64,000 nucleotides of DNA. Source: an uncultured Tropicimonas sp. Lineage in GTDB: Bacteria; Pseudomonadota; Alphaproteobacteria; Rhodobacterales; Rhodobacteraceae. Positions within the stretch are counted from its first letter, which is position 1; each line of letters starts with the position of its first letter. Below the pieces are notes generated by a model that saw only the letters and a program-made list of their open reading frames with translations, searched no databases and was not told where the DNA came from. Both the position numbers and the translations under genes were made by a program. Below are positions 1 through 64,000 of the stretch, piece after piece. The DNA is taken from positions 62,001 through 126,000 of the forward strand of contig CANLZY010000007.1 in NCBI GenBank assembly GCA_947495685.1, written 5' to 3'.

Positions 1-32
1 GGCCAGCGCCAGAGCCCAAATGGAGTGCCCCG

Positions 33-320
33 ATGCCTCTGACCGAGATCGCCGAGATCATTCAGACCGGCCTGACCCGCAGCAATTTCACCGATTCCCT
101 GAAATTCGACTGTGGCGAAGCCGGTGTGATCACCCTCGCCAACAAACAGGTCTCGTTGCTGGATGCCAGAACAGCCTGCACCCTGACTCTCAGCCGAGAC
201 AATCTTGAGAAGTTGATCAAGGGAAAACTGAACCCGATGACCGCCGTCATGATGGGAAAGATCAAGGTCGCGGGCGATCCGTCGGTTGCCATGAAGCTCG
301 GCCAACTCCTGAAATCCTGA
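33..320 (+). CDS. SCP2 sterol-binding domain protein
   Basis: A 95-residue protein made of a single SCP2 (sterol carrier protein 2) fold. The C-terminal half carries the family hallmark GKLNPMTAVMMGKIKVAGD (about residues 64-82) followed by a short helix, as in stand-alone bacterial SCP2 proteins. Such proteins bind lipids or acyl-CoA in the cytoplasm; the ligand cannot be told from sequence. The ATG at 33 is preceded by GGAG at 22-25. It converges on the sulfotransferase-like gene, with about 60 bases between the two stops. There is no signal peptide or membrane segment. Confidence 0.85.
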   Translation: MPLTEIAEIIQTGLTRSNFTDSLKFDCGEAGVITLANKQVSLLDARTACTLTLSRDNLEKLIKGKLNPMTAVMMGKIKVAGDPSVAMKLGQLLKS

Positions 321-380
321 CCTGTCTTCTTCTGTTTCCGAATACCTCGCTGATGGCCCGCCGTCAGGAGGCGTTCTCAA

Positions 381-1103
381 CTATTCCGGTCGAAGGGCAA
401 ACCCTGCAAGCCTCTGGTAGTGAGGCATGGCGGCGGCGAGCACATCGCGTTGATCCTCCGACACCTCTGGCAACGGACCCTCACGCCCTGCGAATCCGGT
501 ACTGGCCCGGACGGCACCGTACCAATGCGGGGCCCAGACACCGTCGCAGTCATGCCCCCCGGCCGGCCAGTTAAGCATCGCGGGATCGAACGACAGCCCG
601 ACTTCCCGACACAACCGGCCCATCATGGCCTCCGGTGCATCCCGGATGTCATGGCTGTCGATGACCACCGCCGTGCCGTGGCATTCCTTGACGTGATCGA
701 ACAACTCGGCCTGCTGCCAGAACCCAATGTCATCCAGTGTCGGATTCTCACGCTTTGCGCCGTAGCTTGCAATCACCCGCGCAGGATGTCGGATCAGAAA
801 GACATTGACCATGTCGTCCATCCAATTCCACGGGACGTCGATAAAAGCGTGATGGGTCATGTGTTTCTGATAGAAATGAGGCTTGTTGCCGGGGATCGGT
901 CCAGTCAACCCGGCGACAACCTTGGCTGGATCCGTTGGTTGTGCGGCGAGGATCTCCTCCAGCATCGGGTGATGCAACCCGGTTGCGACAAGGTAGGCCG
1001 CATAGAGCGGTTCATCCACCGCAGCAAAATCCGCACGGTTAGCAAAGGCATACATCATGGCTGTCGACAGGTTGCGTGGTCCCGACCACATGGCGATCCT
1101 CAT
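381..1103 (-). CDS. Sulfotransferase-like P-loop protein
   Basis: 240 residues. The N terminus MWSGPRNLSTAMMYAFANR (residues 5-23) resembles the PAPS 5'-phosphosulfate loop of sulfotransferases, and VFLIRHPARVIASY (about 101-114) matches the 3'-phosphate-binding motif (R, P and S at the expected spacing). The protein is therefore probably a sulfotransferase-fold enzyme, although no acceptor is known. The start ATG overlaps the stop of the upstream aminotransferase gene by four bases (ATGA), so the two are translationally coupled. Whether it really transfers sulfate, or uses the fold for another nucleotide-linked reaction, is open. Confidence 0.75.
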   Translation of the reverse strand: MRIAMWSGPRNLSTAMMYAFANRADFAAVDEPLYAAYLVATGLHHPMLEEILAAQPTDPAKVVAGLTGPIPGNKPHFYQKHMTHHAFIDVPWNWMDDMVNVFLIRHPARVIASYGAKRENPTLDDIGFWQQAELFDHVKECHGTAVVIDSHDIRDAPEAMMGRLCREVGLSFDPAMLNWPAGGHDCDGVWAPHWYGAVRASTGFAGREGPLPEVSEDQRDVLAAAMPHYQRLAGFALRPE

Positions 1104-2020
1104 TGTTGGCCGTCTCTGGCCACCAGCTTCTTGTAGAGCTCCCTGATCTTCAGCATCGTGGGTCCGGCCTCTCCGGATCCGATCACCCGTCCGTCGATAG
1201 AGCCGACCGGGGTCTGTGCGCCGAAGGTTCCGGTCAGAAACGCCTCGTCCGCGCCGTAGGTATCAACTAGGGAAAAGTTGCGTTCGAACACCGGGATGCC
1301 GTTGGCACGACACAGGTCGATGACCTTTTGCCGGGTAATGCCGTTCATGCAGTAATCTCCGCTCGAGGTCCAAACCTCGCCCTTTCGGACGATGAAGAAG
1401 TTGCAGGCATTTGTGGTATTCACGAAACCATGCACATCCAGCATCAATGCCTCGTCCGCCCCTGCCTTTTCGGCCGCAATGCAGGCCAGGATGCAATTCA
1501 GCTTGGAATGGGAGTTCAGCTTCGGGTCTTGCGTCATCGGCAGACCACGCAGATGCGGCACCGTGGCAAGCGCGATTGGCCGCGGCAGGCTGGGCGTCGA
1601 ATGCTCCATGATGATCGTCATGGTCGGCCCCTGCTGCGACAAGGCAGGGTGCTGGAATGGCCGGGTTTTCACGCCGCGTGTCACCATCAGCCGGGCATGC
1701 GCATTGCCGGTCATCCCGTTGGCCTCGCGCGTGGCCTCCAACGCGGCAACCACGCCCGCTCGATCCATCCCAATATCCAGATCAATCGCCTTGGAGGCTT
1801 CGAACAGGCGATCCAGATGATCGTCCAGAAACGCCCACCCGGTGGCATACAGGCGTAGGCCTTCCCAGATTCCGTCGCCCAGCATGAAACCGCTGTCATA
1901 GACAGACACGAGCGCTTCGGCCTTGGGCACGATCTTGCCATTCAGGTAGATCAGGATGGTTTCGTTCCGGGCGTCTTCGGCCGCCTGATGGGTGGTAATC
2001 TTGTCGGGTGCATGTGTCAT
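1100..2020 (-). CDS. Class IV (BCAT/D-AAT-like) PLP aminotransferase
   Basis: 306 residues with the fold-type IV aminotransferase layout of IlvE and D-amino acid transaminase: an N-terminal YLNGKIVP strand, SVYDSGFMLGDGIWEGLR (about 39-56), and the PLP Schiff-base lysine Lys173 in NSHSKLNCILA. The segment that normally holds the glutamate contacting the PLP ring nitrogen reads GFVNTTNACNFF, with Thr at that position (about 202). This makes a classical branched-chain transaminase role uncertain. It is the first gene of a two-gene unit with the overlapping sulfotransferase-like gene. Annotators usually call it a branched-chain aminotransferase; the substrate is unknown. Confidence 0.8.
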   Translation of the reverse strand: MTHAPDKITTHQAAEDARNETILIYLNGKIVPKAEALVSVYDSGFMLGDGIWEGLRLYATGWAFLDDHLDRLFEASKAIDLDIGMDRAGVVAALEATREANGMTGNAHARLMVTRGVKTRPFQHPALSQQGPTMTIIMEHSTPSLPRPIALATVPHLRGLPMTQDPKLNSHSKLNCILACIAAEKAGADEALMLDVHGFVNTTNACNFFIVRKGEVWTSSGDYCMNGITRQKVIDLCRANGIPVFERNFSLVDTYGADEAFLTGTFGAQTPVGSIDGRVIGSGEAGPTMLKIRELYKKLVARDGQQ

Positions 2021-2154
2021 GGCCGGAGACTAGGCACAGCCGCCAGCAAGGGAAAGACTGAAACCTGCGTCACCTGTGCGTGAAGTCACGGGGCGGTGAA
2101 TTGCGGGTTGCGTGCCGGGCAAGGCAGTGTGGTTCCAACAACAAGGAGACCGTC

Positions 2155-2817
2155 ATGCAGGCCACACTGAACAATCTCAAGCCGGCAATCCTCGCCGTTG
2201 CCATCGCGGCTGGCCTGTCCGTCCATTGCGACGACGCGCAGGCTGGCCAACCTGAAACCGCCGTTTTGGCGGGAGGGTGTTTCTGGTGCGTCGAGTCAGA
2301 CTTCGAAAGCGTCGATGGCGTTATCGAAGTGGTTTCGGGATTTGCCGGTGGCAAGATGCCCAGCCCAAGCTACAAACAGGTCGTACAGGGCGGAACCGGC
2401 CACTACGAGGTGGTCGAGATCACCTTTGACCCCGACGTCGTCAGTTATTCCCAGTTGATCGACCTGTTCTTTCGCTCGATTGATCCAACAGACGCGAACG
2501 GCCAATTCTGCGATCGCGGCGACAGCTATCGCAGCGCCATCTTTGCAACACCGGATCAGACGGATGACGCCAAGGCCGGACTGAAGGCCGCCGAAATGGC
2601 TCTGGGCCAGAAGATCGTCACCCCGATCTTGGGCGCGGCCACCTTCTACCCCGCCGGAGAGGACCATCAGGATTACTACAAGAAAAAGGATGTGATCCTG
2701 ACGCGATTTGGTCCCCGGTCAAAGGCCAAGGCGTACAAGCTCTACCGCAACGCCTGTGGGCGTGACCAGCGCGTAGAGGAGATCTGGGGCCCAGCAGCAC
2801 CGTTTGTAGGTGGCTAG
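2155..2817 (+). CDS. msrA: Peptide-methionine (S)-S-oxide reductase MsrA, exported
   Basis: Reduces the S-epimer of methionine sulfoxide in proteins. The active-site motif GCFWC lies at residues 41-45, with catalytic Cys42; the EDHQDYY segment and a C-terminal ACG (resolving cysteine) are also present. The ATG at 2155 follows an AAGGAG ribosome site at 2143-2148 and opens a 220-residue protein with a hydrophobic N terminus ending in AQA (residues 28-30). That looks like a signal peptide and suggests a periplasmic enzyme. A longer in-frame start at 2080 exists but would bury the signal. It diverges from the aminotransferase pair. Confidence 0.9.
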   Translation: MQATLNNLKPAILAVAIAAGLSVHCDDAQAGQPETAVLAGGCFWCVESDFESVDGVIEVVSGFAGGKMPSPSYKQVVQGGTGHYEVVEITFDPDVVSYSQLIDLFFRSIDPTDANGQFCDRGDSYRSAIFATPDQTDDAKAGLKAAEMALGQKIVTPILGAATFYPAGEDHQDYYKKKDVILTRFGPRSKAKAYKLYRNACGRDQRVEEIWGPAAPFVGG

Positions 2818-2883
2818 GTCACCCGGCACACACTGGCGCAGCACCAGAATTGTTCCCGCCGAACGCTCATCTGTCGACCGCCC

Positions 2884-3771
2884 TCAACCGGCGATCTCTT
2901 CCAGAAATGCGCGGACATCCGTCAGCGTGGGAATAGCCTCAGAGGTGCCTTCGCGGGTTACCTTCAGAGCCGCTGCGCCCACGGCCAGTTCCAGACATTC
3001 GGCAACCGGCAACCCCTGATCCCGCCCGGCACAGAAATATCCGGCAAACGTGTCCCCGGCCCCGGTTGTATCAATCGCTCTGACCTTGGGCGCCGGAACA
3101 GACAATGTTTCACCCGTCTTCAGATCGTGCCAGGTTGCGCCCTTCGCGCCCTGTGTGATCAGAAGCTCCGATACCGGCAGCTCGGTGATTGCAACTCCCA
3201 GCGCCTCGGCTGTCTGTTGTGCCTCGACCTCGTTGACGGCGAGGATGTCGACGTGCGGCAGGACCTCCTGAACGGCGTGAACATCAAAGGGCGCAGCGGA
3301 GTAGACGACCCGCATCTTGCGTGCTTTTGCACGGGTCGCGGCAAACACTTGCCCATTGGTTTCGTTCTGCATCAGCAGCGTGTCACCGGCCCGCGCCTTG
3401 GCCAGGGCTGCCTTGACATCACCATCGCCGATCATCCGGTTCGTTCCCGGGAAGATGACAATCCGATTTTCGCCGTCCGGCGTGATGAAGATCAACGCGT
3501 GCCCCGTTGGGGCGGCAATCTCGATGCTGACGTGGGTCATATCGACCCCCATCGATTTCATCAGGTCAAGAGCCCACACGCCCTCGCCTCCGACGGCCCC
3601 GAGGTGATGGACCTCCGAACCCGCTCGCGCTGCCGCAACAGACTGGTTGGCACCCTTGCCGCCCAGCCCATGCTTGCAATCGGCTGCTGCTACGGTTTCA
3701 CCGTCAATCGGGAAGCTTCGAACCCGATAGAACCAGTCCCCATTGATCGATCCGAGATTGTAGATCGCCAT
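2884..3771 (-). CDS. PfkB-family sugar kinase (ribokinase-like)
   Basis: 295 residues. Contains the PfkB signatures: GGKGANQSVAAARAG near residues 37-51 and DTTGAGDTFAGYF near 234-246, whose Asp is the catalytic base. Together they indicate phosphorylation of a sugar, most like ribokinase (D-ribose to ribose 5-phosphate). No transporter or regulator for ribose is adjacent, so the substrate is inferred only from family resemblance. The start at 3771 is chosen because MAIYNLGSINGD is the normal N terminus; it lies 5 bases after the malic enzyme stop, so the two are probably cotranscribed. Confidence 0.85.
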   Translation of the reverse strand: MAIYNLGSINGDWFYRVRSFPIDGETVAAADCKHGLGGKGANQSVAAARAGSEVHHLGAVGGEGVWALDLMKSMGVDMTHVSIEIAAPTGHALIFITPDGENRIVIFPGTNRMIGDGDVKAALAKARAGDTLLMQNETNGQVFAATRAKARKMRVVYSAAPFDVHAVQEVLPHVDILAVNEVEAQQTAEALGVAITELPVSELLITQGAKGATWHDLKTGETLSVPAPKVRAIDTTGAGDTFAGYFCAGRDQGLPVAECLELAVGAAALKVTREGTSEAIPTLTDVRAFLEEIAG

Positions 3772-3776
3772 TTTAC

Positions 3777-6029
3777 CTACCCGATCTTGCAGGCCGCGAT
3801 TGTGGCCATGTTGAGAATGTCGTTCACCGTCGCCCCGGTGTGGCAAATCTGGATCTGTGCGCCCACACCGGCCAGGATCGGGCCGATCACCGTCGCCCCG
3901 GCCATTTCCTGCAACAGCTTTACAGAAATCGACGCCGAATGCCGGGCTGGCACCACGAGAATGTTCGCCGGCCCAGACAACCGGCAGAACGGATACGCCG
4001 CCATCTGCTCCATGTTCAGGGCCACATCGACCGTCATTTCCCCGTCGTATTCAAAATCCACCCCGCGCTTGTCCAGGACCTTGGGTGCGATGTGCAGCTT
4101 GTGGGCGCGTTCCGACATTGGGTAGCCAAAGGTCGAGAAACTGGCAAACGCGACACGCGGCTCCAACCCCAATCCGCGCGCAACCTTGGCGGCTGCGATG
4201 GCGATGTCGGCGAGGTCTTCCTCGTTGGGCCATTCATGCACCAGCGTGTCAGCGATCAGCACGACACGCCCCTTGTGCAGAACCGCCGTGACGCCCACGG
4301 CACCGTCCTCGGCCGAGGCCGGAAAGACGCGATTCATCTGGTGCAGCACATGCGCGGCCTTCCGGGTAACACCGGTGACCAATCCGTCGCCATGTCCATG
4401 TGCCAGCATCAGCGCAGAGAATACATGTCGATCACGGGCCGCCATCCGATAGATATCGGAACGATCAAAACCCTTGCGCTGCAAACGATTGTACAGGAAC
4501 GCCGTGTAGGCCTCCAGATGTCGGGTTTTGGCCGCGTTCACAACCGTCAGCTCGCGATAGGCATCACCCATGCCCGCTTCTTCGAGCCGGGCTTTCACGT
4601 CGGCGTCGGCGCCAACAACAAGTGCCTTGCCAAAGCCCTGGCGCTGATAGGCCACCGCTGCACGCAGAACATGCGGATCGTCGCCCTCGGCAAAGATCAT
4701 GCGCGCCTGCGCGGCCTTGGCCCGTGCCGAGATTGACGAGAGGATCGAGGCCGTCGGGTCCATCCGGGCCCGCAGGCTCTGCCGATAGCCGTCGATATCG
4801 ACGATGGGCCGTCGGGCAACGCCCGTATCCATGCCCGCCTGTGCCACTGCGGGCGGAATCGTGTAGATCAGGCGCGGGTCAAACGGCGTGGGAATGATGT
4901 AGTCGCGGCCAAAGCTCAGCTTGCGACCATAGGCCATCGCCACCTCGTCGGGGACATCCTCGCGGGCCAGTGAGGCCAGCGCCTCGGCACAGGCGAGCTT
5001 CATCTCGTCGTTGATGGCTCGCGCCTGGATGTCCAGTGCGCCGCGGAACAGGTAGGGAAAGCCCAGAACGTTGTTCACCTGGTTGGAATAGTCGGATCGA
5101 CCGGTTGCCACGATCGCATCACGACGCACCTCGTGTGCCTCCTCCGGTGTGATCTCCGGATCAGGGTTGGCCATTGCAAAGATAACCGGATCATCAGCCA
5201 TCAGCGAAACCATCTCGGCCGTCACGGCTCCCTTGGCCGACACGCCCAGAAACACATCGGCGCCTCGCATGGCGTCTTCCAATGTCCGGTCATCGGTCTT
5301 GGCAGCATGGGCCGATTTCCACTGGTTCATGCCCTTCTTGCGGCCCTGGTAGATCACGCCCTTGGTATCGCAGACGATGCAGTTGTCGTGTTTGGCCCCC
5401 ATCGTCTTGATCAGTTCGATACAGGCGATGCCCGCGGCACCCGCACCATTCAGCACGATCTTGCAGTTCTCGATCTTCTTGCCGGTAATATACAGCGCGT
5501 TGATAAGCCCCGCTGCGCAGATCACCGCCGTGCCATGCTGGTCATCATGGAACACGGGGATGTCCATGACCTCCTTCAACCGCTGCTCGATGATGAAGCA
5601 TTCAGGCGCCTTGATGTCTTCGAGGTTGATACCTCCAAAGGCCGGGCCCATCAGCTTGACTGCATTGATGAACTCCTCGGGGTCTTCGGTGTCCAACTCG
5701 ATGTCGATCGAGTTCACATCGGCGAACCGTTTGAACAGAACTGCCTTGCCCTCCATCACCGGCTTGGCCGCCAGCGCACCGAGGTTTCCAAGGCCAAGGA
5801 TCGCCGTGCCGTTGGAGATCACCGCAACCGTGTTGCCCTTGGTCGTGTAGTCATAGGCCGCCGCAGGGTTTTCCGCGATGGACTCGACGGGCACGGCGAC
5901 ACCCGGAGAATACGCAAGTGACAGATCCCGCTGAGTTGTCATCGGCTTGCTGGCGATGACTTCGAATTTGCCCGGCGGGTCCATGTGGTACTGCAGGGCT
6001 TCGTCGTCGGTGATCATATTTTTGGACAT
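3777..6029 (-). CDS. maeB: NADP-dependent malic enzyme, MaeB type with PTA-like tail
   Basis: Oxidative decarboxylation of malate to pyruvate. The protein has 750 residues: an N-terminal malic enzyme domain (SLAYSPGVAVPV near residues 35-46; VLNGAGAAGIACIELI for the nucleotide) and a C-terminal phosphotransacetylase-like domain of about 320 residues, the architecture of the multimodular MaeB enzymes. The C-terminal domain usually acts as an allosteric acetyl-CoA sensor, not a transacetylase. The start MSKNMITDDEALQYH (6029) is preferred over an upstream ATG at 6062. It diverges from mutS across about 180 bases. With PEP carboxykinase it would supply pyruvate and PEP from C4 acids. Confidence 0.93.
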   Translation of the reverse strand: MSKNMITDDEALQYHMDPPGKFEVIASKPMTTQRDLSLAYSPGVAVPVESIAENPAAAYDYTTKGNTVAVISNGTAILGLGNLGALAAKPVMEGKAVLFKRFADVNSIDIELDTEDPEEFINAVKLMGPAFGGINLEDIKAPECFIIEQRLKEVMDIPVFHDDQHGTAVICAAGLINALYITGKKIENCKIVLNGAGAAGIACIELIKTMGAKHDNCIVCDTKGVIYQGRKKGMNQWKSAHAAKTDDRTLEDAMRGADVFLGVSAKGAVTAEMVSLMADDPVIFAMANPDPEITPEEAHEVRRDAIVATGRSDYSNQVNNVLGFPYLFRGALDIQARAINDEMKLACAEALASLAREDVPDEVAMAYGRKLSFGRDYIIPTPFDPRLIYTIPPAVAQAGMDTGVARRPIVDIDGYRQSLRARMDPTASILSSISARAKAAQARMIFAEGDDPHVLRAAVAYQRQGFGKALVVGADADVKARLEEAGMGDAYRELTVVNAAKTRHLEAYTAFLYNRLQRKGFDRSDIYRMAARDRHVFSALMLAHGHGDGLVTGVTRKAAHVLHQMNRVFPASAEDGAVGVTAVLHKGRVVLIADTLVHEWPNEEDLADIAIAAAKVARGLGLEPRVAFASFSTFGYPMSERAHKLHIAPKVLDKRGVDFEYDGEMTVDVALNMEQMAAYPFCRLSGPANILVVPARHSASISVKLLQEMAGATVIGPILAGVGAQIQICHTGATVNDILNMATIAACKIG

Positions 6030-6212
6030 TTTGGACGGTCTCCCCACGGATCTTTCTATCACTGATCGGGCCTATACTTCCTTTTGCAAGAAAGCGAATC
6101 CGCTGATTGACGCGCCCAGCCGTGAATGACCGAACATTCCTTTCCGGAACGCCTTCAAAGCTCCGGCCGGCTCGAATAAGCTGCGCCGAATGCGGACCGC
6201 CGGGAGACGATT

Positions 6213-8855
6213 GTGACCACAACTGTCACGCCGATGATGGCTCAATATCTGGAAATCAAGGCGGCCCATCCGGACGCCCTGCTGTTCTACCGGATGGGCG
6301 ATTTCTACGAGATGTTTTTTGACGACGCTGTAGCGGCGGCAGAGGCCCTGGACATTGCGTTGACCAAACGTGGCAAACACGCCGGGGCCGACATTCCGAT
6401 GTGTGGCGTCCCGGTTCATGCATCAGAAGGCTACTTGCTGACACTGATCCGCAAAGGGTTTCGGGTGGGTGTCTGCGAACAGTTGGAAAACCCGGCCGAA
6501 GCCAAGAAACGCGGCTACAAATCGGTGGTGAAGCGGGATGTCGTCCGTCTTGTGACACCGGGCACGCTGACCGAAGACAGCCTTCTGGACGCAAGACGCA
6601 ACAATTTCCTCTGTGCCTTTGCGCGCATCCGGGATGCCGGGGCACTGGCTACGGTGGATATCTCGACCGGGGAATTCCGGGTCAGTCCCTGCCCTCTGGT
6701 GAAACTCGCGCCCGAATTGGCGCGTCTGGCACCGAGAGAGCTGTTGATCGCAGACAGTGACGACGCGGCCTTGCGCGCGCTGGTCGAAGAATCCGGTGCG
6801 GCAGTGACCCCGCTCGCCCGGGCCTCTTTTGACAGCTCAGGCGCCGAGATCCGCTTGTGCGAGGTGTTCGGGGTCGCAGGGCTCGAGGGTTTCGGAGCGT
6901 TTGACCGGGCCGAGTTGGCGGCGATGGGGGCCATCGTCTCCTATCTGGAGCTAACCCAAAAGGGGAAGCTGCCCCTTCTGCGAGCCCCACAGCGTGACAG
7001 CGGCGGTCAGGTCATGCAGATCGACGCGGCCACCCGGCGCAATCTGGAGTTGACGGCCAGCCTGTCGGGTGGCCGCGAAGGATCGCTTCTGTCGGCCATT
7101 GATCGTACCGTCACGGCTGGGGGCGGACGATTGCTGGCCCGGCGGATCTCCAGCCCGTCCTGCAATGTCGATCAGATCCGCGAGCGCCTGGATATCGTCG
7201 GCCTGTTCGTCGACGATCTGTCGGGTTGCGAGGCACTGCGTGGGTTCCTGCGCAAGGCCCCTGATATGGACCGTGCCCTATCCCGCCTGGCATTGGATCG
7301 TGGCGGACCCAGGGATCTGGCGGCAATCCGGGCCGGCCTCACCCAGGCTATCGACATCGTCTCCGCGTTGACAACCATGCCGGCCGCCGAGATCGTGTCG
7401 AGCGTCATGACGGATCTTGGAGGGCATGAAGCCCTGATCGATCTGCTGGACGCTGCTTTGGTGGCTGAGCCTCCGCTGATGATCCGGGACGGTGGGTTCA
7501 TCGCTCCTGGTCATGACGATGAGCTGGACGAGGCCCGCACCCTGCGCGACGAAGGCCGTGGTGTCATCGCCTCGATGCAGGCCAAATACGCCGAAATATC
7601 CGGAGTTTCGTCTATTAAAATTAAGCATAACAATGTATTAGGGTACTTCATAGAGGTCACGGCAACCCATGCCGACAAGATGATGTCGGCGCCGCTGACC
7701 GAGACCTTCATCCATCGGCAGACGATTGCCAACGCCGTGCGGTTCACCACCGTCGACCTGTCCGAACTGGAAACCCGCATCCTGAACGCCGGCAACCGGG
7801 CACAGGAGATCGAAAAGCGTTTGTTCGAAACCCTGCGCAGTGCGATCCTGGATCGAGCGGCTCAGGTCGGCGTTGCCGCCTCGGCACTGGCTGAACTGGA
7901 TGTCGCAACCGGTCTGGCAGATATCGCCCGAAACGAAGGCTGGGCCCGACCCAACGTGGACGACGGGCGCGACTTCAACATCGAGGGCGGACGCCATCCG
8001 GTGGTCGAGCGCTCCCTGAAACGCAGTGGCCAATCCTTTGTGGCAAACGACTGTGCTCTGACCGCAGCCGAGGGCAAGGCCCATGTGCGACTTCTGACCG
8101 GCCCGAACATGGCGGGCAAATCCACCTATCTGCGTCAGAACGCTCTGATCGCGCTGCTGGCCCAATCCGGAAGCTACGTCCCTGCGCGATCCGCAAGGAT
8201 CGGCGTGGTTTCCAGCCTGTTCAGCCGGGTCGGCGCGTCAGACGACCTTGCCCGGGGCCGGTCGACTTTCATGGTCGAAATGGTGGAGACGGCTACGATT
8301 CTCAACCAGGCGGACGCTCGGTCACTGGTAATTCTGGACGAGATCGGGCGCGGAACAGCAACCTATGACGGCCTGTCCATTGCTTGGGCCACCCTTGAAC
8401 ACCTCCACGCTGAAAATCGTTGCCGTGCCCTGTTTGCGACGCATTATCATGAGCTTACCACCCTTGCTGCCAAGCTGGATGGGGTGGAGAACGCGACTGT
8501 TGCGGTCAAGGAATGGGAGGGAGACGTGATCTTTCTCCACGAGGTTCGTGATGGCGCAGCCGACAGATCATATGGTGTGCAGGTTGCCCGGTTGGCCGGT
8601 TTGCCGACCTCGGTGGTGGAGCGTGCGCGAGTTGTGCTGGATCAACTCGAAAAGGGTGATCGCGAAGGCGGAAAGCGACAGCTGGCGTTGATCGACGACC
8701 TGCCGTTGTTCTCTGCAGTCCCGGCGGCCCTTGCGCCGACCAAAACCGCCCCGTCGATGTTGACGGAAAAGCTCGCCGGGGTTCATCCCGACGAGCTTTC
8801 GCCCCGAGAGGCGTTGTCCTTGATCTACGAGCTGAAAACGCTCGCTGACGACTAG
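6213..8855 (+). CDS. mutS: DNA mismatch repair protein MutS
   Basis: 880 residues, full-length MutS. The N-terminal mismatch-recognition domain has the Phe-X-Glu region in YRMGDFYEMFFDDA (about 28-41). The ATPase Walker A GPNMAGKST is near residue 630 and Walker B LVILDEIGRGT near 705. It recognises mismatches and starts repair with MutL, which is not in this window. The start is a GTG at 6213 behind a GGGAGA site at 6202-6207. The stop codon is one base away from the stop of the convergent grpE gene, so there is no room for a terminator between them. Confidence 0.97.
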   Translation: MTTTVTPMMAQYLEIKAAHPDALLFYRMGDFYEMFFDDAVAAAEALDIALTKRGKHAGADIPMCGVPVHASEGYLLTLIRKGFRVGVCEQLENPAEAKKRGYKSVVKRDVVRLVTPGTLTEDSLLDARRNNFLCAFARIRDAGALATVDISTGEFRVSPCPLVKLAPELARLAPRELLIADSDDAALRALVEESGAAVTPLARASFDSSGAEIRLCEVFGVAGLEGFGAFDRAELAAMGAIVSYLELTQKGKLPLLRAPQRDSGGQVMQIDAATRRNLELTASLSGGREGSLLSAIDRTVTAGGGRLLARRISSPSCNVDQIRERLDIVGLFVDDLSGCEALRGFLRKAPDMDRALSRLALDRGGPRDLAAIRAGLTQAIDIVSALTTMPAAEIVSSVMTDLGGHEALIDLLDAALVAEPPLMIRDGGFIAPGHDDELDEARTLRDEGRGVIASMQAKYAEISGVSSIKIKHNNVLGYFIEVTATHADKMMSAPLTETFIHRQTIANAVRFTTVDLSELETRILNAGNRAQEIEKRLFETLRSAILDRAAQVGVAASALAELDVATGLADIARNEGWARPNVDDGRDFNIEGGRHPVVERSLKRSGQSFVANDCALTAAEGKAHVRLLTGPNMAGKSTYLRQNALIALLAQSGSYVPARSARIGVVSSLFSRVGASDDLARGRSTFMVEMVETATILNQADARSLVILDEIGRGTATYDGLSIAWATLEHLHAENRCRALFATHYHELTTLAAKLDGVENATVAVKEWEGDVIFLHEVRDGAADRSYGVQVARLAGLPTSVVERARVVLDQLEKGDREGGKRQLALIDDLPLFSAVPAALAPTKTAPSMLTEKLAGVHPDELSPREALSLIYELKTLADD

Positions 8856-8856
8856 G

Positions 8857-9435
8857 TCAGCCGGCTGGAGATGAAGACACACCAACCTGGGCCGGCCGCA
8901 ACAAACGATCATGCAAAAGGAACCCTTCGGCCATCACCTGAATGATGTCGCCGGCCACGGTATTGGGCACCGGGGCTTCGAACATCGCCTGATGAACCTG
9001 GGGGTCGAACTTGTCGCCGATCTCGGGCTTTACCAGGGTCATCCCATGCTTGGAGAACACGTGGAGAAGCTCGCGCATCGTCAGTTCCACGCCCTCAAGC
9101 AGAGCTGCAGCGTGCTCTTTGTGCTCCTCGGTGGCAGAATCCAACGCACGGCTGAGGGCATCGTAAATCGGCAGCATGTCACGTGCCAATTTGGAGCCAC
9201 CGTATTGCTCCGCCTCGCGGCGGTCTCGGTCGCTGCGTTTGCGAGAATTCTCGGCATCCGCAAGTGCCCGCATGAAGCGGTCACGGAAGTCGTCCCGCTC
9301 GGCTCGGAGGGTTTCCATTTCGTCGTCATCGACCAACGGGTCGTTCATGAAATCCTCCGCATCCTCGGCAAGGCCGGCGAGCGAGATCCCTTTGACCTGT
9401 TCGTCCAAGTGTTCGTCTTTTTTCGATTCCGCCAT
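8857..9435 (-). CDS. grpE: Nucleotide exchange factor GrpE
   Basis: Exchange factor for DnaK. 192 residues with a long charged N-terminal coiled coil (ETLRAERDDFRDRFMRALAD, about 42-61) and the conserved C-terminal beta domain containing GVELTMRELLHVFSKHGM and HQAMFEAPVPN. It lies 8 bases downstream of hrcA in the same direction, the usual hrcA-grpE heat-shock pair. It ends one base from the mutS stop. dnaK and dnaJ are not in this window. Confidence 0.95.
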   Translation of the reverse strand: MAESKKDEHLDEQVKGISLAGLAEDAEDFMNDPLVDDDEMETLRAERDDFRDRFMRALADAENSRKRSDRDRREAEQYGGSKLARDMLPIYDALSRALDSATEEHKEHAAALLEGVELTMRELLHVFSKHGMTLVKPEIGDKFDPQVHQAMFEAPVPNTVAGDIIQVMAEGFLLHDRLLRPAQVGVSSSPAG

Positions 9436-9443
9436 CGTACCCT

Positions 9444-10511
9444 CTAACTCCGGTCCGATATCATCCTGCCCACCAGTTGCGCGGTATAGTCCACGATAGG
9501 CACGATGCGTCCATAATTCAGCCGTGTGGGACCAATCACTCCGACGGCGCCCACAATCTTTCGATCAGCGTTCATATAGGGAGATACGACCAGAGAGGAA
9601 CCCGAAAGTGAAAAAAGCTTGTTCTCAGAGCCGATAAAAATGCGCACACCCTCGCCTTCGTCGGTCAGTTCGAGGAATTCAGCGATATCCCTCTTTCGCT
9701 CAAGGTCATCAAACAGCGTACGTATGCGATCCAGATCTTCTGGGGCAGCACCTTCCTCCAACAGGTTGGCCCGGCCGCGAACGATCAACCGTTCCGTCGA
9801 TTCGCCCTCGTCCGCCCAGGTTGCCATACCTCGCTCCACCAACTGATGGGCCAGCGTGTCGATCTCCTGACGACGTGTCGATATCTGCTTGGCAACGGAT
9901 TGACGCAGTTCGCTGAGTGTTCGTCCCTCGGCGAGCGCGTTCAGAAAATTGGCTGCTTCCCGCATCGAAGACGGTGTCTGTCCGGGCGGGGGCATGAAAA
10001 TCCGATTCTCGACCTGGCCGTCCGAGAATACCAGCACGACCAGGGCCCGGTCTGGGCCGAGCTGGACGAATTCTATGTGACGGATCGCGGATTCATGTTT
10101 TGGCGCGAGAACAAGACTTGCCACCTGGGTTGCGCCCGACAACGCCGCGCCGACGCGGCCCATCAGATCGCCAATGTCGGATTCAGTACCAGACATTGTT
10201 GCGTCGATGCGTTGACGGTCCTGCGAGTTCAGATCCCGGACCTCCAGCAATCCGTCCACGAACATCCGTAGCCCCTGTTGGGTTGGAATACGTCCAGCGG
10301 AGACATGGGGGCTATCCAGCAGGCCAAGGTACTCCAGATCCTGCATCACGTTGCGGATCGTCGCGGCAGAGACCTTTTCGGACATGGTACGTGTCAGCGT
10401 GCGCGACCCTACTGGATCGCCACTGGTCAGATAGCCCTCGACCACTCGGCGAAACACCTCGCGAGAGCGGTCATTCATCTGTTCGAGCACGCGGCCAGCG
10501 TCACTCATCAT
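9444..10511 (-). CDS. hrcA: Heat-inducible transcription repressor HrcA
   Basis: Repressor of class I heat-shock genes acting at CIRCE operators. The 355 residues have the N-terminal winged helix segment GDPVGSRTLTRTMSEKVSAATIRNVM, then LEYLGLLDSPHVSAGRIPT, both diagnostic of HrcA, and a GAF-like effector domain ending in DYTAQLVGRMI. Two adjacent ATG codons (10511 and 10508) follow an AGGG site; the first is used here. I saw no CIRCE repeat upstream of the gene in this window. It diverges from rph. Confidence 0.94.
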   Translation of the reverse strand: MMSDAGRVLEQMNDRSREVFRRVVEGYLTSGDPVGSRTLTRTMSEKVSAATIRNVMQDLEYLGLLDSPHVSAGRIPTQQGLRMFVDGLLEVRDLNSQDRQRIDATMSGTESDIGDLMGRVGAALSGATQVASLVLAPKHESAIRHIEFVQLGPDRALVVLVFSDGQVENRIFMPPPGQTPSSMREAANFLNALAEGRTLSELRQSVAKQISTRRQEIDTLAHQLVERGMATWADEGESTERLIVRGRANLLEEGAAPEDLDRIRTLFDDLERKRDIAEFLELTDEGEGVRIFIGSENKLFSLSGSSLVVSPYMNADRKIVGAVGVIGPTRLNYGRIVPIVDYTAQLVGRMISDRS

Positions 10512-10643
10512 CCCTGTCCATCTTGTTTTCCCCAGCAATGGGCTGGAACCTGAATAAATGAGGTATCGGCCCGGGGGTCAATCGGGCTTGCATCACGTCT
10601 GCTTCAAAGCCTAGAGGGAAGCGAACCTACAATGGAGACCGCC

Positions 10644-11357
10644 ATGCGCCCGTCCGGCCGCCAAGTCAACGAAATGCGCCCTATTACCATCGAAACCGGC
10701 GTCACCCGCCATGCTGAAGGATCCTGCCTGATCAAGTGTGGTGACACGCATGTTTTGTGCACCGCATCGGTAGACCCGCGCGTGCCGCCGTTTCTGAAAA
10801 ATTCTGGGCTGGGCTGGGTGACAGCGGAGTATGGCATGTTGCCGCGCGCCACGCATACCCGGATGAACCGCGAGGCCAAGAAAGGTCAATCGGGCCGTAC
10901 ACAGGAGATCCAGCGACTGATCGGACGCGCATTGCGCGCTGGCGTTGACAGGGTGGCCTTGGGCGAACGCCAGATCGTTGTGGACTGTGATGTCATCCAG
11001 GCCGACGGTGGGACGCGATGCGCCTCGATCACCGGTGGCTGGGTGGCCTTGCGGCTTGCTGTCAACAAGCTGATCAAGGCCGGGGATGTGATCAGCGATC
11101 CGATTGTGGATCACGTGGCCGCAGTCAGCTGTGGCCTGTATGCCGGACAACCTGTGGTGGACCTGGATTACCCCGAGGACAGCGAAGCCGGAACCGACGC
11201 CAATTTCGTTATGACGGGTCGCGGAAGGCTGATCGAGGTTCAGGCCTCGGCGGAAGGCGCAACCTTCGGTCGTGACGACCTCACGACACTGATGAACCTT
11301 GCCGAATTCGGCGTTGAAGAACTGGTTTCGGCTCAGAAGGCCGCTACGGAGGGCTGA
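10644..11357 (+). CDS. rph: Ribonuclease PH
   Basis: Phosphorolytic 3' exoribonuclease that trims tRNA 3' ends. 237 residues, the normal family length, with [14 protein letters not shown] at the N terminus, the RNA-binding [20 protein letters not shown] segment (about 71-90) and the phosphate-site region [12 protein letters not shown] (about 114-125). The ATG at 10644 has GGAGA at 10634-10638; an earlier ATG at 10632 has none. It is followed after one base by rdgB, so rph-rdgB-hemW-DUF454 form one rightward unit. Confidence 0.96.
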
Positions 11358-11358
11358 C

Positions 11359-11973
11359 ATGCGCTTGTTCGACGGGAATGAACTGGTGATCGCTTCGCAC
11401 AACGCAGGCAAGATCCTGGAAATCGGCGCGCTTCTCGAACCGTTCGGTGTGAAGGTCATGTCGGCTGGCGATCTCAATCTGGACGAGCCGGAAGAAACCG
11501 AGGACACCTTTGTTGGCAACGCCCGGATCAAGGCGCATGCCGCCGCCGTTGCCAGCGGACGTCCGGCGTTGTCCGACGATAGCGGGCTGAGCGTCGACGC
11601 GCTTGGCGGTGCACCTGGCGTCTACACGGCCGATTGGGCGGAAACGCCAGCCGGCCGTGACTTTGGCATGGCAATGGGCACCGTATGGGACAAGTGCGAG
11701 GAGATTGACGCGGGCTTCCCGCGTGCCGCCCAGTTCAATTGCACGCTCTGCCTCGCCTGGCCGGACGGGCACGACGAGGTCTTTGAGGGCATTGTTCATG
11801 GCCAACTGGTCTGGCCGATGCGCGGCGCCCACGGGTTCGGGTTTGACCCCATGTTCCAACCAGATGGCGAAACAGAGACCTTTGGCGAAATGGACCCAAA
11901 GCGCAAACACGACATGAGCCACCGCGCAGATGCCTTTGCCAAGCTTGTTGCAGGCTGCTTTGCCGGTCGCTGA
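11359..11973 (+). CDS. rdgB: RdgB/HAM1 non-canonical purine NTP pyrophosphatase
   Basis: Hydrolyses dITP, ITP and XTP to monophosphates, keeping deaminated purines out of nucleic acids. The 204 residues include [12 protein letters not shown] near the N terminus (substrate lysine loop), [20 protein letters not shown] (catalytic Asp), [12 protein letters not shown] and the final SHRADAF motif. All are standard for the family. The ATG at 11359 lies just after the rph stop and has GGAGG immediately upstream. The 3' end overlaps the hemW reading frame by 44 bases. Confidence 0.95.
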
Positions 11974-13126
11974 CTGGCAGAGCGCCGGATTCGGGCTGTA
12001 CCTGCATTGGCCGTTTTGCCAGTCCAAGTGCCCATATTGCGATTTCAACTCGCATGTCACCGCCAATATCGACCAAACGCGGTGGGCAGCGGCCTATGTT
12101 GCCGAGATCCAACGCGCCGGGAGGGTTGTGCCGGGTCGAAAGCTCGACTCAATCTTTTTTGGCGGTGGCACACCAAGTCTGATGGATCCGAAGACGGTCG
12201 ACACGATCCTGAGGGCCGTAAGGGATACTTGGGCGCTGTCCAACACCTGTGAAATCACGTTGGAAGCCAACCCAACTTCCGTTGAAGCAGCGCGTTTTGA
12301 AGGATACCGGGATGCCGGCGTAAATCGGGTGTCACTGGGCGTGCAATCTCTCAATGACACCGACCTCCGTCGGCTGGGACGCCTGCATTCCGCAAGCGAC
12401 GCCCGCCGCGCCTTTGATGTTGCACGGAACACATTCGACCGGGTCTCGTTTGACCTTATCTATGCCCGACAGGACCAGAGTCTCTGCGATTGGCAATCCG
12501 AATTGTCCCTAGCGCTCGAGATGGCGATTGACCACCTGTCGCTATACCAACTGACAATCGAACCTGGCACGGCCTTCGGAGAACGTCACGCTCGTGGCGG
12601 GTTGAGCGGCTTGCCCGACGAGGACCTGTCAGCCGACATGTACGATATGACTCTGGAGACCTGCGCCGCTCACGGTCTCGGCTGCTATGAGATATCAAAC
12701 TTTTGCAAGCCGGGTTCCGAGAGTCGGCACAACATGTTGTATTGGTCTGCTGGAGATTACGTAGGTATTGGGCCCGGTGCACACGGTCGCTTGACATTGA
12801 ACAATGGAGGACGCCATGCAACCGTCGCGCCATCTGCGCCCGGACTGTGGCTGGACAAGGTCGAATCCGGCCAAACGGTCGAGACAGATTTCAATCGACT
12901 GTCTGGACAAGACCGGGCTGAAGAATACCTGATGATGGGGCTGCGCACGACGTGTGGAATTTCGCTTGGAAGATTGATGGGGATGGGCGCCGACGATGGC
13001 TTGCCGGAACGGTTGGCGGAAATGGAGCATCAGGAGTTGCTGTCTTGCAAGGACGACATGGTTCGCACAACACAACGCGGACGAAACCTGTTGAACGCCG
13101 TCCTTCGGGAACTACTGGTCGGATGA
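11930..13126 (+). CDS. hemW: Radical SAM heme chaperone HemW
   Basis: Radical SAM protein related to HemN that carries and inserts heme. 398 residues from this start. The cluster motif is [14 protein letters not shown] (cysteines 30, 34 and 37), a CX3CX2C pattern followed by Phe; it lacks the fourth Cys typical of true coproporphyrinogen oxidase, in line with HemW. GGGTPSLM and GVQSLND are the usual glycine-rich and SAM-contact motifs. The start inside rdgB gives a 44-base overlap; a later start close to residue 18 would also fit. Its last bases overlap the next gene (ATGA). Confidence 0.93.
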
Positions 13127-13482
13127 GCTTGCGTCTGGTTTGGGGTGCCGGTGGGATTGTATCATTGGGTTTGGGTCTCGTGGGTGTCGTGCTTCCCTTG
13201 CTTCCGACAGTACCGTTCATACTTCTGGCCGCATTTTGTTTTTCCCGCTCCTCTGATCGCTTGCATGATTGGTTGTTGGCACACGACATATTGGGCCCAT
13301 CGATCCATGCCTGGCGAGAAAGCGGCTCGATTTCCGCCCGCGGCAAGCGCCTTGCTACAGTTTCGATCGCGTCAGTGTTTCTGTTGTCGTTGTTTCTTGG
13401 GCTCGGTGCCAAAATCCTGGTGGTTCAGGCTGTCGTCCTGGGCCTGGTGCTGATGTTCATATGGACCCGTCCAACGGGCTGA
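13123..13482 (+). CDS. DUF454 (YbaN-like) inner membrane protein
   Basis: 119 residues with two hydrophobic hairpins: GGIVSLGLGLVGVVLPLLPT (about 10-29) plus FILLAAFCF, and a C-terminal pair around IASVFLLSLFLGLG and VVQAVVLGLVLMFIW. The LPLLPTVPFILLAAFCFSR signature is that of DUF454/YbaN proteins, whose function is unknown. The ATG overlaps the hemW stop, which indicates coupled translation. The gene runs 26 bases into the convergent parB gene, so the two mRNAs are complementary at their 3' ends. Confidence 0.85.
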   Translation: MSLRLVWGAGGIVSLGLGLVGVVLPLLPTVPFILLAAFCFSRSSDRLHDWLLAHDILGPSIHAWRESGSISARGKRLATVSIASVFLLSLFLGLGAKILVVQAVVLGLVLMFIWTRPTG

Positions 13483-14392
13483 CGGACAGCACCTGACAGA
13501 GCGCATCCAGTTGGTCCAACGACTGATAGTTGATCACGATCTTTCCGGTGCCGTTCTGCTCCACGTGCTCGATGGCAACTTTCATCCCCAAATTTGCCGA
13601 GAGATCCTGCTCGAGCGCACGTGTATCTGCGTCCTTTTCGGAATCAGGCCGGGGTTTTGACCTGACCGGCCGCTCATCCGATTTGCTGTGAGATCCCGCT
13701 CGCTTTACCAGCGTCTCCGTCTCGCGGACGGACAGGCCCTTGGAAACCACCTGTCGGGCGAGCTCCGATGCACTCTCCGAGGTGATCAGCGCCCGAGCAT
13801 GCCCCGCCGAAAGCTTTCCTTCCCGCAGCAATCCCTGAACATCGTCCGGCAGCTGTAGAAGCCGCATCACGTTGGCGATATGGCTTCGGCTTTTTCCAAG
13901 GGCCTGCGCGAGTTGCTCCTGGGTATGGCCGAACCGATCAATCAATTGCCGATACCCAAGCGCCTCTTCCACCGCATTCAGGTCAGCACGCTGAATGTTC
14001 TCGATAATGGCAATCTCGAGCACTTCGGTGTCATTGAGATTTCGAAGAATAACAGGAACATCGTGCAGTTGCGCCATCTGGGCAGCACGCCACCGCCGCT
14101 CGCCCGCAACGATTTCAAAGGCGCCCTCTCGGATGGGGCTTGGTCGTACGATCAGAGGTTGCAGAATCCCCTTTGTGCGGATCGATTCCGCCAAATCATG
14201 CAGGGCCTCCTGCGAAAAATCCTTGCGTGGTTGGTTCGGGTTCGCAATCAACGACTCGATCGGCAGAGATTTTTCGGAGGACTGAACTGGTTGATCCTGC
14301 GACGCATCAGTCGAAGACTCCAAGGCAACATCGGCCATCAGTGCCGAAAGACCCCGACCCAATCCTCTTGGCTTCCTTGCTTTTTTTTCCAT
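13457..14392 (-). CDS. parB: Chromosome partitioning protein ParB
   Basis: Centromere-binding CTPase of the chromosomal ParABS system. The 311 residues start with the typical RGLGRGLSALMADV, then the ParB N domain (IANPNQPRKDF, GERRWRAAQMAQL for CTP and parS spreading), the HTH segment TQEQLAQALGKSRSHIANVMRLL, and a C-terminal dimerisation domain with VINYQSLDQLDAL. The start at 14392 (MEKKARKPRGLGRG) is chosen from family N termini; the frame stays open further upstream. It lies 10 bases after parA. Two parS sites occur in neighbouring rsmG and mnmG. Confidence 0.97.
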   Translation of the reverse strand: MEKKARKPRGLGRGLSALMADVALESSTDASQDQPVQSSEKSLPIESLIANPNQPRKDFSQEALHDLAESIRTKGILQPLIVRPSPIREGAFEIVAGERRWRAAQMAQLHDVPVILRNLNDTEVLEIAIIENIQRADLNAVEEALGYRQLIDRFGHTQEQLAQALGKSRSHIANVMRLLQLPDDVQGLLREGKLSAGHARALITSESASELARQVVSKGLSVRETETLVKRAGSHSKSDERPVRSKPRPDSEKDADTRALEQDLSANLGMKVAIEHVEQNGTGKIVINYQSLDQLDALCQVLSVSPLDGSI

Positions 14393-14402
14393 CAGCTGAT
14401 CC

Positions 14403-15215
14403 TCAAAGGCTGGTTGCCGCGACCCCACGGGCCAACATTTCTTCGGCAAGGGCGCGATACGCAATGCTTCCCTTGGACCTTGGGTCGTATTCCAGAACCG
14501 ATTGCGAATAGCTTGGTGCTTCGCTGATCCGGACATTGCGGGGGATCCGGGTGTGAAAGACAAGTTCACCAAGCGCTTCGCGCGCATCGTCTTCCACTTG
14601 CTGAGACAGATTGTTTCGAACATCGAACATCGTCAAGACCACACCCTCGATCCTGAGGTCGGGGTTTGCCGTTCGGCGAACCTCCCGGATCGTCAACATG
14701 AGTTGAGAGAGGCCTTCGAGGGCGAAGAACTCGCTCTGTAGCGGTACCAGAACCGAATGGGCCGAAACCATTGCGTTGACGGTCAACAAGTTCAACGATG
14801 GCGGACAATCAATGAGAATGTGATCGAAGGCGAACTGAGCCATCGCTGGTTGACGAAGTGCGTCGTGCAACAGGAAGATACGACGCTCATTTGCGACCAG
14901 TTCGATGTCTGCCGAGCTGAGGTCTGTCGTTGATGGTGCCAGCATCAAGTTCGGGATCGCTGTGGTACGAACAACCCCCTCCAAGGGCGTGTCTTCGATC
15001 AGGAGGTCATACGTCGTGAACTCTCGATCTGCGACGTCTATGCCCAGACCAGTCGACGCGTTTCCCTGAGGGTCGAGATCAACAATCAAGACATTGCGAC
15101 CGGATTCAGCAAGCGCGGCTCCAAGATTGATCGCGGTGGTCGTTTTGCCGACGCCGCCCTTTTGATTGGCTACGGCGATTATCTTCGCTTCCGCCGGCCG
15201 CTGTGAGTCAGGCAC
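14403..15215 (-). CDS. parA: Chromosome partitioning ATPase ParA
   Basis: Walker-type ATPase that moves ParB-parS complexes during segregation. 270 residues with the deviant Walker A KGGVGKTTT (from residue 19, signature lysine included), Walker A' VDLDPQGNASTGLG, and Walker B HILIDCPPSL. I place the start at the GTG at 15215, giving [20 protein letters not shown], which fits relatives; it overlaps the rsmG stop by 8 bases. An ATG at 15248 would add 11 residues. Order rsmG-parA-parB is conserved in alphaproteobacteria. Confidence 0.97.
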   Translation of the reverse strand: MPDSQRPAEAKIIAVANQKGGVGKTTTAINLGAALAESGRNVLIVDLDPQGNASTGLGIDVADREFTTYDLLIEDTPLEGVVRTTAIPNLMLAPSTTDLSSADIELVANERRIFLLHDALRQPAMAQFAFDHILIDCPPSLNLLTVNAMVSAHSVLVPLQSEFFALEGLSQLMLTIREVRRTANPDLRIEGVVLTMFDVRNNLSQQVEDDAREALGELVFHTRIPRNVRISEAPSYSQSVLEYDPRSKGSIAYRALAEEMLARGVAATSL

Positions 15216-15828
15216 GCTCGATTTCTCCAAGAACAAGGATGACAGCATCTTGGTCTGTTATACTTGGGATCACCTGCCGCTTGAAGGACCAGTCGGCTTC
15301 CGCGGCTTCAACTTCTTCCCGATATCTCTCACCCTTTTGAAACAGGCACATACCATCGGGCGCCAAGTGCGGTGCGGCGTAGCCGATCAATGCGTTTAAG
15401 GGAGCAAGAGCTCTGGCCGATACGATGTTCGCCCGAAGTGGTGGCAACGACTCAATGCGGTCTGGCCGTACCTCAGCACAGACGCCGGTCTCTCGGGCAA
15501 CCGTCGTCAAGAAAGCGCATTTCCGTTTGTCGCTCTCCACGAGCGTGAACCGAAGGTCTGGCTTGAGCTCTGTCGCGAGGATTGCACAGACAAGGCCTGG
15601 GAACCCGCCTCCGGTCCCGATGTCCACCCAGTGTCCGCTCGAACTGTTGGCTGCTTGAAACACCTGAACGGAGTCCAGAATGTGCCTGCTCCAGCTTTCG
15701 TTTAGCGACTTCGGAGACACAAGATTTATTGCTTTGTTCCACTTCTGCAACAATTTGTGGTGCAATTGGAGCCGTTCCTGTGTTTCACGTGAAACATCCA
15801 CACCCGAAATTGAAAACGCATCAGGCAC
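15208..15828 (-). CDS. rsmG: 16S rRNA (guanine-N7) methyltransferase RsmG
   Basis: Methylates G527 of 16S rRNA with S-adenosylmethionine. The 206-residue protein has the GidB fold with SAM loop [16 protein letters not shown] and the SDKRKCAFL strand. A perfect parS palindrome (15781-15796) sits inside the coding region, encoding VSRET at about residues 12-16, so the site is constrained both as centromere and as codons. The start overlaps the mnmG stop by 8 bases, and the end overlaps parA. Confidence 0.96.
15781..15796. promoter_or_regulatory. parS: parS centromere site 1 (inside rsmG)
   Basis: TGTTTCACGTGAAACA, a perfect 16-bp palindrome identical to the consensus chromosomal parS. It lies near the 5' end of the rsmG coding sequence, about 5.1 kb from the putative oriC and 1.4 kb from parB. 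Confidence 0.95.
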
Positions 15829-17692
15829 GACGTCTTTCCCCTCTACGAAGATGTGCCAGCATCAGCGTGAGCGCCGCCGGCGTCATTCCGTCAATTCTTC
15901 CGGCCTGAGCTAAAGTTTCCGGACGCACCCGCTCAAGCTTTGACCGCAACTCGTTCGACAGGCCAATCACCAGTTCGTACCGAAAATCACTTGGAATGAC
16001 CCACGCGTCATCTCGTCTAAGCGCTTCTACGTCATTCTTCTGACGGGCAATGTAGTTTTCATACAACGCGTCCCGGCCGACTTGCGCCAGAGTTGAATCA
16101 TCGTACTGCGACAGCATCGGCACAACATTCGCCAGCGAAGCAACTGTCGCTCCGGGCAAAGCCAGGGCTTGAAGGACGTTGCGTTTCGGTCCGTCCGCAT
16201 TGACTCTAACACCCGCCGATTTTAAGTCGCGCGAACTAATCCATTCCGAAGCGAGCTCCGCTTTGGCGGAACCAATCCGCTCCATTTTCTCTGAAAACAT
16301 TTTCTGACGCTCAGGAGAAACGATTCCGAGTTCTATGCCAACCGGCGTCAGGCGCTGGTCTGCGTTGTCCGCCCTCAAAGACAGACGAAACTCGGCTCGC
16401 GATGTAAACATCCGATAGGGTTCTGTGACACCCTGGGTGGTCAAATCGTCAATCATCACTCCAATATAGCTCTCCGACCGATCAAACGTCTTGGGCTCCA
16501 AATTGCGTGACCGTCGAGCCGCATTTACACCTGCAACCAGTCCTTGGGCGGCGGCCTCTTCGTATCCCGTGGTTCCGTTGATCTGTCCGGCAAGAAACAA
16601 ACCTGGCACGTTTCGGACCATCAACGTGGTGTCCAAGCCACGCGGATCCAGATAGTCGTATTCGATCGCATAACCAGGCTGCAGTATGGTCACACGCTCC
16701 AAGCCCAGAATTGATCGAACATAAGACTCCTGCACATCCTCCGGCAAGGATGTCGATATCCCATTGGGATATACCGTTTTGTCGTCAAGTCCCTCTGGTT
16801 CAAGGAAAACCTGGTGCGATACCTTCTCAGAGAACCGTACGACCTTGTCTTCAATTGATGGGCAATACCGCGGGCCAATGCCCTCGATATGCCCACCGTA
16901 CATCGCTGAGCGTTCGAGATTCGCTCTGATAATGTCGTGGGTTCGTACGTTTGTGTGCGTAATCCCACAGGAAATCTGTCGTGCTGACGGCTTGGTTGAC
17001 AGGAATGAGAACATCTCAGGCACATCATCCCCGGGTTGTTGTTCCAGAACCTCCCAGTTGATGGTTCGGCCATCCAATCGCGGCGGTGTTCCCGTCTTGA
17101 GTCTGCCAACACTGAGACCAAACCCCCGTATCTGATCCGCCAGTTGACACGAAGGCTTGTCCCCAAACCGTCCACCTGGTCTTGAAACATCTCCAATGTG
17201 GATCTTTCCATTAAGAAAAGTCCCCGTCGTCAAGACGACTGCCTTCGCCCGAATTTCGGCTCCATCCCCCAACCGCACACCATCGACGAAACCGTTTGTC
17301 ATAAGCAGTTCGGATACTTCGCCCAAGACCAAGGAAATGCCGTCCTGACCCTCGATTTCCCGCTTCATTGCTGTTCGGTAGAGCTTCCGATCGGCTTGGG
17401 TCCGGGGACCTTGGACCGCAGGCCCCTTCCGCCGGTTCAAGAGCCGAAACTGGATACCCGCACAATCCGCAACCACACCCATCAAACCGTCGAGTGCGTC
17501 AATCTCACGAACCAGATGCCCCTTTCCAAGTCCACCGATTGCAGGATTGCAGGACATCACACCGAGATCGGTGGCTTTGAGTGTTACGAGTGCTGTACGT
17601 ACACCTGTCCTTGCTGCGGCGGATGCCGCGTCACAGCCAGCATGCCCCCCGCCAACAACAATCACATCAAAGTCGTGTTTCACGTGAAACAT
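15821..17692 (-). CDS. mnmG: tRNA U34 carboxymethylaminomethyl-modifying enzyme MnmG
   Basis: FAD-binding partner of MnmE in cmnm5U34 modification of tRNA. 623 residues. FAD loop [19 protein letters not shown] lies near residues 11-29; [20 protein letters not shown], the cysteine region of [11 protein letters not shown], and the C-terminal [15 protein letters not shown] are standard. The start codon at 17692 directly abuts and overlaps a parS palindrome (17676-17691), so the first residues MFHVKH are partly dictated by the ParB site. mnmE ends 2 bases upstream. Confidence 0.97.
17676..17691. promoter_or_regulatory. parS: parS centromere site 2 (at mnmG start codon)
   Basis: TGTTTCACGTGAAACA again, identical to site 1 and 1.9 kb away. 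Its last two bases are part of the mnmG initiation codon on the minus strand. ParB bound here would sit on the mnmG translation start region and the mnmE-mnmG junction. Confidence 0.95.
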
Positions 17693-17694
17693 CC

Positions 17695-18975
17695 TCATTT
17701 TCCGATGCAGAAACTGGAAAAAATCTCACCAAGTATATCTTCAACACCGATCCGGCCCACCAGGGCATCCACCGAACGGATCGCGGTACGAATTGACTCA
17801 GCGACCAGCTCTTCCGCACCTGCAGACAAACATAACCAGTTTTCCGCTTCCTCCAAAGCACTCACTGCCACTGACAGCGCACGAGCGTGTCGAATGTGAG
17901 TCGCTGTGCGGGTTTCGGAAACCCGATCCGCCAACGTAGACTGTATCCGTTTCAGCAAATCTTCCAATCCAGCACCTGTCAGGCCAGATATCGGAAGCCC
18001 CTCCCCGATCACACCGAGATCTGACTTTCCGGCGATCAGAACGTCACCAGGAAGTAATTCGATGCCAAGATCACCTGTCCCCATGATCAGACGGATGTCG
18101 GCTGCCATCGCCCGTTCTCTCGCTCGTTGGACCCCGATTGCCTCGACTAGATCCTCTGTTTCCCTCAGTCCCGCGGTGTCAAGAATCGTTACAGGCAGGC
18201 CCTCGATATCCATCCGAACTTCAATCACGTCACGTGTTGTCCCCGCGAATTCCGACGTGATGGCGGCATCCCTCCCGGCAAGACGGTTCAAAAGCGTCGA
18301 CTTTCCGGAATTTGGTGGCCCCACAATAGCAACTTCAAACCCGTTTCGAAGTTGCTCGGCTGAATCTACCCCAGCAATTTCCTCCCGGAAGTCTGAAATC
18401 AAGCCACGGACCAACTCGGACACCTCAGGACCCACATCGACCGGTACATCTTCATCAGCGAAGTCAATGGATACTTCAACCAAGGCAACGGCGCGCAAAA
18501 GCTTCTCTCGCCAGGATTCCGCCTGGCTCCGCAATTCGCCCGCAAAGGTCCTCATGGCCTGCTTGCGTTGCGCCTCCGTCTCTGCCTCCAGCAGATCGGA
18601 CAGACCTTCAATTCGAGTGAGATCCATTCGATCGTTTTCAAGAGCACGTCGGGAGAACTCACCTGGCTCAGCCAGACGAAAACCATCCAACTCGGCCAAG
18701 AAGGCCAACAGTCGCGAGATTACCGCCGGACTCCCATGTATTTGAAATTCTACGCATTTCTCTCCGGTAAAGCTCTGCTCGGAGTCGAAAATCAATACAA
18801 GCGCTTCGTCGATCAGGTCTGAGCCGTCTCTGAGTTTTCGTAACGATGCACGCCGAACCTCAGGGACCCCACCCGTCAAAGACCGACAGGCATCCCAGGC
18901 ACGATCTCCCGAAACGCGAAGCACGGCAACCCCAGCTCGGCCGGGCGCCGATGCCAAGGCAAATATCGTGTCCAT
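17695..18975 (-). CDS. mnmE: tRNA modification GTPase MnmE
   Basis: GTPase that with MnmG forms cmnm5U34. 426 residues: an N-terminal tetrahydrofolate-binding domain beginning [20 protein letters not shown], then a helical domain split by a G domain with P-loop [16 protein letters not shown] (about 217-232), switch region GTTRD and DTAGLRET, and the C-terminal FCIGK containing the catalytic cysteine. Complete. The start lies 25 bases downstream of the rho stop, so rho and mnmE may be cotranscribed. Confidence 0.97.
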
Positions 18976-19000
18976 GGCGTGTTCCGTCGATAGGTCTAGG

Positions 19001-20272
19001 TCAGGTGTTCATCGAGTCGAAGAAGTCCGAATTCGTCTTCGTTTGCTTCAACTTCGAAATCAGGAATTCGATGGCGTCGGTCGTTCCCATCGGATTCAGA
19101 ATCCGACGCAGGACAAAGGTCTTCTGCAGGTCGCCCTTGTCGACCAGCAACTCTTCTTTCCGCGTTCCCGACTTCAAGATATCCATTGCGGGGAATACCC
19201 GCTTGTCGGCAACCTTGCGATCAAGAACGATTTCCGAGTTACCGGTGCCCTTGAATTCTTCGAAGATGACCTCGTCCATACGACTTCCTGTATCGATCAA
19301 AGCTGTCGCAATAATAGTCAGCGACCCACCTTCCTCGATATTTCGCGCAGCGCCAAAGAATCGCTTCGGGCGCTGCAGGGCATTGGCGTCGACGCCACCC
19401 GTAAGAACCTTGCCGGACGATGGCACCACGGTGTTGAAGGCTCTACCAAGTCTTGTGATCGAGTCCAAAAGGATCACCACATCTCGTTTGTGCTCGACCA
19501 AGCGCTTGGCCTTTTCAATCACCATCTCGGCCACGGCAACGTGACGGGTGGCTGGCTCGTCGAAGGTCGATGATATCACTTCGCCCTTCACGCTCCGCTG
19601 CATGTCCGTCACTTCTTCCGGTCGTTCGTCGATCAGAAGAACAATCAGATAGCATTCTGGATGGTTCCGCTCGATCGAGTGAGCGATGTTCTGCAACAAG
19701 ACCGTCTTGCCTGTCCGCGGTGGAGCAACAATCAGACTACGCTGTCCCTTGCCGATAGGAGCGACGAGGTCGATGATCCGTGCCGAGCGATCCTTGATCG
19801 TCGGATCGTCGATTTCCAGCTTCATGCGTTCGTCCGGGTACAGCGGCGTCAGGTTGTCAAAGTTCACCTTGTGACGCGCCCGTTCGGGCTCTTCGAAGTT
19901 GATCTGGTTGACCTTCGTCATGCAGAAATAACGTTCGTTCTCACGCGGTGCCTGGATCAGACCATCAACGGTATCACCGGTGCGAAGCGCGTGCTCGCGG
20001 ATCATCTCGGGCGACAGGTAGATATCGTCAGGGCCCGGCAGATAGTTTGCTTCCGGAGATCTCAGAAAGCCAAATCCGTCCTGCATGACTTCCAGCACGC
20101 CATCGCCGGAAATCTCCCATCCATCTTCCGCGCGCTCCTTCAAGATCGCGAACATCATGTCGCCCTTGCGCATCGTGGACGCATTGTCGATGTCCAGCTC
20201 CTCAGCCACCGACAGAAGATCTTTTGGTGTCGTTGCTTTGAGTTCGGCAAGTGTCAGGGTTTGATCGGACAT
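19001..20272 (-). CDS. rho: Transcription termination factor Rho
   Basis: Hexameric RNA helicase that terminates transcription. 423 residues: N-terminal Rho-N ([20 protein letters not shown]), the cold-shock RNA-binding domain ([21 protein letters not shown]), Walker [13 protein letters not shown] near residue 178, Walker [14 protein letters not shown] and the Q/R-loop region. No large insertion domain. The start MSDQTLTL at 20272 is chosen from family alignment memory over the in-frame ATG at 20344. Rho sitting next to the origin-linked mnmE-mnmG block is common in alphaproteobacteria. Confidence 0.97.
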
Positions 20273-20391
20273 GAATGTACTTCCTGCGCCATCAGAATGG
20301 CGAGCATAACCTATGGGAACGGAGGGACCTGGCAGGACTGCCATTGAAAGGCCAGATAAGCGTTCAAGGCCGTCGAGTCAATTCCTGCGGT

Positions 20392-20844
20392 TCAGAACCG
20401 CACAATCACCGAAACAACGATCACGATCATCAACACAGTCGGCAATTCGTTCATCCAGCGGTAGGTTCGGCCAGAGAGCTTGAAGTCTCCCTCGACAAAG
20501 TCTTTGCGGTGCGCTGCAAGCCACATGTGGAACCATGTCATGGCCAATACGGCTGCCCCCTTGGTGTAAGGCCAGATCGCACTCCAGTCGACGATTCCGG
20601 GCGTCAGAACGAGCAACAGTCCAAAGACCCACGTCGCGATCATCGATGGGTTCATGATCAGCTTCAGAAGCTTGAACTCCATCATCTGAAAGACACTGTC
20701 CATTTCTGTGCCGGCTTTTGTCTGTTCACTGTGATGGACGTAGAGTCTGGGAAGATAGAACAGACCGGCCATCCAGGCGATGACCGAGATCACGTGGAGG
20801 GACTTGGTCCAAAGATATGCGTCAGACAACCAATCAGAAATCAT
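20392..20844 (-). CDS. hemJ: Protoporphyrinogen IX oxidase HemJ
   Basis: Membrane enzyme that oxidises protoporphyrinogen IX to protoporphyrin IX in heme (and bacteriochlorophyll) synthesis. The 150 residues contain four to five hydrophobic helices and the conserved residues of the family: a histidine in LWTKSLHVISVIAWMAGLFYLPRLYVHH and the WFHMWLAAHRKDF segment with its lysine. The start MISDWLSDAY at 20844 is the usual one. It is the first leftward gene from the putative origin. Confidence 0.93.
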   Translation of the reverse strand: MISDWLSDAYLWTKSLHVISVIAWMAGLFYLPRLYVHHSEQTKAGTEMDSVFQMMEFKLLKLIMNPSMIATWVFGLLLVLTPGIVDWSAIWPYTKGAAVLAMTWFHMWLAAHRKDFVEGDFKLSGRTYRWMNELPTVLMIVIVVSVIVRF

Positions 20845-21008
20845 TCTTTGTTCTCCGGGAACCGTTCCCTTCTCTATAATAAAGAAAGAATGTAAAAGAA
20901 AAGGAGTGGTTGTAGTAGGGCCTGTGCATTTGTGGATTGTTGAGATGTCCACCGCTTCATCCACATGGTGGCAGGATTCTGGCACCAACAATCATGATCA
21001 TGTACAAC

Positions 21009-21044
21009 CATAATTATATAGTAAAATCAAGTTTTTACAAACAA
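21009..21044. other. AT-rich candidate DNA unwinding element
   Basis: 36 bases nearly free of G and C, in a GC-rich genome, holding runs such as ATAATTATATAGTAAAAT and GTTTTTACAAAC, and ending 6 bases before the perfect DnaA box. Position and composition fit a duplex-unwinding element, which is an inference. Confidence 0.6.
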
Positions 21045-21050
21045 GTTGCC

Positions 21051-21059
21051 TGTGGATAA
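21051..21059 (-). promoter_or_regulatory. Perfect DnaA box
   Basis: TGTGGATAA on the plus strand, i.e. TTATCCACA on the minus strand, the consensus R-type DnaA box, next to the AT-rich element. Confidence 0.8.
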
Positions 21060-21252
21060 CAAGGGGAGCAACCGATGGATGGACCTGTATAGATACTCGC
21101 CACGGTGAGAACGGCTGCTGGTTATACACGGTGGATGAAATCCGGAATGATTTCATGGAACGTTGGAAGGTCCCCAGATCTGGAAAAAGCGTCCCAAACA
21201 GGTCACAAGACTCCAACCCAGTCCTCCTCGACTTCTCCACAAGGATGTCCCC

Positions 21253-21852
21253 ATGACCCACACACTCATCCTGGCATCTGGATCGACAATTCGCGCGCAG
21301 TTGTTGACCAAGGCGCGGGTGCCGTTCGAGGTTCAGGTTGCGAGGATTGATGAAGAGTCGTTTCGTGCTGCAATGGAAGCCGATGATATCTCGCCGCGCG
21401 ACATGGCCGATCATCTGGCCGAATTCAAAGCGGCGCGTGTTGCCGACCGTAACCCGGAGGCGCTTGTGCTCGGGTGCGATCAGGTGCTGGACTTTCGCGG
21501 TCGTGCCCTCGCCAAGCCCGACAGCCCGGAGACTGCCGTTGCACAGCTGGGCTTCCTTGCGGGTACCACCCACGACCTGCACTCCGCCATCGTCCTGTTT
21601 GATCACGGACAGCCCGTCTGGCGTCATGTCGGGCGCGTCAGGATGACGATGCGCCCATTGTCGGCTGACTACATCAAGGGCTACGTCGCCCGAAACTGGC
21701 AGGAGATTCGTCATTGTGTCGGCGGCTATCAGCTGGAAGAAGAAGGGGCGCGCCTGTTTTCCCGTATTGATGGCGACTTCTTCACCGTTCTTGGGCTTCC
21801 GTTATTGCCCTTGTTGGACCATCTTGCGGTCAGGGGAGTTATTGAAACATGA
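21253..21852 (+). CDS. maf: Maf family nucleoside triphosphate pyrophosphatase
   Basis: Hydrolyses non-canonical or modified nucleoside triphosphates. 199 residues beginning LILASGSTIRAQLLTKA (active-site SxSxxR loop), with VLGCDQVLDFRGRALAKP (catalytic Asp) and the C-terminal GGYQLEEEGARLFSRIDGDFFTVLG. Shorter than some Maf proteins but with all motifs. The ATG at 21253 begins right after a DnaA-box-like sequence. It overlaps aroE by four bases, and maf-aroE-coaE-dnaQ form a tight operon leading away from the origin. Confidence 0.92.
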   Translation: MTHTLILASGSTIRAQLLTKARVPFEVQVARIDEESFRAAMEADDISPRDMADHLAEFKAARVADRNPEALVLGCDQVLDFRGRALAKPDSPETAVAQLGFLAGTTHDLHSAIVLFDHGQPVWRHVGRVRMTMRPLSADYIKGYVARNWQEIRHCVGGYQLEEEGARLFSRIDGDFFTVLGLPLLPLLDHLAVRGVIET

Positions 21853-22682
21853 CCGGTAGGATTCCACTTGCAGGGGTGATTGGCTCGCCCGTCGCGCACT
21901 CCTTGTCGCCGCGTCTCCATGGACACTGGCTCAAGACCCACGGATTGAAGGGTTACTACGTTCCGCTCGACATCGCGCAGGAAGACCTGGCGAATGTCCT
22001 GCGTACCCTGCCACGTATGGGGTTTGTCGGCGTCAATGTCACGATCCCTCACAAGGAAGCGGCGCTGAACCTTGCGAATCTCGTTACGGATCGCGCAGCC
22101 TTGATCGGTGCCGCCAACACGTTGATATTTAGCGAAGATGGCCGAATTCATGCCGACAACACCGACGGCTACGGCTTCATGGCTAACCTTCGCCAGAACG
22201 CTCCCGGATGGGACCCCCGCGTCGGTCCGGCCGCGGTGTTTGGTGCGGGTGGCGCATCGCGGGCCGTGGTCACCGCGTTGATCGATGCTGGCACACCTGA
22301 AATCCACCTTGCCAACAGAACACGCACCAGGGCAGAGGCACTACGGTCGGAGTTTGGGTCCAAGATCATCGTGCATGACTGGGTTCAATCGTCTGCGATG
22401 CTCAGGGACGCGGCGACCGTAGTAAACACCACGTCGCTGGGTATGACGGGCAAGGCCGAATTCAAGGTCTCCTTGGATGGATTGAACCCACAGGCGGTGG
22501 TCAACGATCTCGTCTACGTGCCGCTTCGAACGCCATTCCTGGAAGAAGCCGCCGCCCGAGGATGTCGGACCGTCGATGGTCTGGGAATGCTGTTGCACCA
22601 GGGTGCCCCTGGGTTCGAACGTTGGTTCGGAATCCGTCCGGACGTTGACGAAGCACTCCGCAAGGCGGTCCTCGACGGATGA
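21849..22682 (+). CDS. aroE: Shikimate dehydrogenase
   Basis: NADPH-dependent reduction of 3-dehydroshikimate to shikimate. 277 residues: substrate site [20 protein letters not shown] (residues 12-31), catalytic Lys in [10 protein letters not shown], Asp in NTDGYGF, and NADP loop [13 protein letters not shown]. The start overlaps the maf stop (ATGA) and the end overlaps coaE (ATGA), so the three genes are translationally linked. Confidence 0.96.
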
Positions 22683-23272
22683 CCACTCCGTTCTTGATCG
22701 GATTGACCGGCTCGATCGGTATGGGAAAGTCCACGACGGCAGCGATGTTCGCGGATTTGGGTATTCCGGTTTGGGATGCTGATGCAGCAGTTCATCGGGT
22801 ATATGCGCCGGGTGGTGACGCAGTTGAACCAATCCGTTCACTGTATCCGGCTGCGATCGAGAATGGAGCGGTTTCCCGTAGCCGATTGAAGAACTGGATC
22901 GAACAGGATGCCTCTGCGCTTCGCCGGATCGAAGCCATCGTTCACCCTTTGGTTGCGCAGGATCGCCAAGCATTCCTGAACGAGACAACCGCGCCCATTG
23001 TTCTGTTGGATATCCCGCTCCTGTTCGAAAACGACACGGACGGCGAAATGGACCTGACAGTCGTTGTCTCTGTCTCACCAGACGAGCAGCGCCGACGTGT
23101 GCTCGCACGCCCGGACATGAGCGAAGCCCAGTTTCAGAGATTGCTGCAGAAACAAATGCCAGATGCCGAAAAACGCGCACGGGCTGACGTGATCATTGAT
23201 ACAAGTACACTCGACGGTGCCAGGCGCCAGGTAAACGAACTGATCACGGACCTCAGGAAGACACATGCGTGA
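22679..23272 (+). CDS. coaE: Dephospho-CoA kinase
   Basis: Last step of CoA synthesis, phosphorylating dephospho-CoA. 197 residues with P-loop [17 protein letters not shown] (residues 8-24), the [14 protein letters not shown] substrate region and [10 protein letters not shown]. Its 3' end overlaps dnaQ by 8 bases. Part of the maf-aroE-coaE-dnaQ unit. Confidence 0.96.
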
Positions 23273-23951
23273 AATTGTGATGGACACCGAGACGACAGGT
23301 CTCGACCCTTTTGATGGCCATCGGATCGTCGAGATCGGCTGCATCGAGCTTGATAACCATATCCCCACTGGTCGCACCTATCACCAGTACATCAACCCCA
23401 AGCGGGACATGCCGGTCGAAGCCTTTGCGGTACATGGAATATCGGCCGAATTTCTTGCCGACAAACCCGTTTTCAACAAGGTTGCGGCGGCGTTTCTGGA
23501 CTTCATCGGTGATGCGGTGCTTGTCATCCACAATGCCCCGTTCGACATGAAGTTCCTGAATGCGGAGCTTGATTGGGCTGGCCATCCGAAGCTGCCAATG
23601 GCGCAGGCGCTCGATACGCTGGCGATCGCCCGAAAGCGCTTCCCCGGGTCGCCGTCGTCTCTTGATGCATTGTGCCGGCGCTTCGGCATCGACAACTCAT
23701 CGCGAACACTGCACGGCGCGCTTCTGGATTCCGAAATCTTGGCGGATGTTTATCTGGAACTCATCGGTGGCCGGCAACCAGATTTCTCGTTGGCCAATGA
23801 ACGCACAACGAACAGCTCGCAGGACAACTGGCGCCCTCGACCACGCCCGATGCCGCTCTCGCCACGTCTGACCAGTGACGAGCGGGTCGCCCATTCGAAG
23901 ATTGTCGAAAGACTCGGGGATGACGCACTCTGGAAAACCTTCGACGCCTGA
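23265..23951 (+). CDS. dnaQ: DNA polymerase III epsilon subunit (proofreading exonuclease)
   Basis: 3'-5' exonuclease that proofreads during replication. 228 residues. Exo I motif [11 protein letters not shown] near residues 5-15 (catalytic Asp and Glu), Exo [18 protein letters not shown] near 87-102, and the ExoIII region [20 protein letters not shown] near 145-164 (His and Asp). The C terminus is a polymerase-binding tail. Its place as the last gene of the rightward unit is typical. It converges on secB. Confidence 0.95.
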
Positions 23952-23973
23952 CTTCTGCCAGTTGAGGCAATGT

Positions 23974-24001
23974 CAGAGCGGGACCCGAGTGCCCCGCTCT
24001 G
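23974..24001. terminator. Hairpin between convergent dnaQ and secB
   Basis: CAGAGCGGG (23974-23982) and CCCGCTCTG (23993-24001) form a 9-bp perfect stem with a 10-base loop between the two convergent stops. No U-run follows on either side, so termination may need Rho. Confidence 0.5.
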
Positions 24002-24011
24002 CGATCATGAC

Positions 24012-24533
24012 TCAGGCGTCCGGCGTTGCCTTGGCAGCTTGTTCGGCCTGGGCACGACGCACCAGTTCCTGACGATACAGGGCAACAAAGTCGACGTTGT
24101 CGAGGTTCAGTGGCGGGAAACCACCGTCCCGGGTGACGTCCGATACGATACGGCGAACAAACGGGAACAGCATCCGTGGGCACTCGATCAGGAGAAACGG
24201 ATGCAGCTGGTCATCGGGAACGTTCTCGATCTGGAAAATGCCACCGTATTCCAGTTCCATCAGGAACAGCGGGGCGCTGTCGCTCTTGTTGCGCGACTCG
24301 ACCTTGAACTTGGTGATGACTTCGTACTGGTTCTCGACTGTCCGCTTCTTGGCATCCAGGTTTACCTGAACCTGCACGTCGGGGCTCACCTCGCCGTTGA
24401 CGCCCTTCTGAGCGACGATGTTCTCGAACGAAAGATCCCGGATAAACTGGCCCAGAACCTGCATCTTGGGGGCTTGGGGCTGTTCGGCAGGGGCTTCGGG
24501 GGTCGCGGCGGTGTCTGTAGGTTGGTCCGACAT
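24012..24533 (-). CDS. secB: Protein-export chaperone SecB
   Basis: Tetrameric chaperone that keeps preproteins unfolded and delivers them to SecA. 173 residues: a flexible Pro/Ala/Gln-rich N terminus (residues 2-25), then QFIRDLSFENI, the SecA-contacting LELEYGGIFQIEN-like segment, LLIECPRMLFPFVRRIVSDVT and the FPPLNLDNVDFVALY region. The start at 24533 (MSDQPTDTAATP) is chosen over an ATG at 24602, as this gives the normal length. Confidence 0.95.
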   Translation of the reverse strand: MSDQPTDTAATPEAPAEQPQAPKMQVLGQFIRDLSFENIVAQKGVNGEVSPDVQVQVNLDAKKRTVENQYEVITKFKVESRNKSDSAPLFLMELEYGGIFQIENVPDDQLHPFLLIECPRMLFPFVRRIVSDVTRDGGFPPLNLDNVDFVALYRQELVRRAQAEQAAKATPDA

Positions 24534-24598
24534 GTGTGTCTCCAGAAAATGTATCAACGCTTCGGTTGAATTTGCCTTATCAAACAGTGGCGACAGTC

Positions 24599-25087
24599 TC
24601 AATCCTGCGTCCAGCCGGACGGCCCTTTTGTTCGACGCGGCTCAGGCGGGACCTCGGTGAATTCACCATCGATCACGTCTTTGGGAGGATGCGGGCGAGT
24701 GGACGAGAACCCGCTGGCCGAAAAGCTGGTGTTCGATTGCATCACGACCCGCTTGCGCAACCAGCGAAAAGCCGCTTCGCGGACCTTCGGGATCAACAGT
24801 AGAAACCCGACCGCATCGGTGAAGAACCCGGGCGTCAGCAGCAGAGCACCAGAGAACAGGATCATCGCACCATGGGCCAATGGCTCGGTCGGGTCGTTCA
24901 AATCACTGAAAGATCTCTGAACTTGCATCAGAACATCCCGGCCTTGTCGACGAACCAGCCAGGTTCCCAAAACCGCCGTCAGTACGACAATCAAAAGGAT
25001 CCATCCAAGGTCCAGAATCGAACCCAGTTGAATGAATAGGGCAATCTCGATCAACGGAATCGCGATGAACAACAGCAACAATGGCAT
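24599..25087 (-). CDS. fxsA: FxsA family membrane protein
   Basis: 162 residues. The N-terminal half has two to three hydrophobic stretches (MPLLLLFIAIPLIEIALFIQ, WILLIVVLTAVLGTWLV, MILFSGALLLTPGFFTDAVG) with the FxsA signature PLIEI, RRQG and LLLTPGFFTD. The C-terminal 50 residues are Pro/Arg-rich and cytoplasmic. FxsA relieves exclusion of phage T7 by F plasmids in E. coli when overproduced, but its normal role is unclear. fxsA lies downstream of a divergent promoter region shared with the Tim44-like gene. Confidence 0.88.
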   Translation of the reverse strand: MPLLLLFIAIPLIEIALFIQLGSILDLGWILLIVVLTAVLGTWLVRRQGRDVLMQVQRSFSDLNDPTEPLAHGAMILFSGALLLTPGFFTDAVGFLLLIPKVREAAFRWLRKRVVMQSNTSFSASGFSSTRPHPPKDVIDGEFTEVPPEPRRTKGPSGWTQD

Positions 25088-25192
25088 TAGCGCTCTCCAG
25101 TGAGGTCGTGTTTGTGGACTTGTCTTCCTCGCTCGCTTACATAGGTGCGGTGTAAGCGAGTTACCAACCCAGACGCATTGATGAGGACTTAA

Positions 25193-25861
25193 ATGAGTGC
25201 AGCAGTGATCCAGCTTCTCGTGTTAGCCGGGATAGCTATATTCTTGATTCTGCGGCTGCGATCGGTCCTCGGAACACGTGAGGGATTCGAAAAGCCGCCG
25301 CTTCCCGTAAACGAAAGCAAGGCAGACCGGGGCAGCAACCGCCCCGAGTTCGAAGTTATCGAAGGTGGGGTCGACCACGACATCACCGATCACACGGATG
25401 AAGGCAGCGCTGCTGCGACTGCATTGGCGCAGATGAAACGTGTGGAACCCAGTTTTTCTGTCGGGGAGTTTCTCCAGGGCGCACGCGGTGCCTATGAGAT
25501 GATCCTGATGGCCTTCGAACACGGCGACCTTGAGCCGGTCAAACCGTTCCTGTCCGATGATGTCTATGCGGCGATGGCCGAAGTATTGGATCACCGCCGG
25601 GAGCAGGGACTGACCGTCGATGCGAACTTCATCGGAGTGCGCGATGTCGGCCTGGTGAACGCAGAGTTTGAATCTGGCGCCAACATTGGCGAGGTCACGG
25701 TACGCTTCGTGGGTGAACTGACCTCGGTTGTTCGCAACTCGGCCGGTGAAATTCTGGAAGGGAACGACACCGAAATCAAGCGTCAGCGCGACGTCTGGTC
25801 CTTTGCCCGTACCATGGGCACGGGCGATCCGAACTGGCAACTGGTGGCCACCGGAGAATGA
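25193..25861 (+). CDS. Tim44/TimA-like domain protein
   Basis: 222 residues: one N-terminal membrane helix (VIQLLVLAGIAIFLILRL, residues 5-22), a charged linker, then a Tim44-like domain (about 85-220) with SFSVGEFLQGARGAYEMILMAFEHGDLE and NEGEVTVRFVGELTS-like segments. Alphaproteobacterial TimA proteins resemble mitochondrial Tim44 C-terminal domain and are membrane-anchored with unknown partners. The stop overlaps the start of mltA (ATGA), so it is coupled with a peptidoglycan enzyme. fxsA is divergently placed, matching the known fxsA-tim44-mltA-smr neighbourhood. Confidence 0.85.
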   Translation: MSAAVIQLLVLAGIAIFLILRLRSVLGTREGFEKPPLPVNESKADRGSNRPEFEVIEGGVDHDITDHTDEGSAAATALAQMKRVEPSFSVGEFLQGARGAYEMILMAFEHGDLEPVKPFLSDDVYAAMAEVLDHRREQGLTVDANFIGVRDVGLVNAEFESGANIGEVTVRFVGELTSVVRNSAGEILEGNDTEIKRQRDVWSFARTMGTGDPNWQLVATGE

Positions 25862-26898
25862 CCCGGGCTCGGCTTGCGTCGGCGCTCCTTGCGATGACTG
25901 TCGCCACGAGTCCCGCTGCTGCCGAGACCACATTCGAGATCCTGAAGTTCGACCAGCTTGAAGGTTGGTCGAACGACGATCACGACGCAGCCTTGGCCAC
26001 GTTCGTGCGGACATGTGACATACCGAAAGACCCGGAATGGAGGGCGCTTTGTCGCTTGGCAAAGGATCAACCAGCGGGGAAGTCCTTTTTCGAACTGTTC
26101 TTTCGACCTGTTCTGATAGGGGGCGCGGAACCGGCCCTGTTTACAGGCTACTATGAACCGGAGCTTCCGGGGTCCCTGCACCGCACTGGAAGGTTTCGCT
26201 TTCCCTTGTTCAAACAGCCGCCCGATATCGTATCGGGCCAACCCTGGGCCACCCGCGCTCAGATCGAGGCCAACGGCCTACTGGACGGCAAGGGGCTGGA
26301 AATTGTCTGGCTGGACGATCCCGTCGAACGGTTTTTCCTGCAGATCCAGGGCTCGGGCCGTATCCGCCTGCCTGGCGGCAATCTGCTTCGGGTCGGATAT
26401 GGCGGCCACAACGGTCACACCTATCGATCCATAGGCAGGGAAATGATTCGACGCGGTCTGTACGAGGCGCATCAGGTCTCTGCACAGGTCATCAAGAACT
26501 GGGTCAGTCGCAATCCGGAGGAGGGCAAGGCGCTGTTGCAGCACAACCCGTCCTACGTCTTTTTCCGCAAGGTGACCGAGGTTGATGCCTCTCAGGGACC
26601 TATCGGTGCCATGAACCGCTCGGTGACCACGGAACGCACGTTGGCTGTGGACCCTTCCTTCGTGCCACTTGGCGCCCCCGTGTGGATCGAAAAGGATGGC
26701 AAGCAGCCGCTTCGCCGGTTGATGGTGGCCCAGGACACCGGGTCTGCCATCAAGGGGGCGCAACGCGCCGACATCTTCTACGGCTCGGGCAAGACCGCGG
26801 GACGAACCGCCGGTGCTGTGCGCGATCCGGGCCGGATGATTGTCCTGTTGCCGATTCAGCGGGCCTTTGCCATGGCTGAGGATGATCAGGGCCAATGA
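25858..26898 (+). CDS. mltA: Membrane-bound lytic murein transglycosylase A
   Basis: Cleaves the MurNAc-GlcNAc bond of peptidoglycan forming 1,6-anhydro products. 346 residues: signal peptide MTRARLASALLAMTVATSPAAAE, then the MltA domain (LFTGYYEPELPGS, VERFFLQIQGSGRIRLPGG) and a C-terminal 3D domain with AQDTGSAIKGAQRADIFYGSG holding the catalytic Asp. No lipobox cysteine in the signal, so the mature protein may be soluble periplasmic or peripheral. Overlaps the preceding and following genes by four bases each. Confidence 0.92.
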   Translation: MTRARLASALLAMTVATSPAAAETTFEILKFDQLEGWSNDDHDAALATFVRTCDIPKDPEWRALCRLAKDQPAGKSFFELFFRPVLIGGAEPALFTGYYEPELPGSLHRTGRFRFPLFKQPPDIVSGQPWATRAQIEANGLLDGKGLEIVWLDDPVERFFLQIQGSGRIRLPGGNLLRVGYGGHNGHTYRSIGREMIRRGLYEAHQVSAQVIKNWVSRNPEEGKALLQHNPSYVFFRKVTEVDASQGPIGAMNRSVTTERTLAVDPSFVPLGAPVWIEKDGKQPLRRLMVAQDTGSAIKGAQRADIFYGSGKTAGRTAGAVRDPGRMIVLLPIQRAFAMAEDDQGQ

Positions 26899-27494
26899 CT
26901 CGACGACGTCGGCTGACGGATGACGATCTCGCCACATGGCGGCAGGTCGCCCGCACTGCCAACCCTCTCCACGCGACAGCACGTGACCCGGCACCGGCGT
27001 CGCCCGAAGTGCCCACGGTTCAGCCACGCCCGAACCCGGAACCAGTGAACATTCCGGCGTTTCGGATTGGACAGGCGCAAAGCTACGACCACTCCAAGGG
27101 GCACAACCTTGCCCCGACGCTGGAAGCCCGCCTGACAGCCCAGCACGTTCGAATGGACTACAAGACGTTCGGAAAGATGAAGAAGGGAAAGCTGCGCCCG
27201 GATCGCAAGATCGACCTGCACGGTATGACCCTCGCACAGGCGCATCCCGTCTTGTCACGCTTCCTGTTTGCGGCTCATTCAGATGGGTGTCGGCTGGTTC
27301 TGGTGGTGACAGGCAAGGGAAAGACCCGATCGGACGACGGACCCATTCCGACGCCACGCGGCGTGCTCCGCAACCAGGTTCCGCAATGGTTGCGTATGGC
27401 GCCACTGGCACCACTGGTGCTCCAGATCAGCGACGCCCACATCAGCCATGGTGGCTCAGGTGCCTACTACGTCTATCTGTCCCGGCGTCGATAG
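26895..27494 (+). CDS. Smr domain protein
   Basis: 199 residues. The first 100 are Pro/Arg-rich and low complexity; the C-terminal half is a Smr (small MutS-related) domain with KIDLHGMTLAQAHPVLSRFL (about 112-131) and the LVLVVTGKGKTR loop, plus GAYYVYL at the end. Smr domains are nucleases or nucleic-acid binders. The start overlaps the mltA stop (ATGA). The 3' end runs 39 bases into the convergent MFS gene. Confidence 0.88.
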   Translation: MTRRRRLTDDDLATWRQVARTANPLHATARDPAPASPEVPTVQPRPNPEPVNIPAFRIGQAQSYDHSKGHNLAPTLEARLTAQHVRMDYKTFGKMKKGKLRPDRKIDLHGMTLAQAHPVLSRFLFAAHSDGCRLVLVVTGKGKTRSDDGPIPTPRGVLRNQVPQWLRMAPLAPLVLQISDAHISHGGSGAYYVYLSRRR

Positions 27495-28694
27495 CCGGGG
27501 TGCCGCCTTGCGCATCGCATATGCGACCAACGCGGCTGCAAGAACGAAATACCCGGTAATCAAGATCATCTGGGTTTCGAACCCAATGCCGAAGTCGATC
27601 AGCTGACCGGTCAGAACCGGACCGACGGCGGATCCGAACACCATCACGGCCGAGGCCATTGCCTTGATCGATCCAAGGTGTCGCGTGCCAAAAAACTCCG
27701 CCCAGAATGCGTTGGGAACGGTCGAGTTCGCACCGGACGTGACGCCGACCAAGGCCATGCCAACCGCTATTCCAATGATGCCGCCGGTGCTGCCGATCAC
27801 GGCAAATCCACCGGCGATCGGAAGCAACAGGAATGGCAACAACCGGGCTGTCCCGACCCGATCCACGGCGATACCGGTAAGCATCATCGACCCGATGCTG
27901 ACAGCCGTATAAAGCGGAAACAGCGCTACCAGCGACAGATGCGAGATGCCCTTCAGTTCCGCCAAGTGTACCTGGTGAAAGAACAGCGCCGTGTTGAAAC
28001 TGGACGGTCCCAACAGCATCGGCACCATACACCAGAACAACCAGCTGTGTAGAACCTCTGATCGGGTCCAGTATCGCCCATCCATGCCCGGCGCAGAGTT
28101 CATCGTGGATTCCGCCTGCGGGGTACGCTCGTGTCGGAGCAGGTGCAGGAGGATGGGGATGATGAGCAGCAGGACGCCAGCGGCAAGGACCCAAAGGCCG
28201 CGCCATGCAAACACGCTCAGTAGCGCCACAAACAGCAATGGAAGCAGGCTTTCTCCCAGCGTGATCCCAAGCGTTGCAACGGACAATGCCTTGCCGCGCG
28301 TGGCGACGAACCAGCGGCCCATCGCCACGATGGCGATGTGAATGGTCATGCCCTGTCCGGCCAGTCGTAGGGCGAAGATGACGAAGGGCAGCGCCCAGGC
28401 ACCAGGGACGACCGCCATTGCAAGGCAGGCCAACGCAAACAGCGGGAGGATCACCAGCGCCAGTTCGCGGACCCTGAACCTGTCGGTGAGTGTGCCAGCC
28501 CAGACCATCACGATGGCAGATGCGAGGGTTCCGAGCGAATACATCGCCCCCCATGCCCCGTGTGACAGGCCGAACTCTGCGCGGATTTCCCCGGCAAAGA
28601 TCGAGATGAAGAACGTCTGACCAAAGCTGGAACTGAGAGTCAGAAGGAACCCGGCCGCCAGCCAGGCCGAATTCTCGCGCAGGAATGTCAGCAT
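27456..28694 (-). CDS. MFS transporter
   Basis: 412 residues with about twelve hydrophobic helices and the major facilitator pattern: LTDRFRVREL after helix 2 (loop 2-3 motif) and a middle cytoplasmic loop around RHERTPQAESTM. The substrate cannot be deduced; the helix 4-5 region (GQGMTIHIAIVAMGRWF) resembles oxalate/formate-type or organic-anion MFS members. It is followed closely by the hydrolase gene upstream (9 bases), so both may be cotranscribed leftward. The 3' end overlaps the smr gene. Confidence 0.85.
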   Translation of the reverse strand: MLTFLRENSAWLAAGFLLTLSSSFGQTFFISIFAGEIRAEFGLSHGAWGAMYSLGTLASAIVMVWAGTLTDRFRVRELALVILPLFALACLAMAVVPGAWALPFVIFALRLAGQGMTIHIAIVAMGRWFVATRGKALSVATLGITLGESLLPLLFVALLSVFAWRGLWVLAAGVLLLIIPILLHLLRHERTPQAESTMNSAPGMDGRYWTRSEVLHSWLFWCMVPMLLGPSSFNTALFFHQVHLAELKGISHLSLVALFPLYTAVSIGSMMLTGIAVDRVGTARLLPFLLLPIAGGFAVIGSTGGIIGIAVGMALVGVTSGANSTVPNAFWAEFFGTRHLGSIKAMASAVMVFGSAVGPVLTGQLIDFGIGFETQMILITGYFVLAAALVAYAMRKAAPRLSTPGQIDVVGT

Positions 28695-28702
28695 GTCATG
28701 GC

Positions 28703-29821
28703 CTATTGCCCCACCGATGCCAGCGCGGCAACAGGATCCAGAACGACCTCGGTTGCGTTCTGTACCGTGAGGATTGTTCCGGGAAGCAACCCGGCCCGCA
28801 CTGTTGCACCGGTCCGAAGCGCGCGGTCCATCATTTCTCCGCCCTCGACGAACTTGATGAATGTAGGTGAGCTGAACACCGTCATATGCACATTGGGTGT
28901 GTCGCGGAATTCTGAAACGTCGATCACCGTTACATTCAGGTCTGAGACCTCGCTAACCGACGTGATGTTGCCGAGTCTGGCCTTTTCACCGGTCAGCCGA
29001 GCCGAAAGCCGCAAGGCTCCATCGCGGCTGGAGCTGAAGATGACGAACGGTTGGGGCAGGGGGCGGATGTCGGCAACCTGGGAGTGAAAGACCGAGACAT
29101 CGATGTCAGGCGCCATCAGGGCGACCCCACCGATCCTGTTCCACGCTGCGCCGCGCCCTGACAACGACATTTGTCGCAAGGTTTCCATGGCGATATGCGA
29201 TCCCATGGAATGCGCGACCAGCATGATGTTCCGGACCCCGGCGGCGGACAGCTCTTCGATCAGATCCTGTAGGCCCCGCCGGGCATACAGCGCGCTATCC
29301 CGATCGTATGGATAGCCCAACGGCTTGCCACTGGACGGCCAGGAGTAGTGGACCGGCAATGCATTCAGACCCATGTCGGAATACATTTGCGCCGTTCTGA
29401 AGACGCCATCGCCCATCGTGTTGTTGAACCCGTGCACAAAGACGAAGGCTTCGTTTCCGTATTGCGGGTTTCTGGCCATCTGGCGGGACACTTCGGCGCG
29501 AAACGTGCCTGCAGTCATCGGTTGGATCGTCCGCGTCAGAAAGTGCTTCTCCGGGTCCGGTATCGATCCGCCGACCTCCACAAGCCCTTGCTGGTGCGCA
29601 GGCGGGATGTTGACGTCAAACCGGGCAAAGCTGGTGCTGCCGCGCGCGATGGGATCGTACAATCCGTTCTCTTCCCGCGATCGCGACGTGCCGACCAGAA
29701 CTGGCACCACGGTGCCGAGACCTTCGGGCGCTGCCTTGGGCGCAACGTCGGCACGCGGCGTGCAGGACGCCAACGCAACGACAGCCACAAGGCAGCCGAA
29801 TCTGATCAAACGTAGGCTCAT
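28703..29821 (-). CDS. Alpha/beta hydrolase lipoprotein (DUF900)
   Basis: 372 residues. A lipoprotein signal ends in the lipobox LASC (Cys20), so it should be membrane-anchored. The body is an alpha/beta hydrolase of DUF900 type: FVHGFNNTMGDG (oxyanion area), nucleophile AHSMGSH near residue 205, and a downstream Asp/His pair. Members are esterase-like; substrate unknown. It sits between hslU (40 bases away) and the MFS gene, all leftward. Confidence 0.82.
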   Translation of the reverse strand: MSLRLIRFGCLVAVVALASCTPRADVAPKAAPEGLGTVVPVLVGTSRSREENGLYDPIARGSTSFARFDVNIPPAHQQGLVEVGGSIPDPEKHFLTRTIQPMTAGTFRAEVSRQMARNPQYGNEAFVFVHGFNNTMGDGVFRTAQMYSDMGLNALPVHYSWPSSGKPLGYPYDRDSALYARRGLQDLIEELSAAGVRNIMLVAHSMGSHIAMETLRQMSLSGRGAAWNRIGGVALMAPDIDVSVFHSQVADIRPLPQPFVIFSSSRDGALRLSARLTGEKARLGNITSVSEVSDLNVTVIDVSEFRDTPNVHMTVFSSPTFIKFVEGGEMMDRALRTGATVRAGLLPGTILTVQNATEVVLDPVAALASVGQ

Positions 29822-29861
29822 GCCGCCGGTCTAGCGACTGGCTGCGGACAAGGCCATGCGG

Positions 29862-31169
29862 CTAGAGAACGTAGCGACTCAAATCGGCGGATCTGGCCAG
29901 CTCGCCGAGGTTCTGCTCGACAAAGGCGGCGTCGACCGTGACAGCCAACCCCGATTGATCCGGGGCGTTGAAGCTCAGCTCCTCGAACACACGTTCGATG
30001 ACGGTATACAGCCGCCGCGCACCGATGTTCTCGACCGACTGGTTCACCTCGGCCGCCATCCGGGCAAGCGCGGCGATGCCGTCTTCGGTAAAGGTCACGA
30101 CAACGCCTTCGGTCTCCAGAAGGGCCGTGTACTGGCGCGTCAGGGCATTGTCTGTCTCGGTCAGGATCCGGACAAAATCTTCTTCGGTCAGTGCCCGCAG
30201 CTCTACCCGGATCGGCAGGCGACCCTGAAGTTCGGGCAACAGGTCGGATGGCTTGGCAATGCTGAACGCGCCCGACGTGATGAACAGGATATGGTCTGTC
30301 CGGACCGGTCCATGCTTGGTCGAAACCGTCGTGCCTTCGATCAGGGGCAACAGGTCGCGCTGCACGCCTTCGCGACTGACATCGCCGCCCCGGGCCTCTT
30401 GCCGGGCGCAGACCTTGTCGATCTCGTCGATGAAGACGATACCGTTCTCCTGCACCGCTTCCAATGCGGCCTTGGTGACAGATTCGTCGTCGAGCAGCTT
30501 GTCGGCTTCCTCGGAGATCAGCACTTCATAGCTGTCGGCCACCGTCAGTTTGCGCTTGATTGTCCGGCCGCCAAACGCCTTGCCAAAGATGCTGCCCAGA
30601 TCCATGCCGCCCATGTTGCCGCCGGGCTGTCCGGGGATATCGAACATCGGCATCGAAGGGGCCGCTTCCGCCACTTCCAGCTCGATCACGGTGTTGTCCA
30701 ACTCGCCGGATTTCAGCTTCCGCAGGAACATCTCGCGCGTCTGCTCGCGAGCGTCCTTGCCGGCAATCGCCTCCAGCACACGTTCCTCGGCGTTCCGATA
30801 GGCCTTGGCCTTGACGTCTTCGCGCATGTGGTCGCGGGTCAACTGAATTGCGGAATCGACCAGGTCCCGAATGATCTGTTCCACATCGCGACCGACATAT
30901 CCGACTTCGGTGAACTTGGTCGCCTCCACCTTGATAAACGGTGCGCGGGCCAGCTTGGCCAGACGACGGCTGATCTCGGTCTTTCCGACGCCGGTCGGTC
31001 CGATCATCAGGATGTTCTTGGGATAGACCTCGTCCCGCAGGTCGTCGGCCAGTTGCTTGCGCCGCCAACGGTTGCGCAGGGCAACGGCAACGGCGCGCTT
31101 GGCATCGCGCTGGCCGATGATGAAGCGATCAAGCTCGCTGACGATTTCACGGGGGGTCAGGTCTGTCAT
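29862..31169 (-). CDS. hslU: ATP-dependent protease ATPase subunit HslU
   Basis: Unfoldase of the HslVU protease. 435 residues: Walker [19 protein letters not shown] near residues 57-74, Walker [11 protein letters not shown], the I domain between (about 110-240), sensor regions, and the C-terminal tail DLSRYVL that inserts in HslV. Complete. A membrane-protein gene sits between it and hslV, with a 76-base gap before that gene, so hslV and hslU are not directly adjacent as they usually are. Confidence 0.97.
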
Positions 31170-31245
31170 GGTCTCTCTCTTCTGCGATGCCGTCTACCTA
31201 TGCATCCGGTTGCGATCTGCAACAGGAGCCTTGCGACGCAAGCGA

Positions 31246-32316
31246 TTATTCGCGGGACACAAGGTCCCATGGGGGTAGGCGGGTCTTGCCTGCAAAGTCG
31301 GGTAGGGAGGTCATGATGGCCCGCCGCATGCGTTCCCACTGCGCGCCCAGAACCACAAGTCCAAGGCCAAGCAGCAGGATGGCCAAGGCCGCCTGGCCGT
31401 CGAGCACGACGATCGCCAATGCCACGATATATCCGACGCCGGATACCAGGAACGACCGTCTGTCGATCACGATGGCGAGCAGTGCCATCAGGGAAAGAAA
31501 GCCGAACAGGACAGCCAGGGCCACAGGTGTGCCGACTTCGAACAGGCTGAGCGCAACCGTGTTGACGATGGCGGGCGCCGCAATGACGTGGAGCCAGAAT
31601 CCGGATTGGGAACGGCGTGTGACCCGGTGGGGGTCTGTCATGTCGAACCACAACGCCACGGCCAACCCGAACAGTCCAAGCACAATGGTGATGATCGCGA
31701 ACGGCCCTTCGTTGCTGAGCCGGAACAGGTCCGTCGGTGTCGGGATGTCAGCTCCTCCCAGAACAAACATCGCGCCGGTGCTGGCAAAGACGCCCAGGGC
31801 GATCAGAGCCATGGTGAACGGCACCCGGAACAGAAGGTAATAGGCGCCCAGCAACACGGTCGTTGCGCTGGCGGCAAACGCCATGCGTTCCTGAAAGGCG
31901 AGGCCAAGCATCCAGCCGGTAGACAGACCGAATTGCAACGCCCCAATGGCGAACATCACCGTCAATGCGATAGAGGGCGCAACCATCCGCCGCTTCAGCG
32001 TGAAATACCGAGCCAGAACGGCGGTCGTCGTCATCGTGATTACGGCGTAGGTCGCCCCGGTGGTTCCGGCAGATCCAAGATCGACCAAGGCGGACACACC
32101 GGTCAGGCCCATCCAACCGACGAACAGAACCGTCAGTCCGACCACGATGAAGATCTCGTTGAAACCACGGAACAACTCGAACGGCTCGTCCAGCCCATCC
32201 ATGTTTTCCCGTACGCCATGACGTTGATCCGCCAGCGCCAGGATTGATGCAGCCTGAGCCTCCGAGATCATGCCGGCCCGAACCGCAGCTCGAATGTCGT
32301 CCCGGGTCAGGCTCAT
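31246..32316 (-). CDS. Multi-pass membrane protein, DUF2157-like
   Basis: 356 residues. The N terminus [21 protein letters not shown] resembles the cytoplasmic segment of DUF2157 proteins, followed by about ten hydrophobic helices from residue 55 on (e.g. [40 protein letters not shown] region, [20 protein letters not shown]). The function is unknown. Its ATG overlaps the hslV stop by four bases (ATGA), so it is translationally coupled to a protease subunit. It sits between hslV and hslU. Confidence 0.7.
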
Positions 32317-32870
32317 GTGCCGATGGTTTCGACCGTGACGTTGCCGTTGGTGTAGACACAGATGTCGGCGGCAATGGCCATCGCCTTGCGGGCGATTTGC
32401 TCTGCTGACTGGTCCGTGTCCATCAGGCCACGCGCCGCTGCCAGCGCGAAGTTCCCACCCGATCCGATGGCGGCGATGCCGTGTTCCGGCTCCAGCACGT
32501 CGCCGGCACCGGTAATCACCAGCAATTCCTTTCCATCCGTCACGATGAGCATGGCTTCCAGTTTCTGGAGGTACTTGTCGGTGCGCCAGTCCTTGGCCAG
32601 TTCAACCGCGGCGCGGGCCAACTGCCCTGGCGTCGCTTCCAGCTTTGCCTCCAGCCGTTCCAGCAGCGTAAAGGCATCTGCGGTCGAACCGGCAAATCCG
32701 CAAACGACATCCTGGCCGCCGGGCGACAGCCTTCGGACCTTTCGGGCGGTTCCCTTGATCACGGTCTGGCCGAGGCTGACCTGACCGTCTCCGGCAACGA
32801 CCACCTCGTTCCCCTTGCGAACCCCGATAATCGTTGTTCCATGCCAGCCCGGAAAATCACTGTCGGCCAT
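32313..32870 (-). CDS. hslV: ATP-dependent protease peptidase subunit HslV
   Basis: Proteasome-like threonine peptidase of HslVU. 185 residues. The start ([20 protein letters not shown]) places a propeptide ending in HG before the catalytic N-terminal Thr of [30 protein letters not shown] and [14 protein letters not shown]-like segments are standard. An ATG at 32882 would add 4 residues; the shorter form is the family norm. It overlaps the next gene downstream. Confidence 0.96.
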
Positions 32871-33086
32871 GATCGTCTCCATTCGTTGCGGGGCCTATAT
32901 GGGGGTGTTGAGTCGATCACACAACCAAGGATGCTTGCCTTAAGCGTGGCACAAGCGGCTGTTGCCCGCGGCGCGAAGAGAGATGCCAGGGGTCTCCCAA
33001 ACCGAAATCGGCCCGAAGTGCGTGACTTGGGGGTCGGCAGTTCAGGCAACGATCAAGAGCAGCATGCCGCCACGGGTCATCTCGGG

Positions 33087-34459
33087 TCAGCCGATCGCAA
33101 CGGCGTTCACGCCTTTGGCGACACAGGGCATGAACTGTTCGAAGTTGTGCTTGAACATGCCAACAAGTTTGGTGGCCTGCGAATCATTGGCATCCTGATC
33201 TTTCCACGTGTCACACGGGTGCGGCAGGTCGGTCTCGATGCCGGGCATTTCGACCGGAACGTCGAAGCCGAAGTTCGGGTCTTTCTGGAAGGTAGCGGTG
33301 TCGAGCGTGCCGTCGAAAGCCACCGCGAGCAGGGCACGATTCGCCTTGATCGGCATTCTCGAACCGGTCCCGCAGGCACCACCGAACCAGCCGATTTAAG
33401 CCAGCCAGCAATGCGAATCGTTGTTGGCGATCTTCTTCTTGAGAAGATCACCGTAGCCTACGGGCGGACACGGCATGAACAGAGCCCCGAATCAGGTCGA
33501 GAAGATCGGCTGTGGCTCGGTGATACCACGTTGGGTTCCAGCTTCCTTTGGAGGTGAAGCCCGACTGGAAGCAGTACCTGGCTTGCTCAGGGTACAGGCG
33601 AGCGACCGGAGGCAGACCATCGAAAGCGTCGCAGGTCAGCATGACCAGGTCTTCGGGTTGCCGCCAAGCGACGTCAAAAGGGCCTTCGGGACCGGTGTCA
33701 ACGGAATGGCGCACCGCATGCTGGGCGTGGCAAAGATTTCCGGCTCGGCGTCCTGGCTCAGACTGGCCGAGCAGTGCATTGTCATGACGTCTTTGCCGGG
33801 CAGGAAATGGTTGAGAACAGAAAAGCAAGCCTGCTTGTTTTCGCCGAGGTGTCCGGTGCCGCCGATCGGGACCGTCGTCGGTTCCATGTTGAGTGCGGCG
33901 ACGGTTTCGGTTTGGACGTTGTGGCGCTCCGGCTAGGCCATGAAGCAGGGGCAGTTGAGGACGGCCCAATCGTGTACAAACGTGTCGAGTGCGACGCGCA
34001 CCGGACGACGCTGCATGTGGCGCATTATCAGGTTGCGTCAGGCTATTTTCGTCTCCAGGCGGAAGTTGACGCGCAGGGTCTTGCCTGCGCGGCCATAGAG
34101 GTCGGGCAATTGGTCGTCGCGAGCCATCCTGTGCTCCAACATGTTCGCCTTCAGGTTGTTGAAACCTTCCGGCGAATCGGCTTGTTGTGTGCACACCAGA
34201 TTGCGTCTTTGGCGGTGGCGTTGCGGACAACGTGCTTGTCCTTGGGTGAGCGGCCGGTGAATTTGACGGTGCTCACCAACGTACCGCCCAACCCGCTTTT
34301 ACCCTCGCCATTCCTGACGGCGTCGGCCATCAGAACGGGGTCGATGAAGTTGTAGCAAACGTTGCCGAGTCCAGTGATGCCTTGATCTTCCAGGCATTGA
34401 GCCGGGTTCACACGTCCAGCGGTCACCTGGTCGCTGCCGTTGACCGCCAGCGCCGTCAT
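33087..34459 (-). pseudogene. pckA: ATP-dependent PEP carboxykinase pseudogene
   Basis: Decayed gene for the ATP-type PEPCK. The N-terminal part is clear ([33 protein letters not shown] near residues 67-79) but breaks off after NKPI. Further pieces appear in other frames: [36 protein letters not shown], and [20 protein letters not shown]. The segment after MHCSA jumps straight to [12 protein letters not shown], so the P-loop and metal-binding block is deleted (junction near 33765). Three frame changes are needed, and in-frame stops stand at 33492-33494 (TGA, in STCFG) and 33396-33398 (TAA). The total is about 200 bases shorter than a working gene. It lies next to chvI in relatives; here GTP-PEPCK sits between. 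Confidence 0.9.
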
Positions 34460-34470
34460 TCTTTACGAAT

Positions 34471-34499
34471 CAAAAAAGCCGGCAGGTGTGAAACCTGCC
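34471..34499 (-). terminator. Rho-independent terminator
   Basis: On the minus strand a 7-bp stem GGCAGGT...ACCTGCC (plus positions 34481-34487 and 34493-34499) is followed by GGC and six T. It stands between the GTP-PEPCK stop and the ATP-PEPCK pseudogene, so the pseudogene is shielded from read-through. Confidence 0.7.
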
Positions 34500-34588
34500 A
34501 GCCATTGTCTTGGAACGCGCGCCGTCAGGCGGGTTGCGATGGTTCCATGTACGCTGATTTGTGATCTTTGCGTCGATCCTGAACGGTC

Positions 34589-34614
34589 AAGGGGGCGACC
34601 GAAGCCGCCCCCTT
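34589..34614 (-). terminator. Hairpin terminator downstream of GTP-PEPCK
   Basis: AAGGGGGCG (34589-34597) pairs with CGCCCCCTT (34606-34614), a perfect 9-bp stem with an 8-base loop, starting just 7 bases beyond the gene's stop codon. The trailing T-run is weak. Confidence 0.65.
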
Positions 34615-34621
34615 GTTGGGA

Positions 34622-36460
34622 TCAATCGTGATGCTCGTGGGCGAGCTCCCAGTGATCGGGGGAGCGCCACAGGCGCGAACGCAGGAGTTCACGTTCGAAG
34701 ATGAACTCTTTCGGGAGTCGGTCGAAGAACTTCTCGAACTGCTCCTCGTGGGCGTGGGCTTCCTTTGCACCCGCCTCCCGGCCGACTTCCATCAGCTCGT
34801 AGAAGGTATCCGACGGGAAATCGAGACCGTCCCAGTGGATATCCTCGTGGCGCGGCATCCAGCCGATCGGGCTTTCGACAGCCATACCGCGGCCGTGCAC
34901 ACGGTCGACGATCCACTTCAGAACACGCATGTTCTCGCCAAAGCCAGGCCAGATGAACTTGCCGTTCTCGTCCTTGCGGAACCAGTTGACGCGGAACATC
35001 CGCGGCGGGTTCGAGACGCGACGGCCAACGTTCAGCCAATGCGTGAAGTAGTCGGCCATGTTGTAGCCACAGAAGGGCAGCATCGCCATCGGGTCACGCC
35101 GCATAGCGGTCACACCGATCGCAGCAGCGGTCGCTTCCGAGCCCATGGTCGCAGCAAGGTAGACGCCGTGGCTCCAGTTGAAGGATTGGAAGACCAGCGG
35201 CATGTCCTGGCTCATCCGGCCACCGAACACGAAGCCGGCAATCGGCACACCAGCCGGGTTTTCCCAATCGGCGTCAGCCGACGGGCAGTTGGCAGCCGGC
35301 GCGGTGAAGCGCGCGTTCGGGTGTGCGGCCGGGGTCTCGCTTGCGGGAGTCCAGTCGTTGCCCTTCCAGTCGATCGCGTGCGCAGGCTTCTCTTTGGTCA
35401 TGCCTTCCCACCAGATGTCGCCATCGTCGGTGAGCGCGCAGTTGGTGTAGATGACGTCCGACTTGATCGTATCCATGGCGATCGGGTTGGTCGCACGGTT
35501 CGTGCCCGGAGCCACGCCGAAGAAGCCGGCCTCGGGGTTGATCGCGCGCAGTTCGCCGTCCGGACCCTTCTTGATCCAGGCGATGTCGTCGCCGACGGTC
35601 GTGACTTTCCAGCCTTCGAAGCCCTTGGGCGGCAGCAGCATGGCCAGGTTGGTCTTGCCGCAGGCGCTCGGGAATGCAGCGCCAAGGTAGGTCTTTTCAC
35701 CTTCCGGCGATTCGATGCCCATGATCAGCATGTGCTCGGCGAGCCAGCCTTCGTCGCGGGCCATGACCGAAGCGATACGCAGGGCCAGGCACTTCTTGCC
35801 GAGCAGGGCGTTGCCGCCGTAGCCCGAGCCGTAGGACCAGATCTCGTAGGTCTCGGGGAAGTGGACGATGTACTTGTTCGCGATGTCGCTTTCGCAAGGC
35901 CACGGCACATCTGCCTGACCTTCTTCGAGCGGTGCACCGATGGAGTGCATTGCGGGGATGAAGAAACCGTCGTCGCCAAGCGAGTCCAGCACTTCCTGGC
36001 CCATGCGGGTCATGATGCGCATGTTGGTGACAACATAGGGGCTGTCTGTGATCTCGACGCCAATCTTGGAGATCGGGGAGCCGATCGGACCCATGGAGAA
36101 GGGAATGACGTACATCGTCCGACCCTTCATGCAGCCGTCGAACTTCTCGTTCAGCGTCGCACGCATCTCGGCGGGATCGGCCCAGTTGTTGGTGGGGCCG
36201 GCGTCGTTCTTGTTGTTCGAGCAGATGAAGGTACGGTCTTCGACCCGGCCAACATCGGAGGGGTGCGAACGGGCGAGGTAGCTGTTCGGGCGCAGTTCAG
36301 GGTTGAGGCGGATGAAGGTCCCAGCGTCTACCATTTCCTGGCAGAGCCGATCGTATTCTTCCTGGGATCCGTTGCACCACACGACCTGATCGGGCTTGGC
36401 GAGAGCCGCCATCTTGTCGACCCACTTGATCAGTTGGGCATTGGTGGTTGGAGCTTCCAT
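34622..36460 (-). CDS. pckG: GTP-dependent phosphoenolpyruvate carboxykinase
   Basis: Converts oxaloacetate and GTP to PEP, CO2 and GDP, the first gluconeogenic step. 612 residues. The P-loop of the GTP family is [13 protein letters not shown] (about 265-280, with the reactive Cys), kinase-2 VGDDIAWI follows, and [30 protein letters not shown] near the N terminus match the same family; this family shares little sequence with ATP-PEPCK. The start at 36460 has a GGAGGAAAGC site directly upstream. Complete and with intact motifs. Alphaproteobacteria mostly carry ATP-PEPCK at this chvI-linked locus, so this is probably an acquired replacement. Confidence 0.96.
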
Positions 36461-36865
36461 GCTTTCCTCCTCGGATAGCGGACACGTTGCGCAGGGGGGC
36501 CTGCGAGCCATGGCCACCTTGGCCCGGCGCGCTCCGTATAGCACCTCCGAAAACGTTTGGTAGCGTCTCAGGAGACTATTGTTAGCGCTACAATGTCGCT
36601 GTTTCCCGATCTGAATATCCGGGTTGCCCTCACGACATGCCCAAACTTGAATCGTGCATAGCTCGCCAGACCCCTGTGCATATGTCACCGCCGCAGATGG
36701 GCAGGCCGCGACAACAGATGTGATGTAAATTAGCCATTCCTTACCGAAATGGCGCTTCTCCTACCCCTGTATTGGCCTGTGATTCGCATTCACAGTTGAT
36801 TCCAGCGGTGGGAAACGGGAAAGTATGGAAAAAATAGCAAAATGAGCAGTACGAGGACCAACCAG
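36461..36865. promoter_or_regulatory. Divergent pckG/chvI intergenic region with palindromic sites
   Basis: About 400 bases between two divergent genes. Two imperfect or perfect palindromes lie 90-130 bases upstream of the PEPCK start: AAACGTTT (36551-36558) and TTGTTAGCGCTACAA (36579-36593), the latter one base short of the perfect TTGTTAGCGCTAACAA. Both resemble operators of LacI-family repressors, several of which control gluconeogenic genes in alphaproteobacteria. Assignment to a named regulator is inference. The chvI side is AT-rich close to its start. No further gene is visible. Confidence 0.5.
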
Positions 36866-37567
36866 ATGTCGCGCATCGCACTCGTGGACGACGACCGCAA
36901 TATCCTCACTTCCGTTTCCATGACACTTGAGGCCGAGGGATTCGAGGTGGAGACCTATAACGACGGGCAATCGGCGCTGGACGCCTTCAACCGCCGACTG
37001 CCCGACATGGCCGTGCTCGACATCAAGATGCCACGCATGGACGGCATGGACCTGCTGCAACGGCTTCGGCAAAAGACAAGCATGCCGGTGATTTTCCTCA
37101 CATCCAAGGATGACGAAATCGACGAGGTTCTGGGGCTGCGGATGGGGGCAGACGACTACGTCAAGAAACCCTTCTCCCAGCGTCTTCTTGTTGAGCGGAT
37201 CCGTGCCTTGTTGCGCCGACAGGAAGCGATCATCTCGGACGAGGCTGGCGAACCGGAAGCCTCGCAGATCTTGGAGCGCGGCGAACTGACGATGGACCCC
37301 TTGCGCCACTCGGTGAGCTGGAAGGGTCGAGACGTGTCCTTGACCGTCACCGAGTTCCTGCTGCTGCAGGCGCTTGCACAGCGGCCCGGATTCGTGAAAA
37401 GCCGCGATCAACTGATGGATGTGGCCTACGACGATCAGGTTTATGTCGATGACCGGACGATCGACAGTCACATCAAGCGTCTGCGCAAGAAGATGCGCAC
37501 CGTTGATGGCGACTTCTCGGCGATCGAGACTCTTTATGGTATCGGTTACCGATACAACGAAGAGTAA
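36866..37567 (+). CDS. chvI: Response regulator ChvI
   Basis: OmpR-type response regulator of the ChvG-ChvI acid/envelope-stress two-component system. 233 residues. Receiver domain with VDDDRNIL at the N terminus, phospho-acceptor Asp in [11 protein letters not shown], Lys in VKKPFS; winged-helix DNA-binding C terminus with [17 protein letters not shown]-type recognition helix. I choose the ATG at 36866 ([12 protein letters not shown]), with GAGGA at 36853-36857 and 8 bases spacing; an ATG at 36842 would add 8 residues. It diverges from pckG and leads into chvG. Confidence 0.95.
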
Positions 37568-37595
37568 CCCTCTGACCGGAAAGGACGGGGGACAC

Positions 37596-39278
37596 GTGCG
37601 CGACACCAGAAGCGAAGTCAATCAGGACGTGGTCCTCGGCGAAGACTGGGTAAGCCCGGACTCGTCGGATGTAGATGTTCGAAAGAAGCGAGAGCGCCGA
37701 GGCTACCTGACGCTCAATCGGTCACCGCTTGCACGCAAGATCATCACGTTCAACCTGATTGGCCTGCTCATCCTTGTGGGCGGCGTCTTCTACCTCAACC
37801 CGTTCCGCGACAGCATCGCTGCGCAGCGTGTGAGCGGCCTCCATAGCGAAGCGGCTCTCGTTGCGGATGTCTTCGAGGTCCAGCTGCCGAACGTCGGACC
37901 GGTGAGTTTTTCGGGTGGCGACGGCATCGATCCACAAACAACGCTGGACGACCTGTCGATCTCGGACGGGGTCGAGGTGTTCGTCTTCGATCTTACCGGA
38001 CGCCTGATCGCTCGAAAAACTGCACCACCGCTCGATCTGTCGGCAGCAGATAGCGCGACCGTCATTACCAATTTTCTCAACTCGATCTGGGAGGGAACGT
38101 CTCGGCTGCTGACACCCGGCGGATCGGAGTCGCAGGAAACAGACAGTCTCGATCTGGCACAGGCCCTGGTGGAACAAGCCGCAGCCGGAAACAATGCGAT
38201 GAACGCAGGCAGCGACACTCAGGGCGACCTCCTGTTTTCCGTTGCCTCTCCAATTCGGCAGGGCGCCGCAGTTGTTGGTGTCGTGGCCATGACTTCGGCC
38301 GCGGGCGAGGTCGATCAGCTTGTCCGCAAGGAGCGCGAACAAGTCCTCCAGATGTTTGTGATCGCCATTCTGGTATCGATCGGGTTGAGCCTCGTCCTCG
38401 CCTCGACCATTGCCAACCCGTTATCGGATCTCGCGGCGGCGGCCGAGATCGGTCGCGACCGAAATGCACGCAAGATGACCCCAGGGCGTGTAAGAATTCC
38501 CGACCTGACCGGGCGCCCGGATGAAATCGGACGTCTCTCCGGAGCATTGCGGGGAATGGTTGCGGCTCTCTACGACCGGATTGATGCCAACGAACAATTT
38601 GCCGCCGACGTCGCCCATGAGATCAAGAACCCCCTGGCATCGTTGAGGTCCGCAGTTGGAACCATGCGGGTTGCCAAGCGCGAGGACCAACGAGAGAAAC
38701 TCCTTGATGTAATCGATCACGATGTTCGTCGCCTCGACCGTCTCGTGAGCGACATCTCCAACGCGTCCCGCCTGGACAGCGAACTTGTCAAGGAAGAGGA
38801 GGAACGCTTCGACCTTGTAAAGATGCTGAGCAACCTGACGGATTACCTTGGTCAGGAGGCGGCGGAAACAGGGGTCGAATTTATCACCGACCTGCCCCAC
38901 CAGCCGATCATGATCTACGGATTGGAGGCACGTCTCGCGCAAGTGTTCGTGAACCTGATCACCAATGCGGTCAGTTTCTGTGAAGACGGCGATGCGGTGC
39001 GGGTCTGGGTACGCAAACGTGAAAATCGAGTTTTGGTCGTGTTTGAAGACACTGGCCCGGGAATTCCCGAACAGGCCCTGACAAAGATTTTCAACCGCTT
39101 TTACTCAGAGCGGCCCGTCGGTCAGTTCGGAAACCATTCCGGACTTGGCCTTGCCATCTCCAAGCAGATCGTCGAAGCGCATGGTGGCGTCATCTGGGCC
39201 GAGAACATCCGTCCGACCGATGCAGACGTCGTTTCCGAACCGCTGGGTGCCCGGTTCGTCGTCGGCCTCCCGGTCTAG
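37596..39278 (+). CDS. chvG: Sensor histidine kinase ChvG
   Basis: 560-residue membrane sensor. A first membrane helix lies near residues 49-66 (TFNLIGLLILVGGVFYLN), then a periplasmic domain of about 180 residues, a second helix near 250 (VIAILVSIGLSLVLASTIA), a HAMP linker and the kinase core. His in FAADVAHEIKNPLASLRSAV lies near residue 340; N box QVFVNLITNAVSF, G1 FEDTGPGIP, and G2 GLGLAISKQIVEAHGG follow. Start is GTG 37596, 28 bases after chvI, behind a purine-rich site; longer in-frame starts exist inside chvI. ChvG-ChvI likely senses pH or envelope stress. Confidence 0.95.
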   Translation: MRDTRSEVNQDVVLGEDWVSPDSSDVDVRKKRERRGYLTLNRSPLARKIITFNLIGLLILVGGVFYLNPFRDSIAAQRVSGLHSEAALVADVFEVQLPNVGPVSFSGGDGIDPQTTLDDLSISDGVEVFVFDLTGRLIARKTAPPLDLSAADSATVITNFLNSIWEGTSRLLTPGGSESQETDSLDLAQALVEQAAAGNNAMNAGSDTQGDLLFSVASPIRQGAAVVGVVAMTSAAGEVDQLVRKEREQVLQMFVIAILVSIGLSLVLASTIANPLSDLAAAAEIGRDRNARKMTPGRVRIPDLTGRPDEIGRLSGALRGMVAALYDRIDANEQFAADVAHEIKNPLASLRSAVGTMRVAKREDQREKLLDVIDHDVRRLDRLVSDISNASRLDSELVKEEEERFDLVKMLSNLTDYLGQEAAETGVEFITDLPHQPIMIYGLEARLAQVFVNLITNAVSFCEDGDAVRVWVRKRENRVLVVFEDTGPGIPEQALTKIFNRFYSERPVGQFGNHSGLGLAISKQIVEAHGGVIWAENIRPTDADVVSEPLGARFVVGLPV

Positions 39279-39295
39279 GGCGCGGAACCCGCACC

Positions 39296-39742
39296 ATGGC
39301 CTCCGAGACCGTGCCGGAAGATCGCTCTGAAGTTCTGCATGCCTCGACGGTCGAACTGGACGGACGCGCCCTGCTTATCCTCGGGCCGTCGGGCAGTGGA
39401 AAGTCCACGTTGGCGCTTGATCTGATCGCGCTGGGCGCCTCTCTGGTCGCCGATGACCGGACCATCGTGACCTGCGAAGGCGATCGGCTGATTGCATCGC
39501 CCCCCGTCTCCATCGCAGGCCAGATCGAGGCGAGATACGTCGGTTTGTTGCGCCTGCCCTACAGTTCGCACGCGACCGTGACCCTGGCCATCGACCTTGG
39601 CCAACAGGAACCGGATCGACTGCCACCATCACGCACACTTGAATTACTTGGTCAAAAAGCCACCTTGCTGTATCGCCCGCCCGGCGGGCAAGGAGCGAGT
39701 GCACTCCTACAGTGTCTTATGGAAAGGCGAGAGATGCCATGA
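39296..39742 (+). CDS. hprK: HPr kinase/phosphorylase, short form
   Basis: 148 residues, corresponding to only the C-terminal catalytic domain of HprK, as in many alphaproteobacteria that lack the N-terminal half. Walker [14 protein letters not shown] is near residues 30-42, followed by LVADDRTIV and [15 protein letters not shown], the conserved loop before the second HPr-contact segment. It phosphorylates or dephosphorylates HPr on Ser. The start lies 17 bases after chvG. Its stop overlaps rapZ by four bases. Confidence 0.9.
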
Positions 39743-40647
39743 CCGAGTTGACCGCTCCCAGCCGTGATGCGCCCTCGCACCGCACGGTCCTTGTGTCTGG
39801 CCCCTCGGGTGCCGGCCGAAGCACGGCAATTCGGGCCCTGGAAGATCTGGGATACGAAGTCATTGACAACCTTCCACTGTCGCTTGTTCCACGACTGCTG
39901 GATGGCCCCAATCATGGGCCCGCCTTGGCACTTGGGATCGACACGCGGAATCGCGACTTTTCGGTTGCTGCCCTACTGGAAGTGATTGATCGACCCGGAG
40001 ATGTTGAATTGCTCTATCTGGATTGCGGTCCGGATGTTCTCCTGCGTCGATATTCGGAAACCCGTCGGCGTCACCCGATGGCCCCCGACGAAACGCCTGC
40101 CGTCGGAATTGCGCGGGAATTTGACCTCCTCAAGCCGATCCAGCTTCGCGCCGACATCATGATCGACACGTCGGACCTTACGGTTCACGATCTGAAGTCC
40201 GAGATCGCGCGCTGGTTTGGGGGACCCTCCGAGAACCGGCTGGCCCTGTCGGTGCACTCGTTCTCGTACAAGCGCGGTCTGCCGCGTGGGCTGGACATGG
40301 TGTTTGACTGTCGCTTTTTGCGGAACCCCTACTGGGACGCTGACCTGCGCGGGTTGAACGGGCTGTCTGACGAAGTTGCGCGCTATGTTTCAGAAGATTC
40401 CCGTTACGATGATTTCTTCGAGAAGATTCGCGACCTGTCCTTGCTGTTGCTGCCAGCCTATGTCGAAGAAGGCAAATCGCACCTGTCGATCGGCTTTGGG
40501 TGTACCGGTGGGCAACACCGTTCGGTGACCCTTGCTGAACATCTTGGGAATACGCTTGCGAATGCCGGATGGCAGGTGTCAACTAGACATCGGGAACTGG
40601 AGCGACGTGCCGCCAGTGAAAGCACTGTGGCGCAAGTGGGGACTTGA
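39739..40647 (+). CDS. rapZ: RapZ-like nucleotide-binding protein (YvcJ/RapZ family)
   Basis: 302 residues. An N-terminal P-loop domain [28 protein letters not shown] and a C-terminal half ending in [20 protein letters not shown], the RapZ signature. In E. coli RapZ guides RNase E to GlmZ RNA; in alphaproteobacteria its role is less known. The Walker A lysine is replaced by Arg (GPSGAGRST). The ATG at 39739 overlaps the hprK stop. The PTS genes follow directly. Confidence 0.92.
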
Positions 40648-40649
40648 GT

Positions 40650-41051
40650 GTGATCGGTATCGTGATCGTCGCCCATGGCGGCTTGGCGAACGAGTACCTT
40701 GCGGCGGTAGAGCATGTCGTCGGCAAGCAGGTTGGGATGCGTGCCATTTCGATTGCGCCCGAGCATGACCGAAAATCCAAGCAGGCCGAGATTCTGGACG
40801 CAGCCAATTCCGTCGACACGGGCAGCGGCGTTGTGGTGGTAACCGACATGTTCGGCGGTTCTCCGTCCAACCTGTCGCTTCGCGCGTGCAACAAGGAGGA
40901 TCGCAAGATCCTCTATGGCGCAAACCTGCCGATGCTGATCAAGCTGGCGAAGTCACGACAAATGGGCGTCGAAGAGGCCGTTGAAACGGCACTTGCGGCT
41001 GGTCGAAAATACATCAACAGCTTTGGCGGAACGGCCGGGAAACCCAATTGA
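40650..41051 (+). CDS. PTS EIIA component, mannose/fructose (ManXa) type
   Basis: 133 residues. IGIVIVAHGGLANEYL at the N terminus holds the phospho-accepting His of EIIA-Man; VVVTDMFGGSPSNLSL is the second family motif. No IIB, IIC or IID gene is present, so this is a regulatory PTS protein and not a transporter. The likely start is GTG 40650; a TTG at 40644 would overlap the rapZ stop. It forms a unit with HPr. Confidence 0.9.
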   Translation: MIGIVIVAHGGLANEYLAAVEHVVGKQVGMRAISIAPEHDRKSKQAEILDAANSVDTGSGVVVVTDMFGGSPSNLSLRACNKEDRKILYGANLPMLIKLAKSRQMGVEEAVETALAAGRKYINSFGGTAGKPN

Positions 41052-41330
41052 ATGTCGAAAACTACGTCTCAGGTGCTGAACATCACCAACGAGAAGGGTC
41101 TGCACGCGCGAGCGTCGGCGAAGTTCGTGGAAACGGTCGAAGCGTTTGACGCCATGGCAAATGTTTCCAGGGACGGCCTTGACGCTGCGGGCGACAGCAT
41201 CATGGGCCTTTTGATGTTGGCAGCCTCCAGGGGAACCTCTATTGAGGTCGAAACAAGCGGGCCTCAAGCCGAGGAGCTTGCCAGAGCTTTGGCGGATCTC
41301 GTCAAGGACAAGTTCGGCGAGGGGATGTGA
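41052..41330 (+). CDS. ptsH: Phosphocarrier protein HPr
   Basis: 92 residues. The phosphorylated His is in NEKGLHARASAKFVETVE (about 14-31) and the regulatory-Ser region is SIMGLLMLAASRGTSIEVE. The Ser target of HprK is present, matching the nearby hprK gene. The start directly abuts the EIIA stop. EI (ptsP/ptsI) is not in the window. Confidence 0.93.
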   Translation: MSKTTSQVLNITNEKGLHARASAKFVETVEAFDAMANVSRDGLDAAGDSIMGLLMLAASRGTSIEVETSGPQAEELARALADLVKDKFGEGM

Positions 41331-41390
41331 GGCGGACCGGCAGGGAGATCTGGCGTTTTGATCGAGTCGACGCAACAAAGAGCCTCACTG

Positions 41391-42272
41391 ATGCACCGTC
41401 GGCCAGCGCAGCCATTGCGCGGCCAGGGCGAGGGCGAGAACCTTGCCGATCAACCATACGACAAGCGCAGGTTGTCCTATGCGAATACCTTTGAAAGCCC
41501 GTTCCAGGTAGGTTTCATCCACGTGATGGAGGCCCTGACCGGCAAGTTGCGCCTGCTGCGCCTGATTCGAAAATTTGAAGCCATGGGGGTTCCAGACGGT
41601 CAGGCATTCTGGAAACAGGCGCTTGATGTTATGGGCATTGCCCTGACGACGCCGGACGAGCAGATCGCCGATATTCCCGCGTCTGGGTCGTTGGTGATCG
41701 TGGCCAATCACCCGCACGGGTTGGTTGATGGCATGGTTCTGGCGGAGCTCATCGGAAAACGGCGGACGGACTACAAGATCCTCACCCGCTCGCTTCTGAC
41801 CGGTGTGGGCGAGATCGACCGGTTCATGATTCCGGTACCGTTTGCCCATGAAGAGGATGCGTTGCAGCAGAACCTCGAAATGCGCAAACAGGCGATGGAT
41901 CATCTGAAGCAGGGGGGCTGTATTGTCCTGTTTCCATCGGGCGTCGTTGCATCTTCGGATACGATGCTCGGACCGGCAATCGAAGCCGAATGGAACCCGT
42001 TTACCGCAAAGATGATCCAACGATCCAACGCTCGAGTGCTGCCGATTTTTTTTCCGGGCAACAATTCAAGGTGGTACCAGATGGCCAACCGCGTGTCGGC
42101 AACCCTGCGTCAGGGATTGTTGCTGTACGAAGTCGTGCACGCGCTCAACAAGCCGCAAGCGCCTGTCGTCGGACAGGTGATCGAGCGCGAAGACGTGGTC
42201 AAATGGGCGTCCAATCCGCGTGGGTTTGTCGCCTGGCTGCGGGAACGTACGCTAGCCCTGAGGACGCGGTAG
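41391..42272 (+). CDS. Lysophospholipid acyltransferase family protein
   Basis: 293 residues from this ATG. The PlsC-like acyltransferase motif reads VANHPHGLVDGMVLAEL near residues 102-118, the NHPxGxxDG variant seen in the hemolysin/ornithine-lipid branch, followed by CIVLFPSGVVASSD. It probably acylates a lipid at the inner membrane. An alternative TTG start at 41358 adds 11 residues. The gene is separate from the PTS unit and converges on the dehydrogenase gene. Confidence 0.8.
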   Translation: MHRRPAQPLRGQGEGENLADQPYDKRRLSYANTFESPFQVGFIHVMEALTGKLRLLRLIRKFEAMGVPDGQAFWKQALDVMGIALTTPDEQIADIPASGSLVIVANHPHGLVDGMVLAELIGKRRTDYKILTRSLLTGVGEIDRFMIPVPFAHEEDALQQNLEMRKQAMDHLKQGGCIVLFPSGVVASSDTMLGPAIEAEWNPFTAKMIQRSNARVLPIFFPGNNSRWYQMANRVSATLRQGLLLYEVVHALNKPQAPVVGQVIEREDVVKWASNPRGFVAWLRERTLALRTR

Positions 42273-42308
42273 AAGCGCCCGCCGAAGTGGACGCTTCCAA
42301 GGCCCTGG

Positions 42309-43184
<876 letters not shown>

Positions 43185-43362
43185 TGTCCCACCTTCAGTG
43201 GATATTTCTGATGGGGGGACCTTATGCTGCAAGTGCAGAAACTTCCAGCGCGCCGCTTGGACAGCAACCGCTAAAAATCGTCTCAACCTGCCCATTTAGG
43301 AATTTCGCAACGGCCCGCCCTCAGGATCGTCTTTGGGTGAGTAAGTGAATTGAGGTGGTGGG

Positions 43363-44196
43363 ATGGCTTTTGAACATCCGGGCGATGGAGCCCTGGATTA
43401 TCTTCCATGCAGATACGGCGAGTCCAGGTTGGTGTTCCGTGGCCCCAAAAAGGGACTCGAAAAGCCATTCGCGGCGTTTATTGGGGCGACGGAGACCTAC
43501 GGCAGGTTCATCGAATTTCCGTTCCCGGATCTGGTAGAGGATCGGTTGGGCAAGACAACGGTGAATCTGGGCTGCATGAATGCAGGCATCGATGTGTTCG
43601 CGCAGGATTCCGGGCTGTTGGATATCGTGAACAAGGCGAAGGTCACCGTCATTCAGATCATGGGCGCGCAGAACTTGACCAATCGGTTCTTTTCCGTGCA
43701 TCCGCGGCGCAATGATCGGTTCATTGCGCCATCAGCCCTGATGAAGACAGTGTTCCGCGAGGTGGACTTCACCGACTTTTCCTTCACGCGGCACATGATG
43801 CAATCCTTGCACCAATACAGTCCGCAACGGTTCGAGATTGTCGTTGCGGAACTGCGTACCGCATGGGTGGCCCGCATGCGCATCCTGTTGGGCAGGATCA
43901 CAGGTCCCAAGGTGTTGCTCTGGTTGGCGGATCACGAACCGGGGCAAACCCAGCCAGCCGACTCGGGATATGAACACGATCCGCTCTACATCGACCGTGC
44001 CATGCTGGATGCTGTCGTAGGCAGATCGGATGGTTTGGTCGAGGTGGTCTACAGCCCCCGGGTACGGACCATGGACCCGGACGGCAAGGTGTTCTCCGAA
44101 CTCGAAGCACCTGCCGCGATGGAAACGCCTGGTATCACGGTGCATGAGGAAGCCACCGACGCACTGGTTCCCGTTCTCGAAAAGGCTTTTTCATGA
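43363..44196 (+). CDS. DUF6473 family protein
   Basis: 277 residues, unknown function. The sequence starts MAFEHPGDGALDYLPCRYG and has FGATETYGRFIEFPFPDL-type and LGCMNAGIDVFAQDS segments that I associate with DUF6473, found in marine Rhodobacteraceae. No signal peptide or membrane helix. Some segments recall SGNH-like hydrolases, though no catalytic set is clear. It stands alone, divergent from the dehydrogenase and convergent with etfA, with a strong hairpin after its stop. Confidence 0.65.
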   Translation: MAFEHPGDGALDYLPCRYGESRLVFRGPKKGLEKPFAAFIGATETYGRFIEFPFPDLVEDRLGKTTVNLGCMNAGIDVFAQDSGLLDIVNKAKVTVIQIMGAQNLTNRFFSVHPRRNDRFIAPSALMKTVFREVDFTDFSFTRHMMQSLHQYSPQRFEIVVAELRTAWVARMRILLGRITGPKVLLWLADHEPGQTQPADSGYEHDPLYIDRAMLDAVVGRSDGLVEVVYSPRVRTMDPDGKVFSELEAPAAMETPGITVHEEATDALVPVLEKAFS

Positions 44197-44200
44197 GGCA

Positions 44201-44226
44201 AAGGGCCCGCCTGATGGCGGGCCCTT
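44201..44226. terminator. Bidirectional terminator between DUF6473 gene and etfA
   Basis: AAGGGCCCGCC (44201-44211) and GGCGGGCCCTT (44216-44226) form an 11-bp perfect stem with a TGAT loop, 5 bases after the DUF6473 stop and 30 bases before the etfA stop on the other strand. It can serve both genes. Confidence 0.75.
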
Positions 44227-44255
44227 GCATTCCTGTCTTTTGACCGCGCTGCGGA

Positions 44256-45182
44256 TCAGATTTTTTCGATAAGCTCCGGCACAGCGGCAAAGAGATCGGC
44301 GACGAGGCCGTAGTCGGCAACCTGAAAGATCGGTGCCTCCGCATCCTTGTTGATCGCCACGATGACCTTGGAGTCCTTCATGCCGGCCAGGTGCTGGATT
44401 GCGCCCGAGATGCCGACCGCAATGTAAAGATCGGGTGCAACGACCTTTCCGGTCTGACCGACCTGCCAGTCGTTGGGCGCATAGCCCGAGTCGACTGCGG
44501 CGCGCGAGGCGCCAACCGCGGCACCCAGTTTGTCGGCGAGGGTTTCGATCAGCTTGAAGTCGTCTTCCGAGCCGACACCGCGACCGCCGGAAACCACGAT
44601 CCCGGCCGACGTCAATTCGGGCCGATCGGATGCGGCAACCTTGTCTTCGATCCACTCCGACAGGCCGGGGTTGCCGGCGGCGGCGATCGACTCGACGGTT
44701 GCAGAGCCACCTTCACCCGCAGCCTCGAAGGTCGAGGTCCGGATCGAGAGCACCTTTTTGGCGTCGGAAGATTTCACGGTCTGCACCGCGTTTCCGGCAT
44801 AGATCGGGCGCTCGAACGTGTCGGCATCGATCACGGCGGTGATGTCGGAGATCACCATCACGTCCAGCAGGGCGGCAACTCGCGGCAGCACGTTCTTGGC
44901 CGATGCCGTCGCAGGGGCAACGATATGCGTGTAGTCCCCGGCCAGCGAGACGATCAGGTCCGCAACGGGTTCGGCAAGGCCGTTGCCATAGGCGGCATCA
45001 TCGGCACAGAGAACCTTGGCCACGCCATCGAGTTTTGCAGCCGCTTCGGCAGCCCCACCGCATCCGGCAGAGGCACACAGAACGGTCACGTCGCCCAGGG
45101 CCTGCGCGCCAGTTACGGCCTTTGCGGTCGCATCGACGGCAAGGTCGGTGCCATGCACCTCGGCAATAAGAAGAACAGCCAT
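44256..45182 (-). CDS. etfA: Electron transfer flavoprotein alpha subunit
   Basis: FAD-binding subunit that passes electrons from acyl-CoA dehydrogenases to ETF-ubiquinone oxidoreductase. 308 residues with the C-terminal FAD domain: [40 protein letters not shown], and [19 protein letters not shown]. The start overlaps the etfB stop by one base. Confidence 0.96.
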
Positions 45183-45943
45183 CAGAGAACCCCCGCTTCG
45201 TCCTTGAGTTTCGCCACAAGTTCGTCGACCGAACCAACAATCACACCGGCCTTGCGGGCATCGGGCTCGGAGGTCTTGACGATTTCCAATCGCGGCGCGA
45301 CGTCCACGCCGAAATCGGCGGGTGTCTTGATATCGAGCGGTTTTTTCTTTGCTTTCATGATATTCGGCAGCGAAGCATAGCGAGGCTCGTTCAACCGCAG
45401 GTCCACGGTGACGATCGTCGGCATCTTGACCTTGACGGTCTGAAGGCCGCCGTCAATTTCGCGGGTCACGATGGCGCTGTCGTCTTCCACGCTCAACTCG
45501 GACGCGAAGGTGCCCTGAGACCAGCCCAGCAGCGCGGCCAGCATCTGGCCGGTGGCGTTCAAGTCGTTGTCGATCGCCTGCTTGCCGCAGAGCACGAGGC
45601 CCGGCTGCTCTTCATCGACGATCGCCTTGAGGATCTTTGCAACCGCCAGCGGCTCGATATCCGTGTGCACATCATCGGTGGCCTCGACCAGGATCGCGCG
45701 GTCTGCGCCCATCGCCAGCGCCGTGCGCAGCGTTTCCTGAGCCTGCTTTACACCGATCGAGACGGCAATGATCTCGGTTGCCTTGCCGGCTTCCTTCAGG
45801 CGGATGGCCTCTTCGACGGCGATTTCGTCAAAGGGGTTCATCGACATCTTTACGTTGGCAAGATCGACGCCGCTCCCGTCCGCTTTCACGCGGACCTTCA
45901 CATTGTAGTCGATCACGCGCTTGACGGGTACGAGGACCTTCAT
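45182..45943 (-). CDS. etfB: Electron transfer flavoprotein beta subunit
   Basis: 253 residues, partner of EtfA and AMP-binding. [20 protein letters not shown] at the start and the [15 protein letters not shown] segment are conserved; [19 protein letters not shown] contains the ETF beta signature region. It is the promoter-proximal gene of the pair; an inverted repeat lies in its leader region. Confidence 0.96.
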
Positions 45944-46269
45944 TCACGTGTCTCCAGTAGGGCCGGCGAACGCCGGCGGTTTCGCTCTGATATTCATCGG
46001 CCCTTGCTTAGCTGAGCGTCCCACGCTGCAACAGCATAAAAGCGACGCGACAGGGGCCTTGGACGCCGCGTTTTTTGTCGCGGGCCGGCAATATTGTTTC
46101 GTATTCGCGGCATTCTGCAGGCGGTTTCGTACGCACCGAACGGTAAAATGAAGTGGTAACACAAGAGCATGATCACGGTCTTGGCATCGCGGGAACCGGG
46201 CTGAATTAAGCATTTGTTAGGAGTCTTTTGACACTGGTTTGTTAACCTTTTTCAGAGGGAGCCAATGTA
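45944..46269. other. Intergenic region between etfB and small ORFs, inverted repeat and near-CtrA site
   Basis: 326 bases between divergent units. A 14-base inverted repeat with a two-base centre, GCCGGCGAACGCCGGC (45962-45977), lies just upstream of etfB. Close to the rightward ORF, TTAA-N7-TTAG (46206-46220) is one base from the CtrA consensus TTAA-N7-TTAA, and a TTAACC (46242-46247) lies close by. The 3' part is AT-rich. No gene is visible. Confidence 0.5.
46206..46220. promoter_or_regulatory. Candidate CtrA-type binding site
   Basis: TTAAGCATTTGTTAG: one mismatch from TTAA-N7-TTAA, 50 bases before a GTG start. Single short motifs like this also arise by chance, so this is only suggestive. 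Confidence 0.3.
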
Positions 46270-46455
46270 GTGACACCTCTCCTAACCGATGATCTTCACG
46301 ACCTTCACGCAGCTATCTTGCGCGCAAGGGCTATGGGATTTGAACGGACCGCCGCAGGAATGCAGCGGGTCATGGATGAAATGTTGGCGGGCCGATTGTC
46401 CCAACAGCACCCAGGCTCGAACGGTTTCGAAATAGAAGCTGAGGCTCGGCAATGA
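46270..46455 (+). CDS. Small protein of unknown function
   Basis: 61 residues starting at GTG, with AGAGGGAG about 9 bases upstream. No recognised domain; predicted as largely helical (DDLHDLHAAILRARAMGFE; TAAGMQRVMDEML). The stop overlaps the ATG of the next ORF (ATGA), a coupling that supports both being genes. Codon use looks like coding sequence in this genome. The two are converged on by the leftward adenosyltransferase gene. Confidence 0.5.
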   Translation: MTPLLTDDLHDLHAAILRARAMGFERTAAGMQRVMDEMLAGRLSQQHPGSNGFEIEAEARQ

Positions 46456-46685
46456 CGGAAAACGCGTTCGCAAAAGTATTGTGCCAAACTTGCAAGCAAG
46501 CCGACGAAGAAGGCAACGCAAAGGCTTCCCGTTTGATTCGCGCGGCGCTGGAAGCCTCCGAAGAGGAAGTCGGCCCGTTGACCCTCAAGGACAGTTGCCC
46601 CCTGAGCCAAGACGGCGAAGGGGCCTGCCCCTTTGTGGCGCGCGACGGCCTGACGATGCCCAGTCGGCCGAGGTCCACAGGCTGA
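46452..46685 (+). CDS. Small cysteine-containing protein of unknown function
   Basis: 77 residues, four cysteines in a CQTC pair and two later CP dipeptides (DSCPLSQ, ACPFVAR), which could bind a metal or form disulfides. The rest is acidic-helical (RLIRAALEASEEEVG). Third-position composition is GC-rich in this frame, as in neighbouring genes. It overlaps the preceding small gene by four bases. Unrecognised. Confidence 0.5.
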   Translation: MTENAFAKVLCQTCKQADEEGNAKASRLIRAALEASEEEVGPLTLKDSCPLSQDGEGACPFVARDGLTMPSRPRSTG

Positions 46686-46736
46686 TCGCATAGCTGGCGA
46701 GAATGAGGCGTCAGGTCCTGCCGGATGATCCGGTCT

Positions 46737-47309
46737 CTAGCGGTTCGCGCCCGGCACCCAGAGCACGTCGGATGTTCCGTTGTCGTTGGCGACCCTGCCT
46801 GCCACAAAGAACCAGTCCGACAACCGGTTGAGAAACCGGACGGCGGCAGGATTGACCGATTCCGTTGAAGCAAGTTCGACCACAAGGCGTTCCGCCCGTC
46901 GCGAAACCGTCCGGCATAGATGAAGATGTGCAGACAAGGCCGACCCGCCGGGCAAGATAAAGCTGCGCAACGGCGCGATCACGGCATTCATCTCGTCGAT
47001 TTCGGATTCCAGCCGCTCCACCTGAGCTTCGGCCATCCGCAACGGCGGATAGTCGGCCTCGGCGTCCTTTTCCATCTCGGGGCGGCACAAGTCGGCACCG
47101 AGATCAAACAGATCATTCTGGATTGCTGCAAGCCGGGCTGCCATGTCGCCGGTCGCGTGCAATCGCGCCAGACCGACGGTCGCGTTGCATTCGTCCACGG
47201 TGCCATAGGCCGCAACCCTTGCCGAATGCTTGGCGACGCGCTGGCCGTTGCCAAGCGCGGTATCACCCTTGTCACCGGTGCGGGTATAGATCTTGTTCAG
47301 AACAACCAT
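46737..47309 (-). CDS. PduO-type cob(I)alamin adenosyltransferase
   Basis: 190 residues. Transfers the 5'-deoxyadenosyl group from ATP to cob(I)alamin. The ATP loop TRTGDKGDTALGNGQRVAKH (about 8-27), DECNATVGLA and the FILPGGSALSAHLHLCRTVSRRAER segment are diagnostic of the MMAB/PduO family. It supplies AdoCbl for methylmalonyl-CoA mutase and similar enzymes, which are not in this window. It follows the HIG1-like gene by 9 bases. Confidence 0.93.
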   Translation of the reverse strand: MVVLNKIYTRTGDKGDTALGNGQRVAKHSARVAAYGTVDECNATVGLARLHATGDMAARLAAIQNDLFDLGADLCRPEMEKDAEADYPPLRMAEAQVERLESEIDEMNAVIAPLRSFILPGGSALSAHLHLCRTVSRRAERLVVELASTESVNPAAVRFLNRLSDWFFVAGRVANDNGTSDVLWVPGANR

Positions 47310-47318
47310 GGTTCAGCC

Positions 47319-47516
47319 TCACTTGCGAAAATAGACATAGATCATCACCAGGACCACTGCCACGAACTGGGCAGCAATCCGATAACGCATGATCCTGTTG
47401 GCATGCTTGCGGTTGAAGTCGCCGCCCTTGGCAAAGCCGGCAATCCCGGTCAGCAGGATAAACAGCACCAACAGCACGGCAGCAGCGACGACAAGGAAAA
47501 GCGGATCGTTCAGCAT
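47319..47516 (-). CDS. HIG1-domain twin-transmembrane protein
   Basis: 65 residues with two membrane helices: PLFLVVAAAVLLVLFILLTGI (about 5-25) and RIAAQFVAVVLVMIYVYF (about 46-63), joined by a short positively charged loop GGDFNRKHANRIMRYR. It matches the small bacterial HIG1 (hypoxia-induced) family, related to mitochondrial cytochrome oxidase assembly factors. It is located between the SDR and adenosyltransferase genes. A role in respiratory complexes is inference. Confidence 0.75.
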   Translation of the reverse strand: MLNDPLFLVVAAAVLLVLFILLTGIAGFAKGGDFNRKHANRIMRYRIAAQFVAVVLVMIYVYFRK

Positions 47517-47577
47517 TGGATGTCTCCCGGGATCTTCTGCAGGACATAGCGCCTGCCGCCGGCTTTGCGAAGCCCCG

Positions 47578-48408
47578 TTAGCCGCGCTGGATGATGGCGT
47601 CCAGCGCGCGGGTCGGCAGAAGCCGCCGCAGGATACCCATGATATGGGTCGGCGTCGTTACATAGTAGCGTGGCTTCGGGTTGCGGGACTCCACAGCATG
47701 CACGAGCTTGCGGGTCACGGCGTCTGCCGGCAGTTCGAACCGATCCGGCCCGCGGTCATCGTAGAGCCGGCCCAGCAGGCTGGATTCGTACTGGGCGACG
47801 CGCGGCGAATTTCGCCAATCGATCCAACGTTCGAAATGCGGGATCGCGTTCATGCGGAACCGCGAGGTTATCGGCCCCGGCTCCAGCAGGATGACGCGGA
47901 TCGGAGTGTCACGCATTTCAAGGCGCAGGACATCGGTGAGCCCTTCAAGCGCGTATTTTGATGCAACATAGGCGCCCCGCCATTTCAATGGCACCAGCCC
48001 GAGCACGGAAGAACACTGCACGATCCGCCCATGGCCCTGCGCCCGCATGATCGGAATGACCTGACGGGTGATTTCGTGCAGGCCGAACAGGTTGGTTTCG
48101 AAAACCGAGCGCAACCCGTCCGTCGGCAGATCCTCCACCGCGCCGGGCAAAGCAAAGGCGGCGTTGTTATAGAGCGCATCAAGCGTTCCGCCGGTGCGCT
48201 TGATTGCCTCGGCGACCGCTGCGGTGATCGAGTCCTGATCGGCGCAGTCGAGCTGGAAGCTCTCCAATCCGTCGTTCCGCAGTCGGGCACAGTCGTCTTC
48301 GTTCCGGCAGGTGGCAAATACACGCCATCCACGGGCCATCAGCCCGCGAGCCGCATCCAGCCCGATGCCAGAGGAACAGCCGGTGATGAGAATGGATCGG
48401 GTCGACAC
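47578..48408 (-). CDS. Short-chain dehydrogenase/reductase (SDR)
   Basis: 276 residues. Rossmann motif TGCSSGIGLDAARGL (about 9-23), NNAAF, catalytic Ser before YVASKYALEGL (Tyr and Lys). The substrate is not identifiable; classical SDR. It ends 61 bases before the HIG1-like gene, both leftward, and probably shares a transcript with the adenosyltransferase gene. Confidence 0.87.
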   Translation of the reverse strand: MSTRSILITGCSSGIGLDAARGLMARGWRVFATCRNEDDCARLRNDGLESFQLDCADQDSITAAVAEAIKRTGGTLDALYNNAAFALPGAVEDLPTDGLRSVFETNLFGLHEITRQVIPIMRAQGHGRIVQCSSVLGLVPLKWRGAYVASKYALEGLTDVLRLEMRDTPIRVILLEPGPITSRFRMNAIPHFERWIDWRNSPRVAQYESSLLGRLYDDRGPDRFELPADAVTRKLVHAVESRNPKPRYYVTTPTHIMGILRRLLPTRALDAIIQRG

Positions 48409-48497
48409 AGCGGGGAGCCTCGCACTAGGAACGGAGCCCTCTTGCCGGTTTGCACCCGCAGGTGCAAGCTGCTGGCAGGCTTGCGCCCGCGGGGCGA

Positions 48498-49049
48498 TCA
48501 GCCGCCGGCCATTTCCTGAGCGAGGAATTTGCGGGACATGAACCCTGTCTTTTCACCGTTGTCGATACGGATGCGGGCCCAGCTTTCGCCTTCGAAATCG
48601 ACCAGTTCGACCGGGTCGCCGTATACCACCGCGCCGACAACAGGATAGTCGGTCGACGGGCCAGAGCGGACATTGACCTTTTTTCCCGTGACGAACAGGT
48701 ACCGTATGGGCGCCACCTCCGGAACCGTCGGTGTCGGCTCTGCAACGACGATCTCCGCCGCGGCCATAGCGTCCTGATCCTGCGACTCTTCCGTGGCATC
48801 CAGCGCAAGCGCTTCGGCCACGGCGGCCTCGACGCCTTGAGCACCGGTCTGCACGACTGGCGCTTCATTCACCTGCGCAGATGCCTTGATCACTGCGGGG
48901 CGTTTGATCGAGAGATCGGACGCAACCAGGGCAGCTGGTGAGGAGGAGGCCCGCGCGACCATAATCTCCGGCTTCTGGGGGCCTTCCGGTGCGATAACCA
49001 TAGCCCCGCCTAGAACCACAAGGGTCATGGCAATATACCGTCCAAGCAT
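48498..49049 (-). CDS. SH3 domain-containing exported protein
   Basis: 183 residues. A hydrophobic N terminus (YIAMTLVVLGGAMVIA) looks like a signal or single anchor; an Ala/Glu-rich middle, and a C-terminal SH3_3 domain with KVNVRSGPSTDYPVVGAVV and ESWARIRIDNGEKTGFMS. Bacterial SH3 domains often bind cell wall. Start chosen at 49049; an ATG at 49064 adds 5 residues. It diverges from parC. Confidence 0.83.
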   Translation of the reverse strand: MLGRYIAMTLVVLGGAMVIAPEGPQKPEIMVARASSSPAALVASDLSIKRPAVIKASAQVNEAPVVQTGAQGVEAAVAEALALDATEESQDQDAMAAAEIVVAEPTPTVPEVAPIRYLFVTGKKVNVRSGPSTDYPVVGAVVYGDPVELVDFEGESWARIRIDNGEKTGFMSRKFLAQEMAGG

Positions 49050-49200
49050 ATCTTTCTCCCTCAAAACACAACACCGAGCTTCTTGCGCGACGCCTCTTTA
49101 TACCACGGACTGCCGTGAAAAGGTCAAATCGGTGAAGTTGCCTATGCTTGTGCAACGGCAACGCTTGTTCCCCCGAAGCGGCTTGGATACACACTCCTGC

Positions 49201-51549
49201 ATGAGTGACGCCGACGAAGACCCCGTGAACGAACCTGTGGAAATAGCGGAATCGCTGCGCCGGGCCATCGGCGAGCGGTACCTGACCTATGCCTTGTCGA
49301 CGATCATGCACCGCGCTTTGCCAGATGCCCGTGATGGGCTGAAACCGGTGCATCGGCGTATCCTGTACGCAATGCGCGAGCTCAAGGTGACGTCCACCGG
49401 GGCATTCCGGAAATCGGCCAAGATTTCCGGCGACGTGATGGGCAACTATCACCCTCACGGCGACACCGCGATTTATGATGCCATGGCCCGACTGGCGCAG
49501 GATTTCGTGATCCGCTACCCGCTGGTCGATGGTCAGGGCAACTTTGGCAACATCGACGGCGACAACCCGGCGGCGAGTCGATACACGGAGGCCCGCCTGA
49601 CGGCTGCGGCCGAGGCGTTGATGGAAGGGTTGACCGAAAACGCAGTCGATTTCCGTGAAAACTACGACGGTACTTTGACCGAGCCGGTGGTGATGCCGGC
49701 AGCGTTTCCGAACCTGTTGGCGAACGGGTCCAGCGGCATTGCCGTGGGGATGGCCACGAACATACCGCCGCACAATCTGGACGAACTTATCGGGGCCTGC
49801 CTGCACCTGATCAAGACTCCGGACGCCCGCGACGACACCTTGCTGAACTATATTCCGGGGCCGGATTTCCCGACCGGCGGAATCATCGTCGAGCCGCCCG
49901 AAAACATCGCGGAGGCCTATCGCACCGGTCGTGGCGCCTTCCGGTTACGCTCGCGCTGGGAGATCGAGGAACTGCCGCGTGGCCAATGGCAGATCGTCGT
50001 GACCGAGATTCCGTACCAGGTGCAGAAATCCAAGCTGATCGAAAAGATCGCGGAACTGATCCAGACCAAGCGGGTCCCGATCCTCGCCGACATCCGGGAT
50101 GAAAGCGCCGATGACATCCGCGTGGTGCTGGAGCCGCGGTCGCGCAATGTCGACGCAGATGTCTTGATGAACATGCTGTACCGAACATCGGATCTGGAAT
50201 TGCGGTTCTCGATGAACATGAACGTGCTGATCGACGGGCGCACGCCCAAGGTCTGTTCGTTGAAGGAGGTCCTGCAGGCCTTCCTCGACCATCGGCGCGA
50301 GGTGCTGCTTCGGCGGTCGCGGCACCGCATGGACAAGATCGACCACCGTCTGGAGGTGCTCGAAGGGTTTATCATTGCCTTCCTCAACCTGGATCGCGTG
50401 ATCGACATCATCCGCTATGACGATGCGCCCAAGGATGCGCTGATGCGGGAACACTGGGGCCGGGATTTCGTTCGTGCGATGTCCGAGGCCGACTACGTTC
50501 CGCCCCCCCCGTCTGACGGTGGTGAGGACAGCCTGTCCGAGGTTCAGGCCGAAGCGATCCTGAACATGCGACTGCGCAGCCTGCGCCGCCTGGAAGAGCT
50601 GGAACTGGTTCGCGAACGCGACGCCCTGATGGCCGAACGTGCGGAACTGGAGGATCTTCTGGAGGACGGGACCCTGCAATGGGGCCGGATTTCCGACGAG
50701 TTGAGGCAGGTTCGAAAGGCTTTTGGCAAGAACGCTCCCGGCGGCGCTCGCCGCACCAGCTTTGCCCAGGCGGTCGAGATGGCCGAAGTGCCCCTGGAGG
50801 CGATGATCGATCGCGAGCCGATCACGGTCGTCTGCTCCAAGATGGGCTGGATTCGGGTGATGAAGGGCCATATCGCGCTGGAGAGCGACCTGAAATTCAA
50901 GGATGGCGACGAGGGCCGCTTCCTGTTTCATGCCGAAACCACCGATCGGCTGCTGATGTTCGGATCGAACGGGCGGTTCTATACGTTGTCTGCCTCGACC
51001 TTGCCGGGTGGGCGCGGCATGGGCGAACCGGTTCGCCTGATTGTCGACCTGCCCAACGAGGCCGAGATCGTATCGTTGATGATCTACCGGCCGCACCAGA
51101 AGCTGCTGGTCGCGTCTTCCTCGGGCGATGGCTTCATCGTGCCTTCCGACGACGTTCTGGCCCAGACCCGGACAGGCAAGCAGGTGTTGAACGTCAAGGG
51201 CGACGAGGTGTCGGCGACCATCTGCAAGCCGGTCGAAGGCGACCATGTCGCCGTGATCTCCAAGAACCGCAAGTTCTTGATTTTCCCGGTCGGCGAGCTG
51301 CCGGAAATGGGTCGGGGCAAGGGTGTGCGGATCCAGAAATACAACATGAGCCGTGGACGGCAGGGAACGCTTGAACTGGACGGCGGGCTGTCGGACATCA
51401 CGACGTTCAACGCCGAGCAGGGCCTCAGCTGGTTGATGCCCAACGGCCAGACACGGCGCGAAACCGATATGTCCCCTTGGCTGGGCAAACGGGCCAGCGT
51501 TGGCAAGCAGCCGCCCTACGGATTTCCTCGGGACAACAAGTTCTCCTGA
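49201..51549 (+). CDS. parC: DNA topoisomerase IV subunit A
   Basis: Cuts and rejoins DNA to decatenate chromosomes. 782 residues. LKPVHRRILYAMRELKV lies near residues 57-73 and the catalytic Tyr is in NPAASRYTEARLT near 132. It has a ParC C-terminal domain (six-bladed type, shorter than GyrA), and the C-terminal QTRTGKQVLNVKGD segment is typical. The start ATG at 49201 begins MSDADEDPVNEPVEIAESLR. parE is elsewhere. Confidence 0.96.
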   Translation: MSDADEDPVNEPVEIAESLRRAIGERYLTYALSTIMHRALPDARDGLKPVHRRILYAMRELKVTSTGAFRKSAKISGDVMGNYHPHGDTAIYDAMARLAQDFVIRYPLVDGQGNFGNIDGDNPAASRYTEARLTAAAEALMEGLTENAVDFRENYDGTLTEPVVMPAAFPNLLANGSSGIAVGMATNIPPHNLDELIGACLHLIKTPDARDDTLLNYIPGPDFPTGGIIVEPPENIAEAYRTGRGAFRLRSRWEIEELPRGQWQIVVTEIPYQVQKSKLIEKIAELIQTKRVPILADIRDESADDIRVVLEPRSRNVDADVLMNMLYRTSDLELRFSMNMNVLIDGRTPKVCSLKEVLQAFLDHRREVLLRRSRHRMDKIDHRLEVLEGFIIAFLNLDRVIDIIRYDDAPKDALMREHWGRDFVRAMSEADYVPPPPSDGGEDSLSEVQAEAILNMRLRSLRRLEELELVRERDALMAERAELEDLLEDGTLQWGRISDELRQVRKAFGKNAPGGARRTSFAQAVEMAEVPLEAMIDREPITVVCSKMGWIRVMKGHIALESDLKFKDGDEGRFLFHAETTDRLLMFGSNGRFYTLSASTLPGGRGMGEPVRLIVDLPNEAEIVSLMIYRPHQKLLVASSSGDGFIVPSDDVLAQTRTGKQVLNVKGDEVSATICKPVEGDHVAVISKNRKFLIFPVGELPEMGRGKGVRIQKYNMSRGRQGTLELDGGLSDITTFNAEQGLSWLMPNGQTRRETDMSPWLGKRASVGKQPPYGFPRDNKFS

Positions 51550-51580
51550 AGCCAGTCGCTGTAAGTGCTGCGCAGGTCAA

Positions 51581-52588
51581 TCACGCAGGTGGAAGCGAGC
51601 CCTTGTCCCGCGCGTCCCACAGGTCTGCGGCCAGTGCATCTGCCGCCTCGGTGGTGTCGGCGCGGCCAAGTGTGCGCAATGCGATGGCCAAGGTGCCCTT
51701 GATCGATGCAAGCGCATAGCGGTCGGCCGAAATGCCATGCCAGACCAGCAGAAGTTTCCGGGTGTTCATATCATCCGCACCTTGGGTCGTTGTCTTCATC
51801 AGCGCCGGCCACGTTTCGACCGTCGGTCCGTTTGCACCATGCGTCGTCCAGACCTGGATCGGCTTGTTCGGACGCCGCTCGATTTCTCCGCCCTCACCGC
51901 GAAAGACGGACATCGCGGGTTGTTCCAGCAACTGCGCGGCGCCGGAATGGATGTCCATGAACCCGCGATGGAAGATGCCTTGCATCATGATCGGTGCCTG
52001 AAACGGGTTCAGCATGCGCGAGAACGTATGAACCGGCGACCGCAATCCAAAGATCGGACGCATGTCGATCAGATCCCGCAACCGCGGGCTGAGAACCTCG
52101 AGTGGAATAAAGGTGAAACCAGCGCCGGTGACCTGCTGTGCGGCCTGCGTCAAGCTTGCCGCAACCGGTAGGCCCAGCATTTCGACCATACCACGGGTAT
52201 AGACCCGGCCGGGTGTGTGTCCCTCGGTTCCGTGCAGGGCGACCGAATAGCCGGCATTGACCAACGTCATGACCGACAGGATGAACCACGGCAGTTGCAG
52301 ACGTTTGCCAGCATAGGAGGACCAGTCGATGTCGACCTGTGGCATCTGTGTCGGCAGCGCAAAGGTCGTGCGCGCAGCCTGAACAAAACCGGCAATCTCC
52401 TCGGGGGATTCCTCTTTCAGCCGCAACAGCATCAGAAAGGCGCCCAACTGTTCCGGCAGGACGTCGCCGGCCAGGATCATCTCCATCGCCTCGCGGCTTT
52501 CCGCGAGTGTCAGGTGGCGTTGCTTTGTCTTGCCGCGACCGAGGATGGCGACGAATTTGGCAAACGGGTGGGGCGCATGTACGAGCAT
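51581..52588 (-). CDS. Glycosyltransferase family protein (TrpD-like, anthranilate PRT fold)
   Basis: 335 residues. An N-terminal Glycos_trans_3N domain (LTLAESREAMEMILAGDVLPEQ) and a core similar to TrpD, but the phosphoribosyl site region departs from true TrpD. Such TrpD-like (YbiB-type) proteins bind nucleic acid in E. coli; the function here is unknown. The start at 52588 (MLVHAPHPFAKFV) is preferred. It is divergent from the cysG unit. Confidence 0.78.
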   Translation of the reverse strand: MLVHAPHPFAKFVAILGRGKTKQRHLTLAESREAMEMILAGDVLPEQLGAFLMLLRLKEESPEEIAGFVQAARTTFALPTQMPQVDIDWSSYAGKRLQLPWFILSVMTLVNAGYSVALHGTEGHTPGRVYTRGMVEMLGLPVAASLTQAAQQVTGAGFTFIPLEVLSPRLRDLIDMRPIFGLRSPVHTFSRMLNPFQAPIMMQGIFHRGFMDIHSGAAQLLEQPAMSVFRGEGGEIERRPNKPIQVWTTHGANGPTVETWPALMKTTTQGADDMNTRKLLLVWHGISADRYALASIKGTLAIALRTLGRADTTEAADALAADLWDARDKGSLPPA

Positions 52589-52935
52589 GGTCGTGTCCTG
52601 TCGGTGAACTCGTGACGGTCTTGGCGCCACAATAAGCAGTTTGAATCATAGGGGAAAGATCGCGCATGGCGTCAGATCGATGCGGGCATCTGACGGCGAA
52701 ACGAGTGGGCAGCGAAGGATTGCCTCTTGATGCCGCGGACAGGCTGCGGGCATGGTTGTCCGCAGGCGATCCGCGGATGTGGTGGACGCTGCAACTTGGG
52801 GCAGGGGACAACACTATCGACACGCTTCACAACCGGACCCGTCTGGCCAACCCGACGCCTGCTTGCGCACGTCGCACCGGCGCCCGCGCGGGGTTCCTGA
52901 TCGCACCGCGGCCAACGCGTCGGGACGCCTAGGTC
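52589..52935. other. Divergent intergenic region upstream of cysG
   Basis: 347 bases between the TrpD-like gene and cysG, presumably holding both promoters. An open frame of 88 codons (52666-52932) fills most of it and is listed separately with low confidence. No clear repressor operator was seen. Confidence 0.4.
52666..52932 (+). CDS. Doubtful small ORF upstream of cysG
   Basis: 88 codons ending 3 bases before the cysG ATG; a GGGGAAAG stretch lies 8 bases before the start. The translation is Arg-rich with no recognised domain. In relatives this position is usually non-coding or holds a DUF2849 gene downstream of cysG. It could be chance, since GC-rich sequence rarely contains stops. Confidence 0.25.
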   Translation: MASDRCGHLTAKRVGSEGLPLDAADRLRAWLSAGDPRMWWTLQLGAGDNTIDTLHNRTRLANPTPACARRTGARAGFLIAPRPTRRDA

Positions 52936-54393
52936 ATGGACAACCTTCCCATTTTTCTGACCGTGCGCGACCGCGTTGTGTTGGTGGACGGCGGTGGGTC
53001 CGTGGCCGCTCGCCGGGTCGAACGCGCTGCGTCGGCCCATGCCATCGTGCACGTCTTTGACCCCGAGCCGGGCGACGATCTGAAGGCGATCATCGCCGCA
53101 AACCCGACCAGCGTGCAGTTTGAGCCCCGTCTGCCGAAACGTGAAGACGTGGCCGATTGCATTGTGGTCTACGGCGCATCCGAGGACGAAACCCGCGACG
53201 GGGCGCTGTATGAGTGGTCGCGTGAGTTCAAGGTGCTCTGCAACATCGCGGACGTGACCGACAAATGCGACTTCATCACTCCGTCGATCGTCGACCGGTC
53301 GCCTGTCGTCGTGGCAATCTCCACCGGCGGGGCGGCCCCGGTGATCGCCCGCACCCTGCGCGCCCGGTTCGAGACCATGCTGCCACCGGCCTACGGACGG
53401 CTCGCGGCCTTTGTCGGCGGCTTTCGCGACCGGATTGCGGCGGCGATCCCCAACGGGCGTGAGCGGCGGCATTTCTGGGAGCGGATGATCGACGGGGCCG
53501 TGAGCGATCTCTACCTGGCCGGCGACACGGAAGCGGCGGTGGTGCAATTCGACCGCGACCTGCAGCAGGCCGCTGGCCATCAGGGCACCCCGATGGGCGA
53601 GGTCTACCTCGTGGGCGCAGGTCCCGGTGATCCGGACCTGCTGACCTTTCGGGCCCTGCGCCTGATGCAGCGCGCCGATGTCGTCCTGTACGACCGCTTG
53701 ATCGGCGACGACGTCCTGAACCTTGTGCGGCGCGATGCCGAACGGATTCACGTGGGCAAACGGCCCAATGATCACACGATGGGGCAGGCGGAAATCTCGG
53801 CGCTGATGGTGCAATTGGCCAGGCAGGGCAACCGTGTGCTGCGGCTCAAGGGCGGGGATCCGTTTATCTTTGGTCGCGGCGGAGAAGAGATCGAGGTGCT
53901 GGCAGAGGCCGGTATCCCGGTCAAGGTCGTGCCCGGCATCACGGCTGCGGCCGGGTGCGGGGCCTATGCGGGCATTCCGTTGACCCACCGGGACCACGCT
54001 CAATCCTGCCTGTTCATCACCGCCCATGGCAAGGACGGGGTGCTGGATCTGGATTGGAATGCCGTGATCCGTCCGGCCCAGACCGTTGCCGTCTACATGG
54101 GGTTGTCGAGCCTCTCGCGTCTGATCGACGGGTTTGCCGCCCGAGGCGTGTCGATGGACACCGATGTGGCCGTGATCGAGAACGGCACCCGGCCAAACCA
54201 GCGGGTTCTGACCGGTCGGCTGGGCGATATCGTCGGACAAGTCGAGCGGAACGCGTTTCAGAGCCCGTCAATGATCATCATCGGCAGCGTGGTCCGGTTG
54301 CGCGCCACACTAGCGGCCGGGGCAGGGGGTGCAGTGGAGGAACCGCACGCCATGTCTCTCGTTCCGGGGAAGAACTGGAAGACAAGGGAGTAA
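52936..54393 (+). CDS. cysG: Siroheme synthase CysG (trifunctional)
   Basis: Makes siroheme from uroporphyrinogen III. 485 residues: an N-terminal precorrin-2 dehydrogenase/ferrochelatase domain ([17 protein letters not shown], residues 16-32), and a C-terminal SUMT methyltransferase with [20 protein letters not shown] near residue 227 and [14 protein letters not shown]. Siroheme is needed by sulfite and nitrite reductases. The next gene is a SoeABC-type sulfite dehydrogenase, 45 bases away. Confidence 0.94.
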
Positions 54394-54438
54394 TCCGCCC
54401 GGCACGGTGTGCTGGATGGGCAGGGGAGGACAACATAC

Positions 54439-57267
54439 GTGGCCGATACCAGGATTGGGGCTCGCCCCTCGCCCAAGGTGTCTGACGAAATTCGTCAGAC
54501 CACCTGCTACATGTGCGCCTGTCGTTGCGGGATCAACGTCCACATGCAGGACGGCAAGGTGAAATACATAGAGGGCAACCGCGATCACCCGGTGAACAAG
54601 GGCGTGCTCTGTGCCAAGGGATCGGCGGGGATCATGCAGCATTATTCGCCCGCACGGCTGAAGGCGCCAATGAAACGGGTCGGGCCGCGTGGGTCGGGTG
54701 AGTTCGAGGATATATCCTGGGACGAGGCCTATGACATCGCCGTCGGCTGGCTCAAACCGATCCGGGAGACAGATCCAAAGCGGTTGGCCTTTTTCACCGG
54801 CCGGGATCAGAGCCAGAGTTTCACTTCGTTCTGGGCGCAGGCCTATGGCACGCCGAATTATGCCGCGCATGGCGGGTTCTGCTCGGTCAACATGGCGGCG
54901 GCGGGCATCTACACGATGGGCGGTGCGTTCTGGGAGTTCGGCCAGCCCGACTGGGACCGTGCCAGGTTGGTCATGATTTTCGGGGTGGCGGAGGACCACG
55001 ATTCCAACCCGATCAAGGCCGGTATCGGTCGGCTCAAGGCCAACGGCGGCAAGGTGATCGGCGTCAATCCGATCCGCTCTGGCTACAATGCTGTTGCCGA
55101 TGAATGGATCGGGATCACGCCAGGAACCGACGGGCTGTTCATCCTGTCACTGATCCACGAGTTGCTGAAGGCCGGCAAGATCGACCTCGACTATCTGGGC
55201 CGCTACACCAACGCCGGGTTCCTGATCCGCACCGATGATCCGGCCACAGCGGATCACGGCATGTTTCTGCGCGACGATGCGGGCAAACCGCAGGTTGTCG
55301 ACCGGGCGACGGGTGCCCTTGCTGTCTATGACACGCCCGGTGTGCGGCCCGATCTGGCTGCGGACCTGCAACAGGACGGCAAGACCTACAAACCCGCCCT
55401 TCAGCTTCTGGCCGAAGCCTATCTGGACCCGCAATATGCCCCCGAGGCCGTCGCCAACCGGTGTGGCATAAGCGCCGATCGCATCCGGGCGGTTGCAGCA
55501 GAACTCGCCCGCGTGGCGTTCGAGGAAGAAATCACGCTCGACCAGCCGTGGACGGACTGGAAGGGCGAGCGCCACGAGACAATGATTGGCCGTCCAGTCA
55601 CCTTCCACGCGATGCGCGGAATCTCGGCCCATTCGAACGGCTTTCAAACCTGCCGCGCGCTGCACATCCTGCAAATCCTGCTCGGGTCGGTCGAGGTGCC
55701 CGGTGGCTTCCGGTTCAAGCCACCCTATCCCAAGCCACCCGAGGCGCACCCCAAGCCGAACGCTGTCGGTGTGCCCGGACAACCGCTTGCCGGCCCGCAT
55801 CTGGGCTTCCCCATGGGCCCGGAAGACCTGCAATTGTGCGAGGATGGGACCCCGCTGCGCATCGACAAGGCCTTCACCTGGGAGAATCCGTTCTCGGTGC
55901 ATGGGTTGATGCACATGGTGATCTCAAACGCCCATGCCGGAGATCCCTACAAGATCGACACATTGTTCATGTACATGGCCAACATGGCCTGGAACTCGAC
56001 CATGAACACGTCCGAAGTCATGAAGATGCTGACCGACACGGACGAAAATGGCGACTACGTCATCCCTCACATCATCTATTCGGATGCCTATTCGTCTGAA
56101 ACCGTTGCCTTCGCCGACCTGATCCTGCCGGACACCACCTATCTGGAGCGGCACGATTGCATCAGCCTGCTCGACCGACCGATCTGCGAGGCCGAAGCTG
56201 CGGCGGACGCCATTCGTTGGCCGGTTGTGGCGCCCGATCGTGATGTGAAGGGGTTTCAGTCGGCGTTGATCGATCTCGGGGCACGGCTGGGCCTGCCCGG
56301 GTTTGTCAACGAGGACGGCAGCCAGACATATGCCGACTACGCCGACTACATCGTGAACCACCAGCGCCGCCCGGGGGTTGGCCCGCTGGCCGGCTGGCGG
56401 GGTGTTGACGGCACCGACGAGGGCCGTGGCGATGCAAATCCCGACCAGCTGCAACGCTATATCGACAACGGGGGATTCTGGTCGAGCCACATTCCCGCGG
56501 AGGCGCAATACTACAAACCCTGGAACAAGTCCTATCAGGACTGGGCGGTCAAGATCGGGCTCTTCGACAAGGCGATGCCCTACGTCTTCAATCTCTACCT
56601 GGAGCCGATGCGCAAATTGCAGCGGGCCGCCGAAGGGCATGGGTCGTGCCAGCCACCGGACCATCTGCGCGCCCGGATCCAGGCGACCTGCACGCCGCTG
56701 CCTGCATGGTACGAACCCTTCGAGGATGGCATCGTGGATCGGGACGAGTATCCGATCCATGCGCTGACCCAGCGACCGATGCACATGTATCACTCCTGGG
56801 GGTCGCAAAACGCCTGGTTGCGCCAGATCACCAACGTCAATCGGCTCTACATCCCCGGCAAGGTCTGGGACGAGCAGGGGTTCGAAGACGGTGACTGGGC
56901 CGAAGTCACCTCGATCCACGCCAGTATCACGGTGCCGGTTGCGCGGATGGATGCGCTCAACCCCGACACGGTCTGGACCTGGAACGCGATCGGCAAGCGG
57001 CGCGGGGCCTGGGCGCTGGGTGACGGGGCGCCCGAAGCCGAAAGGGGCTTTCTGCTGAATCACCTGATCCACGAGTTGCAGCCGCCCAAGGGGGACGGGC
57101 GGCGCTGGGCGAACTCCGACCCGATCACCGGGCAGGCGGCGTGGTTCGACCTGCGGGTCAAGATCCGGCGGCTGCCACCCGAACAGGTGTCGCAACCGGC
57201 GCACGAAGCCCAGGTTTCGCCCGTGGGGACGGGGCCGGAAAACGTCAGCTACGGGGAGGGTTTCTGA
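54439..57267 (+). CDS. soeA: Sulfite dehydrogenase molybdoprotein subunit SoeA
   Basis: Catalytic subunit of a membrane-bound cytoplasmic sulfite-oxidising enzyme (sulfite to sulfate) of the DMSO reductase/CISM superfamily. 942 residues. The [4Fe-4S] motif is C23-X2-C26-X3-C30-X27-C58 (TTCYMCACRCG ... VLCAKG); bis-MGD domain follows. No Tat signal at the N terminus, as in SoeA and unlike periplasmic relatives. I choose GTG 54439 with GGGGAGGA upstream; a GTG at 54409 adds 10 residues but lacks such a site. Identity as SoeA rests on size, missing Tat signal and the soeB-soeC genes; polysulfide, tetrathionate or thiosulfate enzymes are alternatives. Confidence 0.82.
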   Translation: MADTRIGARPSPKVSDEIRQTTCYMCACRCGINVHMQDGKVKYIEGNRDHPVNKGVLCAKGSAGIMQHYSPARLKAPMKRVGPRGSGEFEDISWDEAYDIAVGWLKPIRETDPKRLAFFTGRDQSQSFTSFWAQAYGTPNYAAHGGFCSVNMAAAGIYTMGGAFWEFGQPDWDRARLVMIFGVAEDHDSNPIKAGIGRLKANGGKVIGVNPIRSGYNAVADEWIGITPGTDGLFILSLIHELLKAGKIDLDYLGRYTNAGFLIRTDDPATADHGMFLRDDAGKPQVVDRATGALAVYDTPGVRPDLAADLQQDGKTYKPALQLLAEAYLDPQYAPEAVANRCGISADRIRAVAAELARVAFEEEITLDQPWTDWKGERHETMIGRPVTFHAMRGISAHSNGFQTCRALHILQILLGSVEVPGGFRFKPPYPKPPEAHPKPNAVGVPGQPLAGPHLGFPMGPEDLQLCEDGTPLRIDKAFTWENPFSVHGLMHMVISNAHAGDPYKIDTLFMYMANMAWNSTMNTSEVMKMLTDTDENGDYVIPHIIYSDAYSSETVAFADLILPDTTYLERHDCISLLDRPICEAEAAADAIRWPVVAPDRDVKGFQSALIDLGARLGLPGFVNEDGSQTYADYADYIVNHQRRPGVGPLAGWRGVDGTDEGRGDANPDQLQRYIDNGGFWSSHIPAEAQYYKPWNKSYQDWAVKIGLFDKAMPYVFNLYLEPMRKLQRAAEGHGSCQPPDHLRARIQATCTPLPAWYEPFEDGIVDRDEYPIHALTQRPMHMYHSWGSQNAWLRQITNVNRLYIPGKVWDEQGFEDGDWAEVTSIHASITVPVARMDALNPDTVWTWNAIGKRRGAWALGDGAPEAERGFLLNHLIHELQPPKGDGRRWANSDPITGQAAWFDLRVKIRRLPPEQVSQPAHEAQVSPVGTGPENVSYGEGF

Positions 57268-58004
57268 TGACCGCATTGCCGCAAAGCTGCGAAAAAAAGC
57301 TCGGGTTGGTGATCGATCTGGACACCTGCGTCGGGTGCCACGCCTGCGTGGTCAACTGCAAGGAATGGAACACCTCGAACTATGGCGCACCGCTGTCGGA
57401 CACCGACGCCTATGGTGCTGACCCGTCCGGCACCTTTCTGAACCGTGTGCACACCTACGAGGTCACGCCCGATGTCGGGGTGCCGCAAATCGTGCATTTT
57501 CCGAAATCCTGCCTGCATTGCGATGACGCGCCGTGCGTCACCGTCTGTCCGACCGGCGCGAGCTTCAAGCGCAGCGAAGACGGCATCGTTCTGGTGAACG
57601 AAGACGATTGCATGGGGTGCGGGCTCTGCGCCTGGGCCTGCCCATACGGCGCGCGCGAACTTGATGCGCTGGCGGGTGTGATGAAGAAATGTACGCTCTG
57701 CGTCGACCGGATCTATAACGAAAATCTTCCCGAAGAAGACCGTATCCCTGCCTGTGTTCGGACCTGCCCGTCAGGGGCACGTCACTTTGGTGACCTGGGC
57801 GATCCCGACAGCGATGTATCCAAACTCGTCGCAGACCGGAGTGGTGTCGACTTGATGCCCGAAATGCAGACGAAGCCTGTGAACAAGTACCTGCCCCCGC
57901 GGCCAAAGGATACCCTGTTGCAGGATAGCGCCGCGCTCGAGCTGGTCGCCACAGAGCCAAAGGGCTTTCTGGCGTGGCTCGACAAGGCTTTGGGGGCACT
58001 CTGA
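57267..58004 (+). CDS. soeB: Sulfite dehydrogenase iron-sulfur subunit SoeB
   Basis: 245 residues with four cysteine clusters for [4Fe-4S] centres: CVGCHACVVNC near residues 22-32, CLHCDDAPCVTVCPTGA, CMGCGLCAWACPYGA and CTLCVDRI with a later CVRTCPSGA. It carries electrons from SoeA to the membrane subunit. Start ATG 57267 overlaps the soeA stop, and its stop overlaps the soeC start. The length matches DmsB/SoeB proteins. Confidence 0.88.
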   Translation: MTALPQSCEKKLGLVIDLDTCVGCHACVVNCKEWNTSNYGAPLSDTDAYGADPSGTFLNRVHTYEVTPDVGVPQIVHFPKSCLHCDDAPCVTVCPTGASFKRSEDGIVLVNEDDCMGCGLCAWACPYGARELDALAGVMKKCTLCVDRIYNENLPEEDRIPACVRTCPSGARHFGDLGDPDSDVSKLVADRSGVDLMPEMQTKPVNKYLPPRPKDTLLQDSAALELVATEPKGFLAWLDKALGAL

Positions 58005-58876
58005 TGAATCCGGCACCTTCGGTCATTGTCTTTTCGTCGCTGACAGGTCTCGGTTTCGGGCTGCTCGCGTGGTTGGGGTTGGGCATTCCGGATGTGACCG
58101 GTGCGGCGGCCTTCTTGATGTACGCACTCGGTTATGGGCTCGCCCTTGGTGGGTTGTTGGCGTCGACTTTTCACCTTGGCAATCCGGGGAATGCCCGAAA
58201 GGCGTTCTCGCAATGGCGCACCAGCTGGCTCAGCCGCGAGGCGATTCTGGCGGTGGCCGCGTTGCTGATCGTGGCGCCCTATGCCTTTGGGCGGGTCTTT
58301 CTGGGCGGAGCGCCGGCTGAGCTGGGGTGGCTTGGGGCGCTTGCCTGCGTTGCCACGGTGTTCACCACGGCGATGATCTATGCCCAACTGAAAACCGTTC
58401 CGCGCTGGTCGACCCCGATGACCCCCGTCCTGTTTCTGGGATATGCCGTTGGGGGCGGTGCACTTCTTGCCGGTCAGGCCACACTGGCCACGATCCTGCT
58501 GGCATTCCTCGGAGTCGTTCAGCTTGGCGCCTGGACCCTCGGCGACGCACGGTTTGCCGACGTTGGCAGCACGCTGGAAACGGCCACCGGGCTGGGGGCC
58601 ATCGGCTCAGTTCGCCAGTTGGAGGCACCGCATTCGGGCACCAATTACCTGCTGACGGAAATGGCCTATCAGATCGGGCGCAAACACGCGGTCAAGCTGC
58701 GGATTATCGGCTTCCTGTTCGCAATCGCCTTGCCGCTGTTGATCCTGCAAGCCACGCCCGGCGGCCTATTATGGATGGCGCTTGCCGTGGTCTGTCACCT
58801 TGTTGGTGTCTTCGCGACCCGCTGGCTGTTCTTTGCCGAGGCGAAACACGTCGTCGCGCTCTACTACGGCAAGTAG
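58004..58876 (+). CDS. soeC: Sulfite dehydrogenase membrane anchor SoeC (DmsC-like)
   Basis: 290 residues with about eight hydrophobic helices, DmsC-type anchor that passes electrons to quinone. Helices include VIVFSSLTGLGFGLLAWLGL and FLLIFAIALPLLIL-like stretches; WRTSWLSREAI (about 67-77) is a typical DmsC motif. It overlaps soeB by one base and completes the soeABC set. The next gene starts 79 bases on. Confidence 0.85.
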   Translation: MNPAPSVIVFSSLTGLGFGLLAWLGLGIPDVTGAAAFLMYALGYGLALGGLLASTFHLGNPGNARKAFSQWRTSWLSREAILAVAALLIVAPYAFGRVFLGGAPAELGWLGALACVATVFTTAMIYAQLKTVPRWSTPMTPVLFLGYAVGGGALLAGQATLATILLAFLGVVQLGAWTLGDARFADVGSTLETATGLGAIGSVRQLEAPHSGTNYLLTEMAYQIGRKHAVKLRIIGFLFAIALPLLILQATPGGLLWMALAVVCHLVGVFATRWLFFAEAKHVVALYYGK

Positions 58877-58955
58877 ACCGAAGTCGGCCGGGCCGGTTTT
58901 CCGTTGCCAAGTTGGGGATTTGGAAGGAAGCTGCCAGCGACGGGAGCCGAACGCC

Positions 58956-61286
58956 ATGCGCAATGATCCTTTCTCCATTTCCCCATCGTCACTTGTCCGC
59001 CCTGCGGGCCATCGCCTGGTGGCATCGTCCGCCAAGATGGAAAGCCTGTTCAGGCCACTTGAGGCGACAGGTGTGCCGTTGGGCGGAATTGGAACCGGCG
59101 GCATCACGAGATGTTCCGATGGGCGGTTCAGCCGCTGGACGCTCAAGGGCGGCGGAGTGGCGAAATTCTCGATGCCGGCAAACGGGTTTCTGTTGCGGGT
59201 CAGGCCACAGGGTGGCGTGGCCACCGGACGGGCGCTGCAACCCGCCCCACAGACCGGCGAACTCAGGGCCTTCGCGTTCGAAGAGGATTCTCCGGAATGG
59301 GGTGGGTTGTTTCCTCTGGCCTGGCATCGGCATCCGGCATTGCAAGAGGTGGAGGCCGAATGCCTGTCGTTTTCGCCCGTCATCCCGGGCGATCTGGCCT
59401 GTGCGTCCTTGCCGGTTGCGGTGTTTCGCTGGCGACTGACAAATCACGGCGCCACGGCAGTCGATGCTTCGTTGGCGTTCACATGGGCCAACATGAACGG
59501 CTGGTTCGGAAACTTTCATGAGGATCGACCATCGCGTGTCGCGGCGGGGTGTTTCAACCGGGCGGCGGATCTGGAAAACGGCACCTGCGTGCTGCTTGAC
59601 CGGCGGCGGGTCGAGGACGTGCCCGACGAGGGCACTGGCCAGTGGGGCATTGCGATGTCCGCCCCCAACGGGGCGCGATACAGTCGAACCGCCTGTTTCG
59701 ACGGGGCCGGAGATGGCGCCGAAATCTGGTCGCGGTTCGTCGAGACCGGAGACCTGCCAGATCTGGGCGATGGATGGGTGTCCGAAAGCGGCTTTCGGGA
59801 GACCCCGCCAGGGCATCCGACCGGCGCGGTCTGCGCGCAGGTGACGCTGGGGCCGGGCGAGATCCGCGAGGTCCTCGTGACGCTGGCCTGGGATCTGCCG
59901 TCGATCCGGTTCGGCCAGGGCCGCCGCTGGTTCCGGGCCTACACCGATGACTGGGGGCGCGCCGGGCGGAACGCTCAGGCGCTGTGTCAACGCGCGCTGG
60001 ACAAGGCGACGGATTGGGAAAACCGGATCGCCAATTGGCACGACGCGGTAACCGAAGACCTTGGCGCTGCCCCGCATCAGGCCGGCATGGCAATCAACGA
60101 ATCCTACTTTCTGGTCGACGGCCTGACCGTTGCGACCTCGGCCACGGGGTCCCCCGACAACCGGCGGCATTTCGGCATCATCGAATGCCACGACTACGCG
60201 CTCTACAATACGCTCGACCTGTGGATCTATGCCGCCGAAGCCGTGGCGCAGTTCTTTCCGGATCTGGCCGCCAGCGTCGCCGAGGATTACGCCGATTTCC
60301 TGTTGGCCGTCGACAACGACGCGCGCCGCCACCGGTGGGATCTGACGCCGTTTCCGATAAATCCGGCCGGGTCCTGCCCGCACGATCTCGGCGGACCGGG
60401 CGAGGACCCGTTTGTCACGCCGAATTCCTACACCTATCGCGACGGCACAATCTGGAAGGATCTGAACTGTGATCTTGTCCTGTGCATCTATCGGGAAGGG
60501 CGCGCGATGGGCGCCGGTTGGCGGCGTTCCCGGTTTGGCGCCGTCAAGGTTGCGATCGATCACCTTCAGCAGTTCGACCGCGACGGCGACGGGCTGATCG
60601 AGAACGACGGCACGCCGGACCAGACCTTTGACAACATTCCGATGAAAGGGCCGTCCAGCTATTGCGGCGGCCTGTGGATCGCCACGTTGTTCGCCGGCGC
60701 GGAACTGGCCGCAGAGGCCGGCGAGCCGGAATTGGCGCAAGCCTGGACCGCTCAGGCATGGCGCGCCTCGGCGGCCTACAATGATCGTTTGTTCAACGGA
60801 GCCTGGTTTCGCGTCGATACGGATGGCCCGTTCTCGGAGTCCTGTTTCATCGAGCAATTGTTCGGCCCGTTCCTGGCCAAGCGGTTGGGATTGGCGGATA
60901 TCGTGCCGGAGGACCGCGCGCGGCAGGCGCTGCGATCGATCTTTGAGCGCAACTTCCTGGACGCCGGGCATGGAGAGGGCGCCGTGTCCCTGTCAGGTGT
61001 TCCGGCGGCCGCGATGAGCCTGTTGCCGCACCAGGACGACACGAGCTTCCAAACCGCCGAGATCCAACCCGGCTTCAACTTCAGCCTTGCCGCCCAGCTG
61101 GAAACCTGGGGTCTGGAGACCGAGGCCGATCGCCTGCGCTCGGCATTGCACCGGGAGCTTCACGAGGTCCGAAACCTCGTGTTCCAGACGCCAGCGGCCT
61201 ACGATTGTGGCGCCATGACCTGCCGCGCGGTTCTGAACATGCGTCCGATGGCGGCGTGGTGGCTGGCGCGCCCCGTCCCCGGCTGA
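58956..61286 (+). CDS. GH116 glycoside hydrolase (GBA2-like beta-glucosidase)
   Basis: 776 residues. The N-terminal beta domain begins with GVPLGGIGTGGITR near residues 40-53. The catalytic (alpha/alpha)6 domain carries EGC-type nucleophile Glu410 in IIECHDYALYNTLDLWIY and acid/base Asp555 in DGTPDQTFDNIP, plus GPSSYCGGLWIATLFAG; these match GH116 (glucosylceramidase 2/beta-glucosidase). Bacterial members usually hydrolyse beta-glucosides or beta-xylosides rather than glucosylceramide. No signal peptide. The ATG at 58956 follows GGGAG. It converges on the sugar operon. Confidence 0.87.
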   Translation: MRNDPFSISPSSLVRPAGHRLVASSAKMESLFRPLEATGVPLGGIGTGGITRCSDGRFSRWTLKGGGVAKFSMPANGFLLRVRPQGGVATGRALQPAPQTGELRAFAFEEDSPEWGGLFPLAWHRHPALQEVEAECLSFSPVIPGDLACASLPVAVFRWRLTNHGATAVDASLAFTWANMNGWFGNFHEDRPSRVAAGCFNRAADLENGTCVLLDRRRVEDVPDEGTGQWGIAMSAPNGARYSRTACFDGAGDGAEIWSRFVETGDLPDLGDGWVSESGFRETPPGHPTGAVCAQVTLGPGEIREVLVTLAWDLPSIRFGQGRRWFRAYTDDWGRAGRNAQALCQRALDKATDWENRIANWHDAVTEDLGAAPHQAGMAINESYFLVDGLTVATSATGSPDNRRHFGIIECHDYALYNTLDLWIYAAEAVAQFFPDLAASVAEDYADFLLAVDNDARRHRWDLTPFPINPAGSCPHDLGGPGEDPFVTPNSYTYRDGTIWKDLNCDLVLCIYREGRAMGAGWRRSRFGAVKVAIDHLQQFDRDGDGLIENDGTPDQTFDNIPMKGPSSYCGGLWIATLFAGAELAAEAGEPELAQAWTAQAWRASAAYNDRLFNGAWFRVDTDGPFSESCFIEQLFGPFLAKRLGLADIVPEDRARQALRSIFERNFLDAGHGEGAVSLSGVPAAAMSLLPHQDDTSFQTAEIQPGFNFSLAAQLETWGLETEADRLRSALHRELHEVRNLVFQTPAAYDCGAMTCRAVLNMRPMAAWWLARPVPG

Positions 61287-61298
61287 GGTCATTGTTTC

Positions 61299-61331
61299 AG
61301 GGCTGGCGGCCTGACAACGGTCGCCAGCCTT
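61299..61331. terminator. Hairpin between GH116 and isomerase genes
   Basis: GGCTGGCG (61301-61308) pairs with CGCCAGCC (61322-61329), an 8-bp stem with a 13-base loop between the two convergent genes. There is only a weak T-run. Confidence 0.5.
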
Positions 61332-61382
61332 GGGCCCGGCGACTGCACGGGCGCTGTCCCACCTATCCATCGGCGTACGTTG

Positions 61383-62204
61383 TCAGCAGGCGTTCGCGCC
61401 ACGCTCGATCATGGTCCGCAACACGTCATCGGGGTCCTGCCGCCACCAGTTGTCGGCTGAAAAGATCTCGACTTCGTTCAACCCGGTGAACCCGACCGCC
61501 TCGGCCTCGGCGCGCAGTCCGGGAATATCGATCACCCCGTCGCCCATCATTCCCCGGTCCGTCAACAGGTTCGATGTCGGGTCCAGCCAATCGCAGATAT
61601 GAAAGGCCATCAGCCGGTCCGCCCCGGCGCGCCGGATCTGGGTCTTCACCTCCGGATCCCACCAGACGTGATAGACATCGACCGCGACGCCGATGCCTGT
61701 TCCAAGCCGATCGCATATATCCAGCGCCTGACGGATCGTGTTCACGCAGGCGCGGTCGGCCGCGTACATCGGGTGCAACGGCTCGATAGCGATCTTCACC
61801 CCCACGGTCCGCGCATACTCCAAGGTACGGGCAAGACCTTCCTCGACAACGGCGCGGGCCGAGTCGATGTCGCGCGACCCCGTCGCCAGGCCTCCGACGA
61901 CCATCACGAGACAGTCCGCGCCAATGGCAGCAGCCTCGTCCACGGCCCGCCGATTGTCGTCAACAACCGCTTGGGTCAACGCCCCGTCGGCCGTGTACCA
62001 TCCGCCGCGACACAGGCCGGAGACCTGCAGGCCGGCGTCGCGGATCGCGCGGGCCGCTGCCTCGACCCCCATTTCCTGCAGCTTGTCACGCCAGGGGGAT
62101 ATCCCGCCAAGCCCGTGGCGTTGGCAGCCGTCGATGCACTGGGCCAGGGTCCATTGTTCCTTGACCGTAGCCGTGTTGAGCGAAATGCGATCCGGTGTCA
62201 GCAT
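61383..62204 (-). CDS. Sugar phosphate isomerase/epimerase family protein
   Basis: 273 residues, AP-endonuclease-2-type TIM barrel. Metal-site residues are suggested by EPLHPMY (about 155-161), DVYHVWWDP, HICDW and NEVEIF. The family includes inositol and other sugar isomerases, with no specific substrate visible. The start at 62204 (MLTPDRISLN) lies one base after the DUF993 stop. Part of a leftward operon with DUF993 and a Gfo/Idh oxidoreductase. Confidence 0.85.
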   Translation of the reverse strand: MLTPDRISLNTATVKEQWTLAQCIDGCQRHGLGGISPWRDKLQEMGVEAAARAIRDAGLQVSGLCRGGWYTADGALTQAVVDDNRRAVDEAAAIGADCLVMVVGGLATGSRDIDSARAVVEEGLARTLEYARTVGVKIAIEPLHPMYAADRACVNTIRQALDICDRLGTGIGVAVDVYHVWWDPEVKTQIRRAGADRLMAFHICDWLDPTSNLLTDRGMMGDGVIDIPGLRAEAEAVGFTGLNEVEIFSADNWWRQDPDDVLRTMIERGANAC

Positions 62205-62205
62205 G

Positions 62206-63348
62206 TCAGACCTCCACGCCACGGGTGGCAAAGACCGGGCGCGCTCGCGCTGCGGCCATGTCCGGGTCGGTGAACAGCCCGCTGGCATTGGCGAGCCGGA
62301 TGATCTCGGCCAGGTGCAAGGTCGAGCGGGCGCTTTCCTGGCCGCCGATCATGGTGAAGTGATCCTGATGCCCGCAAAGATAGGCAAGGAAGACCACACC
62401 CGTCTTGTAGAACCGTGTTGGTGCCCGAAAGATGTGGCGCGAGAGCGGCACGCTTGGCCCAAAGGTCGCGTGATACCCGTCGAGATCGCCCTGTCGAAGC
62501 TGGCCAAGGGCGCGTGACGCGACGCCTGCGATCGGATCGAAGATCCCGAGCAATGCATGGGAGAACCCCTGCTCGTCCCCTGCGATCAGGTCAGGATAAT
62601 TGAAATCGTCGCCGGTATACATGCGCACCCCGTCCGGCAGACGGCGGCGCATCGCGATCTCCTTCTCGGCTGACAGCAACGAGATCTTGATCCCGTCCAC
62701 CTTGTCCGCGCTCTGTTCGATAACGGACAACGCGGTGTCCATGGCGACCATGTGGTCGGTGGAACCCCAGTACCCTTCAAGCGAAGGATCGAACATCTCA
62801 CCCAACCAATGCAGGATCGCCGGTTGCGACAACCCGCCGAGCACACGTTCGTACACACGGGCATAATCGTCGGCACCGCGTGCCGCCCGAACCAGCGCGC
62901 GGGACGCCATCAGGATGACGCGCGACCCGGCGGCCTCTACGGCTTCGCATTGTTCCTCGTAGGCACGGATCACATCGTCCACCGTGACGTCCGGCCCAGG
63001 CATCAGATGATCGGTGCCGGCGCCCGACGCGATCAGGTGCCCCCCGGCCTTGGCCAATGCCGTGGATCGTTGGATCAGCTCCAGCGAGGTCGACCAGTCC
63101 AGACCCATGCCACGCTGGGCCGTGTCCATCGCCTCTGCCACGCCAAGGCCAAGCGACCACAGGTGGTCGCGAAATGCGAGCGTCCTGTCCCAGTCGACTG
63201 CACTGTCGATCCAGGGATCATTGTCGGCCAGCGGATCGGCAACCACATGGGCCGCCGCATAGGCGACCCGGTTCCAGCCGTCGGCCGCTGTCGGGATCGG
63301 CCCGGCGGTCAACGTCACAGCGCCGCCGGGAAGGGTCAGGGATGCCAT
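62206..63348 (-). CDS. DUF993 family protein (dihydrodipicolinate synthase-like)
   Basis: 380 residues of a (beta/alpha)8-type protein related to DapA/NAL aldolases and called DUF993. Segments DYARVYERVLGGLSQPAILHWLGEMFDPS and VDGIKISLLSAEKEI (with a candidate Schiff-base Lys in IKIS) are consistent with an aldolase fold. Function unknown. It is the middle gene of the operon, with 2 bases to the Gfo/Idh stop. Confidence 0.82.
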   Translation of the reverse strand: MASLTLPGGAVTLTAGPIPTAADGWNRVAYAAAHVVADPLADNDPWIDSAVDWDRTLAFRDHLWSLGLGVAEAMDTAQRGMGLDWSTSLELIQRSTALAKAGGHLIASGAGTDHLMPGPDVTVDDVIRAYEEQCEAVEAAGSRVILMASRALVRAARGADDYARVYERVLGGLSQPAILHWLGEMFDPSLEGYWGSTDHMVAMDTALSVIEQSADKVDGIKISLLSAEKEIAMRRRLPDGVRMYTGDDFNYPDLIAGDEQGFSHALLGIFDPIAGVASRALGQLRQGDLDGYHATFGPSVPLSRHIFRAPTRFYKTGVVFLAYLCGHQDHFTMIGGQESARSTLHLAEIIRLANASGLFTDPDMAAARARPVFATRGVEV

Positions 63349-63350
63349 GC

Positions 63351-64000
63351 TCAGACCTCCAGTTCAGGGATGTCGACCCAGCAACGGTCACGCGAGCTCT
63401 TGTATCCTGCCTCGGCCAGCTGCACGCCCTTCGCGCCCTCCAGCAACGTGTAGTTCCAAGGCGCATCCTCGGCGACGTGGCGCAGGAACTGTTCCCACTG
63501 GACCTTGAACCCGTTGTCGAAAACCGTGTTGTCAGGCACCTCTTCCCAGCCTTCGAAGAAGTCGATGGCCTGTGGCTGGTCCGGGTTCCAGACCGGCTTG
63601 GGCGTGTTGACGCGTTGCTGGCTACGGCAGGTATGCAGGCCCGCCACCGCCGAGCCGTGAGTCCCGTCGACGTGGAATGTCACCAGATCGTCGCGGCGCA
63701 CACGGGTGCACCAACTGGAGTTGATCTGGGCGACGATGTCCCCTTCCAGCAGGAAGGTTGCATAGGCGGCATCGTCCGCTGTCGCCTCGTACTCGGTGCC
63801 TGTTTCGTCCCAACGGGCGGGGATGTGGGTTGCGGCAAGGCAGCTGACCGATTTGACCGGTGCGATCACGTTGTCGAGCACATAGCGCCAGTGGCACAGC
63901 ATGTCCGAGATGATGCCACCGCCATCCGCAGTGCGGTAGTTCCAGCTGGGGCGTTGCGCCGGCATCCAGTCGCCCTCGAACACCCAGTATCCGAATTCGC
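63351..64000 (-). CDS. Gfo/Idh/MocA oxidoreductase (partial, 5' end beyond window)
   Basis: At least 216 residues, the C-terminal part of an NAD(P)-dependent sugar oxidoreductase. The reading frame stays open to the right edge (EFGYW before VFEGDWMPAQRPSWNYRTADGGG). DGGGIISDMLCHWRYVLDNV is the conserved Gfo/Idh segment with the catalytic-region His. The missing N terminus holds the Rossmann domain. It shares a leftward operon with DUF993 and the isomerase. Confidence 0.85.
   Translation of the reverse strand, partial: EFGYWVFEGDWMPAQRPSWNYRTADGGGIISDMLCHWRYVLDNVIAPVKSVSCLAATHIPARWDETGTEYEATADDAAYATFLLEGDIVAQINSSWCTRVRRDDLVTFHVDGTHGSAVAGLHTCRSQQRVNTPKPVWNPDQPQAIDFFEGWEEVPDNTVFDNGFKVQWEQFLRHVAEDAPWNYTLLEGAKGVQLAEAGYKSSRDRCWVDIPELEV

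Follow-up and report, generated by a model that had tools for sequence, protein, structure and literature searches.

Non-orthologous gene displacement in place is a known concept: a gene for the same reaction, belonging to another family, enters the locus of a resident gene, and the resident is lost. How a central enzyme is swapped with no lethal interval in between is, as a rule, deduced from the end states. PEPCK comes in an ATP-type and a GTP-type, and one review (PMC8100219) gives the two types a common origin; according to it, there is no clear explanation for the use of ATP by some bacteria, and of GTP by other ones, in the PEPCK reaction. An earlier interpretation of the locus described here, drawn from the letters of the DNA only (the sequence-only reading), had called the two enzymes unrelated by sequence, a fair description that nevertheless has to be set against the common origin given in that review. 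On the side of gene control, the closest described system is GapR, a LacI-family regulator that PMC4052901 predicts for each of the 13 Rhodobacteraceae examined there; pckA is one of its predicted targets, and its predicted site is a palindrome of 20 bp.

The locus lies in the window, a stretch of 64,000 nucleotides from an uncultured Tropicimonas sp., and it follows the pattern of a displacement: the resident gene is ancestral at the locus and the incoming gene is foreign to the family. Two things set it apart from the general case: living members of a single genus show its different stages between them, and the control region of the resident gene seems to have been duplicated, not handed over. 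The reading preferred here, an in-place replacement by a non-orthologous enzyme that passed through a long two-gene stage with the resident control region duplicated, is given a probability of about 0.8. Throughout, the genus is Aliiruegeria/Tropicimonas, in which nine other species were compared with the window genome (G000): G001–G008 and, for the locus only, Aliiruegeria sabulilitoris. Among the matches listed, the named close relatives are A. sabulilitoris, A. lutimaris (G003), A. haliotis and Tropicimonas sediminicola. In the titles and abstract openings of the open-access papers searched, neither a PEPCK swap of this kind nor any account of PEPCK in Aliiruegeria/Tropicimonas was found.

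The gene order is chvI (36842–37567, + strand), a conserved neighbour named as a response regulator in the sequence-only reading, followed by the GTP-PEPCK gene (34622–36460, − strand) and a broken ATP-PEPCK gene (33087–34426, − strand), so that the GTP gene stands upstream of the pseudogene. An intact GTP-type PEPCK of 612 aa ahead of a decayed ATP-type gene on the same strand had been described before, with exact coordinates, and this is confirmed: the frame is open throughout. The protein scores 535 bits for PEPCK_GTP and 348 bits for PEPCK_N (curated Pfam cut-off, 23.8), and all 23 solved sequences that match it at E ≤1e-30 bear the name PEPCK GTP. The P-loop with its Cys (FPSACGKTN) and the GDDIAW block align to the solved enzymes 9e32 and 4rcg, and the NWFRK..GKF.WPGF stretch, which presumably has a guanine-binding role, aligns with 4rcg. 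GTP, not ATP, is the fuel predicted for this enzyme. Both domains, the P-loop and the length are common to it and the bacterial GTP-PEPCK family (EC 4.1.1.32; PF00821 + PF17297), and no difference in sequence was seen; what is unusual is the place of the gene, behind a pckA-type control module. A reactive Cys in the P-loop of GTP-PEPCK is mentioned in a passage of PMC2684135.

The gene next to it, the resident pckA, was traced by alignment to eight intact genes of the genus, which places its old stop at 33087–33089. PF01293 matches it in four pieces at window positions 33231–34363 (best E 2.1e-31) and has no match that would indicate a second ATP-PEPCK elsewhere in the assembly (5.64 Mb, 189 contigs, given as 100% complete). 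Substitutions have created four stops in the ancestral frame (− strand), at 34038–34040, 33933–33935, 33492–33494 and 33396–33398; the last two had been located exactly in the sequence-only reading, and the first two are further ones. The frame changes by 1 nt at 34175/34176, 33650/33651 and 33549, which bears out the earlier count of at least three, and a 3-nt gap at 34280/34281 is in-frame. A deletion had been said to remove the P-loop and the metal-binding block, and this too stands: junctions at 33728–33761 (− strand) mark the loss of 152 + 19 + 84 alignment columns (∼255 nt), including the GLSGTGKTT P-loop and the GDDEHGW (DDEH) block. A fifth in-frame stop triplet, 33758–33760, borders the large deletion and is left out of the stop count. 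What remains has homology to the ATP-PEPCK family, but its frame is not open and it has neither the P-loop nor the DDEH metal site; because of the stops, frame changes and deletions it is regarded as a pseudogene, not as a member enzyme of PF01293.

Where all eight intact genes agree at an alignment column, the pseudogene differs from them at 43/312 sites of codon position 1 (13.8%), 53/356 of position 2 (14.9%) and 19/108 of position 3 (17.6%); the corresponding values for the intact rows are 1.6–3.7, 0–2.2 and 5.3–13.6%. The rates are nearly equal over the codon positions, and the gene has therefore been without protein-level selection for a long time: judged by this pattern, its decay is old and neutral. 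The description of a replacement ‘caught in progress’, with its suggestion of a recent event, does not fit a pseudogene so far decayed. Faulty sequencing or assembly, or a contig that is a chimera, might mimic a pseudogene in a draft assembly of 189 contigs, but the probability of this is negligible. The lesions are many, the nucleotide identity to the eight intact genes is 69–73%, the synteny with chvI is conserved, and the flat pattern over codon positions cannot arise from assembly error, which was rejected as the source.

Both PEPCK genes are intact and adjacent in seven of the nine other species (G001–G005, G007 and A. sabulilitoris). G006 has the ATP gene alone. G008 has the GTP gene alone; a PF01293 search of the genome and an nhmmer search of the 12-kb locus detected no pckA remnant there. 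Outside the genus, an ATP-PEPCK match is present in 62 of 63 family genomes (in pieces only in G028 and G035), the sole miss being G040, which is 74% complete, and GTP-PEPCK matches none of the 63; pckA adjoins chvI in all ten chosen family outgroup loci and in G006. On these grounds the ATP gene is the resident and the GTP gene the newcomer, and the earlier proposal that the GTP gene was inserted between pckA and chvI is supported. Sister genomes carrying both intact genes, which the sequence-only reading had named as counting against it if that state were ancestral, do occur, but the outgroups show that this is not the primitive state of the family. The related statement that ATP-PEPCK is the usual type in alphaproteobacteria is true of the family, yet the class sample does not bear it out: among 387 Alphaproteobacteria, chosen to cover the class evenly, ATP-PEPCK exceeds the cut-off in 180 genomes (182 with two sub-threshold matches, which were dropped) and GTP-PEPCK in 42.

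Across this class sample the two types nearly exclude each other. Only two of the 42 GTP carriers have both, the window genome (with its pseudogene) and G301, where 19.5 are expected under independence (Fisher P 8e-10, a value that is too small since the test ignores relatedness). Because of this near-exclusion, Aliiruegeria/Tropicimonas can be seen as a rare intermediate. The source of the GTP gene is likely another alphaproteobacterium; the closest genes outside the genus, in the best 80 matches listed, are those of Consotaella salsifontis (91%), UBA10424 (84%) and Rhodoplanes (83%). Of the genomes with related GTP genes among the matches listed, 17 were searched for an ATP gene, and only Consotaella and UBA10424 have one as well. 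UBA10424 carries its two genes side by side in divergent orientation; the 12.3 kb examined contains no chvI match. Its GTP gene falls next to or inside the genus in the tree, with weak support (71), and the monophyly of the genus relative to UBA10424 is weak. A plasmid donor was considered and rejected: 59 plasmid records match the GTP gene, none with an identity of at least 80%.

The divergent intergenic region between chvI and the GTP gene (36461–36841) shares homology with the DNA that precedes the lone ATP gene of G006. On the − strand it contains an operator-like box, GCGCTAAC (36581–36588), which comparison identifies with the ancestral pckA module and which now stands before the GTP gene, and a −10-like CTATACG following TG (36535–36541), 47 nt downstream of the box start. 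A sigma-70 consensus promoter scan of 32800–37000 reported no promoter-like site and left the −10-like element uncalled. A CGCTAAC box precedes pckA in eight of the ten family outgroups, in seven of them as GCGCTAAC, with no match in outgroups o20 and o09; by eye, a −10-like stretch follows ∼44 nt past the outgroup box. In G006 the ATP gene has GCGCTAAA upstream and GTATACG 48 nt on. Before the GTP gene, a GCGCTAAC-like box is found in 9/9 species that carry this gene (exact in seven, one base off in G002 and G007), and TGNTATA follows exactly 45 nt after the box start in all nine. The local alignment of the GTP upstream region with the ATP upstream region of G006 scores above all 200 shuffles in 9/9 species. 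The GTP upstream regions of Consotaella and UBA10424 have no match to G006 (their scores are reached by 58 to 187 of the 200 shuffles), and for this reason the GTP gene probably did not import its control region. Its conservation suggests that the module may act as a promoter.

When a pattern of the module, fixed from these same sequences, was run over 283,627 bp of genus DNA, it gave nine hits, of which six precede a GTP gene and three an ATP gene; none fell elsewhere in this DNA and none arose in 20 shuffle rounds. The likeness to the GapR regulon lies in pckA as a target and in the palindrome, since the GCGCTAAC box sits in a near-palindromic stretch upstream of pckA; it is a likeness by description, not by motif letters. 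A regulon defined by the box is unsupported, with two exact sites in the genome and seven per strand for the reversed control. The second exact site (L217) lies in a stretch where no PEPCK-related gene was recognised.

Upstream of the ATP gene, all seven intact two-gene species match G006 (0/200 shuffles reach the score). The matched stretch includes the leader and the first codons, so that a second control copy is demonstrated only where box and −10 remain, in three of the seven: in G001, G002 and G005 the box and TATACG stand before the ATP gene at equal spacing, and their distance to the gene is nearly that in G006. The ATP-side module is unrecognisable in G003, A. sabulilitoris, G004, G007 and the window, where the leader of the pseudogene (34427–34590, − strand) occupies the place of the second control copy in the sister species and the ATP upstream region has no match to G006 (32 of 200 shuffles reach the score). 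When the two control regions of one species are compared directly, no shuffle out of 200 reaches the score in G002 or in G003; elsewhere the number of shuffles reaching it is 1 in A. sabulilitoris, 3 in G001, 56 in G007, 68 in the window genome, 76 in G005 and 146 in G004. The simplest reading is that the insertion would have duplicated ∼100–130 bp of pckA control DNA, with one copy on either side of the new gene.

A terminator had been placed between the two genes. Hairpins are indeed present: one, read by eye and uncalled by the terminator scan, lies 3′ of the GTP-PEPCK stop (34591–34612, − strand), and hairpins, several of them T-tailed, occur at the matching place in sister species. The scan finds a T-tailed hairpin in the old ATP leader (34477–34503, − strand), with similar sequence in several sister ATP leaders. 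The count of terminator-like sites in 32800–37000 is 6, versus 3.7 (sd 2.1) in shuffles, and a terminator between the genes is thus plausible and unproven.

For the ATP gene, the median dN/dS among two-gene species is 0.155 (15 pairs, six species), within a range of 0.05–0.21 that overlaps the values for pairs of one-gene family members (0.04–0.24 in five of six pairs, the sixth being saturated). The medians over 28 pairs each are 0.113 for the GTP gene, 0.119 for chvG, 0.130 for rapZ, 0.036 for chvI and 0.078 for rpoB. Relaxed selection on the ATP genes of two-gene species was not clearly found; the highest values come from the pairs of G004 with A. lutimaris and A. sabulilitoris (0.185 and 0.211). 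The coexistence of the two genes is a long-lived state. Recombination is not needed as an explanation of the low synonymous divergence of the GTP gene, with rpoB as low (median dS 0.50 versus 0.56; 1.13 for chvI).

Housekeeping and flanking genes divide the genus into three groups: (G002, G007, G005), (G003, G008, G004) at 98–100%, and a weakly supported (G000, G001) at 48–76% in IQ-TREE. The losses of the ATP gene in G008 and in the window genome look independent, because the two genomes are apart in the trees and two-gene species stand beside G008; the GTP gene tree agrees, since it joins G008 to G001 (97% for protein and 76% for nucleotide sequences). In a tree that has outgroups, the closest group to the pseudogene consists of the ATP genes from G001, A. 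lutimaris and A. sabulilitoris (100). The window's GTP gene falls with these three species and G008 (100), and both PEPCK genes of the window thus seem to share their history since the insertion.

A single insertion, and a change in the direction from ATP to GTP enzyme, would account for the locus as follows. A GTP-PEPCK gene, likely alphaproteobacterial, would have been inserted between chvI and the resident ATP gene early in the Aliiruegeria/Tropicimonas lineage, leaving two pckA control copies that flanked the new gene, and both genes would have begun under like control. Both would then have been kept under purifying selection, with the second control copy lost later in some lineages. The ATP gene decayed neutrally in the window species, where the GTP enzyme presumably now does the whole job, and seems to have vanished separately in G008. 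More tentatively, with a chance a little below even, the entry of the GTP-PEPCK may have duplicated the control and put the ATP and GTP enzymes under one switch, which the ATP gene then lost in several lineages, the gene itself being lost in two. If this is true, regulatory hand-over would precede gene loss, and every stage is alive and open to experiment. Closely related marine bacteria of the genus, some of them available as deposited strains, represent the stages with one gene, with two genes, with a decayed gene and with a deleted one, and a recognisable regulatory step sits between the stages of the swap; with these species, the choice of ATP or GTP for PEPCK becomes testable in similar backgrounds.

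The sequence-only reading explained the decay differently: the insertion severed the ATP gene from its promoter, and the gene decayed in consequence. Terminator-like hairpins between the genes would suit this, as would the ATP leader of the window, in which box and −10 are no longer recognisable, and the lack of the ATP-side module in G003, A. sabulilitoris, G004 and G007. Against it, G001, G002 and G005 retain the module ahead of their ATP gene, and seven of nine species keep both genes intact at low dN/dS. In the module-less pair A. lutimaris and A. sabulilitoris, the ATP gene differs by 57 synonymous to 11 nonsynonymous changes (39 to 16 in the GTP gene), from which it follows that these ATP genes are still under selection after the loss of the module. 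Promoter separation is thus an unlikely cause of the decay. The same intact pairs at low dN/dS would also agree with a stable two-fuel PEPCK system, in which the two enzymes are kept for use under different conditions and a pair of lineages left the system by chance; one type of control module may first have served both genes, which is consistent with such an arrangement. This is possible, and on balance doubtful: the two types nearly exclude each other across the class, and both losses hit the ATP gene, unless G006 lost its GTP gene, although two losses prove no trend.

The case of G006 bears on when the GTP gene arrived. Its ATP gene lies within the lineage of G002, G004, G005 and G007 (97–100%), and from this position inside one ATP lineage G006 may have lost a GTP gene, as opposed to never having had one. 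The GTP-PEPCK would then have been present in the ancestor of the whole genus and cleanly removed in G006, one conceivable route being recombination of the two control copies with each other; direct repeats around the GTP gene would permit exact excision. The housekeeping set, however, places G006 outside the other members of the genus (83%; FastTree 0.99), rpoB alone, gathered by tblastn, being unresolving, and the family outgroups are likewise without a GTP gene. A clean loss in G006 is rather questionable, while keeping an appreciable share of the probability.

Some features of individual species stand beside the preferred reading of in-place replacement. Both PEPCK genes of G004 group with Tropicimonas-side species, unlike the species tree, and this conflict in both gene trees, together with the position of the G006 ATP gene, makes it possible that the locus was exchanged between species. 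The flanking-gene tree is poorly resolved inside the genus. In G008, the GTP gene is followed by an acyl-CoA-synthetase-like gene, named by eye.

The downstream neighbours of pckA, the ATP-PEPCK gene, are unlike one another across the three genus loci examined (L050, L055 and L056). With genes named by eye, the window has hslV at this position, L050 has modABC-like genes and L055 has an acyl-CoA-synthetase-like gene, and the downstream side of the locus therefore seems to rearrange. The PEPCK pair of one species, G004 (L051), clusters with the Tropicimonas-side species, whereas its housekeeping genes cluster with those of G003 and G008, a discordance which suggests that the PEPCK locus has been exchanged between species.

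In the ATP-PEPCK leader, a short way before the start codon, lies a GGCTGGCAGG..CCTGCC-like hairpin, found at 34477-34503 in the window and in the leaders of L049, L050, L052 and L068. It carries a T tail in several species, and could act as an attenuator. The sole PEPCK of G006, an ATP-PEPCK (L053:5462-7066), deviates at two motifs, with GRSPQDK and ANTEYAGE in place of the GRSPKDK and GGTEYAGE common to the other seven intact genus genes.

In UBA10424, a MAG labelled Rhodobacteraceae, intact ATP- and GTP-PEPCK genes adjoin in divergent orientation (L075:4101-7824), with no match to chvI in the 12.3 kb of L075 around them; this is perhaps a second, independent pairing. Consotaella salsifontis also has both PEPCK types (L164/L204 and L071), the ATP gene being located apart from the GTP gene.
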